A stretch of 46,369 nucleotides of DNA, taken from a virus. A program made the translations under genes and the position numbers. How positions within the stretch are numbered: position 1 is the stretch's first letter; each line of letters opens with the position of its first letter. Under the pieces are notes generated by a model. That model had not been told where the DNA came from, ran no database searches, and worked only from the letters and a program-made list of their open reading frames with translations. Below, in pieces: positions 1 through 46,369 of the stretch. The stretch spans positions 1 to 46,369 of IMG/VR virus record IMGVR_UViG_3300006802_000157; one strand, given 5' to 3'.

Positions 1-989
1 ATACCTTCTTTGGTTATGCCACGCTCACGGCAGACTCTCAGAACGATGTTGATCTTTTCTCCGCAGATGGTAGTGCTGCACAATCTGGCGCGTTCCATAA
101 TAAGCTTATAATAAAAGGCGGTTCTAGCCAAACCAGAGACCTGCAACTTTACCAGCAAGATAGTGGTTATGCTTGGTTAGATACATCATGGACAGGCAAT
201 AGTCTAAATATAAGCTCTAACTTCACTGCGCTAAATGTTAATACTCCTTTAAATGTAACTGGCACAGGCTCCGCCACAACAGACTTCCGCGCCCCGATTT
301 TCTATGACTCAGACAATACTGCTTATTATGTAAACCTAGCTAGTGACCCCTCCATCAAAACAGCAGGTTCTGTACATATAGGGAATGTTATTGGTTCAAG
401 AGCTTCATCACTTAGTGTAGTAAGTGGCAGTAATAATTCCCCGATAGCAGCAAAAACAAACTCGTACAGCACGGTGTTTGCTGTTTTGCCTTGGTCAAAT
501 AGCACAACATATATATCTAGCGGTATCTATTATGATGATTCTGTTTGGGTACATGCTTCAGATACTGCATATAATGCGTTGTTTTCTATTTCAGGAAGTG
601 ACGGCGCAAAATGGTATGCGTCTAATAATTCTACTGGTTCTTGGAACGTAGCAAGCGGCGCACCACTTTGGGATAATACAGGAACTTGGAAAAGTCAAGA
701 TACTATCTCAGGGTCAAATGATGTCCGCGCACCAATCTTCTACGACTCAGATAACACTGCTTATTATACCAATCCGGCAAGTACAAGTAATCTTAACGGT
801 TTGACTGTAGCTAGCACAATAACAGGATCTATATCAGGAAATGCAGCTACAGCAACAAAGCTACAAACTGCAAGAACAATTGCTTTAAGTGGTGATGTAA
901 CTGGCTCTGTATCTTTTGACGGATCTGCTAACGCAACTATTGCCACGACTGCAAACGTAGGCGGTGGTACTGCATTTTCTGCATTTTAA
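1..989 (+). CDS. Tail fibre protein, C-terminal part (5' end outside window)
   Basis: The reading frame that begins at base 3 is open from the window edge to the stop at 987-989, so about 328 residues of a longer protein are visible. Low-complexity Ser/Thr/Asn/Gly-rich sequence is typical of phage fibre shafts. The motif RAPIFYDSDNTAYY occurs twice, near residues 97 and 242, with mostly synonymous DNA differences; such FYDSDNTAYY repeats are common in tail fibres of marine and enteric myophages. Near residue 287 the stretch LQTARTIALSGDV matches a segment of the fibre-like gene at 7633. The product is probably part of the host-recognition fibre. Its N-terminus and attachment domain are not in the window. 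An internal ATG at 474 is not the true start. Confidence 0.8.
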   Translation, partial: TFFGYATLTADSQNDVDLFSADGSAAQSGAFHNKLIIKGGSSQTRDLQLYQQDSGYAWLDTSWTGNSLNISSNFTALNVNTPLNVTGTGSATTDFRAPIFYDSDNTAYYVNLASDPSIKTAGSVHIGNVIGSRASSLSVVSGSNNSPIAAKTNSYSTVFAVLPWSNSTTYISSGIYYDDSVWVHASDTAYNALFSISGSDGAKWYASNNSTGSWNVASGAPLWDNTGTWKSQDTISGSNDVRAPIFYDSDNTAYYTNPASTSNLNGLTVASTITGSISGNAATATKLQTARTIALSGDVTGSVSFDGSANATIATTANVGGGTAFSAF

Positions 990-1008
990 AATTTATTAGG
1001 AATCCGAT

Positions 1009-1542
1009 ATGCCTACTATTTCATATTCAAGAGGATCTACCTCATTAACCGCTTCCTCTAGCACTACTGCTATGAATGTTGCAACTATTGCAACAGCTCC
1101 AAGCTCAGGCCCAAGTAAATGTATAATAACTGATTTTTCAATGCGTACTACAACTAATCAGGGAAAATGGCATTATCAATTAAGCTGTAGATCTAACGGA
1201 GGTACTAACATAGGAACTCCAATAATTGATCTTGCCTATATAACACCCTCGTCAGTAAAAGGTGTTTCTCCGCACCTTGGTGTAATGCAAGGAAATAAAA
1301 ATACTGCTACCTCAACAACTGCAAGTTATTATATGCCGCCTGTAAGCCTTTATGAGGGTGCTACTTTCTATGATGCTGCGAGCAATGCAAGCGATATAAT
1401 TTCTTCTCTAACAAGGTTAACCTATGGTGAAGTATCTAGAGAATTTTATGTTTGCCCTAGTGATACTCTTGTTTTTGGAGCTTATGAAGGTAATGCTCAA
1501 ACTATATATGTATATTATTCTTTCATTTGGATTACGGAGTAA
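1009..1542 (+). CDS. Hypothetical tail-fibre-associated protein
   Basis: This 177-residue protein is preceded by a TAGGA ribosome site and lies 19 bp after the fibre gene. It is rich in Ser and Thr, starts MPTISYSRGSTSLTASSST, and has alternating beta-prone segments but no transmembrane helix or recognised domain. Its position directly downstream of the fibre suggests a fibre-tip or decoration protein, possibly a capsid- or fibre-binding beta-sandwich. That role is inference from context only. Confidence 0.6.
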   Translation: MPTISYSRGSTSLTASSSTTAMNVATIATAPSSGPSKCIITDFSMRTTTNQGKWHYQLSCRSNGGTNIGTPIIDLAYITPSSVKGVSPHLGVMQGNKNTATSTTASYYMPPVSLYEGATFYDAASNASDIISSLTRLTYGEVSREFYVCPSDTLVFGAYEGNAQTIYVYYSFIWITE

Positions 1543-1545
1543 AAG

Positions 1546-1839
1546 ATGCTGTATATAATTTACAACAACAAAACAGGCAAAATATTATCTGTAAATAATA
1601 CTTCTGATGAATTGCGATTAACTGATGGTTTTTATTTAACATTTCAAGAAAGTAATAATTTAACAAAAGATGAAATATCTGTCCTAACTTCTGAAGATAT
1701 AGCATTTGAATATGCAAGCGAGCCTAGTAACAAAGTAGATTTATCAACCATGAGAGTTGTTAATAATCCTGACTATGTTCCTCCTGAGCCATATATTGAA
1801 GAAGAAACTGAAACTCCTGTTACAGATATAAATAATTAA
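1546..1839 (+). CDS. Hypothetical protein in tail-fibre region
   Basis: This 97-residue acidic protein starts 3 nt after the previous stop, with GGAG upstream. It begins MLYIIYNNKTGKILS and ends in a Pro/Glu/Thr-rich tail. The start is similar in style to the small proteins at 2796 and 5172 (MLYAKI, MLFAKI), which look like tail-assembly chaperones, but the bodies differ. A fibre chaperone role is plausible from position; no domain was recognised. Confidence 0.55.
   Translation: MLYIIYNNKTGKILSVNNTSDELRLTDGFYLTFQESNNLTKDEISVLTSEDIAFEYASEPSNKVDLSTMRVVNNPDYVPPEPYIEEETETPVTDINN
1827..1834 (+). promoter_or_regulatory. Late promoter box (TATAAATA)
   Basis: Exact match to the T4 late -10 consensus. 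It sits at the end of the 1546 gene, about 145 bp before the gene at 1980, with only decayed sequence in between. It could drive 1980-2539. A chance match in AT-rich DNA is possible. Confidence 0.45.
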
Positions 1840-1918
1840 TCTGGATAAAGTGGTTGCAGAAAAACGAGCGTTTATGAATATTGCAAGACAGTATCTTGCA
1901 TCGACTGAGGAAGCGTAA
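1832..1918 (+). pseudogene. 3' remnant of a DUF6447-like gene (paralogue of the gene at 1980)
   Basis: The frame from 1832 to the TAA at 1916 has no start codon that would make a gene, but it reads ...NLDKVVAEKRAFMNIARQYL followed by ASTEEA. The intact neighbour at 1980 ends NLDQLAVGKQAFVNMLKESL followed by TSTEEA. The terminal block encoding STEEA plus the following AAGATGGCT is nearly identical at DNA level at 1892-1924 and 2175-2203. This is the tail of a duplicated, mostly deleted gene copy. Confidence 0.7.
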
Positions 1919-1920
1919 AG

Positions 1921-1983
1921 ATGGCTTCCCACATAACGTGGTGTGGCCGACTAAACCATAACCAACGAAGGTATATCAAATGA
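1921..1983 (+). pseudogene. 5' remnant of a MAITYTW-family gene (paralogue of the gene at 2198)
   Basis: Directly after the remnant stop, an ATG opens a 20-codon frame beginning MASHITW, resembling MAITYTW at 2198 and MAIEYTW at 3304. It runs into a stop at 1981-1983 without family sequence beyond the first residues. Together with the preceding remnant it reproduces the order seen at 1980-2539, so it is probably the left-over of a deleted copy of that two-gene unit. The similarity is short, so this is tentative. Confidence 0.45.
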
Positions 1984-2195
1984 CATCAGAAAATAAAGCG
2001 TCAAAGATTACCATTGACGATGTTGAACATGACATTGAGTCAATGACCGATCAACAGAAAGCAATGATTAACCACATTGCAGACCTAGACCGCAAGATGG
2101 GTACTACTCAGTTCAATCTTGACCAGTTGGCGGTAGGAAAGCAGGCTTTTGTAAACATGTTGAAAGAGTCGCTTACATCGACTGAGGAAGCGTAA
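1980..2195 (+). CDS. Small DUF6447-like protein of T4-type phages
   Basis: This 71-residue charged, mostly helical protein begins with a KITIDDVEHDIESMTDQQK segment typical of a small family seen next to tail genes in marine T4-like phages (I believe DUF6447). No catalytic motif or membrane segment is visible. AAGG lies about 9 nt before the ATG. It is followed after 2 nt by the gene at 2198, so the two are probably co-translated. A degraded second copy of its 3' end lies just upstream at 1832-1918. The function is unknown; a tail-assembly accessory role is inferred from location. Confidence 0.6.
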   Translation: MTSENKASKITIDDVEHDIESMTDQQKAMINHIADLDRKMGTTQFNLDQLAVGKQAFVNMLKESLTSTEEA

Positions 2196-2197
2196 AG

Positions 2198-2539
2198 ATG
2201 GCTATCACATACACTTGGGCAGTCACAGATATGAAAGCCCGAAATGAAACTATCGACGGTGTCACCTACGACAATACCGTAATTCAAACTTACTGGACTA
2301 AAACCGGTACTGATGAGAACGGCAACACCGGCATGTTTGCCGGGGCAACCCCATTCCAGTACAACCCAGAGTCTTCAACTTTTATTCCTTTTGCGGAGTT
2401 GACTGAAGAGATTGTTCTGGGCTGGATTCAGGCCGTGGTTGTTGGCTCCTATGAAGAGCATGTGAATGAGCAGATTCAGAAAGAAATAGACGAAAAAATA
2501 AATCCAGTTGTTGATCCGGGTTTGCCTTGGGCTAATTAA
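2198..2539 (+). CDS. Small conserved phage protein, MAITYTW family (paralogue A)
   Basis: This 113-residue protein is a clear paralogue of the one at 3304. Both start MAI-x-YTW, share the segment FAELTE-xx-VL-x-W, and end with a Pro-x-Leu-Pro-Trp motif. Such proteins are common in the tail region of marine myophages (probably the DUF7936 group), with no known biochemical role. The ribosome site GAGGAA lies inside the end of the preceding gene, indicating coupling to the gene at 1980. Confidence 0.6.
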   Translation: MAITYTWAVTDMKARNETIDGVTYDNTVIQTYWTKTGTDENGNTGMFAGATPFQYNPESSTFIPFAELTEEIVLGWIQAVVVGSYEEHVNEQIQKEIDEKINPVVDPGLPWAN

Positions 2540-2546
2540 TAATTAA

Positions 2547-2729
2547 AACGGGTGGAAACTTGAAGGTGGAGCTCTCGAGATTAATAATGGTAAGATTATA
2601 CTTTGTGCAAATGAAAAAGGATCTATAACAATGTTTCCAAGTTATATGCTTCATCGTGTAACTCCTATTACTTCTGGAGAAAGATGGGCAATGGTAATTT
2701 GGGTTCATGGATCTGATCGCTTTAAATAA
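2547..2729 (+). pseudogene. C-terminal remnant of a 2OG-Fe(II) oxygenase (prolyl-hydroxylase-like)
   Basis: The frame between stops at 2544 and 2727 has no usable start codon but encodes about 60 residues with the end of a 2-oxoglutarate/Fe(II) dioxygenase fold. It contains FPSYMLHRVTPITSG followed by ERWAMVIWVHG. In PKHD-type oxygenases of T4-like phages the His of LHRV is the distal iron ligand and the Arg in the following SG-x-R segment binds 2-oxoglutarate. The N-terminal HxD half is absent, so this is a decayed gene. The flanking intergenic DNA carries the late promoter for the gene at 2796. Confidence 0.75.
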
Positions 2730-2752
2730 AACGATAGTAATCTATAAACTAG

Positions 2753-2760
2753 TATAAATA
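2753..2760 (+). promoter_or_regulatory. Late promoter box (TATAAATA)
   Basis: Exact late consensus 35 bp before the ATG at 2796. It lies in the short non-coding gap after the oxygenase remnant, so transcription would start just upstream of the ribosome site of the chaperone-like gene. Confidence 0.7.
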
Positions 2761-2795
2761 GATTATATGCCATAATATATTGGAGAACAAATAAA

Positions 2796-3287
2796 ATGTT
2801 ATATGCAAAAATCGTTGATGACGAAGTTATTGAATGGCCATTAAACACAGATGATATCAAAAAGGCCCATCCGAATATAGCATTTGGACCTGATCCTTCT
2901 GAGTGGGAAATGGAAGAACTTGGTTATACACCTATTCCTACATTAGACACAGAAGAAGTGCCTAAGTCAGATAAAGATAACGAGGTTAATCTCGGTGATC
3001 TAGAAAAAGATGCAGATGGTAATTGGATACGTACATATATTGTAACACCAGTTACAGATGAAGCTAGAAAAATGCAAAGGCTTGATCGTCAATGGGCTTC
3101 TATGCGTAAGCATCGTGATAACTTATTTTCTGAAACAGATTGGAGAGTTCTTCGCAATCTCCGAGAAGTTACACTTGGACTAACGCCTTCTGAAGATATT
3201 GAAATTCTAGAACAATACCGACAAGATCTTGCAAATATTACTGATCAAGAAGATCCGTTTAATATTGCTTGGCCTGAAAAAGTTTAA
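2796..3287 (+). CDS. Tail-fibre assembly chaperone-like protein (paralogue A)
   Basis: This 163-residue protein has the same length as its paralogue at 5172. Both begin ML-x-AKI-xx-DE-x-IEWP and end in ANITDQEDPFNIAWP or SNITDQEDPFNIKWP. The C-terminal half, with RDNLFSETDWRVLRNLRE and a spaced YRQDLANI, resembles the phage tail-assembly chaperone domain (Phage_tail_APC type), in which an 'ETDW ... YR..L..I' pattern is usual. It likely helps fold or trimerise a fibre encoded nearby. GGAG precedes the ATG, and a late promoter lies at 2753. Confidence 0.65.
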   Translation: MLYAKIVDDEVIEWPLNTDDIKKAHPNIAFGPDPSEWEMEELGYTPIPTLDTEEVPKSDKDNEVNLGDLEKDADGNWIRTYIVTPVTDEARKMQRLDRQWASMRKHRDNLFSETDWRVLRNLREVTLGLTPSEDIEILEQYRQDLANITDQEDPFNIAWPEKV

Positions 3288-3303
3288 CTAAAAGGATAAA
3301 CAC

Positions 3304-3618
3304 ATGGCAATTGAATACACTTGGAAAATAGCAAGCTTAGAGTGTGCTCCAACTGAAGATGGAAACACTAACGTTGTAAAGACTGTGCACTGGCGCTGTG
3401 AAGCTACTGATGGCGAACACGCAGCTTCATCTTATGGCTCATGCGGTTTAGACGCAGTCACTGGTGATTTTATTGAATTTGCAGAGTTAACTGAAGCTGA
3501 CGTTTTAGCTTGGTGTTATGCAGCTAATGTAAATCAAGAAGATACCGAAGCGGCTCTTGCAGCTCAAATCGATGCGTTAGCTAATCCTACTCGAGTTTCA
3601 CCAGAATTACCTTGGTAA
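3304..3618 (+). CDS. Small conserved phage protein, MAIEYTW family (paralogue B)
   Basis: This 104-residue protein starts MAIEYTWKIASLECAPTE and is the second member of the family with the gene at 2198, sharing FAELTE-xx-VLAW and the C-terminal ELPW. It lies 16 bp after the chaperone-like gene with a good AAGGA site. Function is unknown; repeated association with tail chaperones suggests a role in fibre assembly. Confidence 0.6.
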   Translation: MAIEYTWKIASLECAPTEDGNTNVVKTVHWRCEATDGEHAASSYGSCGLDAVTGDFIEFAELTEADVLAWCYAANVNQEDTEAALAAQIDALANPTRVSPELPW

Positions 3619-3626
3619 TATAAATA
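3619..3626 (+). promoter_or_regulatory. Late promoter box (TATAAATA)
   Basis: Exact late consensus directly after the stop of the 3304 gene and 32 bp before the ATG at 3659. It likely drives 3659 to about 6908, where a strong terminator follows. Confidence 0.75.
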
Positions 3627-3658
3627 AACATATTAGCTAATAGTTCAGGAGAACGAAG

Positions 3659-4060
3659 ATGGCTGTAAAAGTATCGGGCACTACTGTTATTGACGACAGT
3701 AAAAATATGCTCACTGATGGTTATGTAAGAGCCGCAACGTATAAAGGCAAAACTCAAACCATTGCTACAGGCTCAGGTTCAAAAAGCGTAAATTTATCTA
3801 TAGGTGATAATGTCATAATGACATTAAACGGTAATACTACCTTTACTATTACAAATCTTCTTTCTAGCTATGTAAATACTGTAACGTTTAAGCTCACATA
3901 TTCAGGTGGAGCTTATTCTGTTACTTGGCCAACTGGAACTACATGGCATCGTAGTGTTACACCAACAAGCTTTTCTGGTGGAACAGCAATTTATGTATTA
4001 GAAACCTACGATAACGGAACTTCCTGGCATGGAATTGAAGTTTGGCGTAGCTGGTCTTAA
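3659..4060 (+). CDS. Small tail/fibre structural protein
   Basis: This 133-residue protein begins MAVKVSGTTVIDDSKNML, a leader common in fibre and structural proteins of marine myophages, followed by a beta-rich Thr/Ser/Gly body with Trp-containing strands near the end. There is a strong AGGAG site and a late promoter 32 bp upstream. It precedes the Trp/Cys repeat protein by only 2 nt, suggesting the two are made together. Domain-level function is not recognised. Confidence 0.55.
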   Translation: MAVKVSGTTVIDDSKNMLTDGYVRAATYKGKTQTIATGSGSKSVNLSIGDNVIMTLNGNTTFTITNLLSSYVNTVTFKLTYSGGAYSVTWPTGTTWHRSVTPTSFSGGTAIYVLETYDNGTSWHGIEVWRSWS

Positions 4061-4062
4061 TA

Positions 4063-5169
4063 ATGAGTAGACGAATAAGAGCTTCTGGGGCTTTTCAAAC
4101 CACATGGACTACGTCGTGGACGACGTCATGGGATACAAGCTGGTCAACGGCTTGGGATAGCTCTTATACGACAAATTGGAATACTTCGTGGGATACTTCA
4201 TGGGAGACAAACTGCCATAATACAAGTAGAAGCACGGCAGGTAATTATGTTACCTCTTGGACTACATCATGGGTTTCAGGAACTACAAATACCTCATGTA
4301 TTGATTCTAGAACAACCTCTCAAGTTACAATTGGGTTTCATAACACTTCTTATTTAAGTTGTGATACTACGTGTTGGCCAACCAATATTATAGTACCAGT
4401 CCAAACGTGCGATACTACGTGTTGGCCAACTGCAGTTGTTGTTACTGTCCAAACGTGTGATACTACGTGTAGGGATACTAATTGCCATAATACTAGTAGC
4501 ACGGTTCAAGCTTCACGACAAACAGAAGTATATACATCATTTTCAACACTTGTTGATTATTTAGAGCGCTGTGCTTTTGAGCCTGATAGTTTTGTAGATT
4601 GGGATACTGTAAACTGTTTGGCATATTGTGGAACTGCTTACCAAAATTCACAATGTGATGCTGTTGAGGGTCCAAATGGTGGATATCTGTGTTGTTACTA
4701 TTATAGAAATACAACTGGACTAGTAACATCGTATACTACGTATTGGAATACAACTACTACTGTCCAAACATGTGATGTAACCTGTTTTCCAACTAATTGT
4801 CATAATACTAATGTAGATACAACACGAGTAACGTGTTGGGATACAAATTGCCATAATACAGATTACATTACAACGCGAGAAACATGCAGGGATACAAATT
4901 GCGGATTTGTAAACACAATGGTATATGGTCCTTATGTAACAGAATGGAATACTTCATGGTATACTATTTGTGTTACAGATAATGTAGAATCTAGGGTTAC
5001 TGATAGAGTAACAAACGGGTTTTATGTGACTTCATGGACAACATGTGATATCACATCTAGAGCTACGAATATAGATACATCGCAGCAAACATTTATTAAT
5101 ACTTCTATATCAACGAATATATCAACTGATCGATTAACAAGTCAATCAACAAGTCAGTTTACAGGATAG
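4063..5169 (+). CDS. Trp/Cys/Thr-rich tetrapeptide-repeat protein, putative adhesin
   Basis: This 368-residue protein is built largely from tandem four-residue units of the form x-T-[ST/N]-[W/C/Y/F/R], for example TTSW, DTSW, NTSW, DTTC and DTNC. A Trp-dominated first block (residues 12-75) is followed by Cys-dominated blocks, a central non-repetitive domain (about 150-225) and further repeats to the end, which become DTS/NTS/TNI. It has about two dozen cysteines and no signal peptide or membrane segment. Regular placement of a large residue every fourth position suggests a narrow beta-solenoid or fibrous fold, but this is inference. Location among tail-fibre chaperones suggests a receptor-binding or fibre-tip component. 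No strong ribosome site is visible, so translation is probably coupled to the preceding gene. Low-complexity look-alikes may exist in other phages. Confidence 0.7.
   Translation: MSRRIRASGAFQTTWTTSWTTSWDTSWSTAWDSSYTTNWNTSWDTSWETNCHNTSRSTAGNYVTSWTTSWVSGTTNTSCIDSRTTSQVTIGFHNTSYLSCDTTCWPTNIIVPVQTCDTTCWPTAVVVTVQTCDTTCRDTNCHNTSSTVQASRQTEVYTSFSTLVDYLERCAFEPDSFVDWDTVNCLAYCGTAYQNSQCDAVEGPNGGYLCCYYYRNTTGLVTSYTTYWNTTTTVQTCDVTCFPTNCHNTNVDTTRVTCWDTNCHNTDYITTRETCRDTNCGFVNTMVYGPYVTEWNTSWYTICVTDNVESRVTDRVTNGFYVTSWTTCDITSRATNIDTSQQTFINTSISTNISTDRLTSQSTSQFTG
4363..4506 (+). repeat. Three 48-bp (16-residue) in-gene tandem repeats
   Basis: GATACTACGTGT recurs at 4363, 4411 and 4459, exactly 48 bp apart. The first two copies continue TGGCCAAC and the second and third are preceded by GTCCAAACGTG. 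The encoded unit is DTTC-W/R-x-T followed by a Val-rich stretch and QTC. These recent duplications inside the repeat protein show that it evolves by unit gain and loss. Confidence 0.85.
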
Positions 5170-5171
5170 TT

Positions 5172-5663
5172 ATGTTATTTGCAAAGATAGAAAATGATGA
5201 AATAATTGAATGGCCAATTAATTCTGCAAAATTATGTAGAGATCATAGCATATCGGCTGGTGATAATGACAGCTTATTACAAGCTGCTGCTGAATTAGGC
5301 TACGTTTATATTAGTAGTGATACGCTGACTCCTCCGCCAAAACAAGATATGAATAATAGACTTGCTTTAGGTCCATTAGAAAAAAGCCCAGAGGGTAAAT
5401 GGTATCGAACATATGTTTTAGAAGAATTAACAATCGGTTCTCCATCATATCTTGATCGATTAAATTTTCAGTGGGGTATTATAAGAGCTGAAAGAGAAAA
5501 ACGTTTTAAAGAATATGAATGGCGTGTTTTCCGAAATCTTCGTGAAAAAACTTTAGGTTTACAAGAAACAGATAATATTACCGAGTTAGAAGAATATAGG
5601 AAAAATCTGAGTAATATAACTGATCAAGAAGATCCGTTTAATATTAAATGGCCTATATTATAG
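5172..5663 (+). CDS. Tail-fibre assembly chaperone-like protein (paralogue B)
   Basis: This 163-residue protein is the second copy of the family at 2796, with the same start pattern (MLFAKIENDEIIEWP), a central segment GPLEKSPEGKWYRTYVLEE comparable to GDLEKDADGNWIRTYIV, and an almost identical C-terminus NITDQEDPFNIKWP. AGGA precedes the start, which lies 2 nt after the repeat protein stop. Each chaperone-like copy sits beside a different putative fibre gene, so this one probably serves the tetrapeptide-repeat protein. Confidence 0.65.
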   Translation: MLFAKIENDEIIEWPINSAKLCRDHSISAGDNDSLLQAAAELGYVYISSDTLTPPPKQDMNNRLALGPLEKSPEGKWYRTYVLEELTIGSPSYLDRLNFQWGIIRAEREKRFKEYEWRVFRNLREKTLGLQETDNITELEEYRKNLSNITDQEDPFNIKWPIL

Positions 5664-5672
5664 AGGTATACA

Positions 5673-5897
5673 ATGGCAGAAGAAAATGATATAATAGCTA
5701 CTAGTAGAAGTTCTGTTGTAGCAAAAAGGATTGAGATTTGTAAGTCTTGTCCTGAATTAACTAAAATAAAAACATGTTCTCAATGCGGATGTTTTATGCC
5801 TGCAAAAGTACGCATGATGCGTTCATCTTGTCCGTTAGGTAAATGGAAAAGGCATGAAGTATATGAAAATATACCGGAAAAACACCTGAATAAATAA
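5673..5897 (+). CDS. Small four-cysteine zinc-binding protein (DUF6171-like)
   Basis: This 74-residue protein contains CKSC, then CSQCGC about 10 residues later, then CPLGKW, giving a probable zinc ribbon. The pattern CxxCP...CxxCGCFM..K......CP..KW is found in small proteins of T4-like phages near tail and structural genes. Its biochemical role is unknown. AGAGG precedes the start, and it lies 9 bp after the chaperone-like gene in the same transcript. Confidence 0.65.
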   Translation: MAEENDIIATSRSSVVAKRIEICKSCPELTKIKTCSQCGCFMPAKVRMMRSSCPLGKWKRHEVYENIPEKHLNK

Positions 5898-5930
5898 AAT
5901 ATTATTAACTATATTATTGGAAATTATAAT

Positions 5931-6908
5931 ATGAGATTTTCGAATGAATTGATGTCTGATCCAAACGTTCAAAAAAATAAAATTAATACCTTAAAACGCT
6001 CTGATAGAAACTCTTGGGCAGAGAGAATAGAAATACCTATTCGAAAGATATGCCCATATCCTATTAGTTATGATGTAACGTGTAATCAACCAACCAATTT
6101 TACAGAATTTACATACACTGAAATTGCCGGTGGAATGTATCTTCAAACCCATTCAATCGACATCAATACAAGAATCATGCAATTAGCTTCAGAAGAAGAA
6201 TCTGATGATGATTCTACACATGATAAATTAAAATCACTTATCAAAGATAAGTATGTATTAAAAGGTGAGATTCCAAACAAGTTTAAAAATATTAAAAAAG
6301 TTATTTTTATGCCTGGAAGTAATCTTCTCCCAATTGCAAGTTCAGATATTGTTTCAAGAATTTGTGGTGAAGATGAAGAGATAATGGTTAAACCACACCC
6401 TTTAACAAATGATGAATTTTCTAAGATGATTTCATCTAATTGTGGTGGATGGAATAGAATAATTTCTCCTGACTTATCTGGTTTATACTTTTTGCAAAAT
6501 GCCGAAAAGATTTATGTAACAACGTGTTCAGAAATGGCTACACTTGCAATTATATTAGGCAAGGAAATAGAAAACATTAGCGCATATAAATTCGAATCAA
6601 CTGGTGTGTATTATCCAGTTTCGCGTATTTTATTTTCAGCTAAAGATCCTTTAAAAAAATTAATTAACATGGTTAATTGTAAATGGTCAGGGCTCTTATT
6701 TCCATGGCAAACAGATTATATTGAACGAGCTCAGGCGTTTTATGATAAATCTATAGAATTAAAAAAAATATATCGGCCATTGCATGGACCTATTAATTTC
6801 CCACATTCACCGCCTAGAGACACAAGGCCGAAAAACGCAGAACAAAATAAGAAAGAACAGCATCCTAATGCACCTCCATTTAATAAAAAAATAGAATATA
6901 AAACTTAA
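5931..6908 (+). CDS. Putative glycosyltransferase-like protein
   Basis: This 325-residue protein shows no signal peptide. Residues about 150-220 carry an EEIMVKPHPLT motif and then AEKIYVTTCSEMATLAIILG. A KPHP motif followed by a 'detected at S/T ... E-x-A...GK' loop is characteristic of the C-terminal Rossmann half of GT-B polysaccharide or teichoic-type transferases. The N-terminal half is not recognised and the C-terminus is a Pro/Lys/Asn-rich tail. It may modify a surface or virion component. Homology is weakly supported, so the assignment is tentative. It closes the fibre transcript and is followed by a terminator. Confidence 0.4.
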   Translation: MRFSNELMSDPNVQKNKINTLKRSDRNSWAERIEIPIRKICPYPISYDVTCNQPTNFTEFTYTEIAGGMYLQTHSIDINTRIMQLASEEESDDDSTHDKLKSLIKDKYVLKGEIPNKFKNIKKVIFMPGSNLLPIASSDIVSRICGEDEEIMVKPHPLTNDEFSKMISSNCGGWNRIISPDLSGLYFLQNAEKIYVTTCSEMATLAIILGKEIENISAYKFESTGVYYPVSRILFSAKDPLKKLINMVNCKWSGLLFPWQTDYIERAQAFYDKSIELKKIYRPLHGPINFPHSPPRDTRPKNAEQNKKEQHPNAPPFNKKIEYKT

Positions 6909-6912
6909 ATAA

Positions 6913-6934
6913 AAGGGCCGAAAGGCCCTTTTTT
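6913..6934 (+). terminator. Intrinsic terminator after fibre region
   Basis: A perfect 7-bp stem AAGGGCC / GGCCCTT closed by a GAAA tetraloop is followed by a run of T. It ends the transcript that includes 3659-6908 and precedes two tandem late promoters. Confidence 0.9.
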
Positions 6935-6948
6935 GTTTCCGCAGAACA

Positions 6949-6956
6949 TATAAATA
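6949..6956 (+). promoter_or_regulatory. Late promoter box 1 of the virion module
   Basis: Exact TATAAATA 15 bp downstream of the terminator and 75 bp before the ATG at 7024. Confidence 0.65.
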
Positions 6957-6991
6957 GTTAGGTAATAGTACTATTTTAATTTTTTATTTAT

Positions 6992-6999
6992 TATAAATA
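6992..6999 (+). promoter_or_regulatory. Late promoter box 2 of the virion module
   Basis: A second exact TATAAATA, 43 bp after the first and 24 bp before the ATG at 7024. The tandem pair would drive the long operon to gp17. Confidence 0.7.
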
Positions 7000-7023
7000 A
7001 TAGAAAACACGTAGGATTTATCT

Positions 7024-7362
7024 ATGGCAATATACGCTGACATTACAGCAGATCAAGGATCTAACTTCTCTTCTGAAGTAACAGTCGTTGACGTTGACGA
7101 TTCGCCTATTGATTTAACTGATTATACTGCAAGAGGCCAAATTAGAAGGAGCTATACTTCTTCTACTTCTACCTCTTTTGTCACTGCTATTAATAATCCT
7201 ACTTCAGGTGTTGTGTCTGTTAGTTTAACCGCAGCTGTAACGTCTGCTATGAAAGCTGGAAGGTACTTATACGATATTGAAATAGTATCAAGTACAAATG
7301 TTGTTACACGAGTTATAGAAGGGCAGTTCATTTTAACTCCTAGCGTAACAAGGGTCGGATAG
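7024..7362 (+). CDS. Virion structural protein (BppU-N-like beta domain)
   Basis: This 112-residue protein begins MAIYADITADQGSNFS. The pattern DLTDYTARGQIRRS, then GVVSVSLTAAVTSAMKAGRY and a YDIEIV strand, resembles the N-terminal beta-sandwich found in baseplate/upper-fibre proteins of many phages and in conserved structural proteins of marine T4-like phages. TAGGA precedes the start. First gene of the virion operon, downstream of tandem late promoters. Confidence 0.6.
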   Translation: MAIYADITADQGSNFSSEVTVVDVDDSPIDLTDYTARGQIRRSYTSSTSTSFVTAINNPTSGVVSVSLTAAVTSAMKAGRYLYDIEIVSSTNVVTRVIEGQFILTPSVTRVG

Positions 7363-7364
7363 TA

Positions 7365-7610
7365 ATGGCACTCAAGGCTATTGTTGGTACATCTGATGCC
7401 AATACATTAAAAGCTAGAATTAAAACCGGATCAACTGCAAGAGCTGAAACTGTTGCAATTGGTACGCCAAGGACTTTAAACGATTTAACGAATATCGATT
7501 TTAGTGCACTTGAACAAGGTGCAGTTTTAATATATGATGAAACTAGCGGTTTATGGAAAGCTAAGGCTGATATGGACGATGGGACTCGTATCGAAGGCGG
7601 CCACTACTAA
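7365..7610 (+). CDS. Small conserved virion-module protein
   Basis: This 81-residue protein begins MALKAIVGTSDANTLKARIK and starts 2 nt after the preceding stop. The segment SALEQGAVLIYDETSGLWKA resembles a short 'gaVLvYd..tg.W' motif often seen in phage fibre leaders. It probably accompanies the fibre-like protein at 7633 as a tail or collar component; function is not known. Confidence 0.55.
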   Translation: MALKAIVGTSDANTLKARIKTGSTARAETVAIGTPRTLNDLTNIDFSALEQGAVLIYDETSGLWKAKADMDDGTRIEGGHY

Positions 7611-7632
7611 TTAGGAGTTACGGAGAAACTAA

Positions 7633-9822
7633 ATGTCTACATTAATAAGAATAAAAAGATCCGGTACCGCCGGTGATCCATCGGTACTAGGAGATGGTGT
7701 ATTAGCTTACTCTGCTGCTAATTATGGATCAGTAGCTGGTGGTGGCAGACTGTATATCGGTTATGGAGCCGAAACAGGAGGAGATGCCGCTACTCATATC
7801 GTAATTGGTGGACAATACTTCACCGATATGATGGATCATGCTAAGGGTACTCTTACTGCTAATTCTGCTATTATTACCGACTCGAGTAATAAAATTGATA
7901 TTTTAAATATTGATAATATTACGATTGACGGTAATACAATATCTTCAACAGATACTAATGGCAACATTGTATTATCTCCAAATGGCGCAGGCCTGATCTC
8001 CGCAGGTTCAACCAGGATTATCAATGTTGCAGATCCAGTTAATGCACAAGATGTTGTTACTAAAGCCTACTTAGAAGGTGCAGTCAATCTAGAATACTTC
8101 CAAGATGATATTGGTGCGATGATTGCTGGTGGTACTCAAGGTGGTATCTCAGTAACATACGATGATGCAAATGATGCTATCAACTTTGATGTCAATGACT
8201 TTACTGTAACACTTGGTACTGGACCAATATCTGGTTCATTTACCATAACCGATCTTGCAAATGCCACATTTGATACTACTCTTGATAATGATTCCGTAAC
8301 TCTTGGCACTCATACTACTGGTAATTATGTAGCTAGCTTAGTAGCTGGAACAGGTGTTACTCTCTCGAATAATACCGGTGAGGGTGCTACTCCTACAATT
8401 GCAATTGGCCAGGCAGTCGGCACAACCGATAACGTTACCTTTGCTGATATTGATGCAACAAACGTTACTATCTCCGGAGACTTAACGGTTTCTGGTACCA
8501 CAACTACAGTATCTGCTCAGAACTTATCTGTTTCAGATAACATGATTTATCTGAACCAAGGTTCAGAAGCTACTATCACCGCCGCTTCTGGTGATGGTAC
8601 AGATGTGACATACACAACTTCTGGACACAACTATGTAGTTGGTATGAGTGTTGATGTAAGTGGTGTTACGCCATCGTCATTTGATGTAAGTGGTGAAACG
8701 ATTACTGGCGTAAGTGGTGATAACTTTACGATTTCTTCTTCAAACACCGATACGTATGTTTCTGGTGGTACAGCAAGAGCGAAGACAAACACTAACCCAG
8801 ATTTAGGTTGGGCAGCTGGATATAACGACGGAACATATGCTCACGCTGGTGTATTCCGTGATGCTACTGACGGTAAGTTTAAGTTCTTTGATTCGTATAC
8901 TCCTGAACCAGACGATGACGTATTCATTGATACCTCCGATGCTTCATTTGCATTAGCAGAGGTTCAAGCTTCCACGTTCTATGGTGCATTAAGCGGTAAT
9001 GCGACAACTGCATCTGCTTTACAAACAGCACGTACGATTGCATTAAGCGGAGATGTTGTTGGTTCGGTATCTTTTGATGGTTCTGGTAATGTAGATATTT
9101 CTACTGCGATCCAGGCTGACTCCGTAGCACTTGGTACAGATACTACTGGCAACTATGTTGCTACGATTGCTGATGCTGGTAATTCAAATATTACTGTTGC
9201 CAACTCTGGTACAGAAACTGCAGCGGTTACTCTTGATCTTACATCGACTGGTGTAAGTGTTGGTTCTTACGGATCAGCAACAGCCATTCCAACGTTTACT
9301 GTTGATACGTATGGTCGTTTAACAGCAGCTGGTTCGGTTAATATTGCTACTACGTTAAATATTACAGACGGTAGTAATTCTGATGGCATCGCGCTATTAA
9401 CTGAAACCCTTACATTTACTGGTGGTACTGGACTAACATCAACTGTAGGTACAAATCAAGTTACCTTTGATCTTGATAATACTGCGGTTACTCCTGGTAC
9501 ATATGGTTCGGCTTCCGCTGTTTCTTCGTTTACTGTTGATGCTCAAGGTCGAATTACTAATGCATCAAACACAAACATTTCTATTGTATCTACTGCGGTT
9601 ACTGACTTTACAGAAGCAGCTCAAGATGCAGTTGGAGCAGCAATTTCTGCTGGTACACAAACTAATGTTACAGTTACATATGATGATGCAAATAATAAGA
9701 TTGACTACTCTGTTGCAACAGCAACTTCTTCGGTATTAGGTGTTGCTAAATTCTCTACTGATAACTTTACGGTTACAACTGGTAATGTGACTGTTACATC
9801 AATTGATGGTGGTACTTACTAA
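7633..9822 (+). CDS. Large fibre-like virion structural protein
   Basis: This 729-residue protein is rich in Thr, Ser, Asn, Gly and Asp with repeated beta-strand units such as SVTLGTHTTGNYVA, SVALGTDTTGNYVA and TPGTYGSASAVSSFTVDAQG. The N-terminus (MSTLIRIKRSGTAG) and a central region with TVSGTTTTVSAQNLSVSDN are characteristic of long fibre or collar-fibre proteins in marine T4-like phages. It lacks a C-terminal intramolecular chaperone (S74) domain. Residues from about 463 (LQTARTIALSGDV...GSVSFDG) also occur in the fibre gene cut by the window start. Location before gp13 suggests a whisker- or neck-fibre role; that is inference. Confidence 0.7.
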   Translation: MSTLIRIKRSGTAGDPSVLGDGVLAYSAANYGSVAGGGRLYIGYGAETGGDAATHIVIGGQYFTDMMDHAKGTLTANSAIITDSSNKIDILNIDNITIDGNTISSTDTNGNIVLSPNGAGLISAGSTRIINVADPVNAQDVVTKAYLEGAVNLEYFQDDIGAMIAGGTQGGISVTYDDANDAINFDVNDFTVTLGTGPISGSFTITDLANATFDTTLDNDSVTLGTHTTGNYVASLVAGTGVTLSNNTGEGATPTIAIGQAVGTTDNVTFADIDATNVTISGDLTVSGTTTTVSAQNLSVSDNMIYLNQGSEATITAASGDGTDVTYTTSGHNYVVGMSVDVSGVTPSSFDVSGETITGVSGDNFTISSSNTDTYVSGGTARAKTNTNPDLGWAAGYNDGTYAHAGVFRDATDGKFKFFDSYTPEPDDDVFIDTSDASFALAEVQASTFYGALSGNATTASALQTARTIALSGDVVGSVSFDGSGNVDISTAIQADSVALGTDTTGNYVATIADAGNSNITVANSGTETAAVTLDLTSTGVSVGSYGSATAIPTFTVDTYGRLTAAGSVNIATTLNITDGSNSDGIALLTETLTFTGGTGLTSTVGTNQVTFDLDNTAVTPGTYGSASAVSSFTVDAQGRITNASNTNISIVSTAVTDFTEAAQDAVGAAISAGTQTNVTVTYDDANNKIDYSVATATSSVLGVAKFSTDNFTVTTGNVTVTSIDGGTY

Positions 9823-9833
9823 GGTATAATAGC

Positions 9834-10577
9834 ATGGTTAATTCTAGACAACAATTGATCGATTATTGCTTGCGTCGTTTAGGCGCACCGGTAATAGAAG
9901 TCAATATTGATGATGATCAAATTGAAGATCGTATCGATGATGCGTTACAATTTTATCAAGAATATCATTCTGATGCTACCATGAGAATGTATGTTAAACA
10001 TCAAATAACAGCAGCAGATATAGCAAATAAGTATATTACGGTTACAGATAATATTCTTTATATTAAGAGAATATTACCTCTTTCTAATCGCTCGTCTTCT
10101 ATTAACATGTTTGATGTTAAATACCAATTACACTTAAACGATATTTACGATTTAAGTTATATTGGCGACTTAGTACATTACGAAATGGTTCAACAATACA
10201 TTGCAATGCTTGATATGAGCTTGAATGGATTAGAAACTGTTTCTAGATTTAATCGTCATATGAATCGTATATATTTAGATATCGATTGGGAAGCTGACGT
10301 TTTAGAAGATGACTATATAGTATTAGAGTGTATGCTTGTAGTTGATCCAACAGAATTTACAGATGCATATAACGATATGTTCTTAAAGCAATATGCTACA
10401 CAACTTATTAAACAACAATGGGGCGCTAACCTAATTAAATTTGAAGGTATGCAACTTCCAGGTGGTGTTACGTTGAATGGTCGTCAAATATATGAGGATG
10501 CAACGGCTGAAATAGAAAGAATTCGCGAGCAAATGCAGCTGAATTATGAAATGCCAGTAGATTTCTACGTAGGATAA
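9834..10577 (+). CDS. gp13: gp13-like neck protein (head completion)
   Basis: This 247-residue protein is homologous to T4 gp13 (309 residues in T4), which binds the portal vertex after DNA packaging and connects head to tail. Diagnostic segments are the N-terminal LIDYCLRRLGAPVIEVNIDD and the C-terminal MQLPGGVTLNG motif. It is followed by gp14 after 3 nt, the standard T4-type order. It is read from the late promoters at 6949/6992. Confidence 0.9.
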   Translation: MVNSRQQLIDYCLRRLGAPVIEVNIDDDQIEDRIDDALQFYQEYHSDATMRMYVKHQITAADIANKYITVTDNILYIKRILPLSNRSSSINMFDVKYQLHLNDIYDLSYIGDLVHYEMVQQYIAMLDMSLNGLETVSRFNRHMNRIYLDIDWEADVLEDDYIVLECMLVVDPTEFTDAYNDMFLKQYATQLIKQQWGANLIKFEGMQLPGGVTLNGRQIYEDATAEIERIREQMQLNYEMPVDFYVG

Positions 10578-10580
10578 ATT

Positions 10581-11501
10581 ATGGCAACGAATGTTTTTTT
10601 CTCTCCAAAGGTTCGCACAGAACAATTGTTGTATGAAGATATCGTTATTGAATCTTTAAAGATGTACGGACAAGACGTCTATTATCTTCCGAGAGAAATA
10701 GCTTTACGTGATGATATATTAAATGAGGATATTGAATCTAATTTCACTTCTGCTTATGCCATTGAAATGTATTTAGAGAATCTAGATGGATTCGATGGTG
10801 ATAATAATCTTCTTTCTAAGTTTGGCGTAGAGATACGAGATCAGGCTACCTTCATCGTTTCAAAGCGACGTTGGGAGCAATTGATAGGCGTCTATAATAA
10901 CGGAATTAATTCAATTAGGCCAAATGAAGGAGACTTAATTTATTCTCCTATTACTAAATCTTTATTTGAAATTCGTTTTGTAGAGCACGAACAACCTTTC
11001 TATCAGCTATCTAATCTTCCAATTTATAAACTTCAGTGTGAGCTCTTTGAATACTCTGGAGAAACTATTGATACTGGTGTTGAAGACGTTGATAATCCTG
11101 TTATAACTATTCCTATTGTTTTATCATTAGTAATAGAAAACTCAAATGGAACAGACTTTGTAGTTGGCGAAACTATTCAACAGGAGATTGGTTCTACTGG
11201 TGAATATGTCCAAGGTAGAATTAGTAATATAACTTATCTCTCTGACGTTCCAGAAAGATATAGATTGGATTTAGTTGACTGGTTAACTACTGATGGCGAT
11301 TACCATGAATTTGTAACATCGGTTTCTGTTGAAGGATTAACCTCAGGTGCAATTTGGGATATTCAAGACGTATATGATATTGATGATACTACAGATAAGA
11401 ATGCATTCTTAAACGATAACCAAGCACGGAATCAAGAGTTTGAGCAAGCAGTTGAAGGAATTATAGATTTCACGGAATCTAATCCGTTTGGAGACTTTTG
11501 A
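10581..11501 (+). CDS. gp14: gp14-like neck protein (head completion)
   Basis: This 306-residue protein matches the T4 gp14 family through its N-terminus (ATNVFFSPKVRTEQLLYED), the following VYYLPRE segment, and KFGVEIRDQATFIVSKRRW. gp14 forms the neck with gp13. It is longer than T4 gp14 (256 residues). The stop overlaps the gp15 start (TGATG), so the two are translationally coupled. Confidence 0.9.
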   Translation: MATNVFFSPKVRTEQLLYEDIVIESLKMYGQDVYYLPREIALRDDILNEDIESNFTSAYAIEMYLENLDGFDGDNNLLSKFGVEIRDQATFIVSKRRWEQLIGVYNNGINSIRPNEGDLIYSPITKSLFEIRFVEHEQPFYQLSNLPIYKLQCELFEYSGETIDTGVEDVDNPVITIPIVLSLVIENSNGTDFVVGETIQQEIGSTGEYVQGRISNITYLSDVPERYRLDLVDWLTTDGDYHEFVTSVSVEGLTSGAIWDIQDVYDIDDTTDKNAFLNDNQARNQEFEQAVEGIIDFTESNPFGDF

Positions 11502-12256
11502 TGTTAAATAATTATTTTTATCATGCGATTATTCGTAAAACTGTGGCAGCATTTGGATCGTTGTTTAATGATATCAAAGTCATTCGAAAAGATGCTGCTG
11601 GAGAAGTTAAACAAATAAATCGTGTTCCATTAGCATATGGACCAACACAAAAATTCTTGGCACGAATAGAAGGTGAACCAAATTTCACTGATCCTGCTGT
11701 GGCAATTAAATTGCCTCGTTTATCATTTGAGATTACATCTTTAACTTATGATACCGAATCTAAGATTAATAAGATGAATCAGTTTAAATCAGGAACTATT
11801 AGTGATGGGTCTAGACAATCGGTTTATGCATTTTCCCCATATAAGATTGGATTATCATTAAGCGTAATTACAAAGAATCAAGATGATGCTTTACAGGTAT
11901 TAGAACAAATCGTTCCATATTTTCAACCTGAATATACTATTACAATTAATGATTTACCTGACTTAGGATTGAAACACGATCTTCCAATTGTTTTAAACTC
12001 TATTATTATGACTGAAGACTACGAGGGAGATTTTGTAACTCGTCGTGCTATCATCTATTCTATGGAATTTGAAACACGTGTAAGATTCTATGGACCAATT
12101 GAAGATAAGAATGTTATTCTTACTTCTTCTGTTGATTTAAATGATTTTGATACATATGGTTTCTTAGAAGAAATAACGGCTGAAGCAGTCAGTCAAAGTG
12201 AAAAAACGTCGGTTACTGGAATTGATAAAACTGATGATAACGAGATTACACCATGA
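11501..12256 (+). CDS. gp15: gp15-like tail terminator / sheath stabiliser
   Basis: This 251-residue protein is homologous to T4 gp15 (272 residues), which forms the hexameric ring that caps the completed tail and docks to the neck. Family-typical segments are YFYHAIIRKTVAAFGSLFND near the start and PRLSFEITSL further on. The ATG at 11501 overlaps the gp14 stop; a TTG one codon earlier is less likely. The 3' end overlaps gp16 by 4 nt. Confidence 0.9.
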   Translation: MLNNYFYHAIIRKTVAAFGSLFNDIKVIRKDAAGEVKQINRVPLAYGPTQKFLARIEGEPNFTDPAVAIKLPRLSFEITSLTYDTESKINKMNQFKSGTISDGSRQSVYAFSPYKIGLSLSVITKNQDDALQVLEQIVPYFQPEYTITINDLPDLGLKHDLPIVLNSIIMTEDYEGDFVTRRAIIYSMEFETRVRFYGPIEDKNVILTSSVDLNDFDTYGFLEEITAEAVSQSEKTSVTGIDKTDDNEITP

Positions 12257-12609
12257 ACTTAAATAAAACTGATACTGATGATGACTATGAGTTTGCCCGC
12301 CAGAAATATTACGATTTATTAGAAAAAGGTGATCAAGCTTTAGATCTTATGATTGAATTAGCACGTGATTCTGAGCATCCACGTGCCTTTGAAGTATTAT
12401 CAAACATGTTAAAACAAAATGCTGAGATCGCTGATAGGTTATTAGACAACCAAAAGAAAAAGAAAGATATCGAAAAGATTGGTAATCAACAAGCCCTTCC
12501 AAATAGCATGACACAAAATAATGTATTCGTTGGTAGCACTACTGATTTACAAAAGATGCTAGCCAAGAAATTTGAAGAGAAATCTCATGTCATTGACCCT
12601 GAAGAATAA
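12253..12609 (+). CDS. gp16: gp16-like small terminase subunit
   Basis: This 118-residue protein is shorter than T4 gp16 (164). The N-terminal pattern DDDYEFARQKYYDLLEKGDQ and SEHPRAFEVLSNMLKQNAEI is characteristic of T4-type small terminases, which bind concatemeric DNA and stimulate the gp17 motor. The centre is predicted to be helical coiled coil (K/E-rich near residues 65-80). It starts inside the gp15 stop (ATGA) and overlaps gp17 by 23 nt, so stoichiometry is probably set by coupling. Confidence 0.85.
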   Translation: MNLNKTDTDDDYEFARQKYYDLLEKGDQALDLMIELARDSEHPRAFEVLSNMLKQNAEIADRLLDNQKKKKDIEKIGNQQALPNSMTQNNVFVGSTTDLQKMLAKKFEEKSHVIDPEE

Positions 12610-14185
12610 TAGTAGCGGATATTTAGGCAATCCGAATGTCAAGCGCGATGGTATAGAACAGAACTTTAGTATTGACGAAGTTCGTGAATATGCTAAGTGC
12701 ATGAAAGATCCTTGCTATTTTGCTCGTACTTATGTAAAAGTTATTTCCCTTGATAAAGGATTAGTCCCTTTTGATCTATATCCTTATCAAGAACAAATGA
12801 TTAATCATTTTAAAAAGAATCGATTTTCTATAGTACTAGCATGTCGTCAATCTGGTAAATCGATTTCTTCTTGTGCATATCTTCTTTGGTATGTATTGTT
12901 TAATCCAGAAAAAACTGTAGCTATTCTTGCAAACAAAGGCGCGACTGCTCGTGAGATGTTAGCACGCATTACACTAATGCTTGAAAATTTACCATTCTTT
13001 TTACAGCCTGGTTGTAAAGCACTTAATAAAGGATCGATCGAGTTTTCAAATAACTCTCGTATTCTAGCTGCTGCAACGTCTGGCAATTCTATTCGTGGTA
13101 TGTCTGTTAATCTCCTCTTCTTAGATGAGTTTGCCTTTGTAGAGAATGATGCTCAATTTTATACATCTACATATCCGGTAATTGCATCTGGTAAAGAAAC
13201 TCAAGTCATTATTACTTCAACAGCAAACGGTTTAGGTAACGTATATCATAAGCTATATGAAGGCGCTATTCAAGGGACGAATGAATTTAAATCATTCCGT
13301 GTAAATTGGTGGGATGTTCCTGGTCGTGATGAAGTATGGAAGAAGCAGACAATAGTAAATACGTCTGAGCTTCAGTTCCAGCAGGAATTTGGAAACACAT
13401 TCCATGGAACAGGTAATACACTAGTTGACGGTGATGCTTTATTAAAATTAAGCGCAAAGGATCCAGTACGATTTGATAAAAATATTCGGATCTATGACGA
13501 GCCAGCGCCGAACAAAGAATACATGATATTTGTTGACGTTGCTAAGGGTCGTGGCCAAGACTATTCTACGTTTAACATTATTGATATTACCTCTAGACCA
13601 TTTAAACAAGTTTGTATATTCAGAAATAATAATATATCTCCGTTGCTATTCCCAGACGTGATATACAAATATGCAAACATGTACAATCAAGCATATGTTA
13701 TTATTGAATCAAACGATCAAGGTGCAGTTGTATGTAATGGTTTATACTACGATTTAGAATATGAAAATGTCTATGTAGAATCTTTAATAAAAGCAAATTC
13801 TATTGGCGTTACAATGAATCGTAAAGTAAAAAGAATAGGATGCTCAAATTTAAAAGACCTTATTGAACAAAATAAATTAGAAATTAATGATGCTGAAACT
13901 ATTATAGAGCTATCAACCTTTGTTATTCGTGGTAACTCATATGAGGCATCAGCAGGTAATCATGACGATTTAGTTATGAACTTAGTGTTATTTGGTTGGT
14001 TTACAACAACAGGGTTTTTCAATGAACTAACTGATATCGATATGAAAAAAATGCTCTATGAAGAAAAAGTAAAAGCTATGGAAGATGATATGGTTCCAGT
14101 CGGCGTGTTTGATGACGGAAGAACCTCACACTATGAAGTTGAGGGCGGTCAGGTCTGGGAAACGATAGAAACTGGAATTATATAA
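12587..14185 (+). CDS. gp17: gp17-like large terminase (packaging ATPase/nuclease)
   Basis: This 532-residue protein powers DNA packaging and cuts the concatemer. The ATPase domain has Walker A CRQSGKS (residues 86-92), Walker B LLFLDE (D180/E181) and coupling motif TSTANG. The RNase-H-like nuclease domain starts with FVDVAKGRGQDYS (D317), followed by an IIESNDQGAV acidic site and NHDDLVMN near the C-terminus. The ATG at 12587 is preferred over a TTG at 12572. It is shorter than T4 gp17 (610) at the N-terminus, and there is no sign of introns or homing insertions. Confidence 0.95.
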   Translation: MSLTLKNNSSGYLGNPNVKRDGIEQNFSIDEVREYAKCMKDPCYFARTYVKVISLDKGLVPFDLYPYQEQMINHFKKNRFSIVLACRQSGKSISSCAYLLWYVLFNPEKTVAILANKGATAREMLARITLMLENLPFFLQPGCKALNKGSIEFSNNSRILAAATSGNSIRGMSVNLLFLDEFAFVENDAQFYTSTYPVIASGKETQVIITSTANGLGNVYHKLYEGAIQGTNEFKSFRVNWWDVPGRDEVWKKQTIVNTSELQFQQEFGNTFHGTGNTLVDGDALLKLSAKDPVRFDKNIRIYDEPAPNKEYMIFVDVAKGRGQDYSTFNIIDITSRPFKQVCIFRNNNISPLLFPDVIYKYANMYNQAYVIIESNDQGAVVCNGLYYDLEYENVYVESLIKANSIGVTMNRKVKRIGCSNLKDLIEQNKLEINDAETIIELSTFVIRGNSYEASAGNHDDLVMNLVLFGWFTTTGFFNELTDIDMKKMLYEEKVKAMEDDMVPVGVFDDGRTSHYEVEGGQVWETIETGII

Positions 14186-14188
14186 ATA
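14181..14188 (+). promoter_or_regulatory. Late promoter box for gp18-gp20
   Basis: Exact TATAAATA overlapping the gp17 stop, 76 bp before the sheath gene. It lets the abundant tail sheath and tube be transcribed independently of the terminase. Confidence 0.75.
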
Positions 14189-14264
14189 ATACTGAATTGA
14201 TAAAAATCGTATTATGTTCCATATTATAACATAGAGTTTTTAAATCTATTTTGGGAGAAAAACA

Positions 14265-15935
14265 ATGGCTTTCCAAGTATCACCTGGTGTACAGGTCCGA
14301 GAAATCGACCTGACAAACGTTATACCAGCTGTGTCTACCTCTATTGGTGGATTCGCTGGCGAATTTAACTGGGGGCCTGCTGAAGAAATCCGTTTAGTTA
14401 GTTCTGAAAAGCAATTAGCTAAAGTCTTTGGTACGCCTAGTTCCAGTAACTCAATATACTTTTTAACTGCGGCATCATTTTTACAGTACGGAAATGCTCT
14501 CAAAGTAGTTCGTGCGGTTCATGATGACGCTAAAAACGCAGCTGCAGGTACAGCTTTGCTTATCAAAAATCGTGATGATTATGATAATGCAACTCTGACA
14601 AGTGCTGGAACATTCGTTGCTCGTTATCCTGGAACTCTAGGTAACAGCATCACTGTATCAGTATTACAAGCAGATGTAGATACCTTCTCATCATGGGACT
14701 ATGCTGGCCAGTTTGATGGTGCTCCTGGCACTTCAGATTATGCCGATGCTCGTAGTGCTGCAAATGATGAAATGCATATTATCGTAGTAGATACTGATGG
14801 TACTATTACCGGTACTCCAGATACAGTTTTAGAAAGATTTGCATACGTATCACAGGCATCTGATGCAAAAGCTGCTGATGGTGCATCTAATTACTATGTA
14901 GATGTTATCAACGATACGTCTAACTACGTGTATTTTGGTGGTCACGCTACTAATATGGCTAACGCTGGTACTGCAACTTCTGCTACGGCAGATTATGCAT
15001 CTGGTGCAACTACGGTAGCTGATGTGCAATTAACCGGCGGTGTTGCTGGTGGAGCTGTCACAACTGGTAATCTTCAAACAGCTTATGATTTATTTGAAGA
15101 TGCTGAAACAGTAGATGTTAATTTATTGTTTGGTGCTCCAGACGCAAACGGCGCAGTTGCCATGGCAAACTACTTAATTGCTATTGCCGCTGATCGTAAA
15201 GATATTGTTGCATTTGTATCTCCACCTATTGCTGATAGTGTTGGAACAAGTCAAGCTGCTACTGACGTAGAAGCTTGGGCTTCAACTGTAACTGCATCTT
15301 CGTACGGTTTCATCGATTCTACTGCATTAAAAGTATATGATAAGTATAACGACACTTATACTTGGATTGGTGCTGCAGGTCATATGGCTGGTCTTTGTGC
15401 TAGCACTGATGACGTAGCAGATCCTTGGTTCTCTCCCGCAGGATTTACTCGCGGTCAAATCCTGGGTATTACTAAGATTGCATTTAATCCTAAACAAGCA
15501 GAAAGGGATGCGCTTTATAAAGCGCGTATTAATCCTATTGTAGCTTTTCCTGGTCAAGGAACAGTACTTTATGGAGATAAGACTGCTCAAGCTAAACCTT
15601 CTGCATTCGATCGCATTAATGTACGTCGCTTATTCATTGTTCTTGAAAAAGCAATTGCGACTGCCGCTAAATATCAACTGTTCGAACTCAACGATGAATT
15701 CACACGAGCTATGTTCCGTAATATGGTAGAACCATTCTTACGTGACGTTAAGGGTCGTCGTGGTATCACTGATTTTGCTGTAATATGTGATGAGACAAAT
15801 AACACTGGCGATATTATCGATACGAATCAATTCGTAGCTGATATCTATATCAAGCCAGCTCGTTCCATCAACTTTATTACACTCAATTTCATTGCTACCC
15901 GAACTGGTGTAGAATTCTCTGAAATCGTCGGTTAA
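14265..15935 (+). CDS. gp18: gp18-like contractile tail sheath protein
   Basis: This 556-residue protein starts FQVSPGVQVREIDLTNVIP and ends with a C-terminal domain containing RRGITDFAVICDETNNT and NFITLNFIATRTGVEFSEI, both typical of T4-type sheaths. It polymerises around the tail tube and contracts on infection. It is shorter than T4 gp18 (659), as in many marine relatives, reflecting smaller surface domains; the central region (about 120-260) is Ala/Thr/Asp rich and is the variable part. GGGAG precedes the start. Confidence 0.95.
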   Translation: MAFQVSPGVQVREIDLTNVIPAVSTSIGGFAGEFNWGPAEEIRLVSSEKQLAKVFGTPSSSNSIYFLTAASFLQYGNALKVVRAVHDDAKNAAAGTALLIKNRDDYDNATLTSAGTFVARYPGTLGNSITVSVLQADVDTFSSWDYAGQFDGAPGTSDYADARSAANDEMHIIVVDTDGTITGTPDTVLERFAYVSQASDAKAADGASNYYVDVINDTSNYVYFGGHATNMANAGTATSATADYASGATTVADVQLTGGVAGGAVTTGNLQTAYDLFEDAETVDVNLLFGAPDANGAVAMANYLIAIAADRKDIVAFVSPPIADSVGTSQAATDVEAWASTVTASSYGFIDSTALKVYDKYNDTYTWIGAAGHMAGLCASTDDVADPWFSPAGFTRGQILGITKIAFNPKQAERDALYKARINPIVAFPGQGTVLYGDKTAQAKPSAFDRINVRRLFIVLEKAIATAAKYQLFELNDEFTRAMFRNMVEPFLRDVKGRRGITDFAVICDETNNTGDIIDTNQFVADIYIKPARSINFITLNFIATRTGVEFSEIVG

Positions 15936-15958
15936 TAAGAAAATAGGAGAATAAAAAA

Positions 15959-16492
15959 ATGGCTATCTTAGGTGTAGATGATTTTAAATCTAAATTAACT
16001 GGCGGCGGTGCTCGTTCCAACCTTTTTAAGGTTGAAATGGGTTGGCCAGTAGGAATTGGTGGAGCAGCTGATACTGAAGTTGGTGCTTTCTTAATTAAAG
16101 CAGCACAATTACCAAGTTCAGTAATTGCTCCGATTACAGTTCCATTCCGTGGACGTCAAATGCAGATCGCTGGTGATCGTACATTTGAGCCATGGACGAT
16201 TACTATTATCAATGATACAAACTTTGCTTTACGCAATGCTTTTGAGCGTTGGATGAATCTCATCAACAATCATAATACGAATACAGGTTCTACTGATACT
16301 GTTGACTATTTTGCTGATGCTGCGGTTTATCAATTAGATAAGAATGGAACTGAATTAAAGAAATATAGCTTCCGTGGCATTTGGCCAAGCAATGTTTCTA
16401 CGATTGAAGTTTCATTTGACACTGAAAACGCAATTGAAGAATTTACTGTAGAGCTACAAGTTCAGTATTGGGAATCAGATACTACCTCGTAA
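15959..16492 (+). CDS. gp19: gp19-like tail tube protein
   Basis: This 177-residue protein (T4 gp19: 163) starts AILGVDDFKSKLTGGGARSN and contains KAAQLPSSVIAPITVPFRGR and NDTNFALRNAFERWMNLIN, typical tail-tube features. It stacks as hexameric rings inside the sheath and forms the DNA channel. It follows gp18 by 23 bp with AGGAGA, and a GAAA-loop hairpin follows before gp20. Confidence 0.92.
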   Translation: MAILGVDDFKSKLTGGGARSNLFKVEMGWPVGIGGAADTEVGAFLIKAAQLPSSVIAPITVPFRGRQMQIAGDRTFEPWTITIINDTNFALRNAFERWMNLINNHNTNTGSTDTVDYFADAAVYQLDKNGTELKKYSFRGIWPSNVSTIEVSFDTENAIEEFTVELQVQYWESDTTS

Positions 16493-16509
16493 TTAGGTGG
16501 TATAGATAT

Positions 16510-16539
16510 AATAGTGGGGGAGGAAACTCCCTCGCTATT
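16510..16539 (+). terminator. Strong hairpin between gp19 and gp20 (terminator or attenuator)
   Basis: A 13-bp stem (AATAGTGGGGGAG paired with CTCCCTCGCTATT, two G-T pairs) is closed by a GAAA tetraloop. The sequence after it, CTTTGTTAT, is only weakly T-rich, so partial termination or mRNA 3'-end protection of the abundant gp18-gp19 message is likely. Confidence 0.7.
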
Positions 16540-16568
16540 CTTTGTTATAAGTTATTTGGAGAAATAGA

Positions 16569-18086
16569 GTGGAATTATTCGGATTCGAATTAAAAAGAAA
16601 AGCAGCTGAGAAAGAAGAAGCGAAGAAAAAATCGTTTGTACTTCCTATGGAAGACGATGGTTCTAGCTATATTTCTACCGGTGCTGGAGCTCATTTCGGT
16701 CAATACATTGACATGGATGGAGCATTTGGTGCAAAATCTGAAGGCGATCTAATTCGTCGGTACCGTGATGTAGCTCAACAACCAGAATGCGATGCAGCAA
16801 TCGAAGATATTGTCAATGAGGCGATTATTGGCGATGGCGATTCTGCTCCTGTTGATATTAGGTTAGATGACCTAGAACAACCAGAAAATATTAAAAAACA
16901 AATCAGTGAAGAATTTTATAGAATAATCGAGTTATTACAGTTTAACCATTATGCCCACGACGTTTTCCGTAAGTGGTATGTTGATGGTAGATTGTACTAT
17001 CACATTATTGTCGATGAGAAGAGCCCACAAAAGGGTATCTTAGAATTACGCGCAATCGATCCAACAAGAATTCGTAAAGTAAGAGAAGTTGAATCTGATA
17101 AAGATATGAATACTGGCGCTAATATCATTAAGAAAATTAATGAGTATTACGTTTATCAGGATACTACTCTTTCAAACACAAATCAGGGTTTAAAGATTTC
17201 GAAAGATGCTATTCAACATTGTACATCTGGATTATTAGATCCTGCTCGTAAGAAGGTGTTATCGCATCTTCATAAGGCGATTAAGCCGGTAAATCAGCTT
17301 CGGATGATGGAAGATTCATTGGTAATCTATCGTCTTTCACGAGCACCAGAGCGTCGTATCTTCTATATCGATGTGGGTAACTTACCAAAGGGTAAGTCAG
17401 AAGAATACTTGAAGAGTGTTATGGCTAATTACCGTAACAAGATGGTATACGATGCTGCAACCGGTGAGGTAAAAGACGACCGTAAACATATGTCTTTACT
17501 TGAAGATTTCTGGTTACCACGTCGTGAAGGCGGTAGAGGTACAGAGATTACTACGCTTCCTGGTGGCGAAAACTTAGGACAGATTGACGATATCATATAT
17601 TTCCAAAAGAAATTATATAAGGCACTTAATGTTCCTGTAAATCGTTTAGAGCAAGAAGCTCAGTTCTCTCTTGGTCGTTCAACTGAAATATCAAGAGACG
17701 AAGTAAAGTTCCAGAAGTTTATTGATAGACTTCGTAAGAAGTTTTCATGGTTATTCCTGGATCTGCTAAAAACTCAACTAATGTTAAAAGGTATTATTAC
17801 CGAACAAGATTGGTTTGAATTTAAAGAGTTAATCAGTATTGACTTCTTAAAAGATTCTCATTTTGCTGAATTAAAAGATAACGAAATCTTAAGGGAACGA
17901 ATCGATATTCTTGGTCAAGTAGATCAGTATATTGGTACTTATTTCTCTAAAGACTGGGTACGTAAGAATGTCTTAATGCAAACAGAATCTGATGTACAAC
18001 AGATGGAAAAAGAAATTAGTGCAGAAAAAGCTTCACGTGAAATTGAAGATGAAGAGGATGTTAATCCAGCAGACCTTGAAAATTAA
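16569..18086 (+). CDS. gp20: gp20-like portal vertex protein
   Basis: This 505-residue protein (T4: 524) forms the dodecameric portal for DNA entry and nucleates head assembly. Family features include EGDLIRRYRDVAQQPECDAA and IEDIVNEAI near the N-terminus, RAIDPTRIRKVRE in the middle and FWLPRREGGRGTEI with TLPGG. The start is GTG with GGAG eight bases upstream; no in-frame ATG fits better. No late promoter lies directly upstream, so it depends on read-through of the preceding hairpin from the gp18 promoter. Confidence 0.95.
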   Translation: MELFGFELKRKAAEKEEAKKKSFVLPMEDDGSSYISTGAGAHFGQYIDMDGAFGAKSEGDLIRRYRDVAQQPECDAAIEDIVNEAIIGDGDSAPVDIRLDDLEQPENIKKQISEEFYRIIELLQFNHYAHDVFRKWYVDGRLYYHIIVDEKSPQKGILELRAIDPTRIRKVREVESDKDMNTGANIIKKINEYYVYQDTTLSNTNQGLKISKDAIQHCTSGLLDPARKKVLSHLHKAIKPVNQLRMMEDSLVIYRLSRAPERRIFYIDVGNLPKGKSEEYLKSVMANYRNKMVYDAATGEVKDDRKHMSLLEDFWLPRREGGRGTEITTLPGGENLGQIDDIIYFQKKLYKALNVPVNRLEQEAQFSLGRSTEISRDEVKFQKFIDRLRKKFSWLFLDLLKTQLMLKGIITEQDWFEFKELISIDFLKDSHFAELKDNEILRERIDILGQVDQYIGTYFSKDWVRKNVLMQTESDVQQMEKEISAEKASREIEDEEDVNPADLEN

Positions 18087-18091
18087 TTTTT

Positions 18092-18099
18092 TATAAATA
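18092..18099 (+). promoter_or_regulatory. Late promoter box for head-core genes
   Basis: Exact TATAAATA 5 bp after the gp20 stop and 22 bp before the ATG at 18122. It likely drives gp67-gp23. Confidence 0.75.
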
Positions 18100-18121
18100 T
18101 ATTAAAGGATAAGATAATATC

Positions 18122-18361
18122 ATGAGTACTGAAAATTTTATTGATAGCATTGTAAGCGGCAACTCAAGTGATGCAAATAATGCGTTCAAAGATATTATTA
18201 ATACAAAAATCTCTGATGCATTAGCTAGTAGGAAAATTGAATTAGCGAATGCTGTATATAACGGCGTTATAGACCAACAGGAAATAGAAGCAGAAAATGA
18301 ATTTCAAGCAGCTGAGACAGAGTCTGACGGAAGCTTCGAGCAAGCCGATCAAGAAGATTAA
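18122..18361 (+). CDS. gp67: gp67-like prohead core protein
   Basis: This 79-residue protein has the size of T4 gp67 (80). The N-terminal FIDSIVSGNSSDANNAFKDI and the acidic C-terminus (E/D/Q-rich) fit the small prohead core protein that is degraded by the gp21 protease during maturation. Position between gp20 and gp21 is diagnostic. It overlaps the next gene by 65 bp in another frame. Confidence 0.75.
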   Translation: MSTENFIDSIVSGNSSDANNAFKDIINTKISDALASRKIELANAVYNGVIDQQEIEAENEFQAAETESDGSFEQADQED

Positions 18362-18509
18362 GATCGGCAAGAAGTCAGAAGCCGTTATAACAAAGAAAGG
18401 ATCTAAATTTGCTGTGCATATTGACGGCGAATTACTCGATGACAAATATAAATCTGCCGCAGAAGCAGAAAAATCAGCTAAGGAATTTGCTGATTTAATG
18501 GGAGTATAA
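18297..18509 (+). CDS. gp68: gp68-like prohead core protein
   Basis: This 70-residue basic protein begins MNFKQLRQSLTEASSKP and contains IKKIKIGKKSEAVITKKG. Small Lys-rich proteins between gp67 and gp21 are conserved in marine T4-like phages and regarded as gp68 counterparts, although T4 gp68 (141) is larger. The 65-nt overlap with gp67 is unusual but the codon pattern and conservation style support translation. Assignment rests on position. Confidence 0.6.
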   Translation: MNFKQLRQSLTEASSKPIKKIKIGKKSEAVITKKGSKFAVHIDGELLDDKYKSAAEAEKSAKEFADLMGV

Positions 18510-18514
18510 TAAGA

Positions 18515-19159
18515 ATGAAGCTTATTACGGAACATTTAGAAAGCGAATTAAGCTATCTTACCGAGGAAAAGAACGGTAAGAAAAATACTGTCATTGAAGG
18601 TATTTTTATGACAGCAGAAGAAAAGAATCGCAATGGTCGAGTTTATCCTCGTGCGGTTATGGAATCTGCTGTGAATCGTTACGTTAACGAACAAGTACTA
18701 AGGAATCGTGCTGTTGGTGAGTTAAATCATCCAGATGGTCCAACGATTAACTTAGATAAAGTTTCACATCGCATTACTGAACTCTCTTGGGACGGAAATA
18801 ATGTGATGGGAAAAGCACTTATATTAGATACTCCTATGGGTCAAATTGTAAAAGGTTTGGTCGAGGGTGGTGTCCAATTGGGTGTTTCTAGTCGTGGTAT
18901 GGGTACACTTGTGCAAAGAAATGGGGTGAACTATGTTGGTGAAGACTTTATGTTAGCCACTATAGACATTGTTCAGGATCCCTCAGCTCCAAAGGCCTTC
19001 GTAAATGGGATTATGGAAGGTGTTGAATGGATTTGGGATAATGGAATCCTAAAAGCGCAAGAAATTGAAAAATATGAGACTGAAATCAAAAAGGCATCTT
19101 CATCCCAGCTGGCGGAAGCTCAGCTAAAGGTGTGGACTGATTTCCTCTCAAAACTTTAA
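18515..19159 (+). CDS. gp21: gp21-like prohead protease
   Basis: This 214-residue protein (T4: 212) is the serine protease that cleaves scaffold and capsid after LxE/IxE. The catalytic His is in GELNHPDGP (H72) and the catalytic Ser in LGVSSRGMG (S125/S126), the typical spacing for this family. The N-terminal EGIFMTAEEKNRNGRVYPR segment is also characteristic. It starts 5 nt after the gp68-like gene and precedes the scaffold gene. Confidence 0.93.
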   Translation: MKLITEHLESELSYLTEEKNGKKNTVIEGIFMTAEEKNRNGRVYPRAVMESAVNRYVNEQVLRNRAVGELNHPDGPTINLDKVSHRITELSWDGNNVMGKALILDTPMGQIVKGLVEGGVQLGVSSRGMGTLVQRNGVNYVGEDFMLATIDIVQDPSAPKAFVNGIMEGVEWIWDNGILKAQEIEKYETEIKKASSSQLAEAQLKVWTDFLSKL

Positions 19160-19183
19160 CTCTAAATCATTTAGGAGTAAAAC

Positions 19184-20266
19184 ATGTCTGAAGAATTAAA
19201 TGGTATTGAAGACATTGATGAAGTACAACTCCATGATGAAGACCTCGTTGAAGACGTTGAAGTTGAGACTGAGGAAAGCGTCGCGGAAGATGCCGAAGTT
19301 GGCGAAGAAGTAGAAGTTACTGCAGAAGCCGAAGAGGCCGAAGAAGTTACTGAAGCTGCTATGTTAACTAAAGCAGGTATGATCAATGCTATGTATAAGC
19401 ATATGTCTAAGTTGAACAAAGGTGATCTTCAATCTGCATACGAAGCTATGATGAATGGCGACGATGATGAAGAAGAAGATGAAGACGAAGAAGATATGAA
19501 AGAGACCTATGGTAAGAAGAAAGGTAAGATGAAAGAATCTTATGACTTCAAAGCCGATATGGACGCTCTTGTTTCTTCCGATGAGTCTTTAACCGAAGAT
19601 TTCCGAGCTAAAGCTGCTACAATCTTTGAAGCTGCTGTAAAAAGCAAAATTGCTGAAGAGATTGATCGTCTTGAAGAGGAATATAAAGTTTCTCTCGACG
19701 AAGAAACTGCTACTATTAAAGCTGATCTCGTAGAAAAAGTAGATGGTTACTTAAACTACGTTGTTGAAAGCTGGATGGAAGAAAACCGTGTTGCTGTTGA
19801 AACCGGTCTTCGTACTGAAATCGCTGAGTCTTTCATGACGGCTCTCAAAGGTGTATTTGTTGAACATTACATCGATGTACCAGAGTCTAAGAAAGATATG
19901 GTTGATGACTTAGTAGCTCAAGTTGAAGAACTTGAAGAGCAACTGAATAGCGCAACTGAAGACAACATTCGTTTAACTGAATCTGTACACACTCTACAGC
20001 GCTCAGAAATAATTGCAGAGGCATCAAAAGATTTAGCCGCAACTGAAGTTGAAAAACTCAAAGGCTTAATTAAAAATGTCGAATTCGAAGATGCTGAATC
20101 TTTCGTTAAGAAAGTAAACACCATCAAAGAATCTTACTTTGCAAAACCAATTGTAACAAATACTGAAGAAGACGTATCCATGGATGACGAAGGTGAAGAA
20201 GTTCAGCTTTCTCGATCAATGGCAATGTACTCTTCTGTACTCTCTCAAACCCTTAATAAAAAGTAA
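19184..20266 (+). CDS. gp22: gp22-like prohead scaffold protein
   Basis: This 360-residue protein is longer than T4 gp22 (269). It has an extremely acidic N-terminal region (Glu/Asp stretches at residues 8-60 and 90-110), then a long helical coiled-coil body, and ends with SRSMAMYSSVLSQTLNK, typical of the gp22 C-terminus. Several L/I-x-E sites (for example SLTED) fit gp21 cleavage. It forms the core on which the capsid assembles. TAGGAG precedes the start. Confidence 0.88.
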   Translation: MSEELNGIEDIDEVQLHDEDLVEDVEVETEESVAEDAEVGEEVEVTAEAEEAEEVTEAAMLTKAGMINAMYKHMSKLNKGDLQSAYEAMMNGDDDEEEDEDEEDMKETYGKKKGKMKESYDFKADMDALVSSDESLTEDFRAKAATIFEAAVKSKIAEEIDRLEEEYKVSLDEETATIKADLVEKVDGYLNYVVESWMEENRVAVETGLRTEIAESFMTALKGVFVEHYIDVPESKKDMVDDLVAQVEELEEQLNSATEDNIRLTESVHTLQRSEIIAEASKDLAATEVEKLKGLIKNVEFEDAESFVKKVNTIKESYFAKPIVTNTEEDVSMDDEGEEVQLSRSMAMYSSVLSQTLNKK

Positions 20267-20284
20267 TCTGTTAGGAGATAAAAG

Positions 20285-21628
20285 ATGTTTAATGCAGACG
20301 AAAATATGAAGAAATGGGCGCCAATCCTTGAGCACCCAGAACTTCCAAGCATCGGTGATAACTATCGTAAAGCTATCACTGCTACATTGTTAGAAAACCA
20401 AGAAAAAGCAATGGCACAGGAACGTGCCCAGTATGGTTTCTTAAACGAAACTGCTGCTAACGACGCTGGCACTCTACCTGATACTGGTGGTGTTGCTAAG
20501 TGGGATCCGGTAATGATCTCATTAGTACGTCGTGCTATGCCTAACTTGATGGCATATGATGTTGCTGGTGTTCAGCCTATGGCTGGTCCTACTGGTCTTA
20601 TCTTTGCTATGAAGAGCCGTTATGGTACTCAAGGTGGTACTGAAGCTCTCTTCAACGAAGCAGATACTGATTTCTCTGGTGCTGGTTCACACGGTGGCGA
20701 TCCTTCATCTGTTGGTGTTGCTGGTTCTGGTGGTGTTGGTTCTGATGCTTCTAGCTCAGGTTCAGCTGCTGATACTGTAGACGATTCTTTCAGTGTTGGT
20801 ACTGGTATGACTACTGTAGCTGCTGAAGCACTAGATAACACTGGTGGTTCTTTCGGCGAAATGGCTTTCTCAATCGAGAAAACTAGTGTTACTGCTAAGA
20901 GCCGTGCGCTGAAAGCAGAATACACTATGGAATTGGCTCAGGATCTTAAAGCTGTTCACGGCTTGGATGCTGAAGGCGAATTAGCTAACATTCTCTCTAC
21001 TGAGATCTTAGCTGAAATCAACCGTGAGCTTATCCGTACTATCAACGTTAAAGCTAAGTTAGGTGCTTCTACTTCTAATACTACTGTTAACGGTGTATTT
21101 GACGTGAACGCTGACTCAGACGGCCGTTGGTCAGTTGAGAAGTTCAAGGGCTTACTCGTTCAGATCGATCGTGAAGCTAACCAAATCGCTAAAGACACTC
21201 GTCGCGGTAAGGGTAACTTCATCATCTGTTCTTCTGACGTAGCTTCTGCTCTTTCTGCTTCTGGCATGCTTGACTACAGCCCCGCTCTTGCTACTAGCTT
21301 GAACGTTGATGACACTGGTTCTACTTTCGCTGGTGTATTGAATGGTCGTACTAAAGTATACATCGATCCATACGCTGACCGTGATTACGTCAACGTTGGT
21401 TATCGTGGTACTTCTCCTTACGACGCTGGTATCTTCTACTGCCCATACGTTCCATTAACAATGGTTCGTTCAGTTGGTCAGGACGACTTCCAGCCACGTA
21501 TCGGGTTCAAGACTCGTTACGGTATGGTTGCTAACCCATTCGCTGGCGGTGCTGCTTCTAGCGAAACTGGTACTAACCGTGCTAACCCTTACTACAGAAT
21601 CTTTGCTGTTACTAATATCTTAGTATAA
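20285..21628 (+). CDS. gp23: gp23-like major capsid protein
   Basis: This 447-residue protein (T4: 521) builds the hexameric capsid shell. It begins MFNADENMKKWAPILEHPEL and contains WDPVMISLVRRAMPNLMAYD and GRGNFIICSSDV-like, family-typical segments. A likely gp21 maturation site is FLNE/TAAN after residue 55. The insertion domain is shorter than in T4, with a Gly/Ser/Asp-rich loop near residues 125-180. Codon use is more biased to C-ending codons (AAC, TAC, TTC) than in neighbours, as expected for the most highly expressed protein. It is followed by a strong terminator. Confidence 0.96.
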   Translation: MFNADENMKKWAPILEHPELPSIGDNYRKAITATLLENQEKAMAQERAQYGFLNETAANDAGTLPDTGGVAKWDPVMISLVRRAMPNLMAYDVAGVQPMAGPTGLIFAMKSRYGTQGGTEALFNEADTDFSGAGSHGGDPSSVGVAGSGGVGSDASSSGSAADTVDDSFSVGTGMTTVAAEALDNTGGSFGEMAFSIEKTSVTAKSRALKAEYTMELAQDLKAVHGLDAEGELANILSTEILAEINRELIRTINVKAKLGASTSNTTVNGVFDVNADSDGRWSVEKFKGLLVQIDREANQIAKDTRRGKGNFIICSSDVASALSASGMLDYSPALATSLNVDDTGSTFAGVLNGRTKVYIDPYADRDYVNVGYRGTSPYDAGIFYCPYVPLTMVRSVGQDDFQPRIGFKTRYGMVANPFAGGAASSETGTNRANPYYRIFAVTNILV

Positions 21629-21669
21629 GGGTTATATTAAAAAGAGTAGTTTTAACTACCTATTTTAGA

Positions 21670-21694
21670 GGGGATCTTCGGATCCCCTTTTTTT
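21670..21694 (+). terminator. Intrinsic terminator after the capsid gene
   Basis: A perfect 7-bp stem GGGGATC / GATCCCC with a TTCG tetraloop is followed by seven T. It ends the head operon, 42 bp after the gp23 stop. Confidence 0.95.
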
Positions 21695-21698
21695 ATTG

Positions 21699-21706
21699 TA
21701 TAAATA
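21699..21706 (+). promoter_or_regulatory. Late promoter box after the capsid terminator
   Basis: Exact TATAAATA 5 bp after the terminator T-run and 31 bp before the ATG at 21738. It restarts late transcription for the tail protein that follows. Confidence 0.75.
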
Positions 21707-21737
21707 GTATTGTATAAACATTTTTGAGATTACTCAC

Positions 21738-22250
21738 ATGCCATATGATAAGTCGATAAATTTTAATTCAGAGAGAACATCTACTCTGCAAACGAATGCT
21801 TCGTTTATGACTCCTTCACGGTTTAAGCTTGTGATTGATTCGTTGAAGTATCCGAACACAGAGTTTATGGTTACTCAAGTTGAATTACCAACAATCACTG
21901 CTACTCCAGTAGTAGAATCTTTTAGACAAAGAAACGTTCCTAGTACACCAGATAAAATTGATTATAGCGAGTTTACTATCACATTCTTGATTGATGAGAA
22001 TATGGTTAACTTCACAGAAATGCATGATTGGATTTTTGGTATGGTAAAAGAATCTGATGAAGGCGTTTATAAAACTCGTGATATGACTCTTGTAGTTTTA
22101 AATTCAAATAATAATCCTGTAAAAAAGATTAGGTTTATTAATGCATTTCCTACTACGCTTACTGGTCCAACCTTTGACGTCACAGCAACTGATGCAACAT
22201 TTTTAACTAGCACAGCAACTTTTGCATATTTTTATTATACAATTGAGTGA
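21738..22250 (+). CDS. Tail-tube-fold structural protein (gp3-position tail completion protein)
   Basis: This 170-residue protein contains PSRFKLVIDSLKYPNTEFMV, QVELPTITATPV, and NFTEMHDWIFGMVKE, a layout like that of tail-tube and tube-initiator proteins (gp19/gp54 fold). In cyanophage genomes the gene between gp23 and uvsY is usually called gp3, the tail completion protein (T4 gp3: 176 residues). Size and position fit gp3, while the sequence pattern looks tube-like; both would be tail proteins. It is controlled by its own late promoter. Confidence 0.6.
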   Translation: MPYDKSINFNSERTSTLQTNASFMTPSRFKLVIDSLKYPNTEFMVTQVELPTITATPVVESFRQRNVPSTPDKIDYSEFTITFLIDENMVNFTEMHDWIFGMVKESDEGVYKTRDMTLVVLNSNNNPVKKIRFINAFPTTLTGPTFDVTATDATFLTSTATFAYFYYTIE

Positions 22251-22264
22251 TTTTGTGATATAAT
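22235..22264 (+). promoter_or_regulatory. TTATAC-18-TATAAT promoter for uvsY-uvsW
   Basis: The -10 is TATAAT and the -35 is TTATAC with an 18-nt spacer, overlapping the end of the tail protein gene. It is the weakest match to the NTGTAC class, and lies 31 bp before uvsY. Confidence 0.55.
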
Positions 22265-22295
22265 AGATACATTATACTTGTGACTTGAGGCTTAT

Positions 22296-22742
22296 ATGAT
22301 TGCGCTAGAACAAATACTTGAAATGTGGAAAAAAGATTCTGAAATAGATGATGTCCGTTTAGATGAAGCATCAAAGAAATCTGCTTCGTTACACTCTAAA
22401 TACTTAGAGCTTCTTTCGATTTATAAATTACAATTGAAAAAGAAAGAAGGTGAATTTAATATTCTTCTGAAAAATAAGTGGTTATGGTATAACGGTAAAC
22501 TATCTAAGCCACAGATAGATGAACTTGGTTGGGAATATGACGCCTTAAATGGTTTAAAAATCCTAAAGGGTGAAATGGATTATTATTATAATTCAGATCC
22601 ACATATACAAGAAGCAAAAGCTAGAATTGACTATTTTAAAACTACTATAGATACTTTAGAAGAAATCATTAATACTCTTCGCTGGAGACATTCTGTTGTT
22701 AAGAATATGATTGACTGGCGGAGATTTGAATCTGGTGGATAA
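22296..22742 (+). CDS. uvsY: UvsY recombination mediator
   Basis: This 148-residue protein (T4: 137) loads UvsX on gp32-coated ssDNA. The N-terminus LEQILEMWKKDSEID with the following LDEAS and a HSKYLELLSIYKLQLKKKE segment are characteristic, and KNKWLWYNGKLSKPQID follows. It ends WRRFESGG. Its stop overlaps the uvsW start (TAATG). It is the first gene of the recombination module and is read from the promoter at 22235. Confidence 0.93.
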   Translation: MIALEQILEMWKKDSEIDDVRLDEASKKSASLHSKYLELLSIYKLQLKKKEGEFNILLKNKWLWYNGKLSKPQIDELGWEYDALNGLKILKGEMDYYYNSDPHIQEAKARIDYFKTTIDTLEEIINTLRWRHSVVKNMIDWRRFESGG

Positions 22743-24241
22743 TGACAACATTAGTAGTTCGAAATAAAAATCATGCGTTTTTAGAAGTTGATTGTGAACC
22801 ATCAGTTGCTAACGAATTATCTGATTTTTTTACATTCTATGTTCCTGGGTATCGTTTCATTCCTGCATATAAAAATAAAATGTGGGATGGAAAAATACGC
22901 CTATACGATACCCGTACTAAAGAACTTCCATCAGGACTCTTTGTCTATTTAAAAGAGTTCGTTTCTACTCCTGGTCGAGAATATAAATTAGAACTTGTAC
23001 ATCAGAATTATTATGGTGTTCCTGATTCTCTTTTAGATATCGACATGTCTTTTTTAAGTAAGTATACCATAACCTCTCGTGGCCAAAAAATCGCACTTCG
23101 CGATTATCAGCTAGAAGCAATAGAGCATGGACTATCTCATAAAAAAGCAATGCTCATCTCTCCTACTGCTTCTGGTAAATCACTGATTATCTATTCTATT
23201 ATCAGATGGTATTTAGAAAATCATAATAAGAAAGTTATTATCATTGTACCTACTACCTCATTAGTAGAACAAATGTATAAAGATTTTGGAGATTATTCTG
23301 AATATGATGATGGATTTAATGTTTCTGAATCTTGCCATAGAATCTATTCTGGCCGAGAAAAAAACTTTAAACAACGTATAGTAATCACTACTTGGCAATC
23401 AATTTATAAATTACCACAATCATGGTTTGAGACTTATGGCATGGTAATTGGCGATGAAGCACATAATTTTAAAGCAAAGAGTTTAACCTCGATTCTAACT
23501 AAGTGCAAAGAAGCCGAATTTAGATTTGGTACAACAGGTACCTTAGATGGTACACAAACACATAAACTTGTTTTAGAAGGTTACTTTGGTCCAGCGTATT
23601 ATGTGACTACTACTAAAAAACTAATGGACGAAGGATCATTAGCTAATTTAGATATATCTGTTTTACTACTTAAATACTCAGATGAAATATGCCAAGTAGT
23701 GAATAAGATGAAATACCAAGATGAAGTAGATTTTATTGTACGCAATGAAGCTCGTAATAATCTAATTGCAAACTTAGCTTTAGATCAAGATGGTAATACA
23801 TTAGTACTTTATCAGTTTGTTGAAAAGCACGGTAAACCACTACATGATATTATAACAAAAAAGGCACACAAATCCCGTAAAGTCTTTTTTGTATCTGGAG
23901 CAACTGATACCGAAATAAGAGAACAGATAAGAACTATTACTGAAAAAGAAAAAAGTGCAATACTGGTTGCTTCCCTTGGTACATTTTCTACAGGTATAAA
24001 TATTAAAAACCTACATAATATTATATTTGCTTCTCCGTCTAAGTCGCAGATACGAGTATTACAGTCGATTGGTAGAGGTTTGAGAAAAAGTGATGATGGT
24101 AAAGATACTAAACTATATGACTTAGCAGATGATTTACACTGGAAACAAAATAAGAATTTTACTCTAAATCATGCTGCTGAACGTATAAAAATCTATACCA
24201 AAGAGAAATTTAAATATAAAATTTATGAGATAGGATTATGA
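22742..24241 (+). CDS. uvsW: UvsW superfamily 2 helicase
   Basis: This 499-residue protein unwinds R-loops and branch-migrates recombination and replication intermediates. The N-terminal DNA-binding part has FIPAYKNKMWDGKIRLYD. The helicase core has RDYQLEAIEHGLSHKKAM, Walker A SPTASGKSL, DEAH in VIGDEAHNFKAK, a TGTL motif III and QSIGRGLRKSDDG as motif VI. The length fits T4 UvsW. Its end overlaps the next ATG (ATGA). Confidence 0.95.
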   Translation: MTTLVVRNKNHAFLEVDCEPSVANELSDFFTFYVPGYRFIPAYKNKMWDGKIRLYDTRTKELPSGLFVYLKEFVSTPGREYKLELVHQNYYGVPDSLLDIDMSFLSKYTITSRGQKIALRDYQLEAIEHGLSHKKAMLISPTASGKSLIIYSIIRWYLENHNKKVIIIVPTTSLVEQMYKDFGDYSEYDDGFNVSESCHRIYSGREKNFKQRIVITTWQSIYKLPQSWFETYGMVIGDEAHNFKAKSLTSILTKCKEAEFRFGTTGTLDGTQTHKLVLEGYFGPAYYVTTTKKLMDEGSLANLDISVLLLKYSDEICQVVNKMKYQDEVDFIVRNEARNNLIANLALDQDGNTLVLYQFVEKHGKPLHDIITKKAHKSRKVFFVSGATDTEIREQIRTITEKEKSAILVASLGTFSTGINIKNLHNIIFASPSKSQIRVLQSIGRGLRKSDDGKDTKLYDLADDLHWKQNKNFTLNHAAERIKIYTKEKFKYKIYEIGL

Positions 24242-24651
24242 AAGATTTAAATATCAAACACATTAAATTAATTAATGGTGAAGAGATTATATCTTTAGTT
24301 AATCAAAGTATTGGCGATGATTTAATATTAGAATTTCCACTACTGTTAAATACTATATACGATAACAACTCAAACACGTATTACTTTACTAAATATATGA
24401 ATTTAACTAATGATAGCTTGATTCATATGAACGTTCGAAACATTATAGCATATTCAAACGTCACCGATGATATAAAGCGTAAGTATATCGTATCGTCTTT
24501 AAGGTATAAAGAAGATCAGCTTCTTGAAGAGCGTAGAGTGAATAAAGAAATAGATGAAAAGGTTCGGCGTAGTATTAATGCTATTATTGATGAAGACACT
24601 GATTATGCTGAAGAATATGATGATGATCTTTCCCCACATACTTTACATTAG
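24238..24651 (+). CDS. LSm-like small protein (paralogue 1)
   Basis: This 137-residue protein begins KHIKLINGEEIISLVNQS, which closely parallels KVIRLVSGEEIITFISKK of the gene at 36794. An N-terminal 'lk.GeeIi..v' strand pattern is typical of Sm/LSm-like beta barrels found in many marine T4-like phages. The C-terminus is charged and helical with a Glu/Asp-rich tail. Role is unknown; RNA binding is an inference from the fold guess. It is co-translated with uvsW. Confidence 0.5.
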   Translation: MKDLNIKHIKLINGEEIISLVNQSIGDDLILEFPLLLNTIYDNNSNTYYFTKYMNLTNDSLIHMNVRNIIAYSNVTDDIKRKYIVSSLRYKEDQLLEERRVNKEIDEKVRRSINAIIDEDTDYAEEYDDDLSPHTLH

Positions 24652-24711
24652 TATACCCTCTCCCCCCGGAGTACCTTATTATTATATCATACTTTTAACA
24701 ATTTGTACACT

Positions 24712-24741
24712 GTGTACTTTTCCTTAGATATAGTGTATAAT
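24712..24741 (+). promoter_or_regulatory. GTGTAC-18-TATAAT promoter for gp55
   Basis: The -35 GTGTAC and the -10 TATAAT are separated by 18 nt, 31 bp before the gp55 ATG. The -35 is the right half of a 13-bp palindrome GTACACTGTGTAC at 24705-24717. Confidence 0.8.
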
Positions 24742-24771
24742 ATACTATGAAAATAAACTAGGAGTTTTATA

Positions 24772-25344
24772 ATGAAACCAAAGGATAAACCGCATTACGT
24801 AAATAACAAACGGTTTTCGTTAGCTGTTGTGGATTATATTACAAGTATTCATAAAGCCAAAAATGAATGCACAGAAATTCCTGTAGTACCAGATTATTTA
24901 GCTAAATGCTTTTTAAAAATAGCAGAAGGCCTGTCTCATAAATCAAATTTTATTCGATATACCTATCGTGAAGAGATGGTAATGGATGCTGTTGAAAACT
25001 GCTTAAAGGCTATTACTAATTATAATATCGAGGCTGCTACTCGAACTGGAGCTCCTAATGCATTTGCGTATTTTACTCAAATATGTTACTACGCATTTAT
25101 CCGAAGAATTACAAAGGAAAAGAAACAGCAAGATATAAAATTTAAATTCATTGAAAAGTCTGGCATTGAGCATTTTATTCTTAGTGAAGACGACGGCTTA
25201 ATGTCTACTGAAAGATCATTTTTCGACGAATTAAGAGAAAGACTTGATAAAGTAAAAGAATCAGATAATCAATTAAAAGAATTTGCTAAAATAGAAAAGG
25301 CAAAGACAAAAGCGTCTAAGAAACTAGAATTGTTTATGGGTTAA
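24772..25344 (+). CDS. gp55: gp55-like sigma factor for late transcription
   Basis: This 190-residue protein (T4: 185) replaces the host sigma factor and directs RNA polymerase to TATAAATA late promoters, nine of which occur in this window. Characteristic segments are RYTYREEMVMDAVENCLKAI and APNAFAYFTQICYYAFIRRI, the sigma region 2-like core, followed by KEKKQQDIKFKFIEKSG. The C-terminal KKLELFMG ends in the hydrophobic motif that gp55 uses to touch the sliding clamp. AGGAG precedes the start. Confidence 0.95.
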   Translation: MKPKDKPHYVNNKRFSLAVVDYITSIHKAKNECTEIPVVPDYLAKCFLKIAEGLSHKSNFIRYTYREEMVMDAVENCLKAITNYNIEAATRTGAPNAFAYFTQICYYAFIRRITKEKKQQDIKFKFIEKSGIEHFILSEDDGLMSTERSFFDELRERLDKVKESDNQLKEFAKIEKAKTKASKKLELFMG

Positions 25345-25348
25345 ATTT

Positions 25349-26410
25349 ATGAAAATAGCTATATTAAATGATACCCATGCAGGCATGCGTAACTCATCAG
25401 ATATTTTTATTCAGTATCAAGAAAAGTTTTATTCTGAGGTCTTCTTTCCATATCTAAAAGAACATGGCATAAAGCAAATAATACATCTAGGTGATTATTA
25501 TGATCATCGTAAGTTTATTAACTTTAAAGCCCAGAATGCAAATAGGCAAATGTTTTTGAATGTCTTAAAAGAAGAAGGCATTCATATGGATATTATACCC
25601 GGTAATCACGACGTATTCTATAAAAATACGAATGAGCTATGTTCTTTAAAAGAGCTGCTTGGTTATTATACTTCAAACGTAAACATTGTAATGAAGCCAA
25701 AGGTATTAGATTACGATGGTTGTTCTATTGCCCTTTTACCATGGATTAATTCTGAAAATTACGTAGACTCAATTAATTTTATTAAGACATGTAAAGCTTC
25801 GATACTTGGTGCACATCTTGAATTAGTTGGATTTGATATGATGAAAGGATTACCGAATACACATGGTATGACAACAGAATATTTTGATAGATTCGAAATG
25901 GTTTTATCAGGACACTTTCATACTAAATCAAGTCAAGGTAATATTCACTATCTTGGTTCTCAGATGGAATTTACGTGGGCAGATGCTGACGATCCTAAGT
26001 ATTTCCATGTATTAGATACTGAAACTCGTGAACTTACTCCTGTGTGTAATCCGCATACCATCTTCGAAAAAGTAGTGTACAATGATGAAGAAACAGATTA
26101 TAATAGTTATGATGTTACAAGATTAAACGATAAGTTCATCAAAGTAATTGTCGCTAAGAAGAAAGATCCGTATATGTTCGACAGGTTTATTGATAAGATA
26201 AATCAACAAAACATCTATGAATTAAAAATAGCTGAAACTTTTGATGAGTTTATTGGAGAAAATATTTCTGATGAGGTGGTATCATTAGAAGATACTACAC
26301 AACTGTTAGATTCTTACGTCGATGCTGTTGAAACAGATTTAGATAAAGACAAAATAAAGAATCTAATGCGTAATCTTTTTGTTGAAGCACAGAATTTAGA
26401 AATTGTATGA
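25349..26410 (+). CDS. gp47: gp47-like recombination nuclease subunit (Mre11/SbcD family)
   Basis: This 353-residue protein (T4: 339) is the nuclease that acts with gp46 to resect DNA ends for recombination-dependent replication. The metallophosphatase motifs are complete: LNDTHAG near residue 7, HLGDYYDH, IPGNHDVF, GAHLE and LSGHFHTK. It follows gp55 by 4 nt. The stop is followed by the gp46 gene, whose start is unusual. Confidence 0.95.
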   Translation: MKIAILNDTHAGMRNSSDIFIQYQEKFYSEVFFPYLKEHGIKQIIHLGDYYDHRKFINFKAQNANRQMFLNVLKEEGIHMDIIPGNHDVFYKNTNELCSLKELLGYYTSNVNIVMKPKVLDYDGCSIALLPWINSENYVDSINFIKTCKASILGAHLELVGFDMMKGLPNTHGMTTEYFDRFEMVLSGHFHTKSSQGNIHYLGSQMEFTWADADDPKYFHVLDTETRELTPVCNPHTIFEKVVYNDEETDYNSYDVTRLNDKFIKVIVAKKKDPYMFDRFIDKINQQNIYELKIAETFDEFIGENISDEVVSLEDTTQLLDSYVDAVETDLDKDKIKNLMRNLFVEAQNLEIV

Positions 26411-26428
26411 TAAGAAGAGGAACTAGCT

Positions 26429-28156
26429 ATCATAACGTTCGAACGCATCCGGTGGAAGAACTTTCTATCTACCGGTAATGATTTTACTGAAATCAAATTA
26501 AACAAATCTCCTACGACACTAATAGTCGGATCAAATGGATCAGGTAAAAGTACTTTACTTGATGCTTTGTCTTTTGGTTTATTTGGTAAACCACACCGAA
26601 ATATTAATAAACCACAATTAGTCAATTCAATTAATAATAAGCATTGCGAGGTTGAAGTAGAGTTTTCTATTGGTAACCATGAGTTTATTATTAAGCGTGG
26701 AATTAAACCGGCTAAATTTGAGATCTGGCAAAATGGCCAGATGATTAACCAATCTGCAGCTGCAAAAGATTATCAAAAATTCTTAGAACAAAATATTCTA
26801 AAGTTAAATCATAAATCTTTTCATCAAATAGTTGTACTTGGCTCATCATCGTTTATTCCTTTTATGCAATTACCAGCACAGCATAGAAGAGAAGTAATTG
26901 AAGACTTACTTGACATTCAAGTTTTCTCTACTATGAATCAGCTCCTAAAAGAAAAAGATTCAAAGTTAAAAGAAGAGTTGAATGGTATTACGCATCAATT
27001 AGATTTAAGCGAATCTAAGATTACCATGCAACAAAAGTATATTCGCGATATTACAGAATTAAATGAAGGTCAAATTAAGAATAAAGAAAAAGAAATTGAA
27101 GATGTTAAAAAAGTAATATCTTCACTTGAAAATGATAACGAACAATGGAAAGCCTTTATTGAAGAACATTCAGATATAGTAAATAATTCTTTAAAAGAAA
27201 CAAAGAAGAAGAAAAACGAGTACTTAAAATACGAAGCACAGTTCCAGCAACAAATACAGAACGTAGTAAAGGATGCTAAATTTTACGAAGATAATGATGT
27301 ATGTCCAACTTGTACACAGGATATTGAAGCAGCCACTCGTGAAAGCAAATTATTACAAGCAAAGGCCTCTGCTAAGAAATTATCTGATGCTTTGAATACT
27401 GCTTTAGTAGAATCTAAAAAGCTAGACGTAGAGCTAGAAAAATTAATGAGTAAATTGCAGCATATACAAAACTTAAATAATAATATAAGTGGTAACAATA
27501 AAGCAATTCGTACTAATCAAGATAGAATAGTAGCTATGCAGTCTGATATTAATGAATTATCAGAATCTCAAGGTGATCTAGCAAAAGCAAATAAAGAATA
27601 TAACGATCTAATAGAAGAAAAGAATCTGTACAATGAGAAAAAAGTAAATATCTCTGCAGATCGTTTATATAATTCAGTTGCATCTGAAATGCTAAAAGAT
27701 ACTGGCATTAAGACAAAAGTGATTAAACAATATCTACCTGTAATGAATACTCTCATTAATAAGTATTTACAAGTGCTCGATTTCTTTGTTTCATTTAATC
27801 TTGATGAAAGCTTTAGCGAAACAATTAAGTCAAGATATCGTGATGCATTCAACTATGCTTCTTTTTCTGAAGGTGAAAAACAAAGAATCGATTTAGCGCT
27901 ATTGTTTACATGGCGTCAGATTGCTAAAATGAAAAACTCTACTTCAACAAATCTGTTGGTCCTTGATGAGACCTTTGATTCGTCTCTTGATCATGATGGC
28001 GTGGATAATCTGATGAAGATCCTACAGACTCTAGATTCAGATACCAACGTATTTGTTATATCCCATAAAGGTGATATGCTAGATGGTAAGTTTAGAAGCA
28101 AGATCTCCTTTGGAAAAACAAACAACTTCTCACAGATATCGCTATCTGGTGATTAA
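26429..28156 (+). CDS. gp46: gp46-like recombination ATPase (Rad50/SbcC family), non-canonical start codon
   Basis: Homology begins before any ATG, GTG or TTG. The in-frame sequence from 26429 reads ATC ATA ACG TTC..., corresponding to the usual M-I-x-F-x-x-IRWKNFLSTGN start of relatives, after an AGAGGA site 7-8 nt upstream. The frame is closed by a TAA at 26411. The first ordinary start, TTG at 26567, would delete Walker A GSNGSGKST (G34-T42). With initiation at ATC the protein has 575 residues (T4: 560). The zinc hook is CPTC (C292), the signature SFSEGEKQ is around S480, and Walker B is LLVLDETFD (D513). Initiation at AUC or AUA, or a base error changing ATG, is the likely explanation. 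Confidence 0.85.
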   Translation: MITFERIRWKNFLSTGNDFTEIKLNKSPTTLIVGSNGSGKSTLLDALSFGLFGKPHRNINKPQLVNSINNKHCEVEVEFSIGNHEFIIKRGIKPAKFEIWQNGQMINQSAAAKDYQKFLEQNILKLNHKSFHQIVVLGSSSFIPFMQLPAQHRREVIEDLLDIQVFSTMNQLLKEKDSKLKEELNGITHQLDLSESKITMQQKYIRDITELNEGQIKNKEKEIEDVKKVISSLENDNEQWKAFIEEHSDIVNNSLKETKKKKNEYLKYEAQFQQQIQNVVKDAKFYEDNDVCPTCTQDIEAATRESKLLQAKASAKKLSDALNTALVESKKLDVELEKLMSKLQHIQNLNNNISGNNKAIRTNQDRIVAMQSDINELSESQGDLAKANKEYNDLIEEKNLYNEKKVNISADRLYNSVASEMLKDTGIKTKVIKQYLPVMNTLINKYLQVLDFFVSFNLDESFSETIKSRYRDAFNYASFSEGEKQRIDLALLFTWRQIAKMKNSTSTNLLVLDETFDSSLDHDGVDNLMKILQTLDSDTNVFVISHKGDMLDGKFRSKISFGKTNNFSQISLSGD

Positions 28157-28162
28157 ATCTAT

Positions 28163-28256
28163 TACAATTTATTACAAATTAAAATCTTCATAAATATCAA
28201 TAGCTTATGTTACTCGGTTTCGTAAGCTATTGATTCTATTGGTAAAAATAAATTGT
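28163..28256 (+). repeat. Nested-palindrome intergenic repeat, copy A (94 bp)
   Basis: It begins TACAATTTATTACAA and ends AATAAATTGT, so its ends are inverted copies of each other. Inside is a 14-bp stem, ATCAATAGCTTATG (28196-28209) with CGTAAGCTATTGAT (28221-28234). It directly abuts copy B and has no promoter of its own. Together copies A and B, with the promoter leader, fill the 240-bp gap between gp46 and the HExxH/VWA gene. Confidence 0.85.
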
Positions 28257-28348
28257 TACAATTTATTACAAAATAAAAGTCCTTATAAATCAATAACTTA
28301 CGAGCTCGATATCCTAAGTTATTGATTCTATTGGTAAAAATAAATTGT
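28257..28348 (+). repeat. Nested-palindrome intergenic repeat, copy B (92 bp)
   Basis: It has the same end structure as copy A and an inner perfect 13-bp stem, AATCAATAACTTA (28288-28300) with TAAGTTATTGATT (28315-28327), around a GAGCTC-containing loop. Its right end supplies the -35 of the next promoter. It is nearly identical to copy D at 42179. Confidence 0.9.
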
Positions 28349-28374
28349 ACATACCTAGCCAGATGCTGTATAAT
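28345..28374 (+). promoter_or_regulatory. TTGTAC-18-TATAAT promoter fused to repeat copy B
   Basis: The -35 TTGTAC lies at the right end of repeat B; an 18-nt spacer leads to TATAAT at 28369-28374, 23 bp before the ATG at 28397. Confidence 0.85.
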
Positions 28375-28396
28375 GACATATCAAATGGAGATATAC

Positions 28397-30610
28397 ATGC
28401 AATCTAAGTCAATCCTAGCAAAACTACTTGCCAATGAGAATATCAGTGTTCATCATGGTAATTATCCTACGGCGTTCTTTGATGTAGAAAAACGTGTACT
28501 TGGTCTACCTATGTTCAAGGACTTTGGTTCTAAAGATACAGTAGACCTTTTCCTTGGTCATGAAGTTGGTCATGCACTCTTCACTCCTTATGAAGGATGG
28601 CATGATTCCCCGGCTCAAGCTGAAGTCCCACGTTCTTTCTTAAATGTTGTTGAAGACGTACGTATCGAGCGCAAGATTCAGGCAAAATATCCTGGGCTTA
28701 TTAGTTCCTTTAAGCGTGGATACTCGGTTCTCTTTAAAGAAAATTTCTTTAATACTCAAGGTCGTGATCTTCAGTCGTATTCACTTATTGATCGAATTAA
28801 TATCAAAGCAAAACTTCGTGACTTGGTTGATATTCAATTTTCTGATGAAGAAGTTCCTTACGTAAAAGACGCATTTGCTGCTGAAACGTGGGATGAGGTC
28901 GTTAATGCTTCTAAAGCAATATATGAGTTCATGAAAGAAAACCAAGAAGAAGAAGATTCTGATTCTGATCAAAGTGGCGATAGCTCATTTGATGAAACTC
29001 AAGATTCTGAAGAAATCTCGGTCTCACCTTCTGAAGATTCTATAGAGTCTGAAGAAACTACTGAAACAAAAGATTCTATTGAGTCTGAAGAAACTACTGA
29101 AACAAAAGATTCTATTGAGTCTGAAGAGTCTACAGATACAAAAGAAACTGAAGAAGATGAAGAGTCTACAGGTACAAAAGATTCTATTGAGTCTGAAGAG
29201 TCTACAGATACAAAAGAAACTAAAGAGGATAAAGAAACTGGAGCAGTACAATCTAACGAACCTAGCGACTTAACTTCTGAAACTGATGATGCACTTCGTG
29301 CAAATGAAGACAGGCTTATTGAAGATCGTACAATAGATGATAGATTAATCGTGCACGTTCGTGATGTAACTTGGAATAAATGTAAGCAAACTGTTTTCTC
29401 GTACGATACGCTAAAACAACAACGTGAAGAAGCTCAACAACATATGCCATCATGGGTACGTTCGAACTTAAATAATGACTCAGAGTATGATTCCTTTGTA
29501 AAAGAAACTGATAAAATCACAACGATTCTTGCAAAAGAATTTGAAATGCGCAAAGCGGCATATCGTTATTCACGTTCGAAAACTGCAAAGAGCGGCTCAT
29601 TGAATGTAAATAAGCTGCATAGCTACAAATACGATGATGATATCTTTAAGAAAGTTACACAGCTTGCTGATTCAAAATCACACGGCATGGTAATGGTAGT
29701 AGATTACTCTGGATCAATGGCTGGAGTTTTAAATGATACTATTAAGCAAGTGCTGAACCTAGCCACTTTCTGTAAGAAGGTCAATATTCCATTTGAAGTA
29801 TACGGATTTACGAGTAACGGATATTGCTCTGATGAACAAAATCAGAATAACCGTATTCCTGAAACAAATGAAATTGACCTGCGTAATCTAAGGATAGTAC
29901 AGCTACTAGATTCCTCAATGAAAAAGAATGTATATAATGAAGCATATAAGCAATTGTATTTGTCCACTCATGTTCCACAACATTATAGAGCTCAGCTAGA
30001 AACCTTAGGTACTACTCCACTTAACGAATGCTTGTTAGTAATGAACAATATTGTTAATCAGTTTAAGAATAAGCACTCGATTCAAAAAGTAAACTTCGTA
30101 TTATTGACAGATGGATTTGGTGGTAAAATCAGCGTTAATATTCCTGAGGAATCGCCTTATAACTTTAGAAGAATTGGCGGGTATACGATGGAAATTAACG
30201 GAAAAACAATAAAGCTAAATGATAATAGCCGTGAGATGACAACTAAATTGCTAGATGCATTTAGACAAAACGGAGTATCAACTATCGGATTCTTTCTAGC
30301 TGAAAGCGGAAGAGACATTTATGCTATTAGTAGCTTATTGACTGATGACGTATACGAAAAAGATAAGTTGGTTAACGAGTTAAAAGTTTCACTGCGTAGA
30401 GATAAGTTTTCTACACGAGATAATGCGATTGGTTATGATCGTTTGTTTATCTTAAAAGCAGCACGTAAATCGTTGAATACAGACGTTGATGAATTAGAAA
30501 TCGATGAGAATGCTTCGAAGGCAAAGATCATATCTAGCTTTAAGAAATACTCATCTTCGAAGAAAGGAAACCGAATATTGGCTACGAAATTCGCTGAGAT
30601 TGTATCTTAA
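28397..30610 (+). CDS. HExxH metallopeptidase-like / VWA domain protein (CobT-like partner of the AAA+ ATPase)
   Basis: This 737-residue protein is started at the ATG after AATGGAGATATAC. The N-terminal part has LGHEVGHALFTPYEGWHD, a HExxH zinc-peptidase motif at residues 55-59 with a downstream VVEDVRIER helix providing the likely third ligand. A highly acidic repeat linker (about 190-300) joins it to a C-terminal VWA domain with the MIDAS motif DYSGS (436-440), further LGTTPLNE and LLTDGFGG motifs. CobT-type subunits of cobalt chelatase and VWA partners of MoxR ATPases have this layout. It lies directly before a CobS-like ATPase with its own promoter. The substrate is unknown; a mechanochemical remodelling or proteolytic role is inference. 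Confidence 0.75.
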   Translation: MQSKSILAKLLANENISVHHGNYPTAFFDVEKRVLGLPMFKDFGSKDTVDLFLGHEVGHALFTPYEGWHDSPAQAEVPRSFLNVVEDVRIERKIQAKYPGLISSFKRGYSVLFKENFFNTQGRDLQSYSLIDRINIKAKLRDLVDIQFSDEEVPYVKDAFAAETWDEVVNASKAIYEFMKENQEEEDSDSDQSGDSSFDETQDSEEISVSPSEDSIESEETTETKDSIESEETTETKDSIESEESTDTKETEEDEESTGTKDSIESEESTDTKETKEDKETGAVQSNEPSDLTSETDDALRANEDRLIEDRTIDDRLIVHVRDVTWNKCKQTVFSYDTLKQQREEAQQHMPSWVRSNLNNDSEYDSFVKETDKITTILAKEFEMRKAAYRYSRSKTAKSGSLNVNKLHSYKYDDDIFKKVTQLADSKSHGMVMVVDYSGSMAGVLNDTIKQVLNLATFCKKVNIPFEVYGFTSNGYCSDEQNQNNRIPETNEIDLRNLRIVQLLDSSMKKNVYNEAYKQLYLSTHVPQHYRAQLETLGTTPLNECLLVMNNIVNQFKNKHSIQKVNFVLLTDGFGGKISVNIPEESPYNFRRIGGYTMEINGKTIKLNDNSREMTTKLLDAFRQNGVSTIGFFLAESGRDIYAISSLLTDDVYEKDKLVNELKVSLRRDKFSTRDNAIGYDRLFILKAARKSLNTDVDELEIDENASKAKIISSFKKYSSSKKGNRILATKFAEIVS
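29036..29227 (+). repeat. 36-bp in-gene repeats encoding DSIESEETTETK
   Basis: Five 12-residue units occur, with GATTCTAT starting at 29036, 29072, 29108 and 29180, always in multiples of 36 bp, plus a diverged unit between the last two. They encode an acidic Ser/Glu/Thr linker between the peptidase-like and VWA domains. Length variation between strains is expected. Confidence 0.9.
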
Positions 30611-30712
30611 TACAATTTGTTACAATTTGTTACAATTTAAATCTTCTTACAAATCAACAGCTTAGTAAGTACGAAATATAAGTTATTGATTTGTAAGACG
30701 AAAATAAATTGT
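30611..30712 (+). repeat. Nested-palindrome intergenic repeat, copy C
   Basis: It starts with three direct 10-bp units TACAATTTGT, TACAATTTGT and TACAATTTAA, and has an inner 19-bp stem (30646-30664 with 30679-30697; one mismatch and one G-T pair). Its right end AATAAATTGTAC supplies the -35 of the promoter before the CobS-like gene. It is the most diverged of the four copies. Confidence 0.85.
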
Positions 30713-30738
30713 ACATTACTGGTAATATGCTGTATAAT
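30709..30738 (+). promoter_or_regulatory. TTGTAC-18-TATAAT promoter fused to repeat copy C
   Basis: The -35 TTGTAC and -10 TATAAT are 18 nt apart, 39 bp before the ATG at 30778. It drives the CobS-like gene and perhaps the following small gene. Confidence 0.85.
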
Positions 30739-30777
30739 GGTTATATAAATTAATAAATTAATGAATGGGATTATATT

Positions 30778-31899
30778 ATGATTAGTACTCAAATTGAGCA
30801 AGCAATTACTACTATGTTTCCTGACCGAGAGTCAGGTGAATTTACTCCTAAGGAAATTGCTGCTGCGGCAGAATCCGTTGGAATCTCTTCTAGCAAAGCG
30901 TATACATATACTCTCGCGCAAACAAAAATTCGACGTGGACTTTATCGATTGTCTTCGGTAGTAGTTCCATTTAAAAAACAGGAAAAGCCAATGGCGTCAA
31001 TCACGTCAATTACTAATGACGAAGTATTTGTTCCGCCTAAAGATTCTTCGTTTGTGACATGGGGACATTGCTCTGATGTTTCTAAGATTATTCAGTCACG
31101 TAACTTTTATCCAGTATTCATCACTGGTTTATCCGGCAACGGTAAGACTATGATGGTAGAACAAACTTGTGCAAAACTCAATCGTGAGTATGTGCGAGTA
31201 CAAATTACTCCTGAGACAGATGAGGATGATCTGATCGGTGGCTTTCGCTTGGTAAATGGAGAAACAGTTTTCTGTAAAGGTCCAGTTATCAAAGCGATGG
31301 AAAAGGGCGCAATCCTTCTCATCGATGAAATAGATCGTGGTTCTAATAAACTCATGTGTCTTCAAGGAGTACTCGAGGGTAAGCCGGTCCTAGTTAAAAA
31401 AACTGGCGAAGTCATATCTCCACTCAATGGCTTTAACGTAATAGCAACAGCAAATACAAAAGGTAAAGGCTCAGATGACGGACGTTTTGTTTCCGCCACT
31501 ATTATTGATGAAGCTTTCCTTGAACGCTTTACTATTACCCTCGAGCAACCATATCCCACTTCTTCGGTAGAGCGTAAGATCGTGGTAAAACATATGGAAA
31601 AGTTTGATTGTCATGATGACAAATTCGCTGACTCTCTAGTTGTTTGGAGCGAGACTATTCGCAAAACTTTTGAAGACGGTGGTGTAGATGAAATCGTTTC
31701 AACACGTCGACTGTGTCATATCATTCAAAGCTATTCTATCTTTAAAGATAAAGTAAAAGCTATTGAGTTATGTGTATCACGTTTCGACGCTGATACGAAA
31801 GAAGCATTTCTAGATCTCTATAGCAAAGTTGACGTTGAATCAACTGGATCTTTTGATATTAGCAATAATGCCATCGATGAGGTACTCGACGGTATATAA
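30778..31899 (+). CDS. CobS-like / MoxR-type AAA+ ATPase
   Basis: This 373-residue protein has an N-terminal winged-helix-like part (about 1-60), then an AAA+ domain with Walker A GLSGNGKT (117-124), Walker B ILLIDEIDR (about 179-187), a sensor 1 Asn in NVIATANTKG, and the arginine-finger region EAFLERFTITLE. Glycine-rich GGFRLVNGETVF is the pore-insert region typical of CobS/MoxR proteins. Cyanophage genomes annotate such genes as cobS, although phage cobalamin synthesis has not been shown. It probably acts with the HExxH/VWA protein encoded just upstream. No other chelatase subunit is in the window. Confidence 0.85.
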   Translation: MISTQIEQAITTMFPDRESGEFTPKEIAAAAESVGISSSKAYTYTLAQTKIRRGLYRLSSVVVPFKKQEKPMASITSITNDEVFVPPKDSSFVTWGHCSDVSKIIQSRNFYPVFITGLSGNGKTMMVEQTCAKLNREYVRVQITPETDEDDLIGGFRLVNGETVFCKGPVIKAMEKGAILLIDEIDRGSNKLMCLQGVLEGKPVLVKKTGEVISPLNGFNVIATANTKGKGSDDGRFVSATIIDEAFLERFTITLEQPYPTSSVERKIVVKHMEKFDCHDDKFADSLVVWSETIRKTFEDGGVDEIVSTRRLCHIIQSYSIFKDKVKAIELCVSRFDADTKEAFLDLYSKVDVESTGSFDISNNAIDEVLDGI

Positions 31900-31906
31900 G
31901 GATTAT

Positions 31907-32299
31907 ATGATGATTCAGTATAAATTTAATGAAGATAAACTCATTCAAGAGTTTAAAGAATACGTAGATGCTACTTATGCAGGACACTACGGTGCTAATA
32001 AAGATAATCTCCAATCAATGGAGGTTATCTCAGCACGTGGTCGCGGTATAGATTTTACTTCAGGTAATATTGATAAATACAATGACCGCTATGGTAAGAA
32101 AGGTGATATCACAGATTGGCGTAAGGATATTGTTAAGATTATCCATTATGGCTTTTTGTTATTGAATGAACACGATAAAAAATATCGTAAAGCAGATGCT
32201 GATTTTTCAATTGAATTAACTGTGTACAATGATGATGAAATGTTGTATAATGATACAGATACAATAACTATAACGGGAATAGATGATGAAATTAAGTGA
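31907..32299 (+). CDS. Conserved phage protein, DUF3310-like
   Basis: This 130-residue protein is started at ATG 31907 (or 31910) after AAGGA. The segment FTSGNIDKYNDRYGKKGD followed by WRKDIVKIIHYGFLLL resembles the DUF3310 group of phage proteins (pattern GN..KY..R...K....D..K...Y). Cyanophages carry the same gene next to the sliding clamp. No catalytic residues are obvious. It ends 14 nt inside the gp45 start region, and the promoter for gp45 is embedded in it. Confidence 0.6.
   Translation: MMIQYKFNEDKLIQEFKEYVDATYAGHYGANKDNLQSMEVISARGRGIDFTSGNIDKYNDRYGKKGDITDWRKDIVKIIHYGFLLLNEHDKKYRKADADFSIELTVYNDDEMLYNDTDTITITGIDDEIK
32222..32251 (+). promoter_or_regulatory. GTGTAC-18-TATAAT promoter for the sliding clamp, inside a gene
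   Basis: The -35 GTGTAC and -10 TATAAT with an 18-nt spacer lie within the 3' end of the DUF3310-like gene, 35 bp before the gp45 start. Confidence 0.75.
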
Positions 32300-32957
32300 T
32301 TTCACAAGCTCAGTGCTTAGAAATTTTTCGGGTATTAATTCTAATTTAGTAATTAATGCTGGTTCAGTCGTTAAGACGATGTCTGAATCCAAAACTATCA
32401 TGGCAGTAGCAACAGTTGCTGAATCTTTTGATGGAACTTTTGGCATTTATGATCTAAACGAGTTTCTAAGTACTATAAATATGTTTGACGATGCTGATAT
32501 TGTTATCTCAAGTGATATGAAATATGCCGCTATATCAGAAGGCAATCGTTCTGTAAAGTATTTCTTTTCTGAACCGTCTATTTTAACGACTCCTCAGAAA
32601 GATATTGTAATGCCACCCTGTGAAATTACATTTACGCTTTCAACAAACGATATGGCTTCGATACGTAAGGCTGCTTCTGCACTTGGAGTAAGCGATTTAG
32701 TTGTTGATTCGTCATCTGGCAAATTGGTATTAAGAGTTACGAATGTTTCTGATAACACTTCAAACTCTTTTGAAATTGCCACTGGAGTAGATGTTTCAGT
32801 ACAAGCAAATTGTGTATTTAACATCTCAAACTTTAAGTTTATTCAGGATGATTATGATGTATCAATATCATCTCGTTTAATCTCAAACTTTAAAGCAAAG
32901 AATAATCCAATAGAATATTGGGTTGCATTGGAAAAAACTAGTACCTTTGGAGGGTAA
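32286..32957 (+). CDS. gp45: gp45-like sliding clamp
   Basis: This 223-residue protein (T4: 228) forms the trimeric DNA clamp for the polymerase and activates late transcription by binding gp55. The start MKLSDFTSSVLRNFSGIN and segments NEFLSTINMFDDADI and IEYWVALEKTSTFGG match T4-type clamps. The first ATG (32283) and second ATG (32286) are adjacent; the second gives the usual MKLS start. It is the first gene of the replication module. Confidence 0.93.
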   Translation: MKLSDFTSSVLRNFSGINSNLVINAGSVVKTMSESKTIMAVATVAESFDGTFGIYDLNEFLSTINMFDDADIVISSDMKYAAISEGNRSVKYFFSEPSILTTPQKDIVMPPCEITFTLSTNDMASIRKAASALGVSDLVVDSSSGKLVLRVTNVSDNTSNSFEIATGVDVSVQANCVFNISNFKFIQDDYDVSISSRLISNFKAKNNPIEYWVALEKTSTFGG

Positions 32958-32958
32958 T

Positions 32959-33240
32959 ATGGCTGAAAAGCAAACTAAAACTATGGCGTCTGATATCCCA
33001 ACTACACCTGTTAATGCTGCTGCTGAACAACCAGCTGCTGCTGAACCTGTTAGTCTAAGTATTGAAGACTTGGTTAACGTGATCCGCGTTATTAATGTCG
33101 CTTCTGAGCGTGGAGCGTTCAAAGCTGCTGAACTTTCTTCTGTAGGAGTTGTACATGATCGAATTGCGAAATTCATTGACGCATCACAAAAAGCAGCTGC
33201 TGAAAACGCAAATGGAGAAGCTACTGATGGTGGTGAATAA
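32959..33240 (+). CDS. Conserved hypothetical between clamp and DsbA
   Basis: This 93-residue protein starts with ATG after GGAGGG (the earlier in-frame start at 32923 lacks a site). It has an Ala/Pro/Glu-rich N-terminus, then LSIEDLVNVIRVINVASERG, then AAELSSVGVVHDRIAKFID, a pattern seen in small proteins next to gp45 in cyanophages and other marine relatives. Role unknown; helical. Confidence 0.65.
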   Translation: MAEKQTKTMASDIPTTPVNAAAEQPAAAEPVSLSIEDLVNVIRVINVASERGAFKAAELSSVGVVHDRIAKFIDASQKAAAENANGEATDGGE

Positions 33241-33490
33241 CCCTAACGACCGTCAAGCCATTATGGGTGCGTTGCAGGAATATTCCAATTCCTGTACTCG
33301 CGCTGCGGCTGAAAAAGATCTGCAAAAGAATATTGTTGCAGATCTTTCGGATAAAGTTGGTATTGACAAGAAGTTCTTAAATAAACTTGCTACAATGTAT
33401 CATAATCAAAACTTCCAACAGTTCCAACAGGAACGTGAAGAGATTGAAGAACTTTACGAATCTGTTATGACAACAGGAACTATGCCTTAA
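33227..33490 (+). CDS. dsbA: DsbA-like dsDNA-binding late-transcription protein
   Basis: This 87-residue protein (T4 DsbA: 89) starts at ATG 33227 inside the previous gene. The C-terminal half, VGIDKKFLNKLATMYHNQN followed by EREEIEELYESV, aligns well with T4 DsbA. In T4, DsbA binds late promoter regions and helps late transcription. A 12-bp inverted repeat, AAAGATCTGCAA (33314-33325) and TTGCAGATCTTT (33336-33347), lies within the gene. Start choice is tentative: ATG 33212 is also possible. Confidence 0.8.
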   Translation: MVVNNPNDRQAIMGALQEYSNSCTRAAAEKDLQKNIVADLSDKVGIDKKFLNKLATMYHNQNFQQFQQEREEIEELYESVMTTGTMP

Positions 33491-33497
33491 TGGTAAT

Positions 33498-33585
33498 GCC
33501 CCGGTGGTGAAATTGGTAGACACAAGAGACTTAAAATCTCTCGCTTATAACGAGCGTGCTGGTTCAAGTCCGGCTCGGGGCACCA
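33498..33585 (+). tRNA. tRNA-Leu (anticodon TAA), with encoded CCA
   Basis: The acceptor stem GCCCCGG pairs with TCGGGGC, followed by discriminator A and an encoded CCA. The anticodon arm AGAGA-CTTAAAA-TCTCT gives anticodon TAA, reading UUA, common in this AT-rich genome. The long variable arm CGCT...AGCG identifies a class II tRNA, and the T arm is GCTGG-TTCAAGT-CCGGC. It lies 8 bp after dsbA and just before a glycosyltransferase gene. Confidence 0.97.
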
Positions 33586-33601
33586 TTTTTGTGTGTATAT
33601 T

Positions 33602-34474
33602 ATGAGACTTGGATTATTAGCAATATTTCGTAATGAAGCTCATATTCTTGATGAGTTCATTTCTTTTTATAAACTTCAAGGTATTGATCATTTTTATTTA
33701 ATTAATAATGCATCAGAAGACGACTATCTTCCTATTATAGAGAAACATTCTAAATATGTTACGCTCTATCATGATAATTATGTTGAAAGCACTACTTATC
33801 TAGATAAAGGTGGTCCGCAACTTCCTGCGTATAACCGTGTACTTAAAGAAGTAAAAACTGATTGGTTATATGTTTGTGATTTAGATGAGTTTGCTTATAT
33901 TAGAAATAATTCCGAATTTAAAAATATAAAAGATTTTATTGTAAAAACTTCTGAATCTTATGATCAGGTTCTTATACCTCTTAGAATATTTAATTCAGGC
34001 GGAAATATAGAACAGCCTTCAAGTGTTGTACGCGGATTCTTACAAGGACAAGAATTAGTATGTAATCATCAATGCTTGACAAAACCGATTGCAAGAACTG
34101 CATTAATAGACTCTATTCGGATTAATTATTGTATTATGAAAGATATGTCTATTACTGCAAATAGTTCCCTTGAATCTTTTTCGTACCTTTTTAATGCTTC
34201 GTATGCTCCTAGGGGGTCAGAAGCAGCTATAACTTTTTTTAGAACGGTTTTTGATTGGAGTAGACCACATGTAGTATCAAATCATTATGTAGTGCAAAGC
34301 TATGAATGGTTTTGGAGCGTAAAAGCTAAGAGAGGAACAGCTACATGGCATGGAGGTCCTTCACAAGAAGCTTCTGAATGGTTCTCGTGGGTATGGGATC
34401 GATATGATGGATTAAATATGGTATATGATGATGAGGTAATAAGCGTTTTACAAAAGCTTGAAAACAGTGTATAA
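33602..34474 (+). CDS. Glycosyltransferase (GT92/DUF23-like, GT-A fold)
   Basis: This 290-residue protein starts at ATG 33602 (a GTG at 33593 is possible). It shows FRNEAHILDEFISFYKLQGI, INNASEDD, DLDEFAY as the DxD metal site, and HYVVQSYEWFWSVKAKRG near the C-terminus, the pattern of the Glyco_tranf_2_4/GT92 group. It would transfer a sugar from a nucleotide-sugar to an unknown acceptor (host surface or virion). No signal peptide or membrane segment. It lies between the tRNA and gp44, interrupting the replisome genes, so it is probably a later insertion. Confidence 0.75.
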   Translation: MRLGLLAIFRNEAHILDEFISFYKLQGIDHFYLINNASEDDYLPIIEKHSKYVTLYHDNYVESTTYLDKGGPQLPAYNRVLKEVKTDWLYVCDLDEFAYIRNNSEFKNIKDFIVKTSESYDQVLIPLRIFNSGGNIEQPSSVVRGFLQGQELVCNHQCLTKPIARTALIDSIRINYCIMKDMSITANSSLESFSYLFNASYAPRGSEAAITFFRTVFDWSRPHVVSNHYVVQSYEWFWSVKAKRGTATWHGGPSQEASEWFSWVWDRYDGLNMVYDDEVISVLQKLENSV

Positions 34475-34475
34475 T
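34446..34475 (+). promoter_or_regulatory. TTTTAC-18-TATAAT promoter for gp44
   Basis: The -35 TTTTAC and -10 TATAAT with an 18-nt spacer overlap the glycosyltransferase 3' end and lie 25 bp before gp44. Confidence 0.7.
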
Positions 34476-34500
34476 ATTATTTTTATTATGGAGTATGTGA

Positions 34501-35436
34501 ATGAACGAATTTATATGGGTGGAAAAATACCGTCCACAAACTATTGCTGACTGTATTTTACCGGCATCTTTAACTTCTACCTTTTCTAAAATGATATCTT
34601 CTGGCGAAATCCAGAATATGTTATTTACTGGCACAGCTGGCGTTGGTAAAACCACTGTGGCAAAAGCCTTATGTAAAGAACTCGACCTTGATTATATTGT
34701 GGTGAATGGTTCTGAAGAGGGTAATATCGATACTCTTCGGACTAAAATTCGTCACTTTGCTTCTACCGTTTCTTTGCATGGTGGATATAAAGTAGTTATC
34801 CTTGATGAGGCTGATTACCTCAATCCGCAATCAACTCAACCAGCACTTCGTGGATTCATCGAAGAGTTCTCTAATAACTGTCGATTCATTCTTACTTGTA
34901 ATTTCAAGAATCGTATTATCGAGCCACTTCATTCTCGTTGTACTGTTATTGAGTTTGCAATTCCTAATACTGAAAAGCCGGCTATCGCTGCTAACTTCTT
35001 CAAGCGGGTTACTGATATTCTCAATAAGGAAGGTATTCCCTTTGATAATAAAGTAGTTGCCATGCTTGTAGAAAAGTCTTTTCCAGACTTTCGCAAGATT
35101 CTTAATCATCTACAAAGATATTCTGTTTCGGGTTCTATCGATTCAGGCATATTGACGAACATGATAGAAACAAATATCAAAACGCTTATGTCTTCCTTAA
35201 AAGAAAAAGACTTCAAAGGTATGCGTAAGTGGGTTGTAGACAATATCGATCTTGAACCAGCGGCTCTCTTTCGTCAAATATATGACAACATGTATGAGCA
35301 TCTAAAGCCTCAATCGATTCCACAATGTGTGGTTATCTTGGCTGACTACCAATATAAAAACGCCTTTGTTGCTGACCATGAGCTTAATATAGTTGCATGT
35401 ATGGTAGAACTCATGGCCAACATGGAGTGGCAGTAA
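34501..35436 (+). CDS. gp44: gp44-like clamp loader large subunit
   Basis: This 311-residue protein (T4: 319) is the AAA+ ATPase that loads gp45 with gp62. It has FIWVEKYRPQTIADCILP at the start, Walker A GTAGVGKTT, Walker B VVILDEADYL, and the SRC arginine-finger motif in PLHSRCTVIEFA. The stop overlaps the gp62 start (TAATG), so the subunits are translated in step. It lies downstream of its own promoter. Confidence 0.95.
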   Translation: MNEFIWVEKYRPQTIADCILPASLTSTFSKMISSGEIQNMLFTGTAGVGKTTVAKALCKELDLDYIVVNGSEEGNIDTLRTKIRHFASTVSLHGGYKVVILDEADYLNPQSTQPALRGFIEEFSNNCRFILTCNFKNRIIEPLHSRCTVIEFAIPNTEKPAIAANFFKRVTDILNKEGIPFDNKVVAMLVEKSFPDFRKILNHLQRYSVSGSIDSGILTNMIETNIKTLMSSLKEKDFKGMRKWVVDNIDLEPAALFRQIYDNMYEHLKPQSIPQCVVILADYQYKNAFVADHELNIVACMVELMANMEWQ

Positions 35437-35810
35437 TGAGTCCTTTCGAGTTTTTAAATTCGATTAACCATACCAAAAAAGATATCATGGTTGATGATAT
35501 CACCGAAAAAGAATATAACGCTTTTATGGTGAATCGTTCTCTATCTTACTTTTATGATACAGCTCTTTATGCAAACGAGATGAATCGTCGGCACCACACC
35601 GATAATAAACTTCAATATCATTATTTTATAAATACTATCAGATCTAGAAAAAGATTTTCGAAATGGTTTAAGAAATCTGATCCGGATTCCTTAGATGTAG
35701 TAAAAGAATATTATGGCTATAGTAATGAAAAGGCTCGTCATGTTCTTTCGCTATTAAGCAACGATAGTATTAATGAATTGAAAAAGAGGTTGTATAAAGG
35801 TGGAAAATAA
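35436..35810 (+). CDS. gp62: gp62-like clamp loader small subunit
   Basis: This 124-residue protein (T4: 187, so shorter) starts at ATG 35436 overlapping the gp44 stop. The sequence SPFEFLNSINHTKKDIMVDD, FMVNRSLSYFYDTALYANEM and RSRKRFSKWFKKSDPDSLDV matches gp62 proteins of cyanophages. It completes the clamp loader as a non-ATPase subunit. The 3' end overlaps RegA by 11 nt. Confidence 0.9.
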   Translation: MSPFEFLNSINHTKKDIMVDDITEKEYNAFMVNRSLSYFYDTALYANEMNRRHHTDNKLQYHYFINTIRSRKRFSKWFKKSDPDSLDVVKEYYGYSNEKARHVLSLLSNDSINELKKRLYKGGK

Positions 35811-36219
35811 TAATAATAATATAGTTGCCGACTGGTCTCCGGCAAAGATGCTCGAGATCACTCTAAATGAGCCTGATGATTTTTTAAAAGTTCGTGAGAC
35901 GCTTACTCGTATTGGAGTTGCATCTAAGAAAGATCAGAAGCTTTACCAGTCTTGTCATATCTTGCATAAGCAAGGAAGATACTTTATAGTCCATTTCAAA
36001 GAGTTATTTCTTTTGGATTCTAAACCGTCTAACTTGACAGAAAATGATGTTCAGCGCCGTAATACAATTGCTATACTCTTATCTGACTGGGGATTATTAA
36101 GTATTTGTAATCCAGCAGCTGCAAAAGATGTGGCACCATTACGTCAAATAAAGATTATCTCTCATTCAGAAAAAAGCAAATGGGAGCTTTGCACAAAATA
36201 TAACATCGGAAACAATTAA
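35800..36219 (+). CDS. regA: RegA translational repressor
   Basis: This 139-residue protein (T4: 122) binds translation start regions of early mRNAs. Characteristic segments are DDFLKVRETLTRIGVASKKD, LYQSCHILHKQGRYFIVHFK and RRNTIAILLSDWGLLSI. The start is a GTG (35800) inside the gp62 end; an Asn-rich leader follows. Position after gp62 is as in T4. It is the last gene before the late promoter of hsp20. Confidence 0.92.
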   Translation: MENNNNNIVADWSPAKMLEITLNEPDDFLKVRETLTRIGVASKKDQKLYQSCHILHKQGRYFIVHFKELFLLDSKPSNLTENDVQRRNTIAILLSDWGLLSICNPAAAKDVAPLRQIKIISHSEKSKWELCTKYNIGNN

Positions 36220-36224
36220 ACCTG

Positions 36225-36232
36225 TATAAATA
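36225..36232 (+). promoter_or_regulatory. Late promoter box before hsp20
   Basis: Exact TATAAATA 64 bp before the hsp20 ATG. It is the only late box in the replication half of the window. Confidence 0.7.
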
Positions 36233-36267
36233 ATATTGAGATGCGGAATTAGCCGGTCTCAATATTA
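36231..36267 (+). promoter_or_regulatory. Inverted repeat in the hsp20 leader
   Basis: An 11-bp perfect stem TAATATTGAGA / TCTCAATATTA with a 15-nt loop starts at the edge of the late -10 box. It may fold in the 5' leader of the hsp20 mRNA or act as an operator; the AGGAGG-like site at 36286-36291 is outside it. Confidence 0.6.
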
Positions 36268-36296
36268 CTAACCTTGCTAAATTTTAGGAGGTCATT

Positions 36297-36749
36297 ATGA
36301 CACTTTATAGCAACATTTCATCACTGCGTCCGTCTTTTATTGGTTTTGATCACGTATTAGATCAGATGCAAAAAGCTTCTCAGCACAATCAACAAGGATA
36401 TCCTCCACATAACATCATTCGTGATGGCGAAGATAAATTCGCTATTGAATTAGCTGTTGCTGGATATACTCTTGACGATCTAGATATTGAACACAATAAA
36501 AACGTGTTAACAATTTCAGGAGACGCAAGACCGAAAGGCGATGATGAAAAAGAGCAAGATTATGTACATCGTGGCATTTCACAAAAGAAATTCTCTCGTT
36601 CGTTCAATCTTGCAGATCATGTGCAAGTCATGGGTGCAACACTCGTTAACGGCATCCTTCGAGTAGAGCTCGAAAGGATTGTCCCTGAAGAATTAAAGCC
36701 TAGAAAGATTGCTATCTCTCAAAAGCCTGAACTTCTTCTAGAAGATTAA
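36297..36749 (+). CDS. hsp20: Small heat-shock protein (Hsp20/alpha-crystallin family)
   Basis: This 150-residue protein has an alpha-crystallin domain: KFAIELAVAGYTLDDLDIEH, LTISGDARPK, HRGISQKKFSRSFNLADHVQ and LVNGILRVELERIVPEE, plus a C-terminal IAI motif. It acts as an ATP-independent holdase. Hsp20 genes between regA and gp43 are typical of cyanophages and related marine T4-like phages. The late promoter suggests a role in virion assembly or stability. AGGAGG precedes the start. Confidence 0.95.
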   Translation: MTLYSNISSLRPSFIGFDHVLDQMQKASQHNQQGYPPHNIIRDGEDKFAIELAVAGYTLDDLDIEHNKNVLTISGDARPKGDDEKEQDYVHRGISQKKFSRSFNLADHVQVMGATLVNGILRVELERIVPEELKPRKIAISQKPELLLED

Positions 36750-36757
36750 ATCTAATA

Positions 36758-36775
36758 GCGCCTCTTCGGAGGCGC
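36758..36775 (+). other. TTCG-loop hairpin after hsp20
   Basis: A perfect 7-bp stem GCGCCTC / GAGGCGC closed by TTCG lies 9 bp after the hsp20 stop. No T-run follows (ATCTCC), so it is more likely an mRNA-stabilising hairpin or weak terminator. Confidence 0.75.
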
Positions 36776-36793
36776 ATCTCCAAGGAATATATT

Positions 36794-37081
36794 ATGGAAG
36801 TGAAAGTAATTCGTTTAGTATCTGGTGAAGAAATTATTACGTTTATCTCAAAGAAAACCAATGATGGATACCATCTAGATAATCCATGTTTTATTGTGCC
36901 TACTGAAAATGGTGTAGGACTCATGGAGCTAATGCCTTATACAAAAATTTCAGAAAACGGTGTTTTCATAAAAACAGAGTCAATAGTATTTATGACTGAA
37001 GCTGTGGCTGGATTAGAAGCTCAGTATAAAAAAGTAAATAGCAAGATTGATTTACCACCTGAAAGGCAAATAATTATTTAA
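36794..37081 (+). CDS. LSm-like small protein (paralogue 2)
   Basis: This 95-residue protein begins MEVKVIRLVSGEEIITFISK, then DNPCFIVPTENGVGLMELMPYT, typical of a Sm-like beta barrel conserved in cyanophages and pelagiphages. The N-terminus parallels that of the gene at 24238. A role in RNA or nucleoprotein binding is only inferred. It is preceded by AAGGA and its stop lies at the -35 of the gp43 promoter. Confidence 0.55.
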   Translation: MEVKVIRLVSGEEIITFISKKTNDGYHLDNPCFIVPTENGVGLMELMPYTKISENGVFIKTESIVFMTEAVAGLEAQYKKVNSKIDLPPERQIII

Positions 37082-37110
37082 TGTACATACCTATAGTTTT
37101 GTGATATAAT
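37081..37110 (+). promoter_or_regulatory. ATGTAC-18-TATAAT promoter for DNA polymerase
   Basis: The -35 ATGTAC starts at the last base of the preceding stop; the 18-nt spacer and TATAAT follow, 28 bp before the gp43 start. Confidence 0.85.
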
Positions 37111-37138
37111 ATATGAATATTGTGATGAGGTGTTACAT

Positions 37139-39652
37139 TTGGAATTTTATACAAATATTTCCCGGTATGGTAATAAACTGCTGTACCGTGGCTATACAGA
37201 ATCTGGCAAGAAAGTAAAGAAAACGTTTAAGTTTAAACCAACGCTTTTTGTTCCTTCTTCAAAACCTTCAGAATGGAAATCCATCGATGGTACGCAAGTA
37301 TCACCGATGGAGTTTCCTACTATGCGTGATGCAAAAGAATTTGTTGAGCAATATAAAGAAGTTCCTAATTTTAAAATTTATGGAACTCAAAACTATATTC
37401 ATCAATTCATTACTTCTGCTTTCCCTAATGAAATTCAGTTCAACCAAGGGTTTGTCAATATAACCTATATTGATATCGAGGTTGCTTCTGACGATGGCTT
37501 TCCATTCCCCGAAGATGCTGCACATCCAATCATATCAATTGCTATCAAAAATAATATCGATAACGTTTATTATGTTTGGGGTCTTGATGAATATTCGGTA
37601 AGTAATTCTGAGTTTGCTGATAAGCTCACGATCAAATACATTCATTGTAAAGATGAGCGTGAACTCATTGCTTCTTTTCTAAACTTCTGGTCTCGTGAAG
37701 AGAATACTCCAGATATTGTAACTGGCTGGAACTGCCGACTCTTTGATATACCGTATATTGTAAATCGTACTACCAAAGTCTTTGGCGAGGATACGATCAA
37801 ACAGCTTTCACCATGGAATATGGTACAGTATAAGCAGGTTGCTGTAAAAGGCAAACAGCTTGATGCGTATGATATTTCTGGTATTGCTCAACTTGATTAT
37901 CTTGATCTCTTTCAAAAGTTTGGTTATTCGTATGGTGAACAAGAATCTTATAAGTTAGATCATATTGCTTCTGTCGTTCTTGGTGAAAACAAATTATCTT
38001 ATGAAGAGTATGGTTCACTTCATACTCTCTATAAAGAAAATCATCAAAAGTTTATTGACTATAACATCAAAGACGTTGAGCTTATCGAACGCCTTGAAGA
38101 AAAGATGGGTCTGATTGCTTTGGCTATGACTATGGCTTATAAGGCTGGCGTAAACTATTCAGATACCTTCGGTACAACGAGTATCTGGGATTCAATTATC
38201 TATCGAGATCTGAATAAGCAAAAGATCGCTCCTCCTCCGTCAGAAGAAAAGTATAAGACTGCTTATCCTGGCGGTTATGTGAAAGATCCGCATGTTGGTA
38301 TGCATGATTGGGTTGTGTCTTTTGACTTAAACTCTCTTTATCCGAACATCATTGTTGAATGGAACATGTCTCCTGAAACAATCGTAAGTAACGATACTAG
38401 AGTACTTGATCCTGATAAGTGTTTGAATGGTGCAACTAATGAGCGTCCTGAATATGCTCTTGCTGCAAATGGTGTTTACTTCAAGAAAGATCAACAAGGT
38501 ATCGTACCAAAAATTATTGTTGATTATTATGCTGAACGTAAAGTAATTAAGCAGAAGATGCTTGATGCAAAGCAGCAACTCGAACAGGCAGATAAGAGTA
38601 ATCGTACTGAAATTCTAAGAATTGAACGTGATATTGCACGTTATGAAAATCAGCAAATGGCTATCAAAATTCTTATGAATTCTCTTTATGGTGCGCTAGG
38701 CAATAAATACTTCCGCTATTTTGACTTACGTGTTGCCGAAGCAATTACTCTTACTGGACAAACCGTGATTCGTTGGGCTGAAAAGCATATGAACGAATTC
38801 ATGTCAAAGATTGTTGGCAAACAAGATGATTATGTTATTGCGATCGATACCGATTCTGTCTATGTTAACTTCGGACCTCTTGTCAATAAGTTTATAAAAG
38901 AAAATCCTGTTGACACAATACACAAAATATGTAATGAGCAATTTGAACCGATGCTAGCTCAGTGCTATGATAAACTCCATAAGCAATTTGCTACTTATAT
39001 TCCTCGTATGGAAATGGGTCGCGAGGTAATTGCAGATCGTGGTATCTGGACTGCAAAGAAAAGATATATTCTAAACGTGCATGATAATGAAGGTGTACGT
39101 TATGCCGAACCTAAACTCAAAATTATGGGCATCGAGGCAATTAAGTCATCTACTCCTGCAGCATGTAGAGATGCACTCAAAGAACTTTTCAAGGTCATTG
39201 TTTCTGGTTCAGAAGCTAATACACAAAATGCTATTCAAGCTTTTAAGCAGCACTTCTTATCATTGCCGGCTGAAGAGATCTCTTTTCCACGCGGAGTGTC
39301 TTCTTTAAGTAAGTGGACGAATAGAGAAACTATTTATAAGAAAGGCACACCAATTCACGTACGCGGTGCTATTCTATATAATAAGCAGGTTAAAGACAAA
39401 GCACTTGATAAACGATTTGAGAAGATACAAAACGGCGAAAAGATTAAGTTCTGTTATCTCAAGATGCCGAATCCTATCAAAGAGAATGTAATTGCGTTTC
39501 CTGCCTTTTTACCAGAAGAGTTCGGACTGAATCGTTATATTGATTATGAAAAGCAGTTTCAGAAAACGTTTATCGATCCTATTGAACCAATCGTTGAAGC
39601 AATCGGCTGGACAGTAGAAGAAAAGAATACGCTTGAAGATTTCTTTGGATAG
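37139..39652 (+). CDS. gp43: gp43-like family B DNA polymerase
   Basis: This 837-residue protein (T4: 898) replicates the phage genome. The exonuclease has YIDIEVASDDG (D112/E114), NCRLFDIPY and YNIKDVELIE. Polymerase motifs are DLNSLYPNI (D396), KILMNSLYGALGN (about 510) and DTDS (D570, D572). It ends in the clamp-binding peptide TLEDFFG. The TTG at 37139 is preferred: GAGG is 8 nt upstream and the product begins with the EFYTNISRYGNKLLYRG stretch expected of relatives. A GTG at 37130 lacks a properly placed site. No intein or intron is seen. Confidence 0.95.
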   Translation: MEFYTNISRYGNKLLYRGYTESGKKVKKTFKFKPTLFVPSSKPSEWKSIDGTQVSPMEFPTMRDAKEFVEQYKEVPNFKIYGTQNYIHQFITSAFPNEIQFNQGFVNITYIDIEVASDDGFPFPEDAAHPIISIAIKNNIDNVYYVWGLDEYSVSNSEFADKLTIKYIHCKDERELIASFLNFWSREENTPDIVTGWNCRLFDIPYIVNRTTKVFGEDTIKQLSPWNMVQYKQVAVKGKQLDAYDISGIAQLDYLDLFQKFGYSYGEQESYKLDHIASVVLGENKLSYEEYGSLHTLYKENHQKFIDYNIKDVELIERLEEKMGLIALAMTMAYKAGVNYSDTFGTTSIWDSIIYRDLNKQKIAPPPSEEKYKTAYPGGYVKDPHVGMHDWVVSFDLNSLYPNIIVEWNMSPETIVSNDTRVLDPDKCLNGATNERPEYALAANGVYFKKDQQGIVPKIIVDYYAERKVIKQKMLDAKQQLEQADKSNRTEILRIERDIARYENQQMAIKILMNSLYGALGNKYFRYFDLRVAEAITLTGQTVIRWAEKHMNEFMSKIVGKQDDYVIAIDTDSVYVNFGPLVNKFIKENPVDTIHKICNEQFEPMLAQCYDKLHKQFATYIPRMEMGREVIADRGIWTAKKRYILNVHDNEGVRYAEPKLKIMGIEAIKSSTPAACRDALKELFKVIVSGSEANTQNAIQAFKQHFLSLPAEEISFPRGVSSLSKWTNRETIYKKGTPIHVRGAILYNKQVKDKALDKRFEKIQNGEKIKFCYLKMPNPIKENVIAFPAFLPEEFGLNRYIDYEKQFQKTFIDPIEPIVEAIGWTVEEKNTLEDFFG

Positions 39653-39681
39653 TGTACAATTTTATAAAAATAGTATATAAT
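39652..39681 (+). promoter_or_regulatory. GTGTAC-18-TATAAT promoter for the MazG-like gene
   Basis: The -35 GTGTAC at the gp43 stop and TATAAT 18 nt later lie 25 bp before the ATG at 39707. Confidence 0.85.
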
Positions 39682-39706
39682 ATACATATATACGGAGATT
39701 ATAATT

Positions 39707-40129
39707 ATGAGTAAAGATTGGGTAAAAGATATACATGATATGCATGCTAAGTATGGTGTAGATGCGTGGGTATCAGAAAAAATTATCAATAGTGAGCATG
39801 GAAAGCTCCAAGCGTTTCTTAAGTTTCGTCTTGCCTTCTTAGATGAAGAGCTGACTGAAACTATTAATGCAGCTGGTGTAAAAGATCCAGAAGAAATTGT
39901 AGATGGTCTTATTGATCTATGCGTTGTTGCTATTGGTACACTTGATTCATTTGGTATTGACGCCTATCAAGCATGGGATCGTGTACATGCTGCAAATATG
40001 GCGAAAGAGGTTGGTGTAAAAGAATCACGACCAAATCCTCTGGGTCTACCGGATCTAATTAAACCAAAAGAATGGAAAGCACCAGATCATTCTGGTAATC
40101 ATGGATATTTACCACACGCTTTTAAATAA
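39707..40129 (+). CDS. MazG-like NTP pyrophosphohydrolase
   Basis: This 140-residue protein resembles all-alpha NTP-PPases. The segment FLDEELTETINAAGVKDPEE holds an E-x-x-E pair, and EIVDGLIDLCVVAIGTLDSF gives the E-x-x-D metal site. The motif layout matches MazG and HisE-type pyrophosphohydrolases in cyanophages and other T4-like phages. Substrates could be non-canonical dNTPs or (p)ppGpp; unproven. It starts with ATG after CGGAG and overlaps the next gene (TAATG). Confidence 0.75.
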   Translation: MSKDWVKDIHDMHAKYGVDAWVSEKIINSEHGKLQAFLKFRLAFLDEELTETINAAGVKDPEEIVDGLIDLCVVAIGTLDSFGIDAYQAWDRVHAANMAKEVGVKESRPNPLGLPDLIKPKEWKAPDHSGNHGYLPHAFK

Positions 40130-41058
40130 TGTATTCACTTACGATATTTAAATCTCTATGGGATAATAAAACCCATAGACAAATCGATTTTCAATCTTGG
40201 GATGAGTTGAAAGCACTTTTGTATTCTTTAGCTAAAGTTCCTATGAAGAATAAGAAGTCTGCGCAACTCATTTCTCCTGCTACATATAAAAAAGATACTA
40301 CTCGTTCTAATAAGAATGTCGAGAAGTGGTGTGGTTGGGCAGCAGTTGATGTTGATGATTTAGATTGCACAATGGAGAATTTAAATGATTTACTTAGCGA
40401 GCGCGTTGGCTCTTGGCGGTATATTTGTTATTCTACAGCGAGTTCAACAATTGATAAACCAAAGTTTAGACTTGTCTTCAGTCTTAACGGACATATTGGC
40501 TCGGACAGAATACAACATTTCTGGCATGCCCTCAATACCGAGCTTGGCTCGATGGCAGATAAACAAACTAAAGACATTTCCAGAATGTATTATATCCCTG
40601 CAGATTATGCTGGTGCTAACAACTTTATTTTCAGTCGTGACGGTGATGATATTGATGTTAACGCTCTTCTTATAAAGCATCCATTTTCTAAAAAGAGCTC
40701 TGGTAATACTCTGTTCGATTCTCTATCAGAAGATATTCAATCTAAACTCATTGAGTATCGTAAAGATCAAATGACAAATACTAATATTAAATGGACAAGT
40801 TATCGTGATTGCCCATTTGTAAATAAAAAACTTATTAGTGAATATGTTTCTATTTCTGAAACAGGTTGGTATCATAAGATGTATCAGATAATGGTATCAA
40901 TTGTAGGTAATGCTTTAAAGCAAAAATATCCAATTACTATTGATGAAGTAGTCAATCTTTGTAAAGATCTAGATCGTGAAACTGGTAATTGGTATCAAAA
41001 TCGTCCACTCGATAAAGAAGCTAAAAGAGCTATTGAATTTGTTTATTCAAATCTGTGA
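40129..41058 (+). CDS. PrimPol-like / archaeo-eukaryotic primase superfamily protein
   Basis: This 309-residue protein shows WCGWAAVDVDDLDC (D74, D76, D77), a typical AEP motif I with hydrophobic-D-x-D, then ICYSTASSTIDKPKFRLVFS and later DISRMYYIPADY, which follow the plasmid/phage primase-polymerase scheme. The sxH second motif is not obvious and the C-terminal half (about 200-309) is a helical part without recognised domain. It may prime replication or be a host-defence counter factor; both are inference. It starts overlapping the MazG stop. Confidence 0.6.
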   Translation: MYSLTIFKSLWDNKTHRQIDFQSWDELKALLYSLAKVPMKNKKSAQLISPATYKKDTTRSNKNVEKWCGWAAVDVDDLDCTMENLNDLLSERVGSWRYICYSTASSTIDKPKFRLVFSLNGHIGSDRIQHFWHALNTELGSMADKQTKDISRMYYIPADYAGANNFIFSRDGDDIDVNALLIKHPFSKKSSGNTLFDSLSEDIQSKLIEYRKDQMTNTNIKWTSYRDCPFVNKKLISEYVSISETGWYHKMYQIMVSIVGNALKQKYPITIDEVVNLCKDLDRETGNWYQNRPLDKEAKRAIEFVYSNL

Positions 41059-41065
41059 GGAATTT

Positions 41066-41275
41066 ATGGAAAATAATACCTTATTGAAAAAAATAGAAGA
41101 ACGTATGGATATGCTTCAAGCCCAAATGAAAGCTAACGTTCATCTAGAAAATGAAAATACAGTTATATCTACTATAGATAGCCTGACTAAATTTTGGTCA
41201 GTTCTTTCTGAAGAAGATAAAGATTATATTCTAGCTGCGCAGACAGCGATTGATGATGGTATGAAGTGGGAATAA
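41066..41275 (+). CDS. Hypothetical small helical protein
   Basis: This 69-residue protein starts at ATG 41066 after GAGGA, 7 bp after the primase-like gene. It begins MENNTLLKKIEERMDMLQAQ (coiled-coil-like) and ends DDGMKWE. No motif was recognised. It lies in an operon of nucleotide-metabolism genes. Confidence 0.55.
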   Translation: MENNTLLKKIEERMDMLQAQMKANVHLENENTVISTIDSLTKFWSVLSEEDKDYILAAQTAIDDGMKWE

Positions 41276-41276
41276 T

Positions 41277-41720
41277 ATGAATTGGAATATTAAGGTTGGC
41301 CAGGTTTTTTCATTAAAGCAATTAAATGAAAACACTATACGTAATCATACGGATGAAGAGTACAAACCAGGTTATTCAGGTTGGTTGAATACCTATAATG
41401 GTTTAATATGCGAACACATATTAACTGATATTTGTGGATATACGAATGACGATGCTAATTACAAAGACGTCATAAATCCAGATGGTGTATCTGTTGAAGT
41501 AAAAAGTTATAATATGTATAGAGACTCTAAAAAGTATAAAGCAGAAGTTCTTGCTACATTATGGGAAAGAAAAGTTAGATGGAGAAAAGACGTATCTAAC
41601 TACGTCATTTTCTTTGAGCGTGATGACGATGCACAGGAATATACGTGCGATGAATTATTTGAATGGGACAATACCACGCTGAGATATATTAGTGTACAAT
41701 CACGTGAAAACGTTGTATAA
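41277..41720 (+). CDS. Putative PD-(D/E)XK family endonuclease
   Basis: This 147-residue protein contains NPDGVSVEVKSYNMY, which fits the catalytic core of PD-(D/E)XK nucleases, with D69, E74 and K76. An upstream Glu in NGLICEHILTDI (about residue 46) could serve as the first helix acid, as in many restriction-like folds. The rest is not recognised. It could be a repair, packaging or host-DNA-degrading nuclease. It starts 1 nt after the previous stop and its end overlaps the next promoter. Confidence 0.5.
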   Translation: MNWNIKVGQVFSLKQLNENTIRNHTDEEYKPGYSGWLNTYNGLICEHILTDICGYTNDDANYKDVINPDGVSVEVKSYNMYRDSKKYKAEVLATLWERKVRWRKDVSNYVIFFERDDDAQEYTCDELFEWDNTTLRYISVQSRENVV

Positions 41721-41721
41721 T
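41692..41721 (+). promoter_or_regulatory. GTGTAC-18-TATAAT promoter
   Basis: The -35 GTGTAC and TATAAT with an 18-nt spacer overlap the stop of the nuclease-like gene, 22 bp before the ATG at 41744. Confidence 0.85.
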
Positions 41722-41743
41722 ATACCTTTGATTGGAGATTATT

Positions 41744-42103
41744 ATGAAAGAATCACTTAAAGTTTTACAAGAATGTGCTGAAATCCAGGCAAAGAAAGGC
41801 AATGACTATCAGAATCCTAATTCTCGTATTGTCCAAGCTGACTACTATCCGCGCGGCGTTATGTCTATTATGGAATTGATTCATACTAAAACTATCCGTG
41901 TGTGGTCAGTACTCGAAGCTATGGAGAATGATCCTAACTACGAACCTAACTTTGAATCAGTCGAAGACTCCTTTAAAGATCTAATCAACTATGCCTCATT
42001 CGGTGTAGCATATGTCCGTGGCAAGATTCCAGGTCAAGATCCTAATAAAGACTTCCTCAATAGAGCAAAGACTCCTTCTGATATTCCGCCAGCCGACTTA
42101 TAG
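41744..42103 (+). CDS. DUF1599/Nmad1-like nucleotide-modification-associated protein
   Basis: This 119-residue protein starts at ATG after GGAGATT. The pattern KGNDYQNPNS, DYYPRGVMSIMELIHTKTIR, and FESVEDSFKDLINYASF resembles DUF1599, named nucleotide modification associated domain 1, a MazG-like all-alpha fold. Relatives occur in phages with modified bases, which fits the dCMP hydroxymethylase at 44529. The exact reaction is unknown. Confidence 0.6.
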   Translation: MKESLKVLQECAEIQAKKGNDYQNPNSRIVQADYYPRGVMSIMELIHTKTIRVWSVLEAMENDPNYEPNFESVEDSFKDLINYASFGVAYVRGKIPGQDPNKDFLNRAKTPSDIPPADL

Positions 42104-42164
42104 GCCTAGGTCGAATACCATACCTTGGGCCTAGGTGACCACGAGCGGCCACGAGCGCCCAGGG
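42103..42164 (+). repeat. GC-rich repeat-bearing spacer
   Basis: This spacer is far richer in G+C than its surroundings. It has GGCCTAGGT twice (42103-42111, 42128-42136), CCACGAGCG twice with 10-bp period (42139-42147, 42149-42157), and an 8-bp stem CCTTGGGC / GCCCAGGG (42123-42130, 42157-42164). No gene is visible. It precedes repeat copy D, so it may be a transferred fragment or terminator-like structure. Confidence 0.7.
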
Positions 42165-42178
42165 AAGAGTCTTTCTGA

Positions 42179-42270
42179 TACAATTTATTACAAAATAAAA
42201 GTCCTTATAAATCAATAACTTACGAGCTCGATATCCTAAGTTATTGATTTTATTGAAGAAAATAAATTGT
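42179..42270 (+). repeat. Nested-palindrome intergenic repeat, copy D (92 bp)
   Basis: It is almost identical to copy B over TACAATTTATTACAAAATAA and the following 50 bases, with the same inner 13-bp stem (42210-42222 with 42237-42249). It ends in AATAAATTGTAC, which is the -35 of the next promoter. It lies 14 kb from copy B. Confidence 0.9.
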
Positions 42271-42296
42271 ACATCCTCAGCCAGATATTGTATAAT
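42267..42296 (+). promoter_or_regulatory. TTGTAC-18-TATAAT promoter fused to repeat copy D
   Basis: The -35 TTGTAC from repeat D and TATAAT 18 nt later lie 29 bp before the acetyltransferase-like gene at 42326. Confidence 0.85.
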
Positions 42297-42325
42297 TACC
42301 ACATAACTGAGAAAATGGAGTAATT

Positions 42326-42865
42326 ATGGATCGTATTCATATTGAGAAAAAGACTTCCCTCGGCTCAACATATTTCCCATGGGAAACTATGGATTATTAT
42401 GGAAAATGCCGTGGATATGAGGTATATCGATATAAAGATAAAAAATTAAAAAATACTCATATCTTTACGGTTATAGATCCAGATCCAAGTAAAGTACGTA
42501 GTGGTACTGATTATAAGATCGTAGCTGAAATTCAATTGGAAAGATCTTATGCTACATCATGGCAATGCAGTTTTACTCGTATCGATTCAAAGTATCAAGG
42601 GAAGAATCTTGCTATGTACTTCTATAAGTTCATTATGCGACTTGGTTATGTTCTAGAAGCTGGTCATTCTCAGTCAGCTGGATCTCGTAAACTTTGGTGG
42701 AAACTTTCCAAAGATCGAAATGTTGTTTTGATTGCAAAAGAAAAATATTCACGTTCAGGTTGGATTATGCCTGAGCGTAATAACTCGAGTCAAGAACTTG
42801 CGTCTGATTTCTTCGATATATATGATGGTGCAAAAGAGGTGAACGTTTATGCTTTCTGTCCGTAA
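42326..42865 (+). CDS. GNAT-like acetyltransferase (putative)
   Basis: This 179-residue protein has ARTRIDSKYQG-type sequence, FTRIDSKYQGKNLAMYFYKF, like the acetyl-CoA-binding motif A (V/I..xxGxG/A) of GNAT proteins, and GHSQSAGSRKLWWKLSKD with a typical conserved Ser/Arg block. It belongs to a group of phage GNAT-like proteins of unknown target. GGAG precedes the start. It begins an accessory operon with membrane microproteins. Confidence 0.6.
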   Translation: MDRIHIEKKTSLGSTYFPWETMDYYGKCRGYEVYRYKDKKLKNTHIFTVIDPDPSKVRSGTDYKIVAEIQLERSYATSWQCSFTRIDSKYQGKNLAMYFYKFIMRLGYVLEAGHSQSAGSRKLWWKLSKDRNVVLIAKEKYSRSGWIMPERNNSSQELASDFFDIYDGAKEVNVYAFCP

Positions 42866-43043
42866 TAAAATTCAAAAGCAAACCGAAGAATTTCTCAAAG
42901 CAGGCAATAAAATTACAGTTCTGCCTCCTAGTAAAACCAGCACTAAAAATAAAGTGCTAGTTAATAAGTCTAGCATTTACCATACTGGTAAATACAGGTT
43001 TGGTACTCCAACATTTTCTCCATTATATGGAGAAGCTAAATGA
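42849..43043 (+). CDS. Hypothetical small basic protein
   Basis: This 64-residue basic protein begins MLSVRNKIQKQTEEFLKAGN with GAGGTG upstream, overlaps the GNAT-like gene by 17 nt and the membrane gene by 4 nt (ATGA). Lys-rich centre, Gly/Tyr-rich C-terminus; no domain recognised. Confidence 0.5.
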   Translation: MLSVRNKIQKQTEEFLKAGNKITVLPPSKTSTKNKVLVNKSSIYHTGKYRFGTPTFSPLYGEAK

Positions 43044-43321
43044 TCCAATACCTTGACTGGTTTTCTCAAGCAGTAATTACTTGCACAGGATTCTTATCGC
43101 TTTATTTGATGGCATCGCAAGATCCTAAAACTCGGTTTTATGCTGGTTGTGTAGGTTTGTTTGGTGAACCGTTTTGGTTCTTTACTGCATATGTCAACGC
43201 ACAATACGGCATAATGCTATTAGTTGCAGTTTATGGTGTAAATTGGATACGTTTAATGATTAGTAATTATAACGCTATCACTGAACCTTTTTTATTCTCA
43301 AAGGATTGGCTAAAAATATAA
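43040..43321 (+). CDS. Small polytopic membrane protein
   Basis: This 93-residue protein has about three hydrophobic segments (near 5-25, 35-52 and 55-75) containing FSQAVITCTGFLSLYLMAS, GLFGEPFWFFTAYVN and GIMLLVAVYGVNWIRLMI. Trp, Phe and Tyr are abundant. It will lie in the host inner membrane. Function unknown (a half-transporter, lysis-related or superinfection-exclusion protein are all possible). It is part of a run of three membrane microproteins joined by ATGA or TAATG overlaps. Confidence 0.65.
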   Translation: MIQYLDWFSQAVITCTGFLSLYLMASQDPKTRFYAGCVGLFGEPFWFFTAYVNAQYGIMLLVAVYGVNWIRLMISNYNAITEPFLFSKDWLKI

Positions 43322-43410
43322 TGGAAGTTTTAATTAATGCTACAATATTATTTGGTGCTACTAGCATACTTGTAACTTGGATTATAATTAAAGATGGATC
43401 TGATGAATAA
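43321..43410 (+). CDS. 29-residue single-span membrane microprotein
   Basis: The TAATG overlap with the previous stop opens a 29-codon frame beginning MEVLINATILFGATSILVT with a single hydrophobic helix and a short charged end (IKDGSDE). Small size, correct overlap and hydrophobicity support a real gene. Function unknown. Confidence 0.6.
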   Translation: MEVLINATILFGATSILVTWIIIKDGSDE

Positions 43411-43498
43411 GTTATTTGACCGGATTATATATGTAGCGTTTATTGTTTGCGTGATTATATTAGGTATTACAATATTTTCATTTGTGCAAGCAGCATAA
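43403..43498 (+). CDS. 31-residue single-span membrane microprotein
   Basis: ATG at 43403 lies inside the previous gene's end. The frame encodes a basic start MNKLFDRIIY and a hydrophobic helix VAFIVCVIILGITIFSFV, then QAA. It is a third consecutive membrane protein in this cluster. No obvious ribosome site is visible, so translation would be coupled. Function unknown. Confidence 0.5.
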   Translation: MNKLFDRIIYVAFIVCVIILGITIFSFVQAA

Positions 43499-43525
43499 CC
43501 CCAAACACTTTAATGGAGATGATCA

Positions 43526-43846
43526 ATGGGTGATATATTAGATTTTAAGAAAAAGCAAAACAAAAATAGTAATGACTATAATATAGATTCGTACGGTGAT
43601 TTTAACACTGTTACGGTCGATGGAATAAAACTAGACTTCTCAGAGATTTGTTATGCTGGAACGCTTATAACTTCTGGTATTACTGTATCACAAGCTGAAT
43701 TAGATAATCTCTTTGATAAAAATGAAAGGATGCACGACTTTATTTGTTCGCTTCTGAATCCGGATATGTTCGGTCATTCTGTTACTGCTGAGGTTCGTGA
43801 CGAAGCTCGTTATGTCCTTGGTATGAAAAAAGTAGAAACGGTATAA
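43526..43846 (+). CDS. Hypothetical protein upstream of the co-chaperonin
   Basis: This 106-residue acidic protein begins MGDILDFKKKQNKNSNDY and contains GITVSQAELDNLFDKNERMH. GGAG precedes the start and its stop overlaps the GroES-like gene (TAATG). No recognised domain. Coupling to the co-chaperonin could mean a functional link. Confidence 0.55.
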   Translation: MGDILDFKKKQNKNSNDYNIDSYGDFNTVTVDGIKLDFSEICYAGTLITSGITVSQAELDNLFDKNERMHDFICSLLNPDMFGHSVTAEVRDEARYVLGMKKVETV

Positions 43847-44097
43847 TGAAACCAACTAGAAATGTAATATCGTTTATATTCAAAAAGCAAGATAAAGTAT
43901 CTAGTGGAGGTATTCTTCTGCAAGAAAACGCTAAGAAAGCATCTACGTTTGGCATTGTTCAAGCGATTGGCCCTGAAGTAAAAGAAGTGGCCATAGGTGA
44001 TACCATTTTTTGCGACTGGGCAAAAGCTCATGCAGTCGCTAATGATCTTCTAGCAATAGAAGAGGATTATGTTCATTTAATTTTAAGTGATGCGTAA
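43846..44097 (+). CDS. GroES-like co-chaperonin (gp31 counterpart)
   Basis: This 83-residue protein has the GroES layout: MKPTRNVISFIFKKQDK, a mobile-loop-like SSGGILLQENAKKA, then TFGIVQAIGPEVKEV and GDTIFCDWAKAHAV. T4 gp31 (111 residues) substitutes for GroES to fold gp23; this shorter protein may do the same with host GroEL. It starts overlapping the preceding stop. Confidence 0.75.
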   Translation: MKPTRNVISFIFKKQDKVSSGGILLQENAKKASTFGIVQAIGPEVKEVAIGDTIFCDWAKAHAVANDLLAIEEDYVHLILSDA

Positions 44098-44103
44098 TTC
44101 TTT

Positions 44104-44133
44104 ATGTACATACCACAAAAACTGTGGTATAAT
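44104..44133 (+). promoter_or_regulatory. ATGTAC-18-TATAAT promoter for the HTH gene
   Basis: The -35 ATGTAC and TATAAT with an 18-nt spacer lie 62 bp before the ATG at 44196. The spacer contains a short palindrome CCACAAAAACTGTGG. Confidence 0.85.
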
Positions 44134-44195
44134 ATATCTATCTTATAATGTAATAAGATGAAACTTGTAATTCAAATTTTAAAGGTGAATTAAAT

Positions 44196-44474
44196 ATGAC
44201 AAATACAACTGTTGTTGCTGTAACTAAAGAAGCTAAAGTCATCGCTGCTCTTCAAGCCGCTTCAAAGGGTTTGACCGCTGCTCAAATGACTTCACGTTTT
44301 GGTGTAGCAAATCCAACTGCTACTGTAACGGCTCTTCGTCAAAAAGGTTTTGCAATCTATGCAAACCGTCGTACTAACAAAGGTGGCGAAACTCGTACCT
44401 TCTATCGCTTAGGTACTCCTTCACAAGCTATTGTTGCCGCTGGTTACAAAGCTCGTGCAATGGGTATTGCTTAA
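44196..44474 (+). CDS. Small winged-helix/HTH DNA-binding protein
   Basis: This 92-residue protein has AKVIAALQAASKGLTAAQMT followed by SRFGVANPTATVTALRQKGF and RTFYRLGTP, a helix-turn-helix plus wing pattern. Closely similar small proteins are found in many marine phages. It is highly basic (R/K-rich) and probably abundant, with its own promoter and a strong terminator. Target DNA is unknown. Confidence 0.7.
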   Translation: MTNTTVVAVTKEAKVIAALQAASKGLTAAQMTSRFGVANPTATVTALRQKGFAIYANRRTNKGGETRTFYRLGTPSQAIVAAGYKARAMGIA

Positions 44475-44484
44475 GCTTAGAATA

Positions 44485-44515
44485 CTCAGGTCCCTTCGGG
44501 GACCTGGGTTCTTTT
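44485..44515 (+). terminator. Intrinsic terminator after the HTH gene
   Basis: A 10-bp stem CTCAGGTCCC / GGGACCTGGG (one G-T pair) with a TTCG tetraloop is followed by TTCTTTT. It isolates the HTH gene as a single-gene transcript. Confidence 0.95.
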
Positions 44516-44528
44516 ATGACGATTGAAA

Positions 44529-45266
44529 ATGAAAATACCGATGCGAACATATAAAGTAAAAGATATACGTGAACATTTTATCAGCGAGCTTAATGCAGAA
44601 AAGTTCACGGTCGATAAAACTGGTCAGAAGACTATTGAACTTCTTGGTGCGTCATTCATTGCAGATGAACCGGCAATCTTCGGTTCTCCGGTCAATGAAT
44701 ATATCGAAAAAGAATTTTCGTGGTATCGATCAATGTCTACAAATATCAAAGACATTTATGGATCAGACCGTAAACCTCCTGCAGCATGGGAATATGCAGC
44801 AAATGCACATGGTGAGATTAATTCAAACTACGGACTACTCATTTGGTCAGAAAAGTATTTCAACCAATTTGATCGTGTTGTACAAGAATTAGATAAAAAT
44901 CCAGATGGCCGTCGTGCTACTATGGTTTATAATCGTCCTTCTATTTGGGCTGAATATAACGAAAATGGTAAGTCTGATTTTATTTGTACTAATGCTGTAA
45001 GTTATTATATTCGTGATAATAAACTAAACGCAGTAGTTCAGATGCGATCTAATGATGTTGTCTTTGGTTATAAGAATGATTATGCATGGCAACGTGAAGT
45101 TATGATTCTATTGATTGATCGTTATCTTGATCTAAATATTTTTTCTGATCTTGAACTAGGTGACATCTACTGGCAAGTTCAAAATCTCCATGTGTATGAA
45201 CGACATTTTGATTTAGTAAAAGGCAAGTTCAAAATCTCCATGTATATGAACGACACTTTGATTTAG
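44529..45266 (+). CDS. gp42: gp42-like dCMP hydroxymethylase, with an altered C-terminus
   Basis: This 245-residue protein (T4: 246) matches T4 gp42 through TVDKTGQKTIELLGASFIAD, HGEINSNYGLLIWSEKYF, RRATMVYNRPSIWAEYN, DFICTNAVSYYIRDNK with the catalytic Cys (C153), and MRSNDVVFGYKNDYAWQ with the dCMP-specifying Asp (D176). It makes hydroxymethyl-dCMP for 5-hydroxymethylcytosine DNA. ATG 44529 is chosen over TTG 44523; no strong site is visible. After HFDLVK a 50-bp tandem duplication shifts the frame and adds GKFKISMYMNDTLI before the stop; without it the protein would end at HFDLVK. Confidence 0.92.
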   Translation: MKIPMRTYKVKDIREHFISELNAEKFTVDKTGQKTIELLGASFIADEPAIFGSPVNEYIEKEFSWYRSMSTNIKDIYGSDRKPPAAWEYAANAHGEINSNYGLLIWSEKYFNQFDRVVQELDKNPDGRRATMVYNRPSIWAEYNENGKSDFICTNAVSYYIRDNKLNAVVQMRSNDVVFGYKNDYAWQREVMILLIDRYLDLNIFSDLELGDIYWQVQNLHVYERHFDLVKGKFKISMYMNDTLI

Positions 45267-45271
45267 TAAAA
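45172..45271 (+). repeat. 50-bp tandem duplication at the gp42 3' end
   Basis: The units are 45172-45221 and 45222-45271, differing at two positions (GTG/GTA and CAT/CAC), both silent in the original frame. The length is not a multiple of three, so the second unit is read in a new frame. The last unit, read in the original frame, again ends HFDLVK and then TAA. Confidence 0.95.
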
Positions 45272-45275
45272 TAAT

Positions 45276-45416
45276 ATGAAAGTCTATATTGGTCCTTATA
45301 AAGATTGGTTTGGTCCTTATCAACTAGCTGAAAAGTTGATGTTCTGGGTACCAAAGGAAAAAGATGAGTATGTGTTTGTACCTACAAGCCAATTCCCCCA
45401 TGAGGTACTAGAGTGA
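45276..45416 (+). pseudogene. Truncated conserved phage gene (MKVYIGPYxxWFGPYQLAEK family)
   Basis: The 46-codon frame begins MKVYIGPYKDWFGPYQLAEK, the typical start of a longer (roughly 120-180-residue) protein found in many T4-like and other phages. It then shows FWVPKEKDEYVF and ends abruptly with HEVLE. Lacking the rest of the family sequence it is probably a truncated remnant, lying directly after the gp42 duplication, so the truncation and duplication may be one event. It may still be translated. Confidence 0.6.
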
Positions 45417-45431
45417 AGTAGGAGCAACACT

Positions 45432-45665
45432 GTGTATACACAAAAACAAAAATCTCTCGTAATTGCCGCGTTCCGTAAACTGTATAACCGCACCCCTAGC
45501 CCGCAGGAAATACACACAATTTACCAGTTCGATATTTCCGAATTCGAAAAAGTCCGCGAGCTGGGCGCCTGCAACACTTTTGAGGAGTATTTTGGGGAGG
45601 AAGATGGGTTGTTAGATGACTTTGCACTACAATGCAGCATCGAGGATGCTATAGAGGGCGTGTAA
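45432..45665 (+). CDS. Hypothetical acidic protein
   Basis: This 77-residue protein starts at GTG 45432 after TAGGAG. It begins MYTQKQKSLVIAAFRKLYNR and contains PSPQEIHTIYQFDI; the C-terminus is acidic. Base composition is richer in G+C than the neighbourhood, which suggests recent acquisition. No domain recognised. Confidence 0.5.
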   Translation: MYTQKQKSLVIAAFRKLYNRTPSPQEIHTIYQFDISEFEKVRELGACNTFEEYFGEEDGLLDDFALQCSIEDAIEGV

Positions 45666-45724
45666 GTAATCCGGCACAAATGTGTGTATCTGAAGTCAAA
45701 TAAAAAATATTTAGGAGTTGAATA

Positions 45725-45991
45725 ATGAAAACAGTATTAGATGTAGATGTGACCGCAGACTTAGATCCTGAGGGGATTCGTAAACTTGTATGGATCGGTA
45801 ATACTGATTCTGAACAAGTCAATGAAGTAGAGACTTGGGACGAGATTATTCAAAGGACTATTGAGTATTTTACTTTCGGTGGTACCATTAAAGAGAACCA
45901 TCGAGAAGAAGTAGAAGCTCTTCGTAAAGGACTTAAAAAGGCTCTCAAGAAGTTTGATAAACTGGTAGATGAGTGTGGTTATGAAAAATAG
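45725..45991 (+). CDS. Hypothetical helical protein
   Basis: This 88-residue protein starts after TAGGAG, with MKTVLDVDVTADLDPEGIRK at the start and a Lys/Glu-rich helical C-terminus (RKGLKKALKKFDKLVDEC). It overlaps the next gene. No domain recognised. Confidence 0.5.
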   Translation: MKTVLDVDVTADLDPEGIRKLVWIGNTDSEQVNEVETWDEIIQRTIEYFTFGGTIKENHREEVEALRKGLKKALKKFDKLVDECGYEK

Positions 45992-46271
45992 ATACGGCAA
46001 AGAATACTGGTATGAGAAGGTAGATAAAAAGACTTATCGCTTTCACATGGAAAAAGATGGTGACCTTTGGATGCGCTTTGGCGGTAAAGAAGGTCAAACC
46101 GGTCCCGATTACAATGATCTCGGTATGTTCGATCCAGCTGGTGGCCCTTTCGTAAGTGTAGGCAGCAGTATATACTGGGATGAAATTAAAGGTGCAGGGA
46201 AAAGAACTAAGCCTAAAACTGTAAATCGTATCAGAAGTACCGAAGAAGGTATTTTTGTAGAAGTCGAATAA
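45981..46271 (+). CDS. Hypothetical protein
   Basis: This 96-residue protein starts at ATG 45981 inside the previous gene (ATG 45969 is also possible). It has many aromatic and Gly residues, for example YGKEYWYEKVDKKTYRFHM and GMFDPAGGPFVSVGSS, and may be a small beta-domain protein. No function known. A strong AGGAGG follows its stop for the next gene. Confidence 0.5.
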   Translation: MKNRYGKEYWYEKVDKKTYRFHMEKDGDLWMRFGGKEGQTGPDYNDLGMFDPAGGPFVSVGSSIYWDEIKGAGKRTKPKTVNRIRSTEEGIFVEVE

Positions 46272-46284
46272 GGAGGAGAATCAT

Positions 46285-46369
46285 ATGAGTAAAATGAGCT
46301 ATAATAGCATAAGCAATTCAAATTCAAAGTTTATAGTTAAAAGCAAACCAGAGATTGTTTGCTCAAACG
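46285..46369 (+). CDS. 5' end of a gene cut by the window edge
   Basis: An ATG with an excellent AGGAGGAG site opens a frame that continues to the window end (28 codons), starting MSKMSYNSISNSNSKFIVK. Too little is visible to identify it. Confidence 0.55.
   Translation, partial: MSKMSYNSISNSNSKFIVKSKPEIVCSN

Follow-up and report, generated by a model that had tools for sequence, protein, structure and literature searches.

Gp38, the adhesin of T-even phages, is a repetitive, glycine-rich host-range protein that is encoded directly downstream of the fibre gene and is not known to have a transferase partner. Gram-positive serine-rich repeat adhesins have dedicated glycosyltransferases. These adhesins include PsrP and Srr2 (PMC10269691, PMC11193222). 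In the mycobacteriophages Che8, Corndog and Myrna, virion proteins are glycosylated by the phages' own glycosyltransferases (Freeman et al. 2023, as described in PMC12363180 and PMC10955285), the acceptors named in these descriptions being capsid and tail-tube proteins.

The viral DNA analysed here (IMG/VR record IMGVR_UViG_3300006802_000157, 46,369 nucleotides, hereafter the window) encodes a 368-residue threonine-periodic repeat protein at positions 4063-5169. A gene for a putative GT-B glycosyltransferase of 325 residues with an HP motif (phrog_26179), hereafter the partner, starts 761 bases downstream of it (5931-6908; both on the + strand). The partner is the strongest clue to the locus and was absent from the earlier note on this DNA. 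As proposed here, the system resembles that of the mycobacteriophages in that a phage-encoded transferase would act on the phage's own particle proteins, and differs from it, as far as the cited descriptions go, in that the acceptor would be a dedicated threonine-repeat protein beside the enzyme. The resemblance to the serine-rich adhesins lies in a long Ser/Thr-rich repeat protein, proposed to be a surface protein, beside its own putative transferase. It differs from them in the phage origin of the genes, the threonine-based period of four and the HP-motif GT-B-like enzyme, and no sign of an accessory Sec system was found among the neighbouring genes. Two relatives (L152 and L184) match the NCBIfam model NF033849 ("serine-rich protein"), far under its cut-off, and the window protein does not. 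Like gp38 the protein is repetitive and encoded directly behind a fibre gene; unlike gp38 it has only 13 glycines and a transferase-like partner, and no sequence relation was found in the PHROG search. No account of a threonine-repeat/transferase pairing was found in the literature searched on tetrapeptide repeats and glycosylated fibres, which lay mostly outside subscription journals. The pairing is thus new in that literature, while the principle of phage self-glycosylation is already known.

The reading frame fills 4063-5169 exactly, in the position given by the earlier note, and 2 bases separate it upstream from the stop of the small fibre gene and downstream from a chaperone-like gene. 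Its product contains 86 Thr (23%), 39 Ser, 24 Cys, 18 Trp, 13 Gly and no Lys. Threonine pairs at a distance of four residues number 45, compared with a maximum of 35 across 20,000 shuffles, and pairs at a distance of two number just 4, below every one of the shuffles. All four threonine codons are in use, which indicates that the pattern is kept at the protein level and is not merely young DNA slippage. The earlier description of a protein made mainly of x-T-S/T/N units holds loosely: the recurrence of threonine every four residues is strong, but strict x-T-[STN]-x runs of at least two units cover 76 of the 368 residues. The protein starts with a basic non-repeat N-terminus, MSRRIRASGAF (4063-4095), which resembles MSRRLWLGTPKG, MTVSRRLRIGGK and others in relatives. 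A Trp-rich tetrapeptide block follows (residues 12-51, 4096-4215; pattern match at 4105-4155, chance expectation 0), and the N-terminal tryptophans are W15-W47, W66 and W70. Two Cys-rich repeat blocks (4351-4500 and 4762-4908) stand around a central Cys-rich non-repeat domain (residues about 155-220, 4525-4722), which was recognised by alignment with relatives; all these elements are on the + strand. The claimed succession of Trp and then Cys blocks around a non-repeat centre, with about 24 cysteines, was therefore accurate. C185, C210 and C211 of the central domain match relatives in the alignment, the central Cys cluster aligns across ten sequences, and comparable domains are present in L213, L215, L217 and L220. 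Three recent 48-bp duplications had also been reported. We find instead one 48-bp array in the first Cys block (2.2 copies, neighbours 77% identical) and one 51-bp array in the second (2.1 copies, 75%). Both are above codon-shuffled controls, which reach at most 65%, and at such neighbour identities the duplications are not recent.

The repeat protein gave no usable match in Pfam, PHROGs, NCBIfam or PDB sequence searches, with nothing below E 0.05 in PHROGs and nothing at E up to 1 in NCBIfam, the serine-rich model included. A tblastn search of the phage collection was blank, probably because of low-complexity masking; the central domain found no match in the same collection, nor did the protein's own peptides in a scan of viral contigs. 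An AlphaFold2 monomer model, built on a shallow alignment of 10 sequences, has a pLDDT of 39.8 and a pTM of 0.30 and consists at this low confidence of strands alone, with no helices. The narrow solenoid envisaged from the sequence finds no support in this model.

Since homology search was blank, W-x-T-x-W runs were sought in viral contigs by means of DNA patterns, and the matches were then sorted by protein composition. Most matches of the first pattern were dropped at this step as low-complexity or wrong-frame reading frames. The search of metagenomic phages for the repeat, as the earlier note had proposed, was productive: by the repeat pattern alone, threonine-periodic proteins were found on at least 11 viral contigs. 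They range from about 200 to nearly 1,300 residues, the fourth position being filled by W, Q, R, F, Y, K or V, and the same threonine period is present in most of the 23 such proteins analysed. Relatives have a short basic N-terminus in common, and in other members the repeat comes after domains, such as SGAISLNDLRG in KVP40, which we take to resemble common phage structural-protein domains, although they have no family match. None of the 120 matches listed in a repeat-pattern scan of bacterial and archaeal genomes was a convincing repeat gene. These proteins form a previously undescribed family of Thr-rich phage proteins, encoded mostly beside tail-fibre genes.

Two arrangements were observed in addition. 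In some contigs the repeat lies between a short N-terminal domain and a glycine-rich or other C-terminal domain (L166:7656-8489, L146:5952-7145), which suggests that it is a swappable module. Giant repeat proteins (L152:3017-6652, L157:6-3362, L134:1-1161 and L360:3300-4403) carry a C-terminal Hint/intein-like self-processing domain (CIVEGT...HN; an intein C-terminal model matches weakly in L152) and have another repeat gene immediately downstream.

The pairing of the repeat protein with the partner is well established by counts from both directions, which for IMG/VR represent samples and lower bounds, with some contigs derived from related samples and hence non-independent. In a profile search the partner was present in 10 of the 11 contigs found by the repeat, in one copy each, adjoining the repeat gene or one gene off; the eleventh contig ends inside the repeat gene. 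The partner was present in none of 49 records that were returned by the same DNA patterns but lack a threonine-periodic protein. Starting instead from the partner sequence, four scans yielded at least 47 contigs, three of which were left out as they start too near the partner and lack the upstream DNA. A Thr-rich repeat reading frame lies within about 1.1 kb of the partner in 43 of the 44 evaluable contigs, and a comparable Thr-rich stretch occurs in 134 of 4029 background reading frames of 100 residues or more; the metric for such frames was set after the first examples had been seen, but neither the control of 49 records nor the search that began from the partner depends on it. A true exception is the isolate Stenotrophomonas phage DLP_6, in which no repeat protein adjoins the partner, and Cr30 is a borderline case with merely a degenerate Thr/Tyr-rich frame of 116 residues at the repeat position beside the partner. 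At the genome ends of DLP_6, upstream of the partner, a very large unannotated open frame (L198:3-1652, L372:9861-12488) was observed in the place that the repeat protein occupies in other phages.

The commonest order in the window's own clade is fibre end, repeat, chaperone, partner, and in some contigs repeat genes flank the partner on both sides. Among cultured phages the pair is found as gp41-gp42 of Lullwater and gp046-gp047 of BL198 (both Caulobacter) and as KVP40.0254-0256 (Vibrio), all of which are annotated as hypothetical proteins, and also in Vibrio phages D479 and D527. Autographiviridae, Straboviridae and T4-like myoviruses are among the carriers, whose partner sequences diverge down to 21-25% identity; recent common descent thus fails to explain the linkage.

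Across 21 partner sequences 11 residues are invariant, including K154, H156 and P157 of a K-x-H-P motif and E201. The family gives weak matches to Glyco_transf_52 (E 5e-4), Capsule_synth (E 0.0016) and polysialyltransferase (E 0.022). The whole family misses the Pfam cut-off of Capsule_synth, its best member reaching E 0.0016, and the window protein itself does not match Capsule_synth even at E up to 5. KpsC accounts for the best four of five PDB sequence matches of the partner profile, and these cover the HP motif and the Ser region after it. An AlphaFold2 model of the partner (pLDDT 87, pTM 0.81) has mostly GT-B enzymes as its best solved neighbours; in order, these neighbours are the Kdo transferase KrkA, UDP-GlcNAc 2-epimerases, other GT-B transferases and KpsC. 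As TM-scores to PDB entries are low (0.2-0.4 overall; KrkA E 4e-4 and TM about 0.3; KpsC TM 0.40), the enzyme class rests on the motif and the weak profile matches. The closest viral models are those of a 321-residue viral protein (TM 0.80) and a protein of Vibrio phage VH1_2019 (TM 0.64). The HP motif and a weak similarity of sequence and fold are common to the partner, the Kdo transferases KpsC and KrkA, the GT52 sialyltransferases and the polysialyltransferases, from all of which the partner differs by the lack of detectable full-length similarity, TM-scores of 0.4 or less and its location within the fibre operon of a phage. At the sequence level, the catalytic Asp of KpsC was placed through PDB entry titles (D160) and the position of the HP motif; the corresponding stretch, about 35 residues before the motif, reads V-x-x-PGSN in the partner family, with no equivalent Asp visible. 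From sequence and predicted fold, the partner is probably a glycosyltransferase of a new GT-B-like family, and judged by its motif the donor would most likely be a CMP-sugar.

The surrounding genes are in line with a role in the tail. The window carries T4-like structural genes, and in its large terminase it shares 68% identity with Phage C48C1 (Kyanoviridae) and about 47% with cyanophages. The gene upstream of the repeat (3659-4060, + strand) encodes a small tail-fibre protein (PHROG tail-fibre families, E 9e-10), whose C-terminal domain also stands at the end of the fibre gene that precedes the repeat gene in relatives; in L184 and L020 the fibre end is 34% identical to it. Downstream of the repeat is a tail-fibre assembly chaperone-like gene of the Phage_tail_APC type (5172-5663, + strand; PHROG tail-fibre E 1e-8, PHROG assembly E 2e-6, Pfam E 4e-4 and under the cut-off), followed by a gene for a small four-Cys DUF6171 protein (5673-5897, + strand; PF19668 E 4e-6, above the cut-off). 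The latter gene adjoins the partner in at least five related contigs (L213, L216, L217, L220 and L222), and its product may be a further component of the module. No Rfam RNA was found in window positions 3000-7000. The location behind fibre ends, the chaperone neighbour and the shared basic N-terminus point to attachment of the repeat protein to the fibre. Among close relatives it also diverges faster than partner, chaperone or fibre and shows large indels (L226 and L229: repeat 52%, chaperone 68%, fibre 71% and partner 90% identity), as expected for a receptor-facing protein. The host-binding tip suggested in the earlier note draws support of this contextual kind, namely from the fibre and chaperone neighbours, virion-type N-terminal domains in relatives and the fast divergence; the protein is probably tail-fibre-associated and receptor-facing.

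We propose that the two genes form a module in which the repeat protein is the half at the phage surface. The protein's arms with threonine at every fourth residue around a Cys-rich core would form an accessory tail-fibre or adhesin protein, and the GT-B-like HP-motif partner would add sugars, probably from a CMP-activated donor, to the repeated Thr/Ser residues in the cytoplasm, ahead of assembly. The product would be a glycoprotein of mucin-like character, serving either in host binding or as a shield over part of the virion. With a threonine-periodic protein and a transferase-like protein in near-obligate pairing, the simplest account is that the enzyme modifies the threonines, and virion glycosylation in mycobacteriophages and the transferases of serine-rich adhesins give the principle precedent. 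For the mechanism as a whole we estimate a probability of about 0.52. It is weakened by the partner of DLP_6 without a repeat neighbour and the short degenerate frame of Cr30, by the low TM-scores and the unmatched KpsC-type Asp, and by the pair in KVP40, which lies away from annotated fibre genes. The threonine richness on its own would, moreover, also suit an unmodified beta-rich fibre.

Such a fibre is the basis of a purely structural reading, in which an oligomeric fibre is built of long beta strands of alternating threonines and bulky residues, and the partner targets another virion protein. The low-confidence model with its strands and lack of helices agrees with this, as does the observation, made by inspection of L102 and L103, that in several members a shift of the period from 4 to 6 leaves threonines and bulky residues on the same side; at homologous positions, the residue can be W, Q, R, F, Y or C. 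However, proline-rich variants such as TPTPTAYTSY (L217) are a poor fit to uniform strands, the pLDDT of the monomer is only 39.8, and the tight transferase link is left unaccounted for. We consider this reading unlikely. Hardly more probable, if ranked slightly ahead of it, is that the repeat is unmodified and that the partner acts on host surface sugars, giving receptor masking or exclusion, and is carried together with a sugar-recognising receptor-binding protein. The HP-motif enzymes related to KpsC, GT52 and polysialyltransferases do act on cell-surface polysaccharides, and phage-encoded modification of the host O-antigen is well known (PMC11990801). Yet this would leave unexplained why a threonine-periodic neighbour accompanies the partner in 43 of 44 contigs while fibre types vary. 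Several carriers, moreover, come from the KVP40 and Lullwater groups, which are known as virulent and in which surface modification would be less useful. The lesser use to virulent phages has been argued for O-antigen phages (PMC11990801).

The cysteines could in principle give the fibre a tip that binds metal or is staked by disulphides. The 24 Cys of the window protein are matched by 24 in L222, and the aligned central cluster in ten sequences would agree with such a tip, but several partner-bearing relatives (L152b, L157b, L234, Lullwater, BL198 and KVP40) have no Cys at all. Cysteine is thus a feature of this lineage and its core and does not define the family; the metal-binding fibre put forward earlier was set aside as a general explanation, and we regard a Cys-based tip as improbable. 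Even less credence is due to functionless low-complexity drift or a chance open frame, for which the low complexity and lack of family matches might speak. The operon-like 2-base spacing on both sides, the use of all Thr codons and a Thr spacing beyond every shuffle stand against it, and it is contradicted by the conservation of partner and gene order across phage groups.

To extend two-gene glycosylation beyond this locus is more tentative, and we hold it to be somewhat short of an even chance that many unrelated tailed phages have a mucin-like system, in which a fast-evolving Thr-repeat virion protein is combined with an O-glycosyltransferase of its own, whose donor is perhaps a CMP-activated acidic sugar, to give the tail a sugar brush or lectin ligand that serves host binding or the evasion of defences. 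If this is so, protein O-glycosylation by a dedicated enzyme would be widespread in phage tail biology, beyond a peculiarity of mycobacteriophages, and would occur in the tractable phages KVP40, Lullwater and BL198. Two uncharacterised gene families would gain a testable function, and a class of low-complexity proteins that similarity searches miss would be explained. Few genes of the cluster change as fast as that of the repeat protein, so that this also bears on the evolution of host range.

Elsewhere in the window there is another glycosyltransferase-like gene at 33593-34474, judged GT92-like by eye (MRLGLLAIFRNEAHILDEFISFYKLQGIDHFYLINN) and distant from the module. Nearer to it, a DUF7936 gene is present in two copies (2198-2539 and 3304-3618), as is the tail chaperone-like gene (2796-3287 and 5172-5663), which suggests duplicated fibre cassettes.
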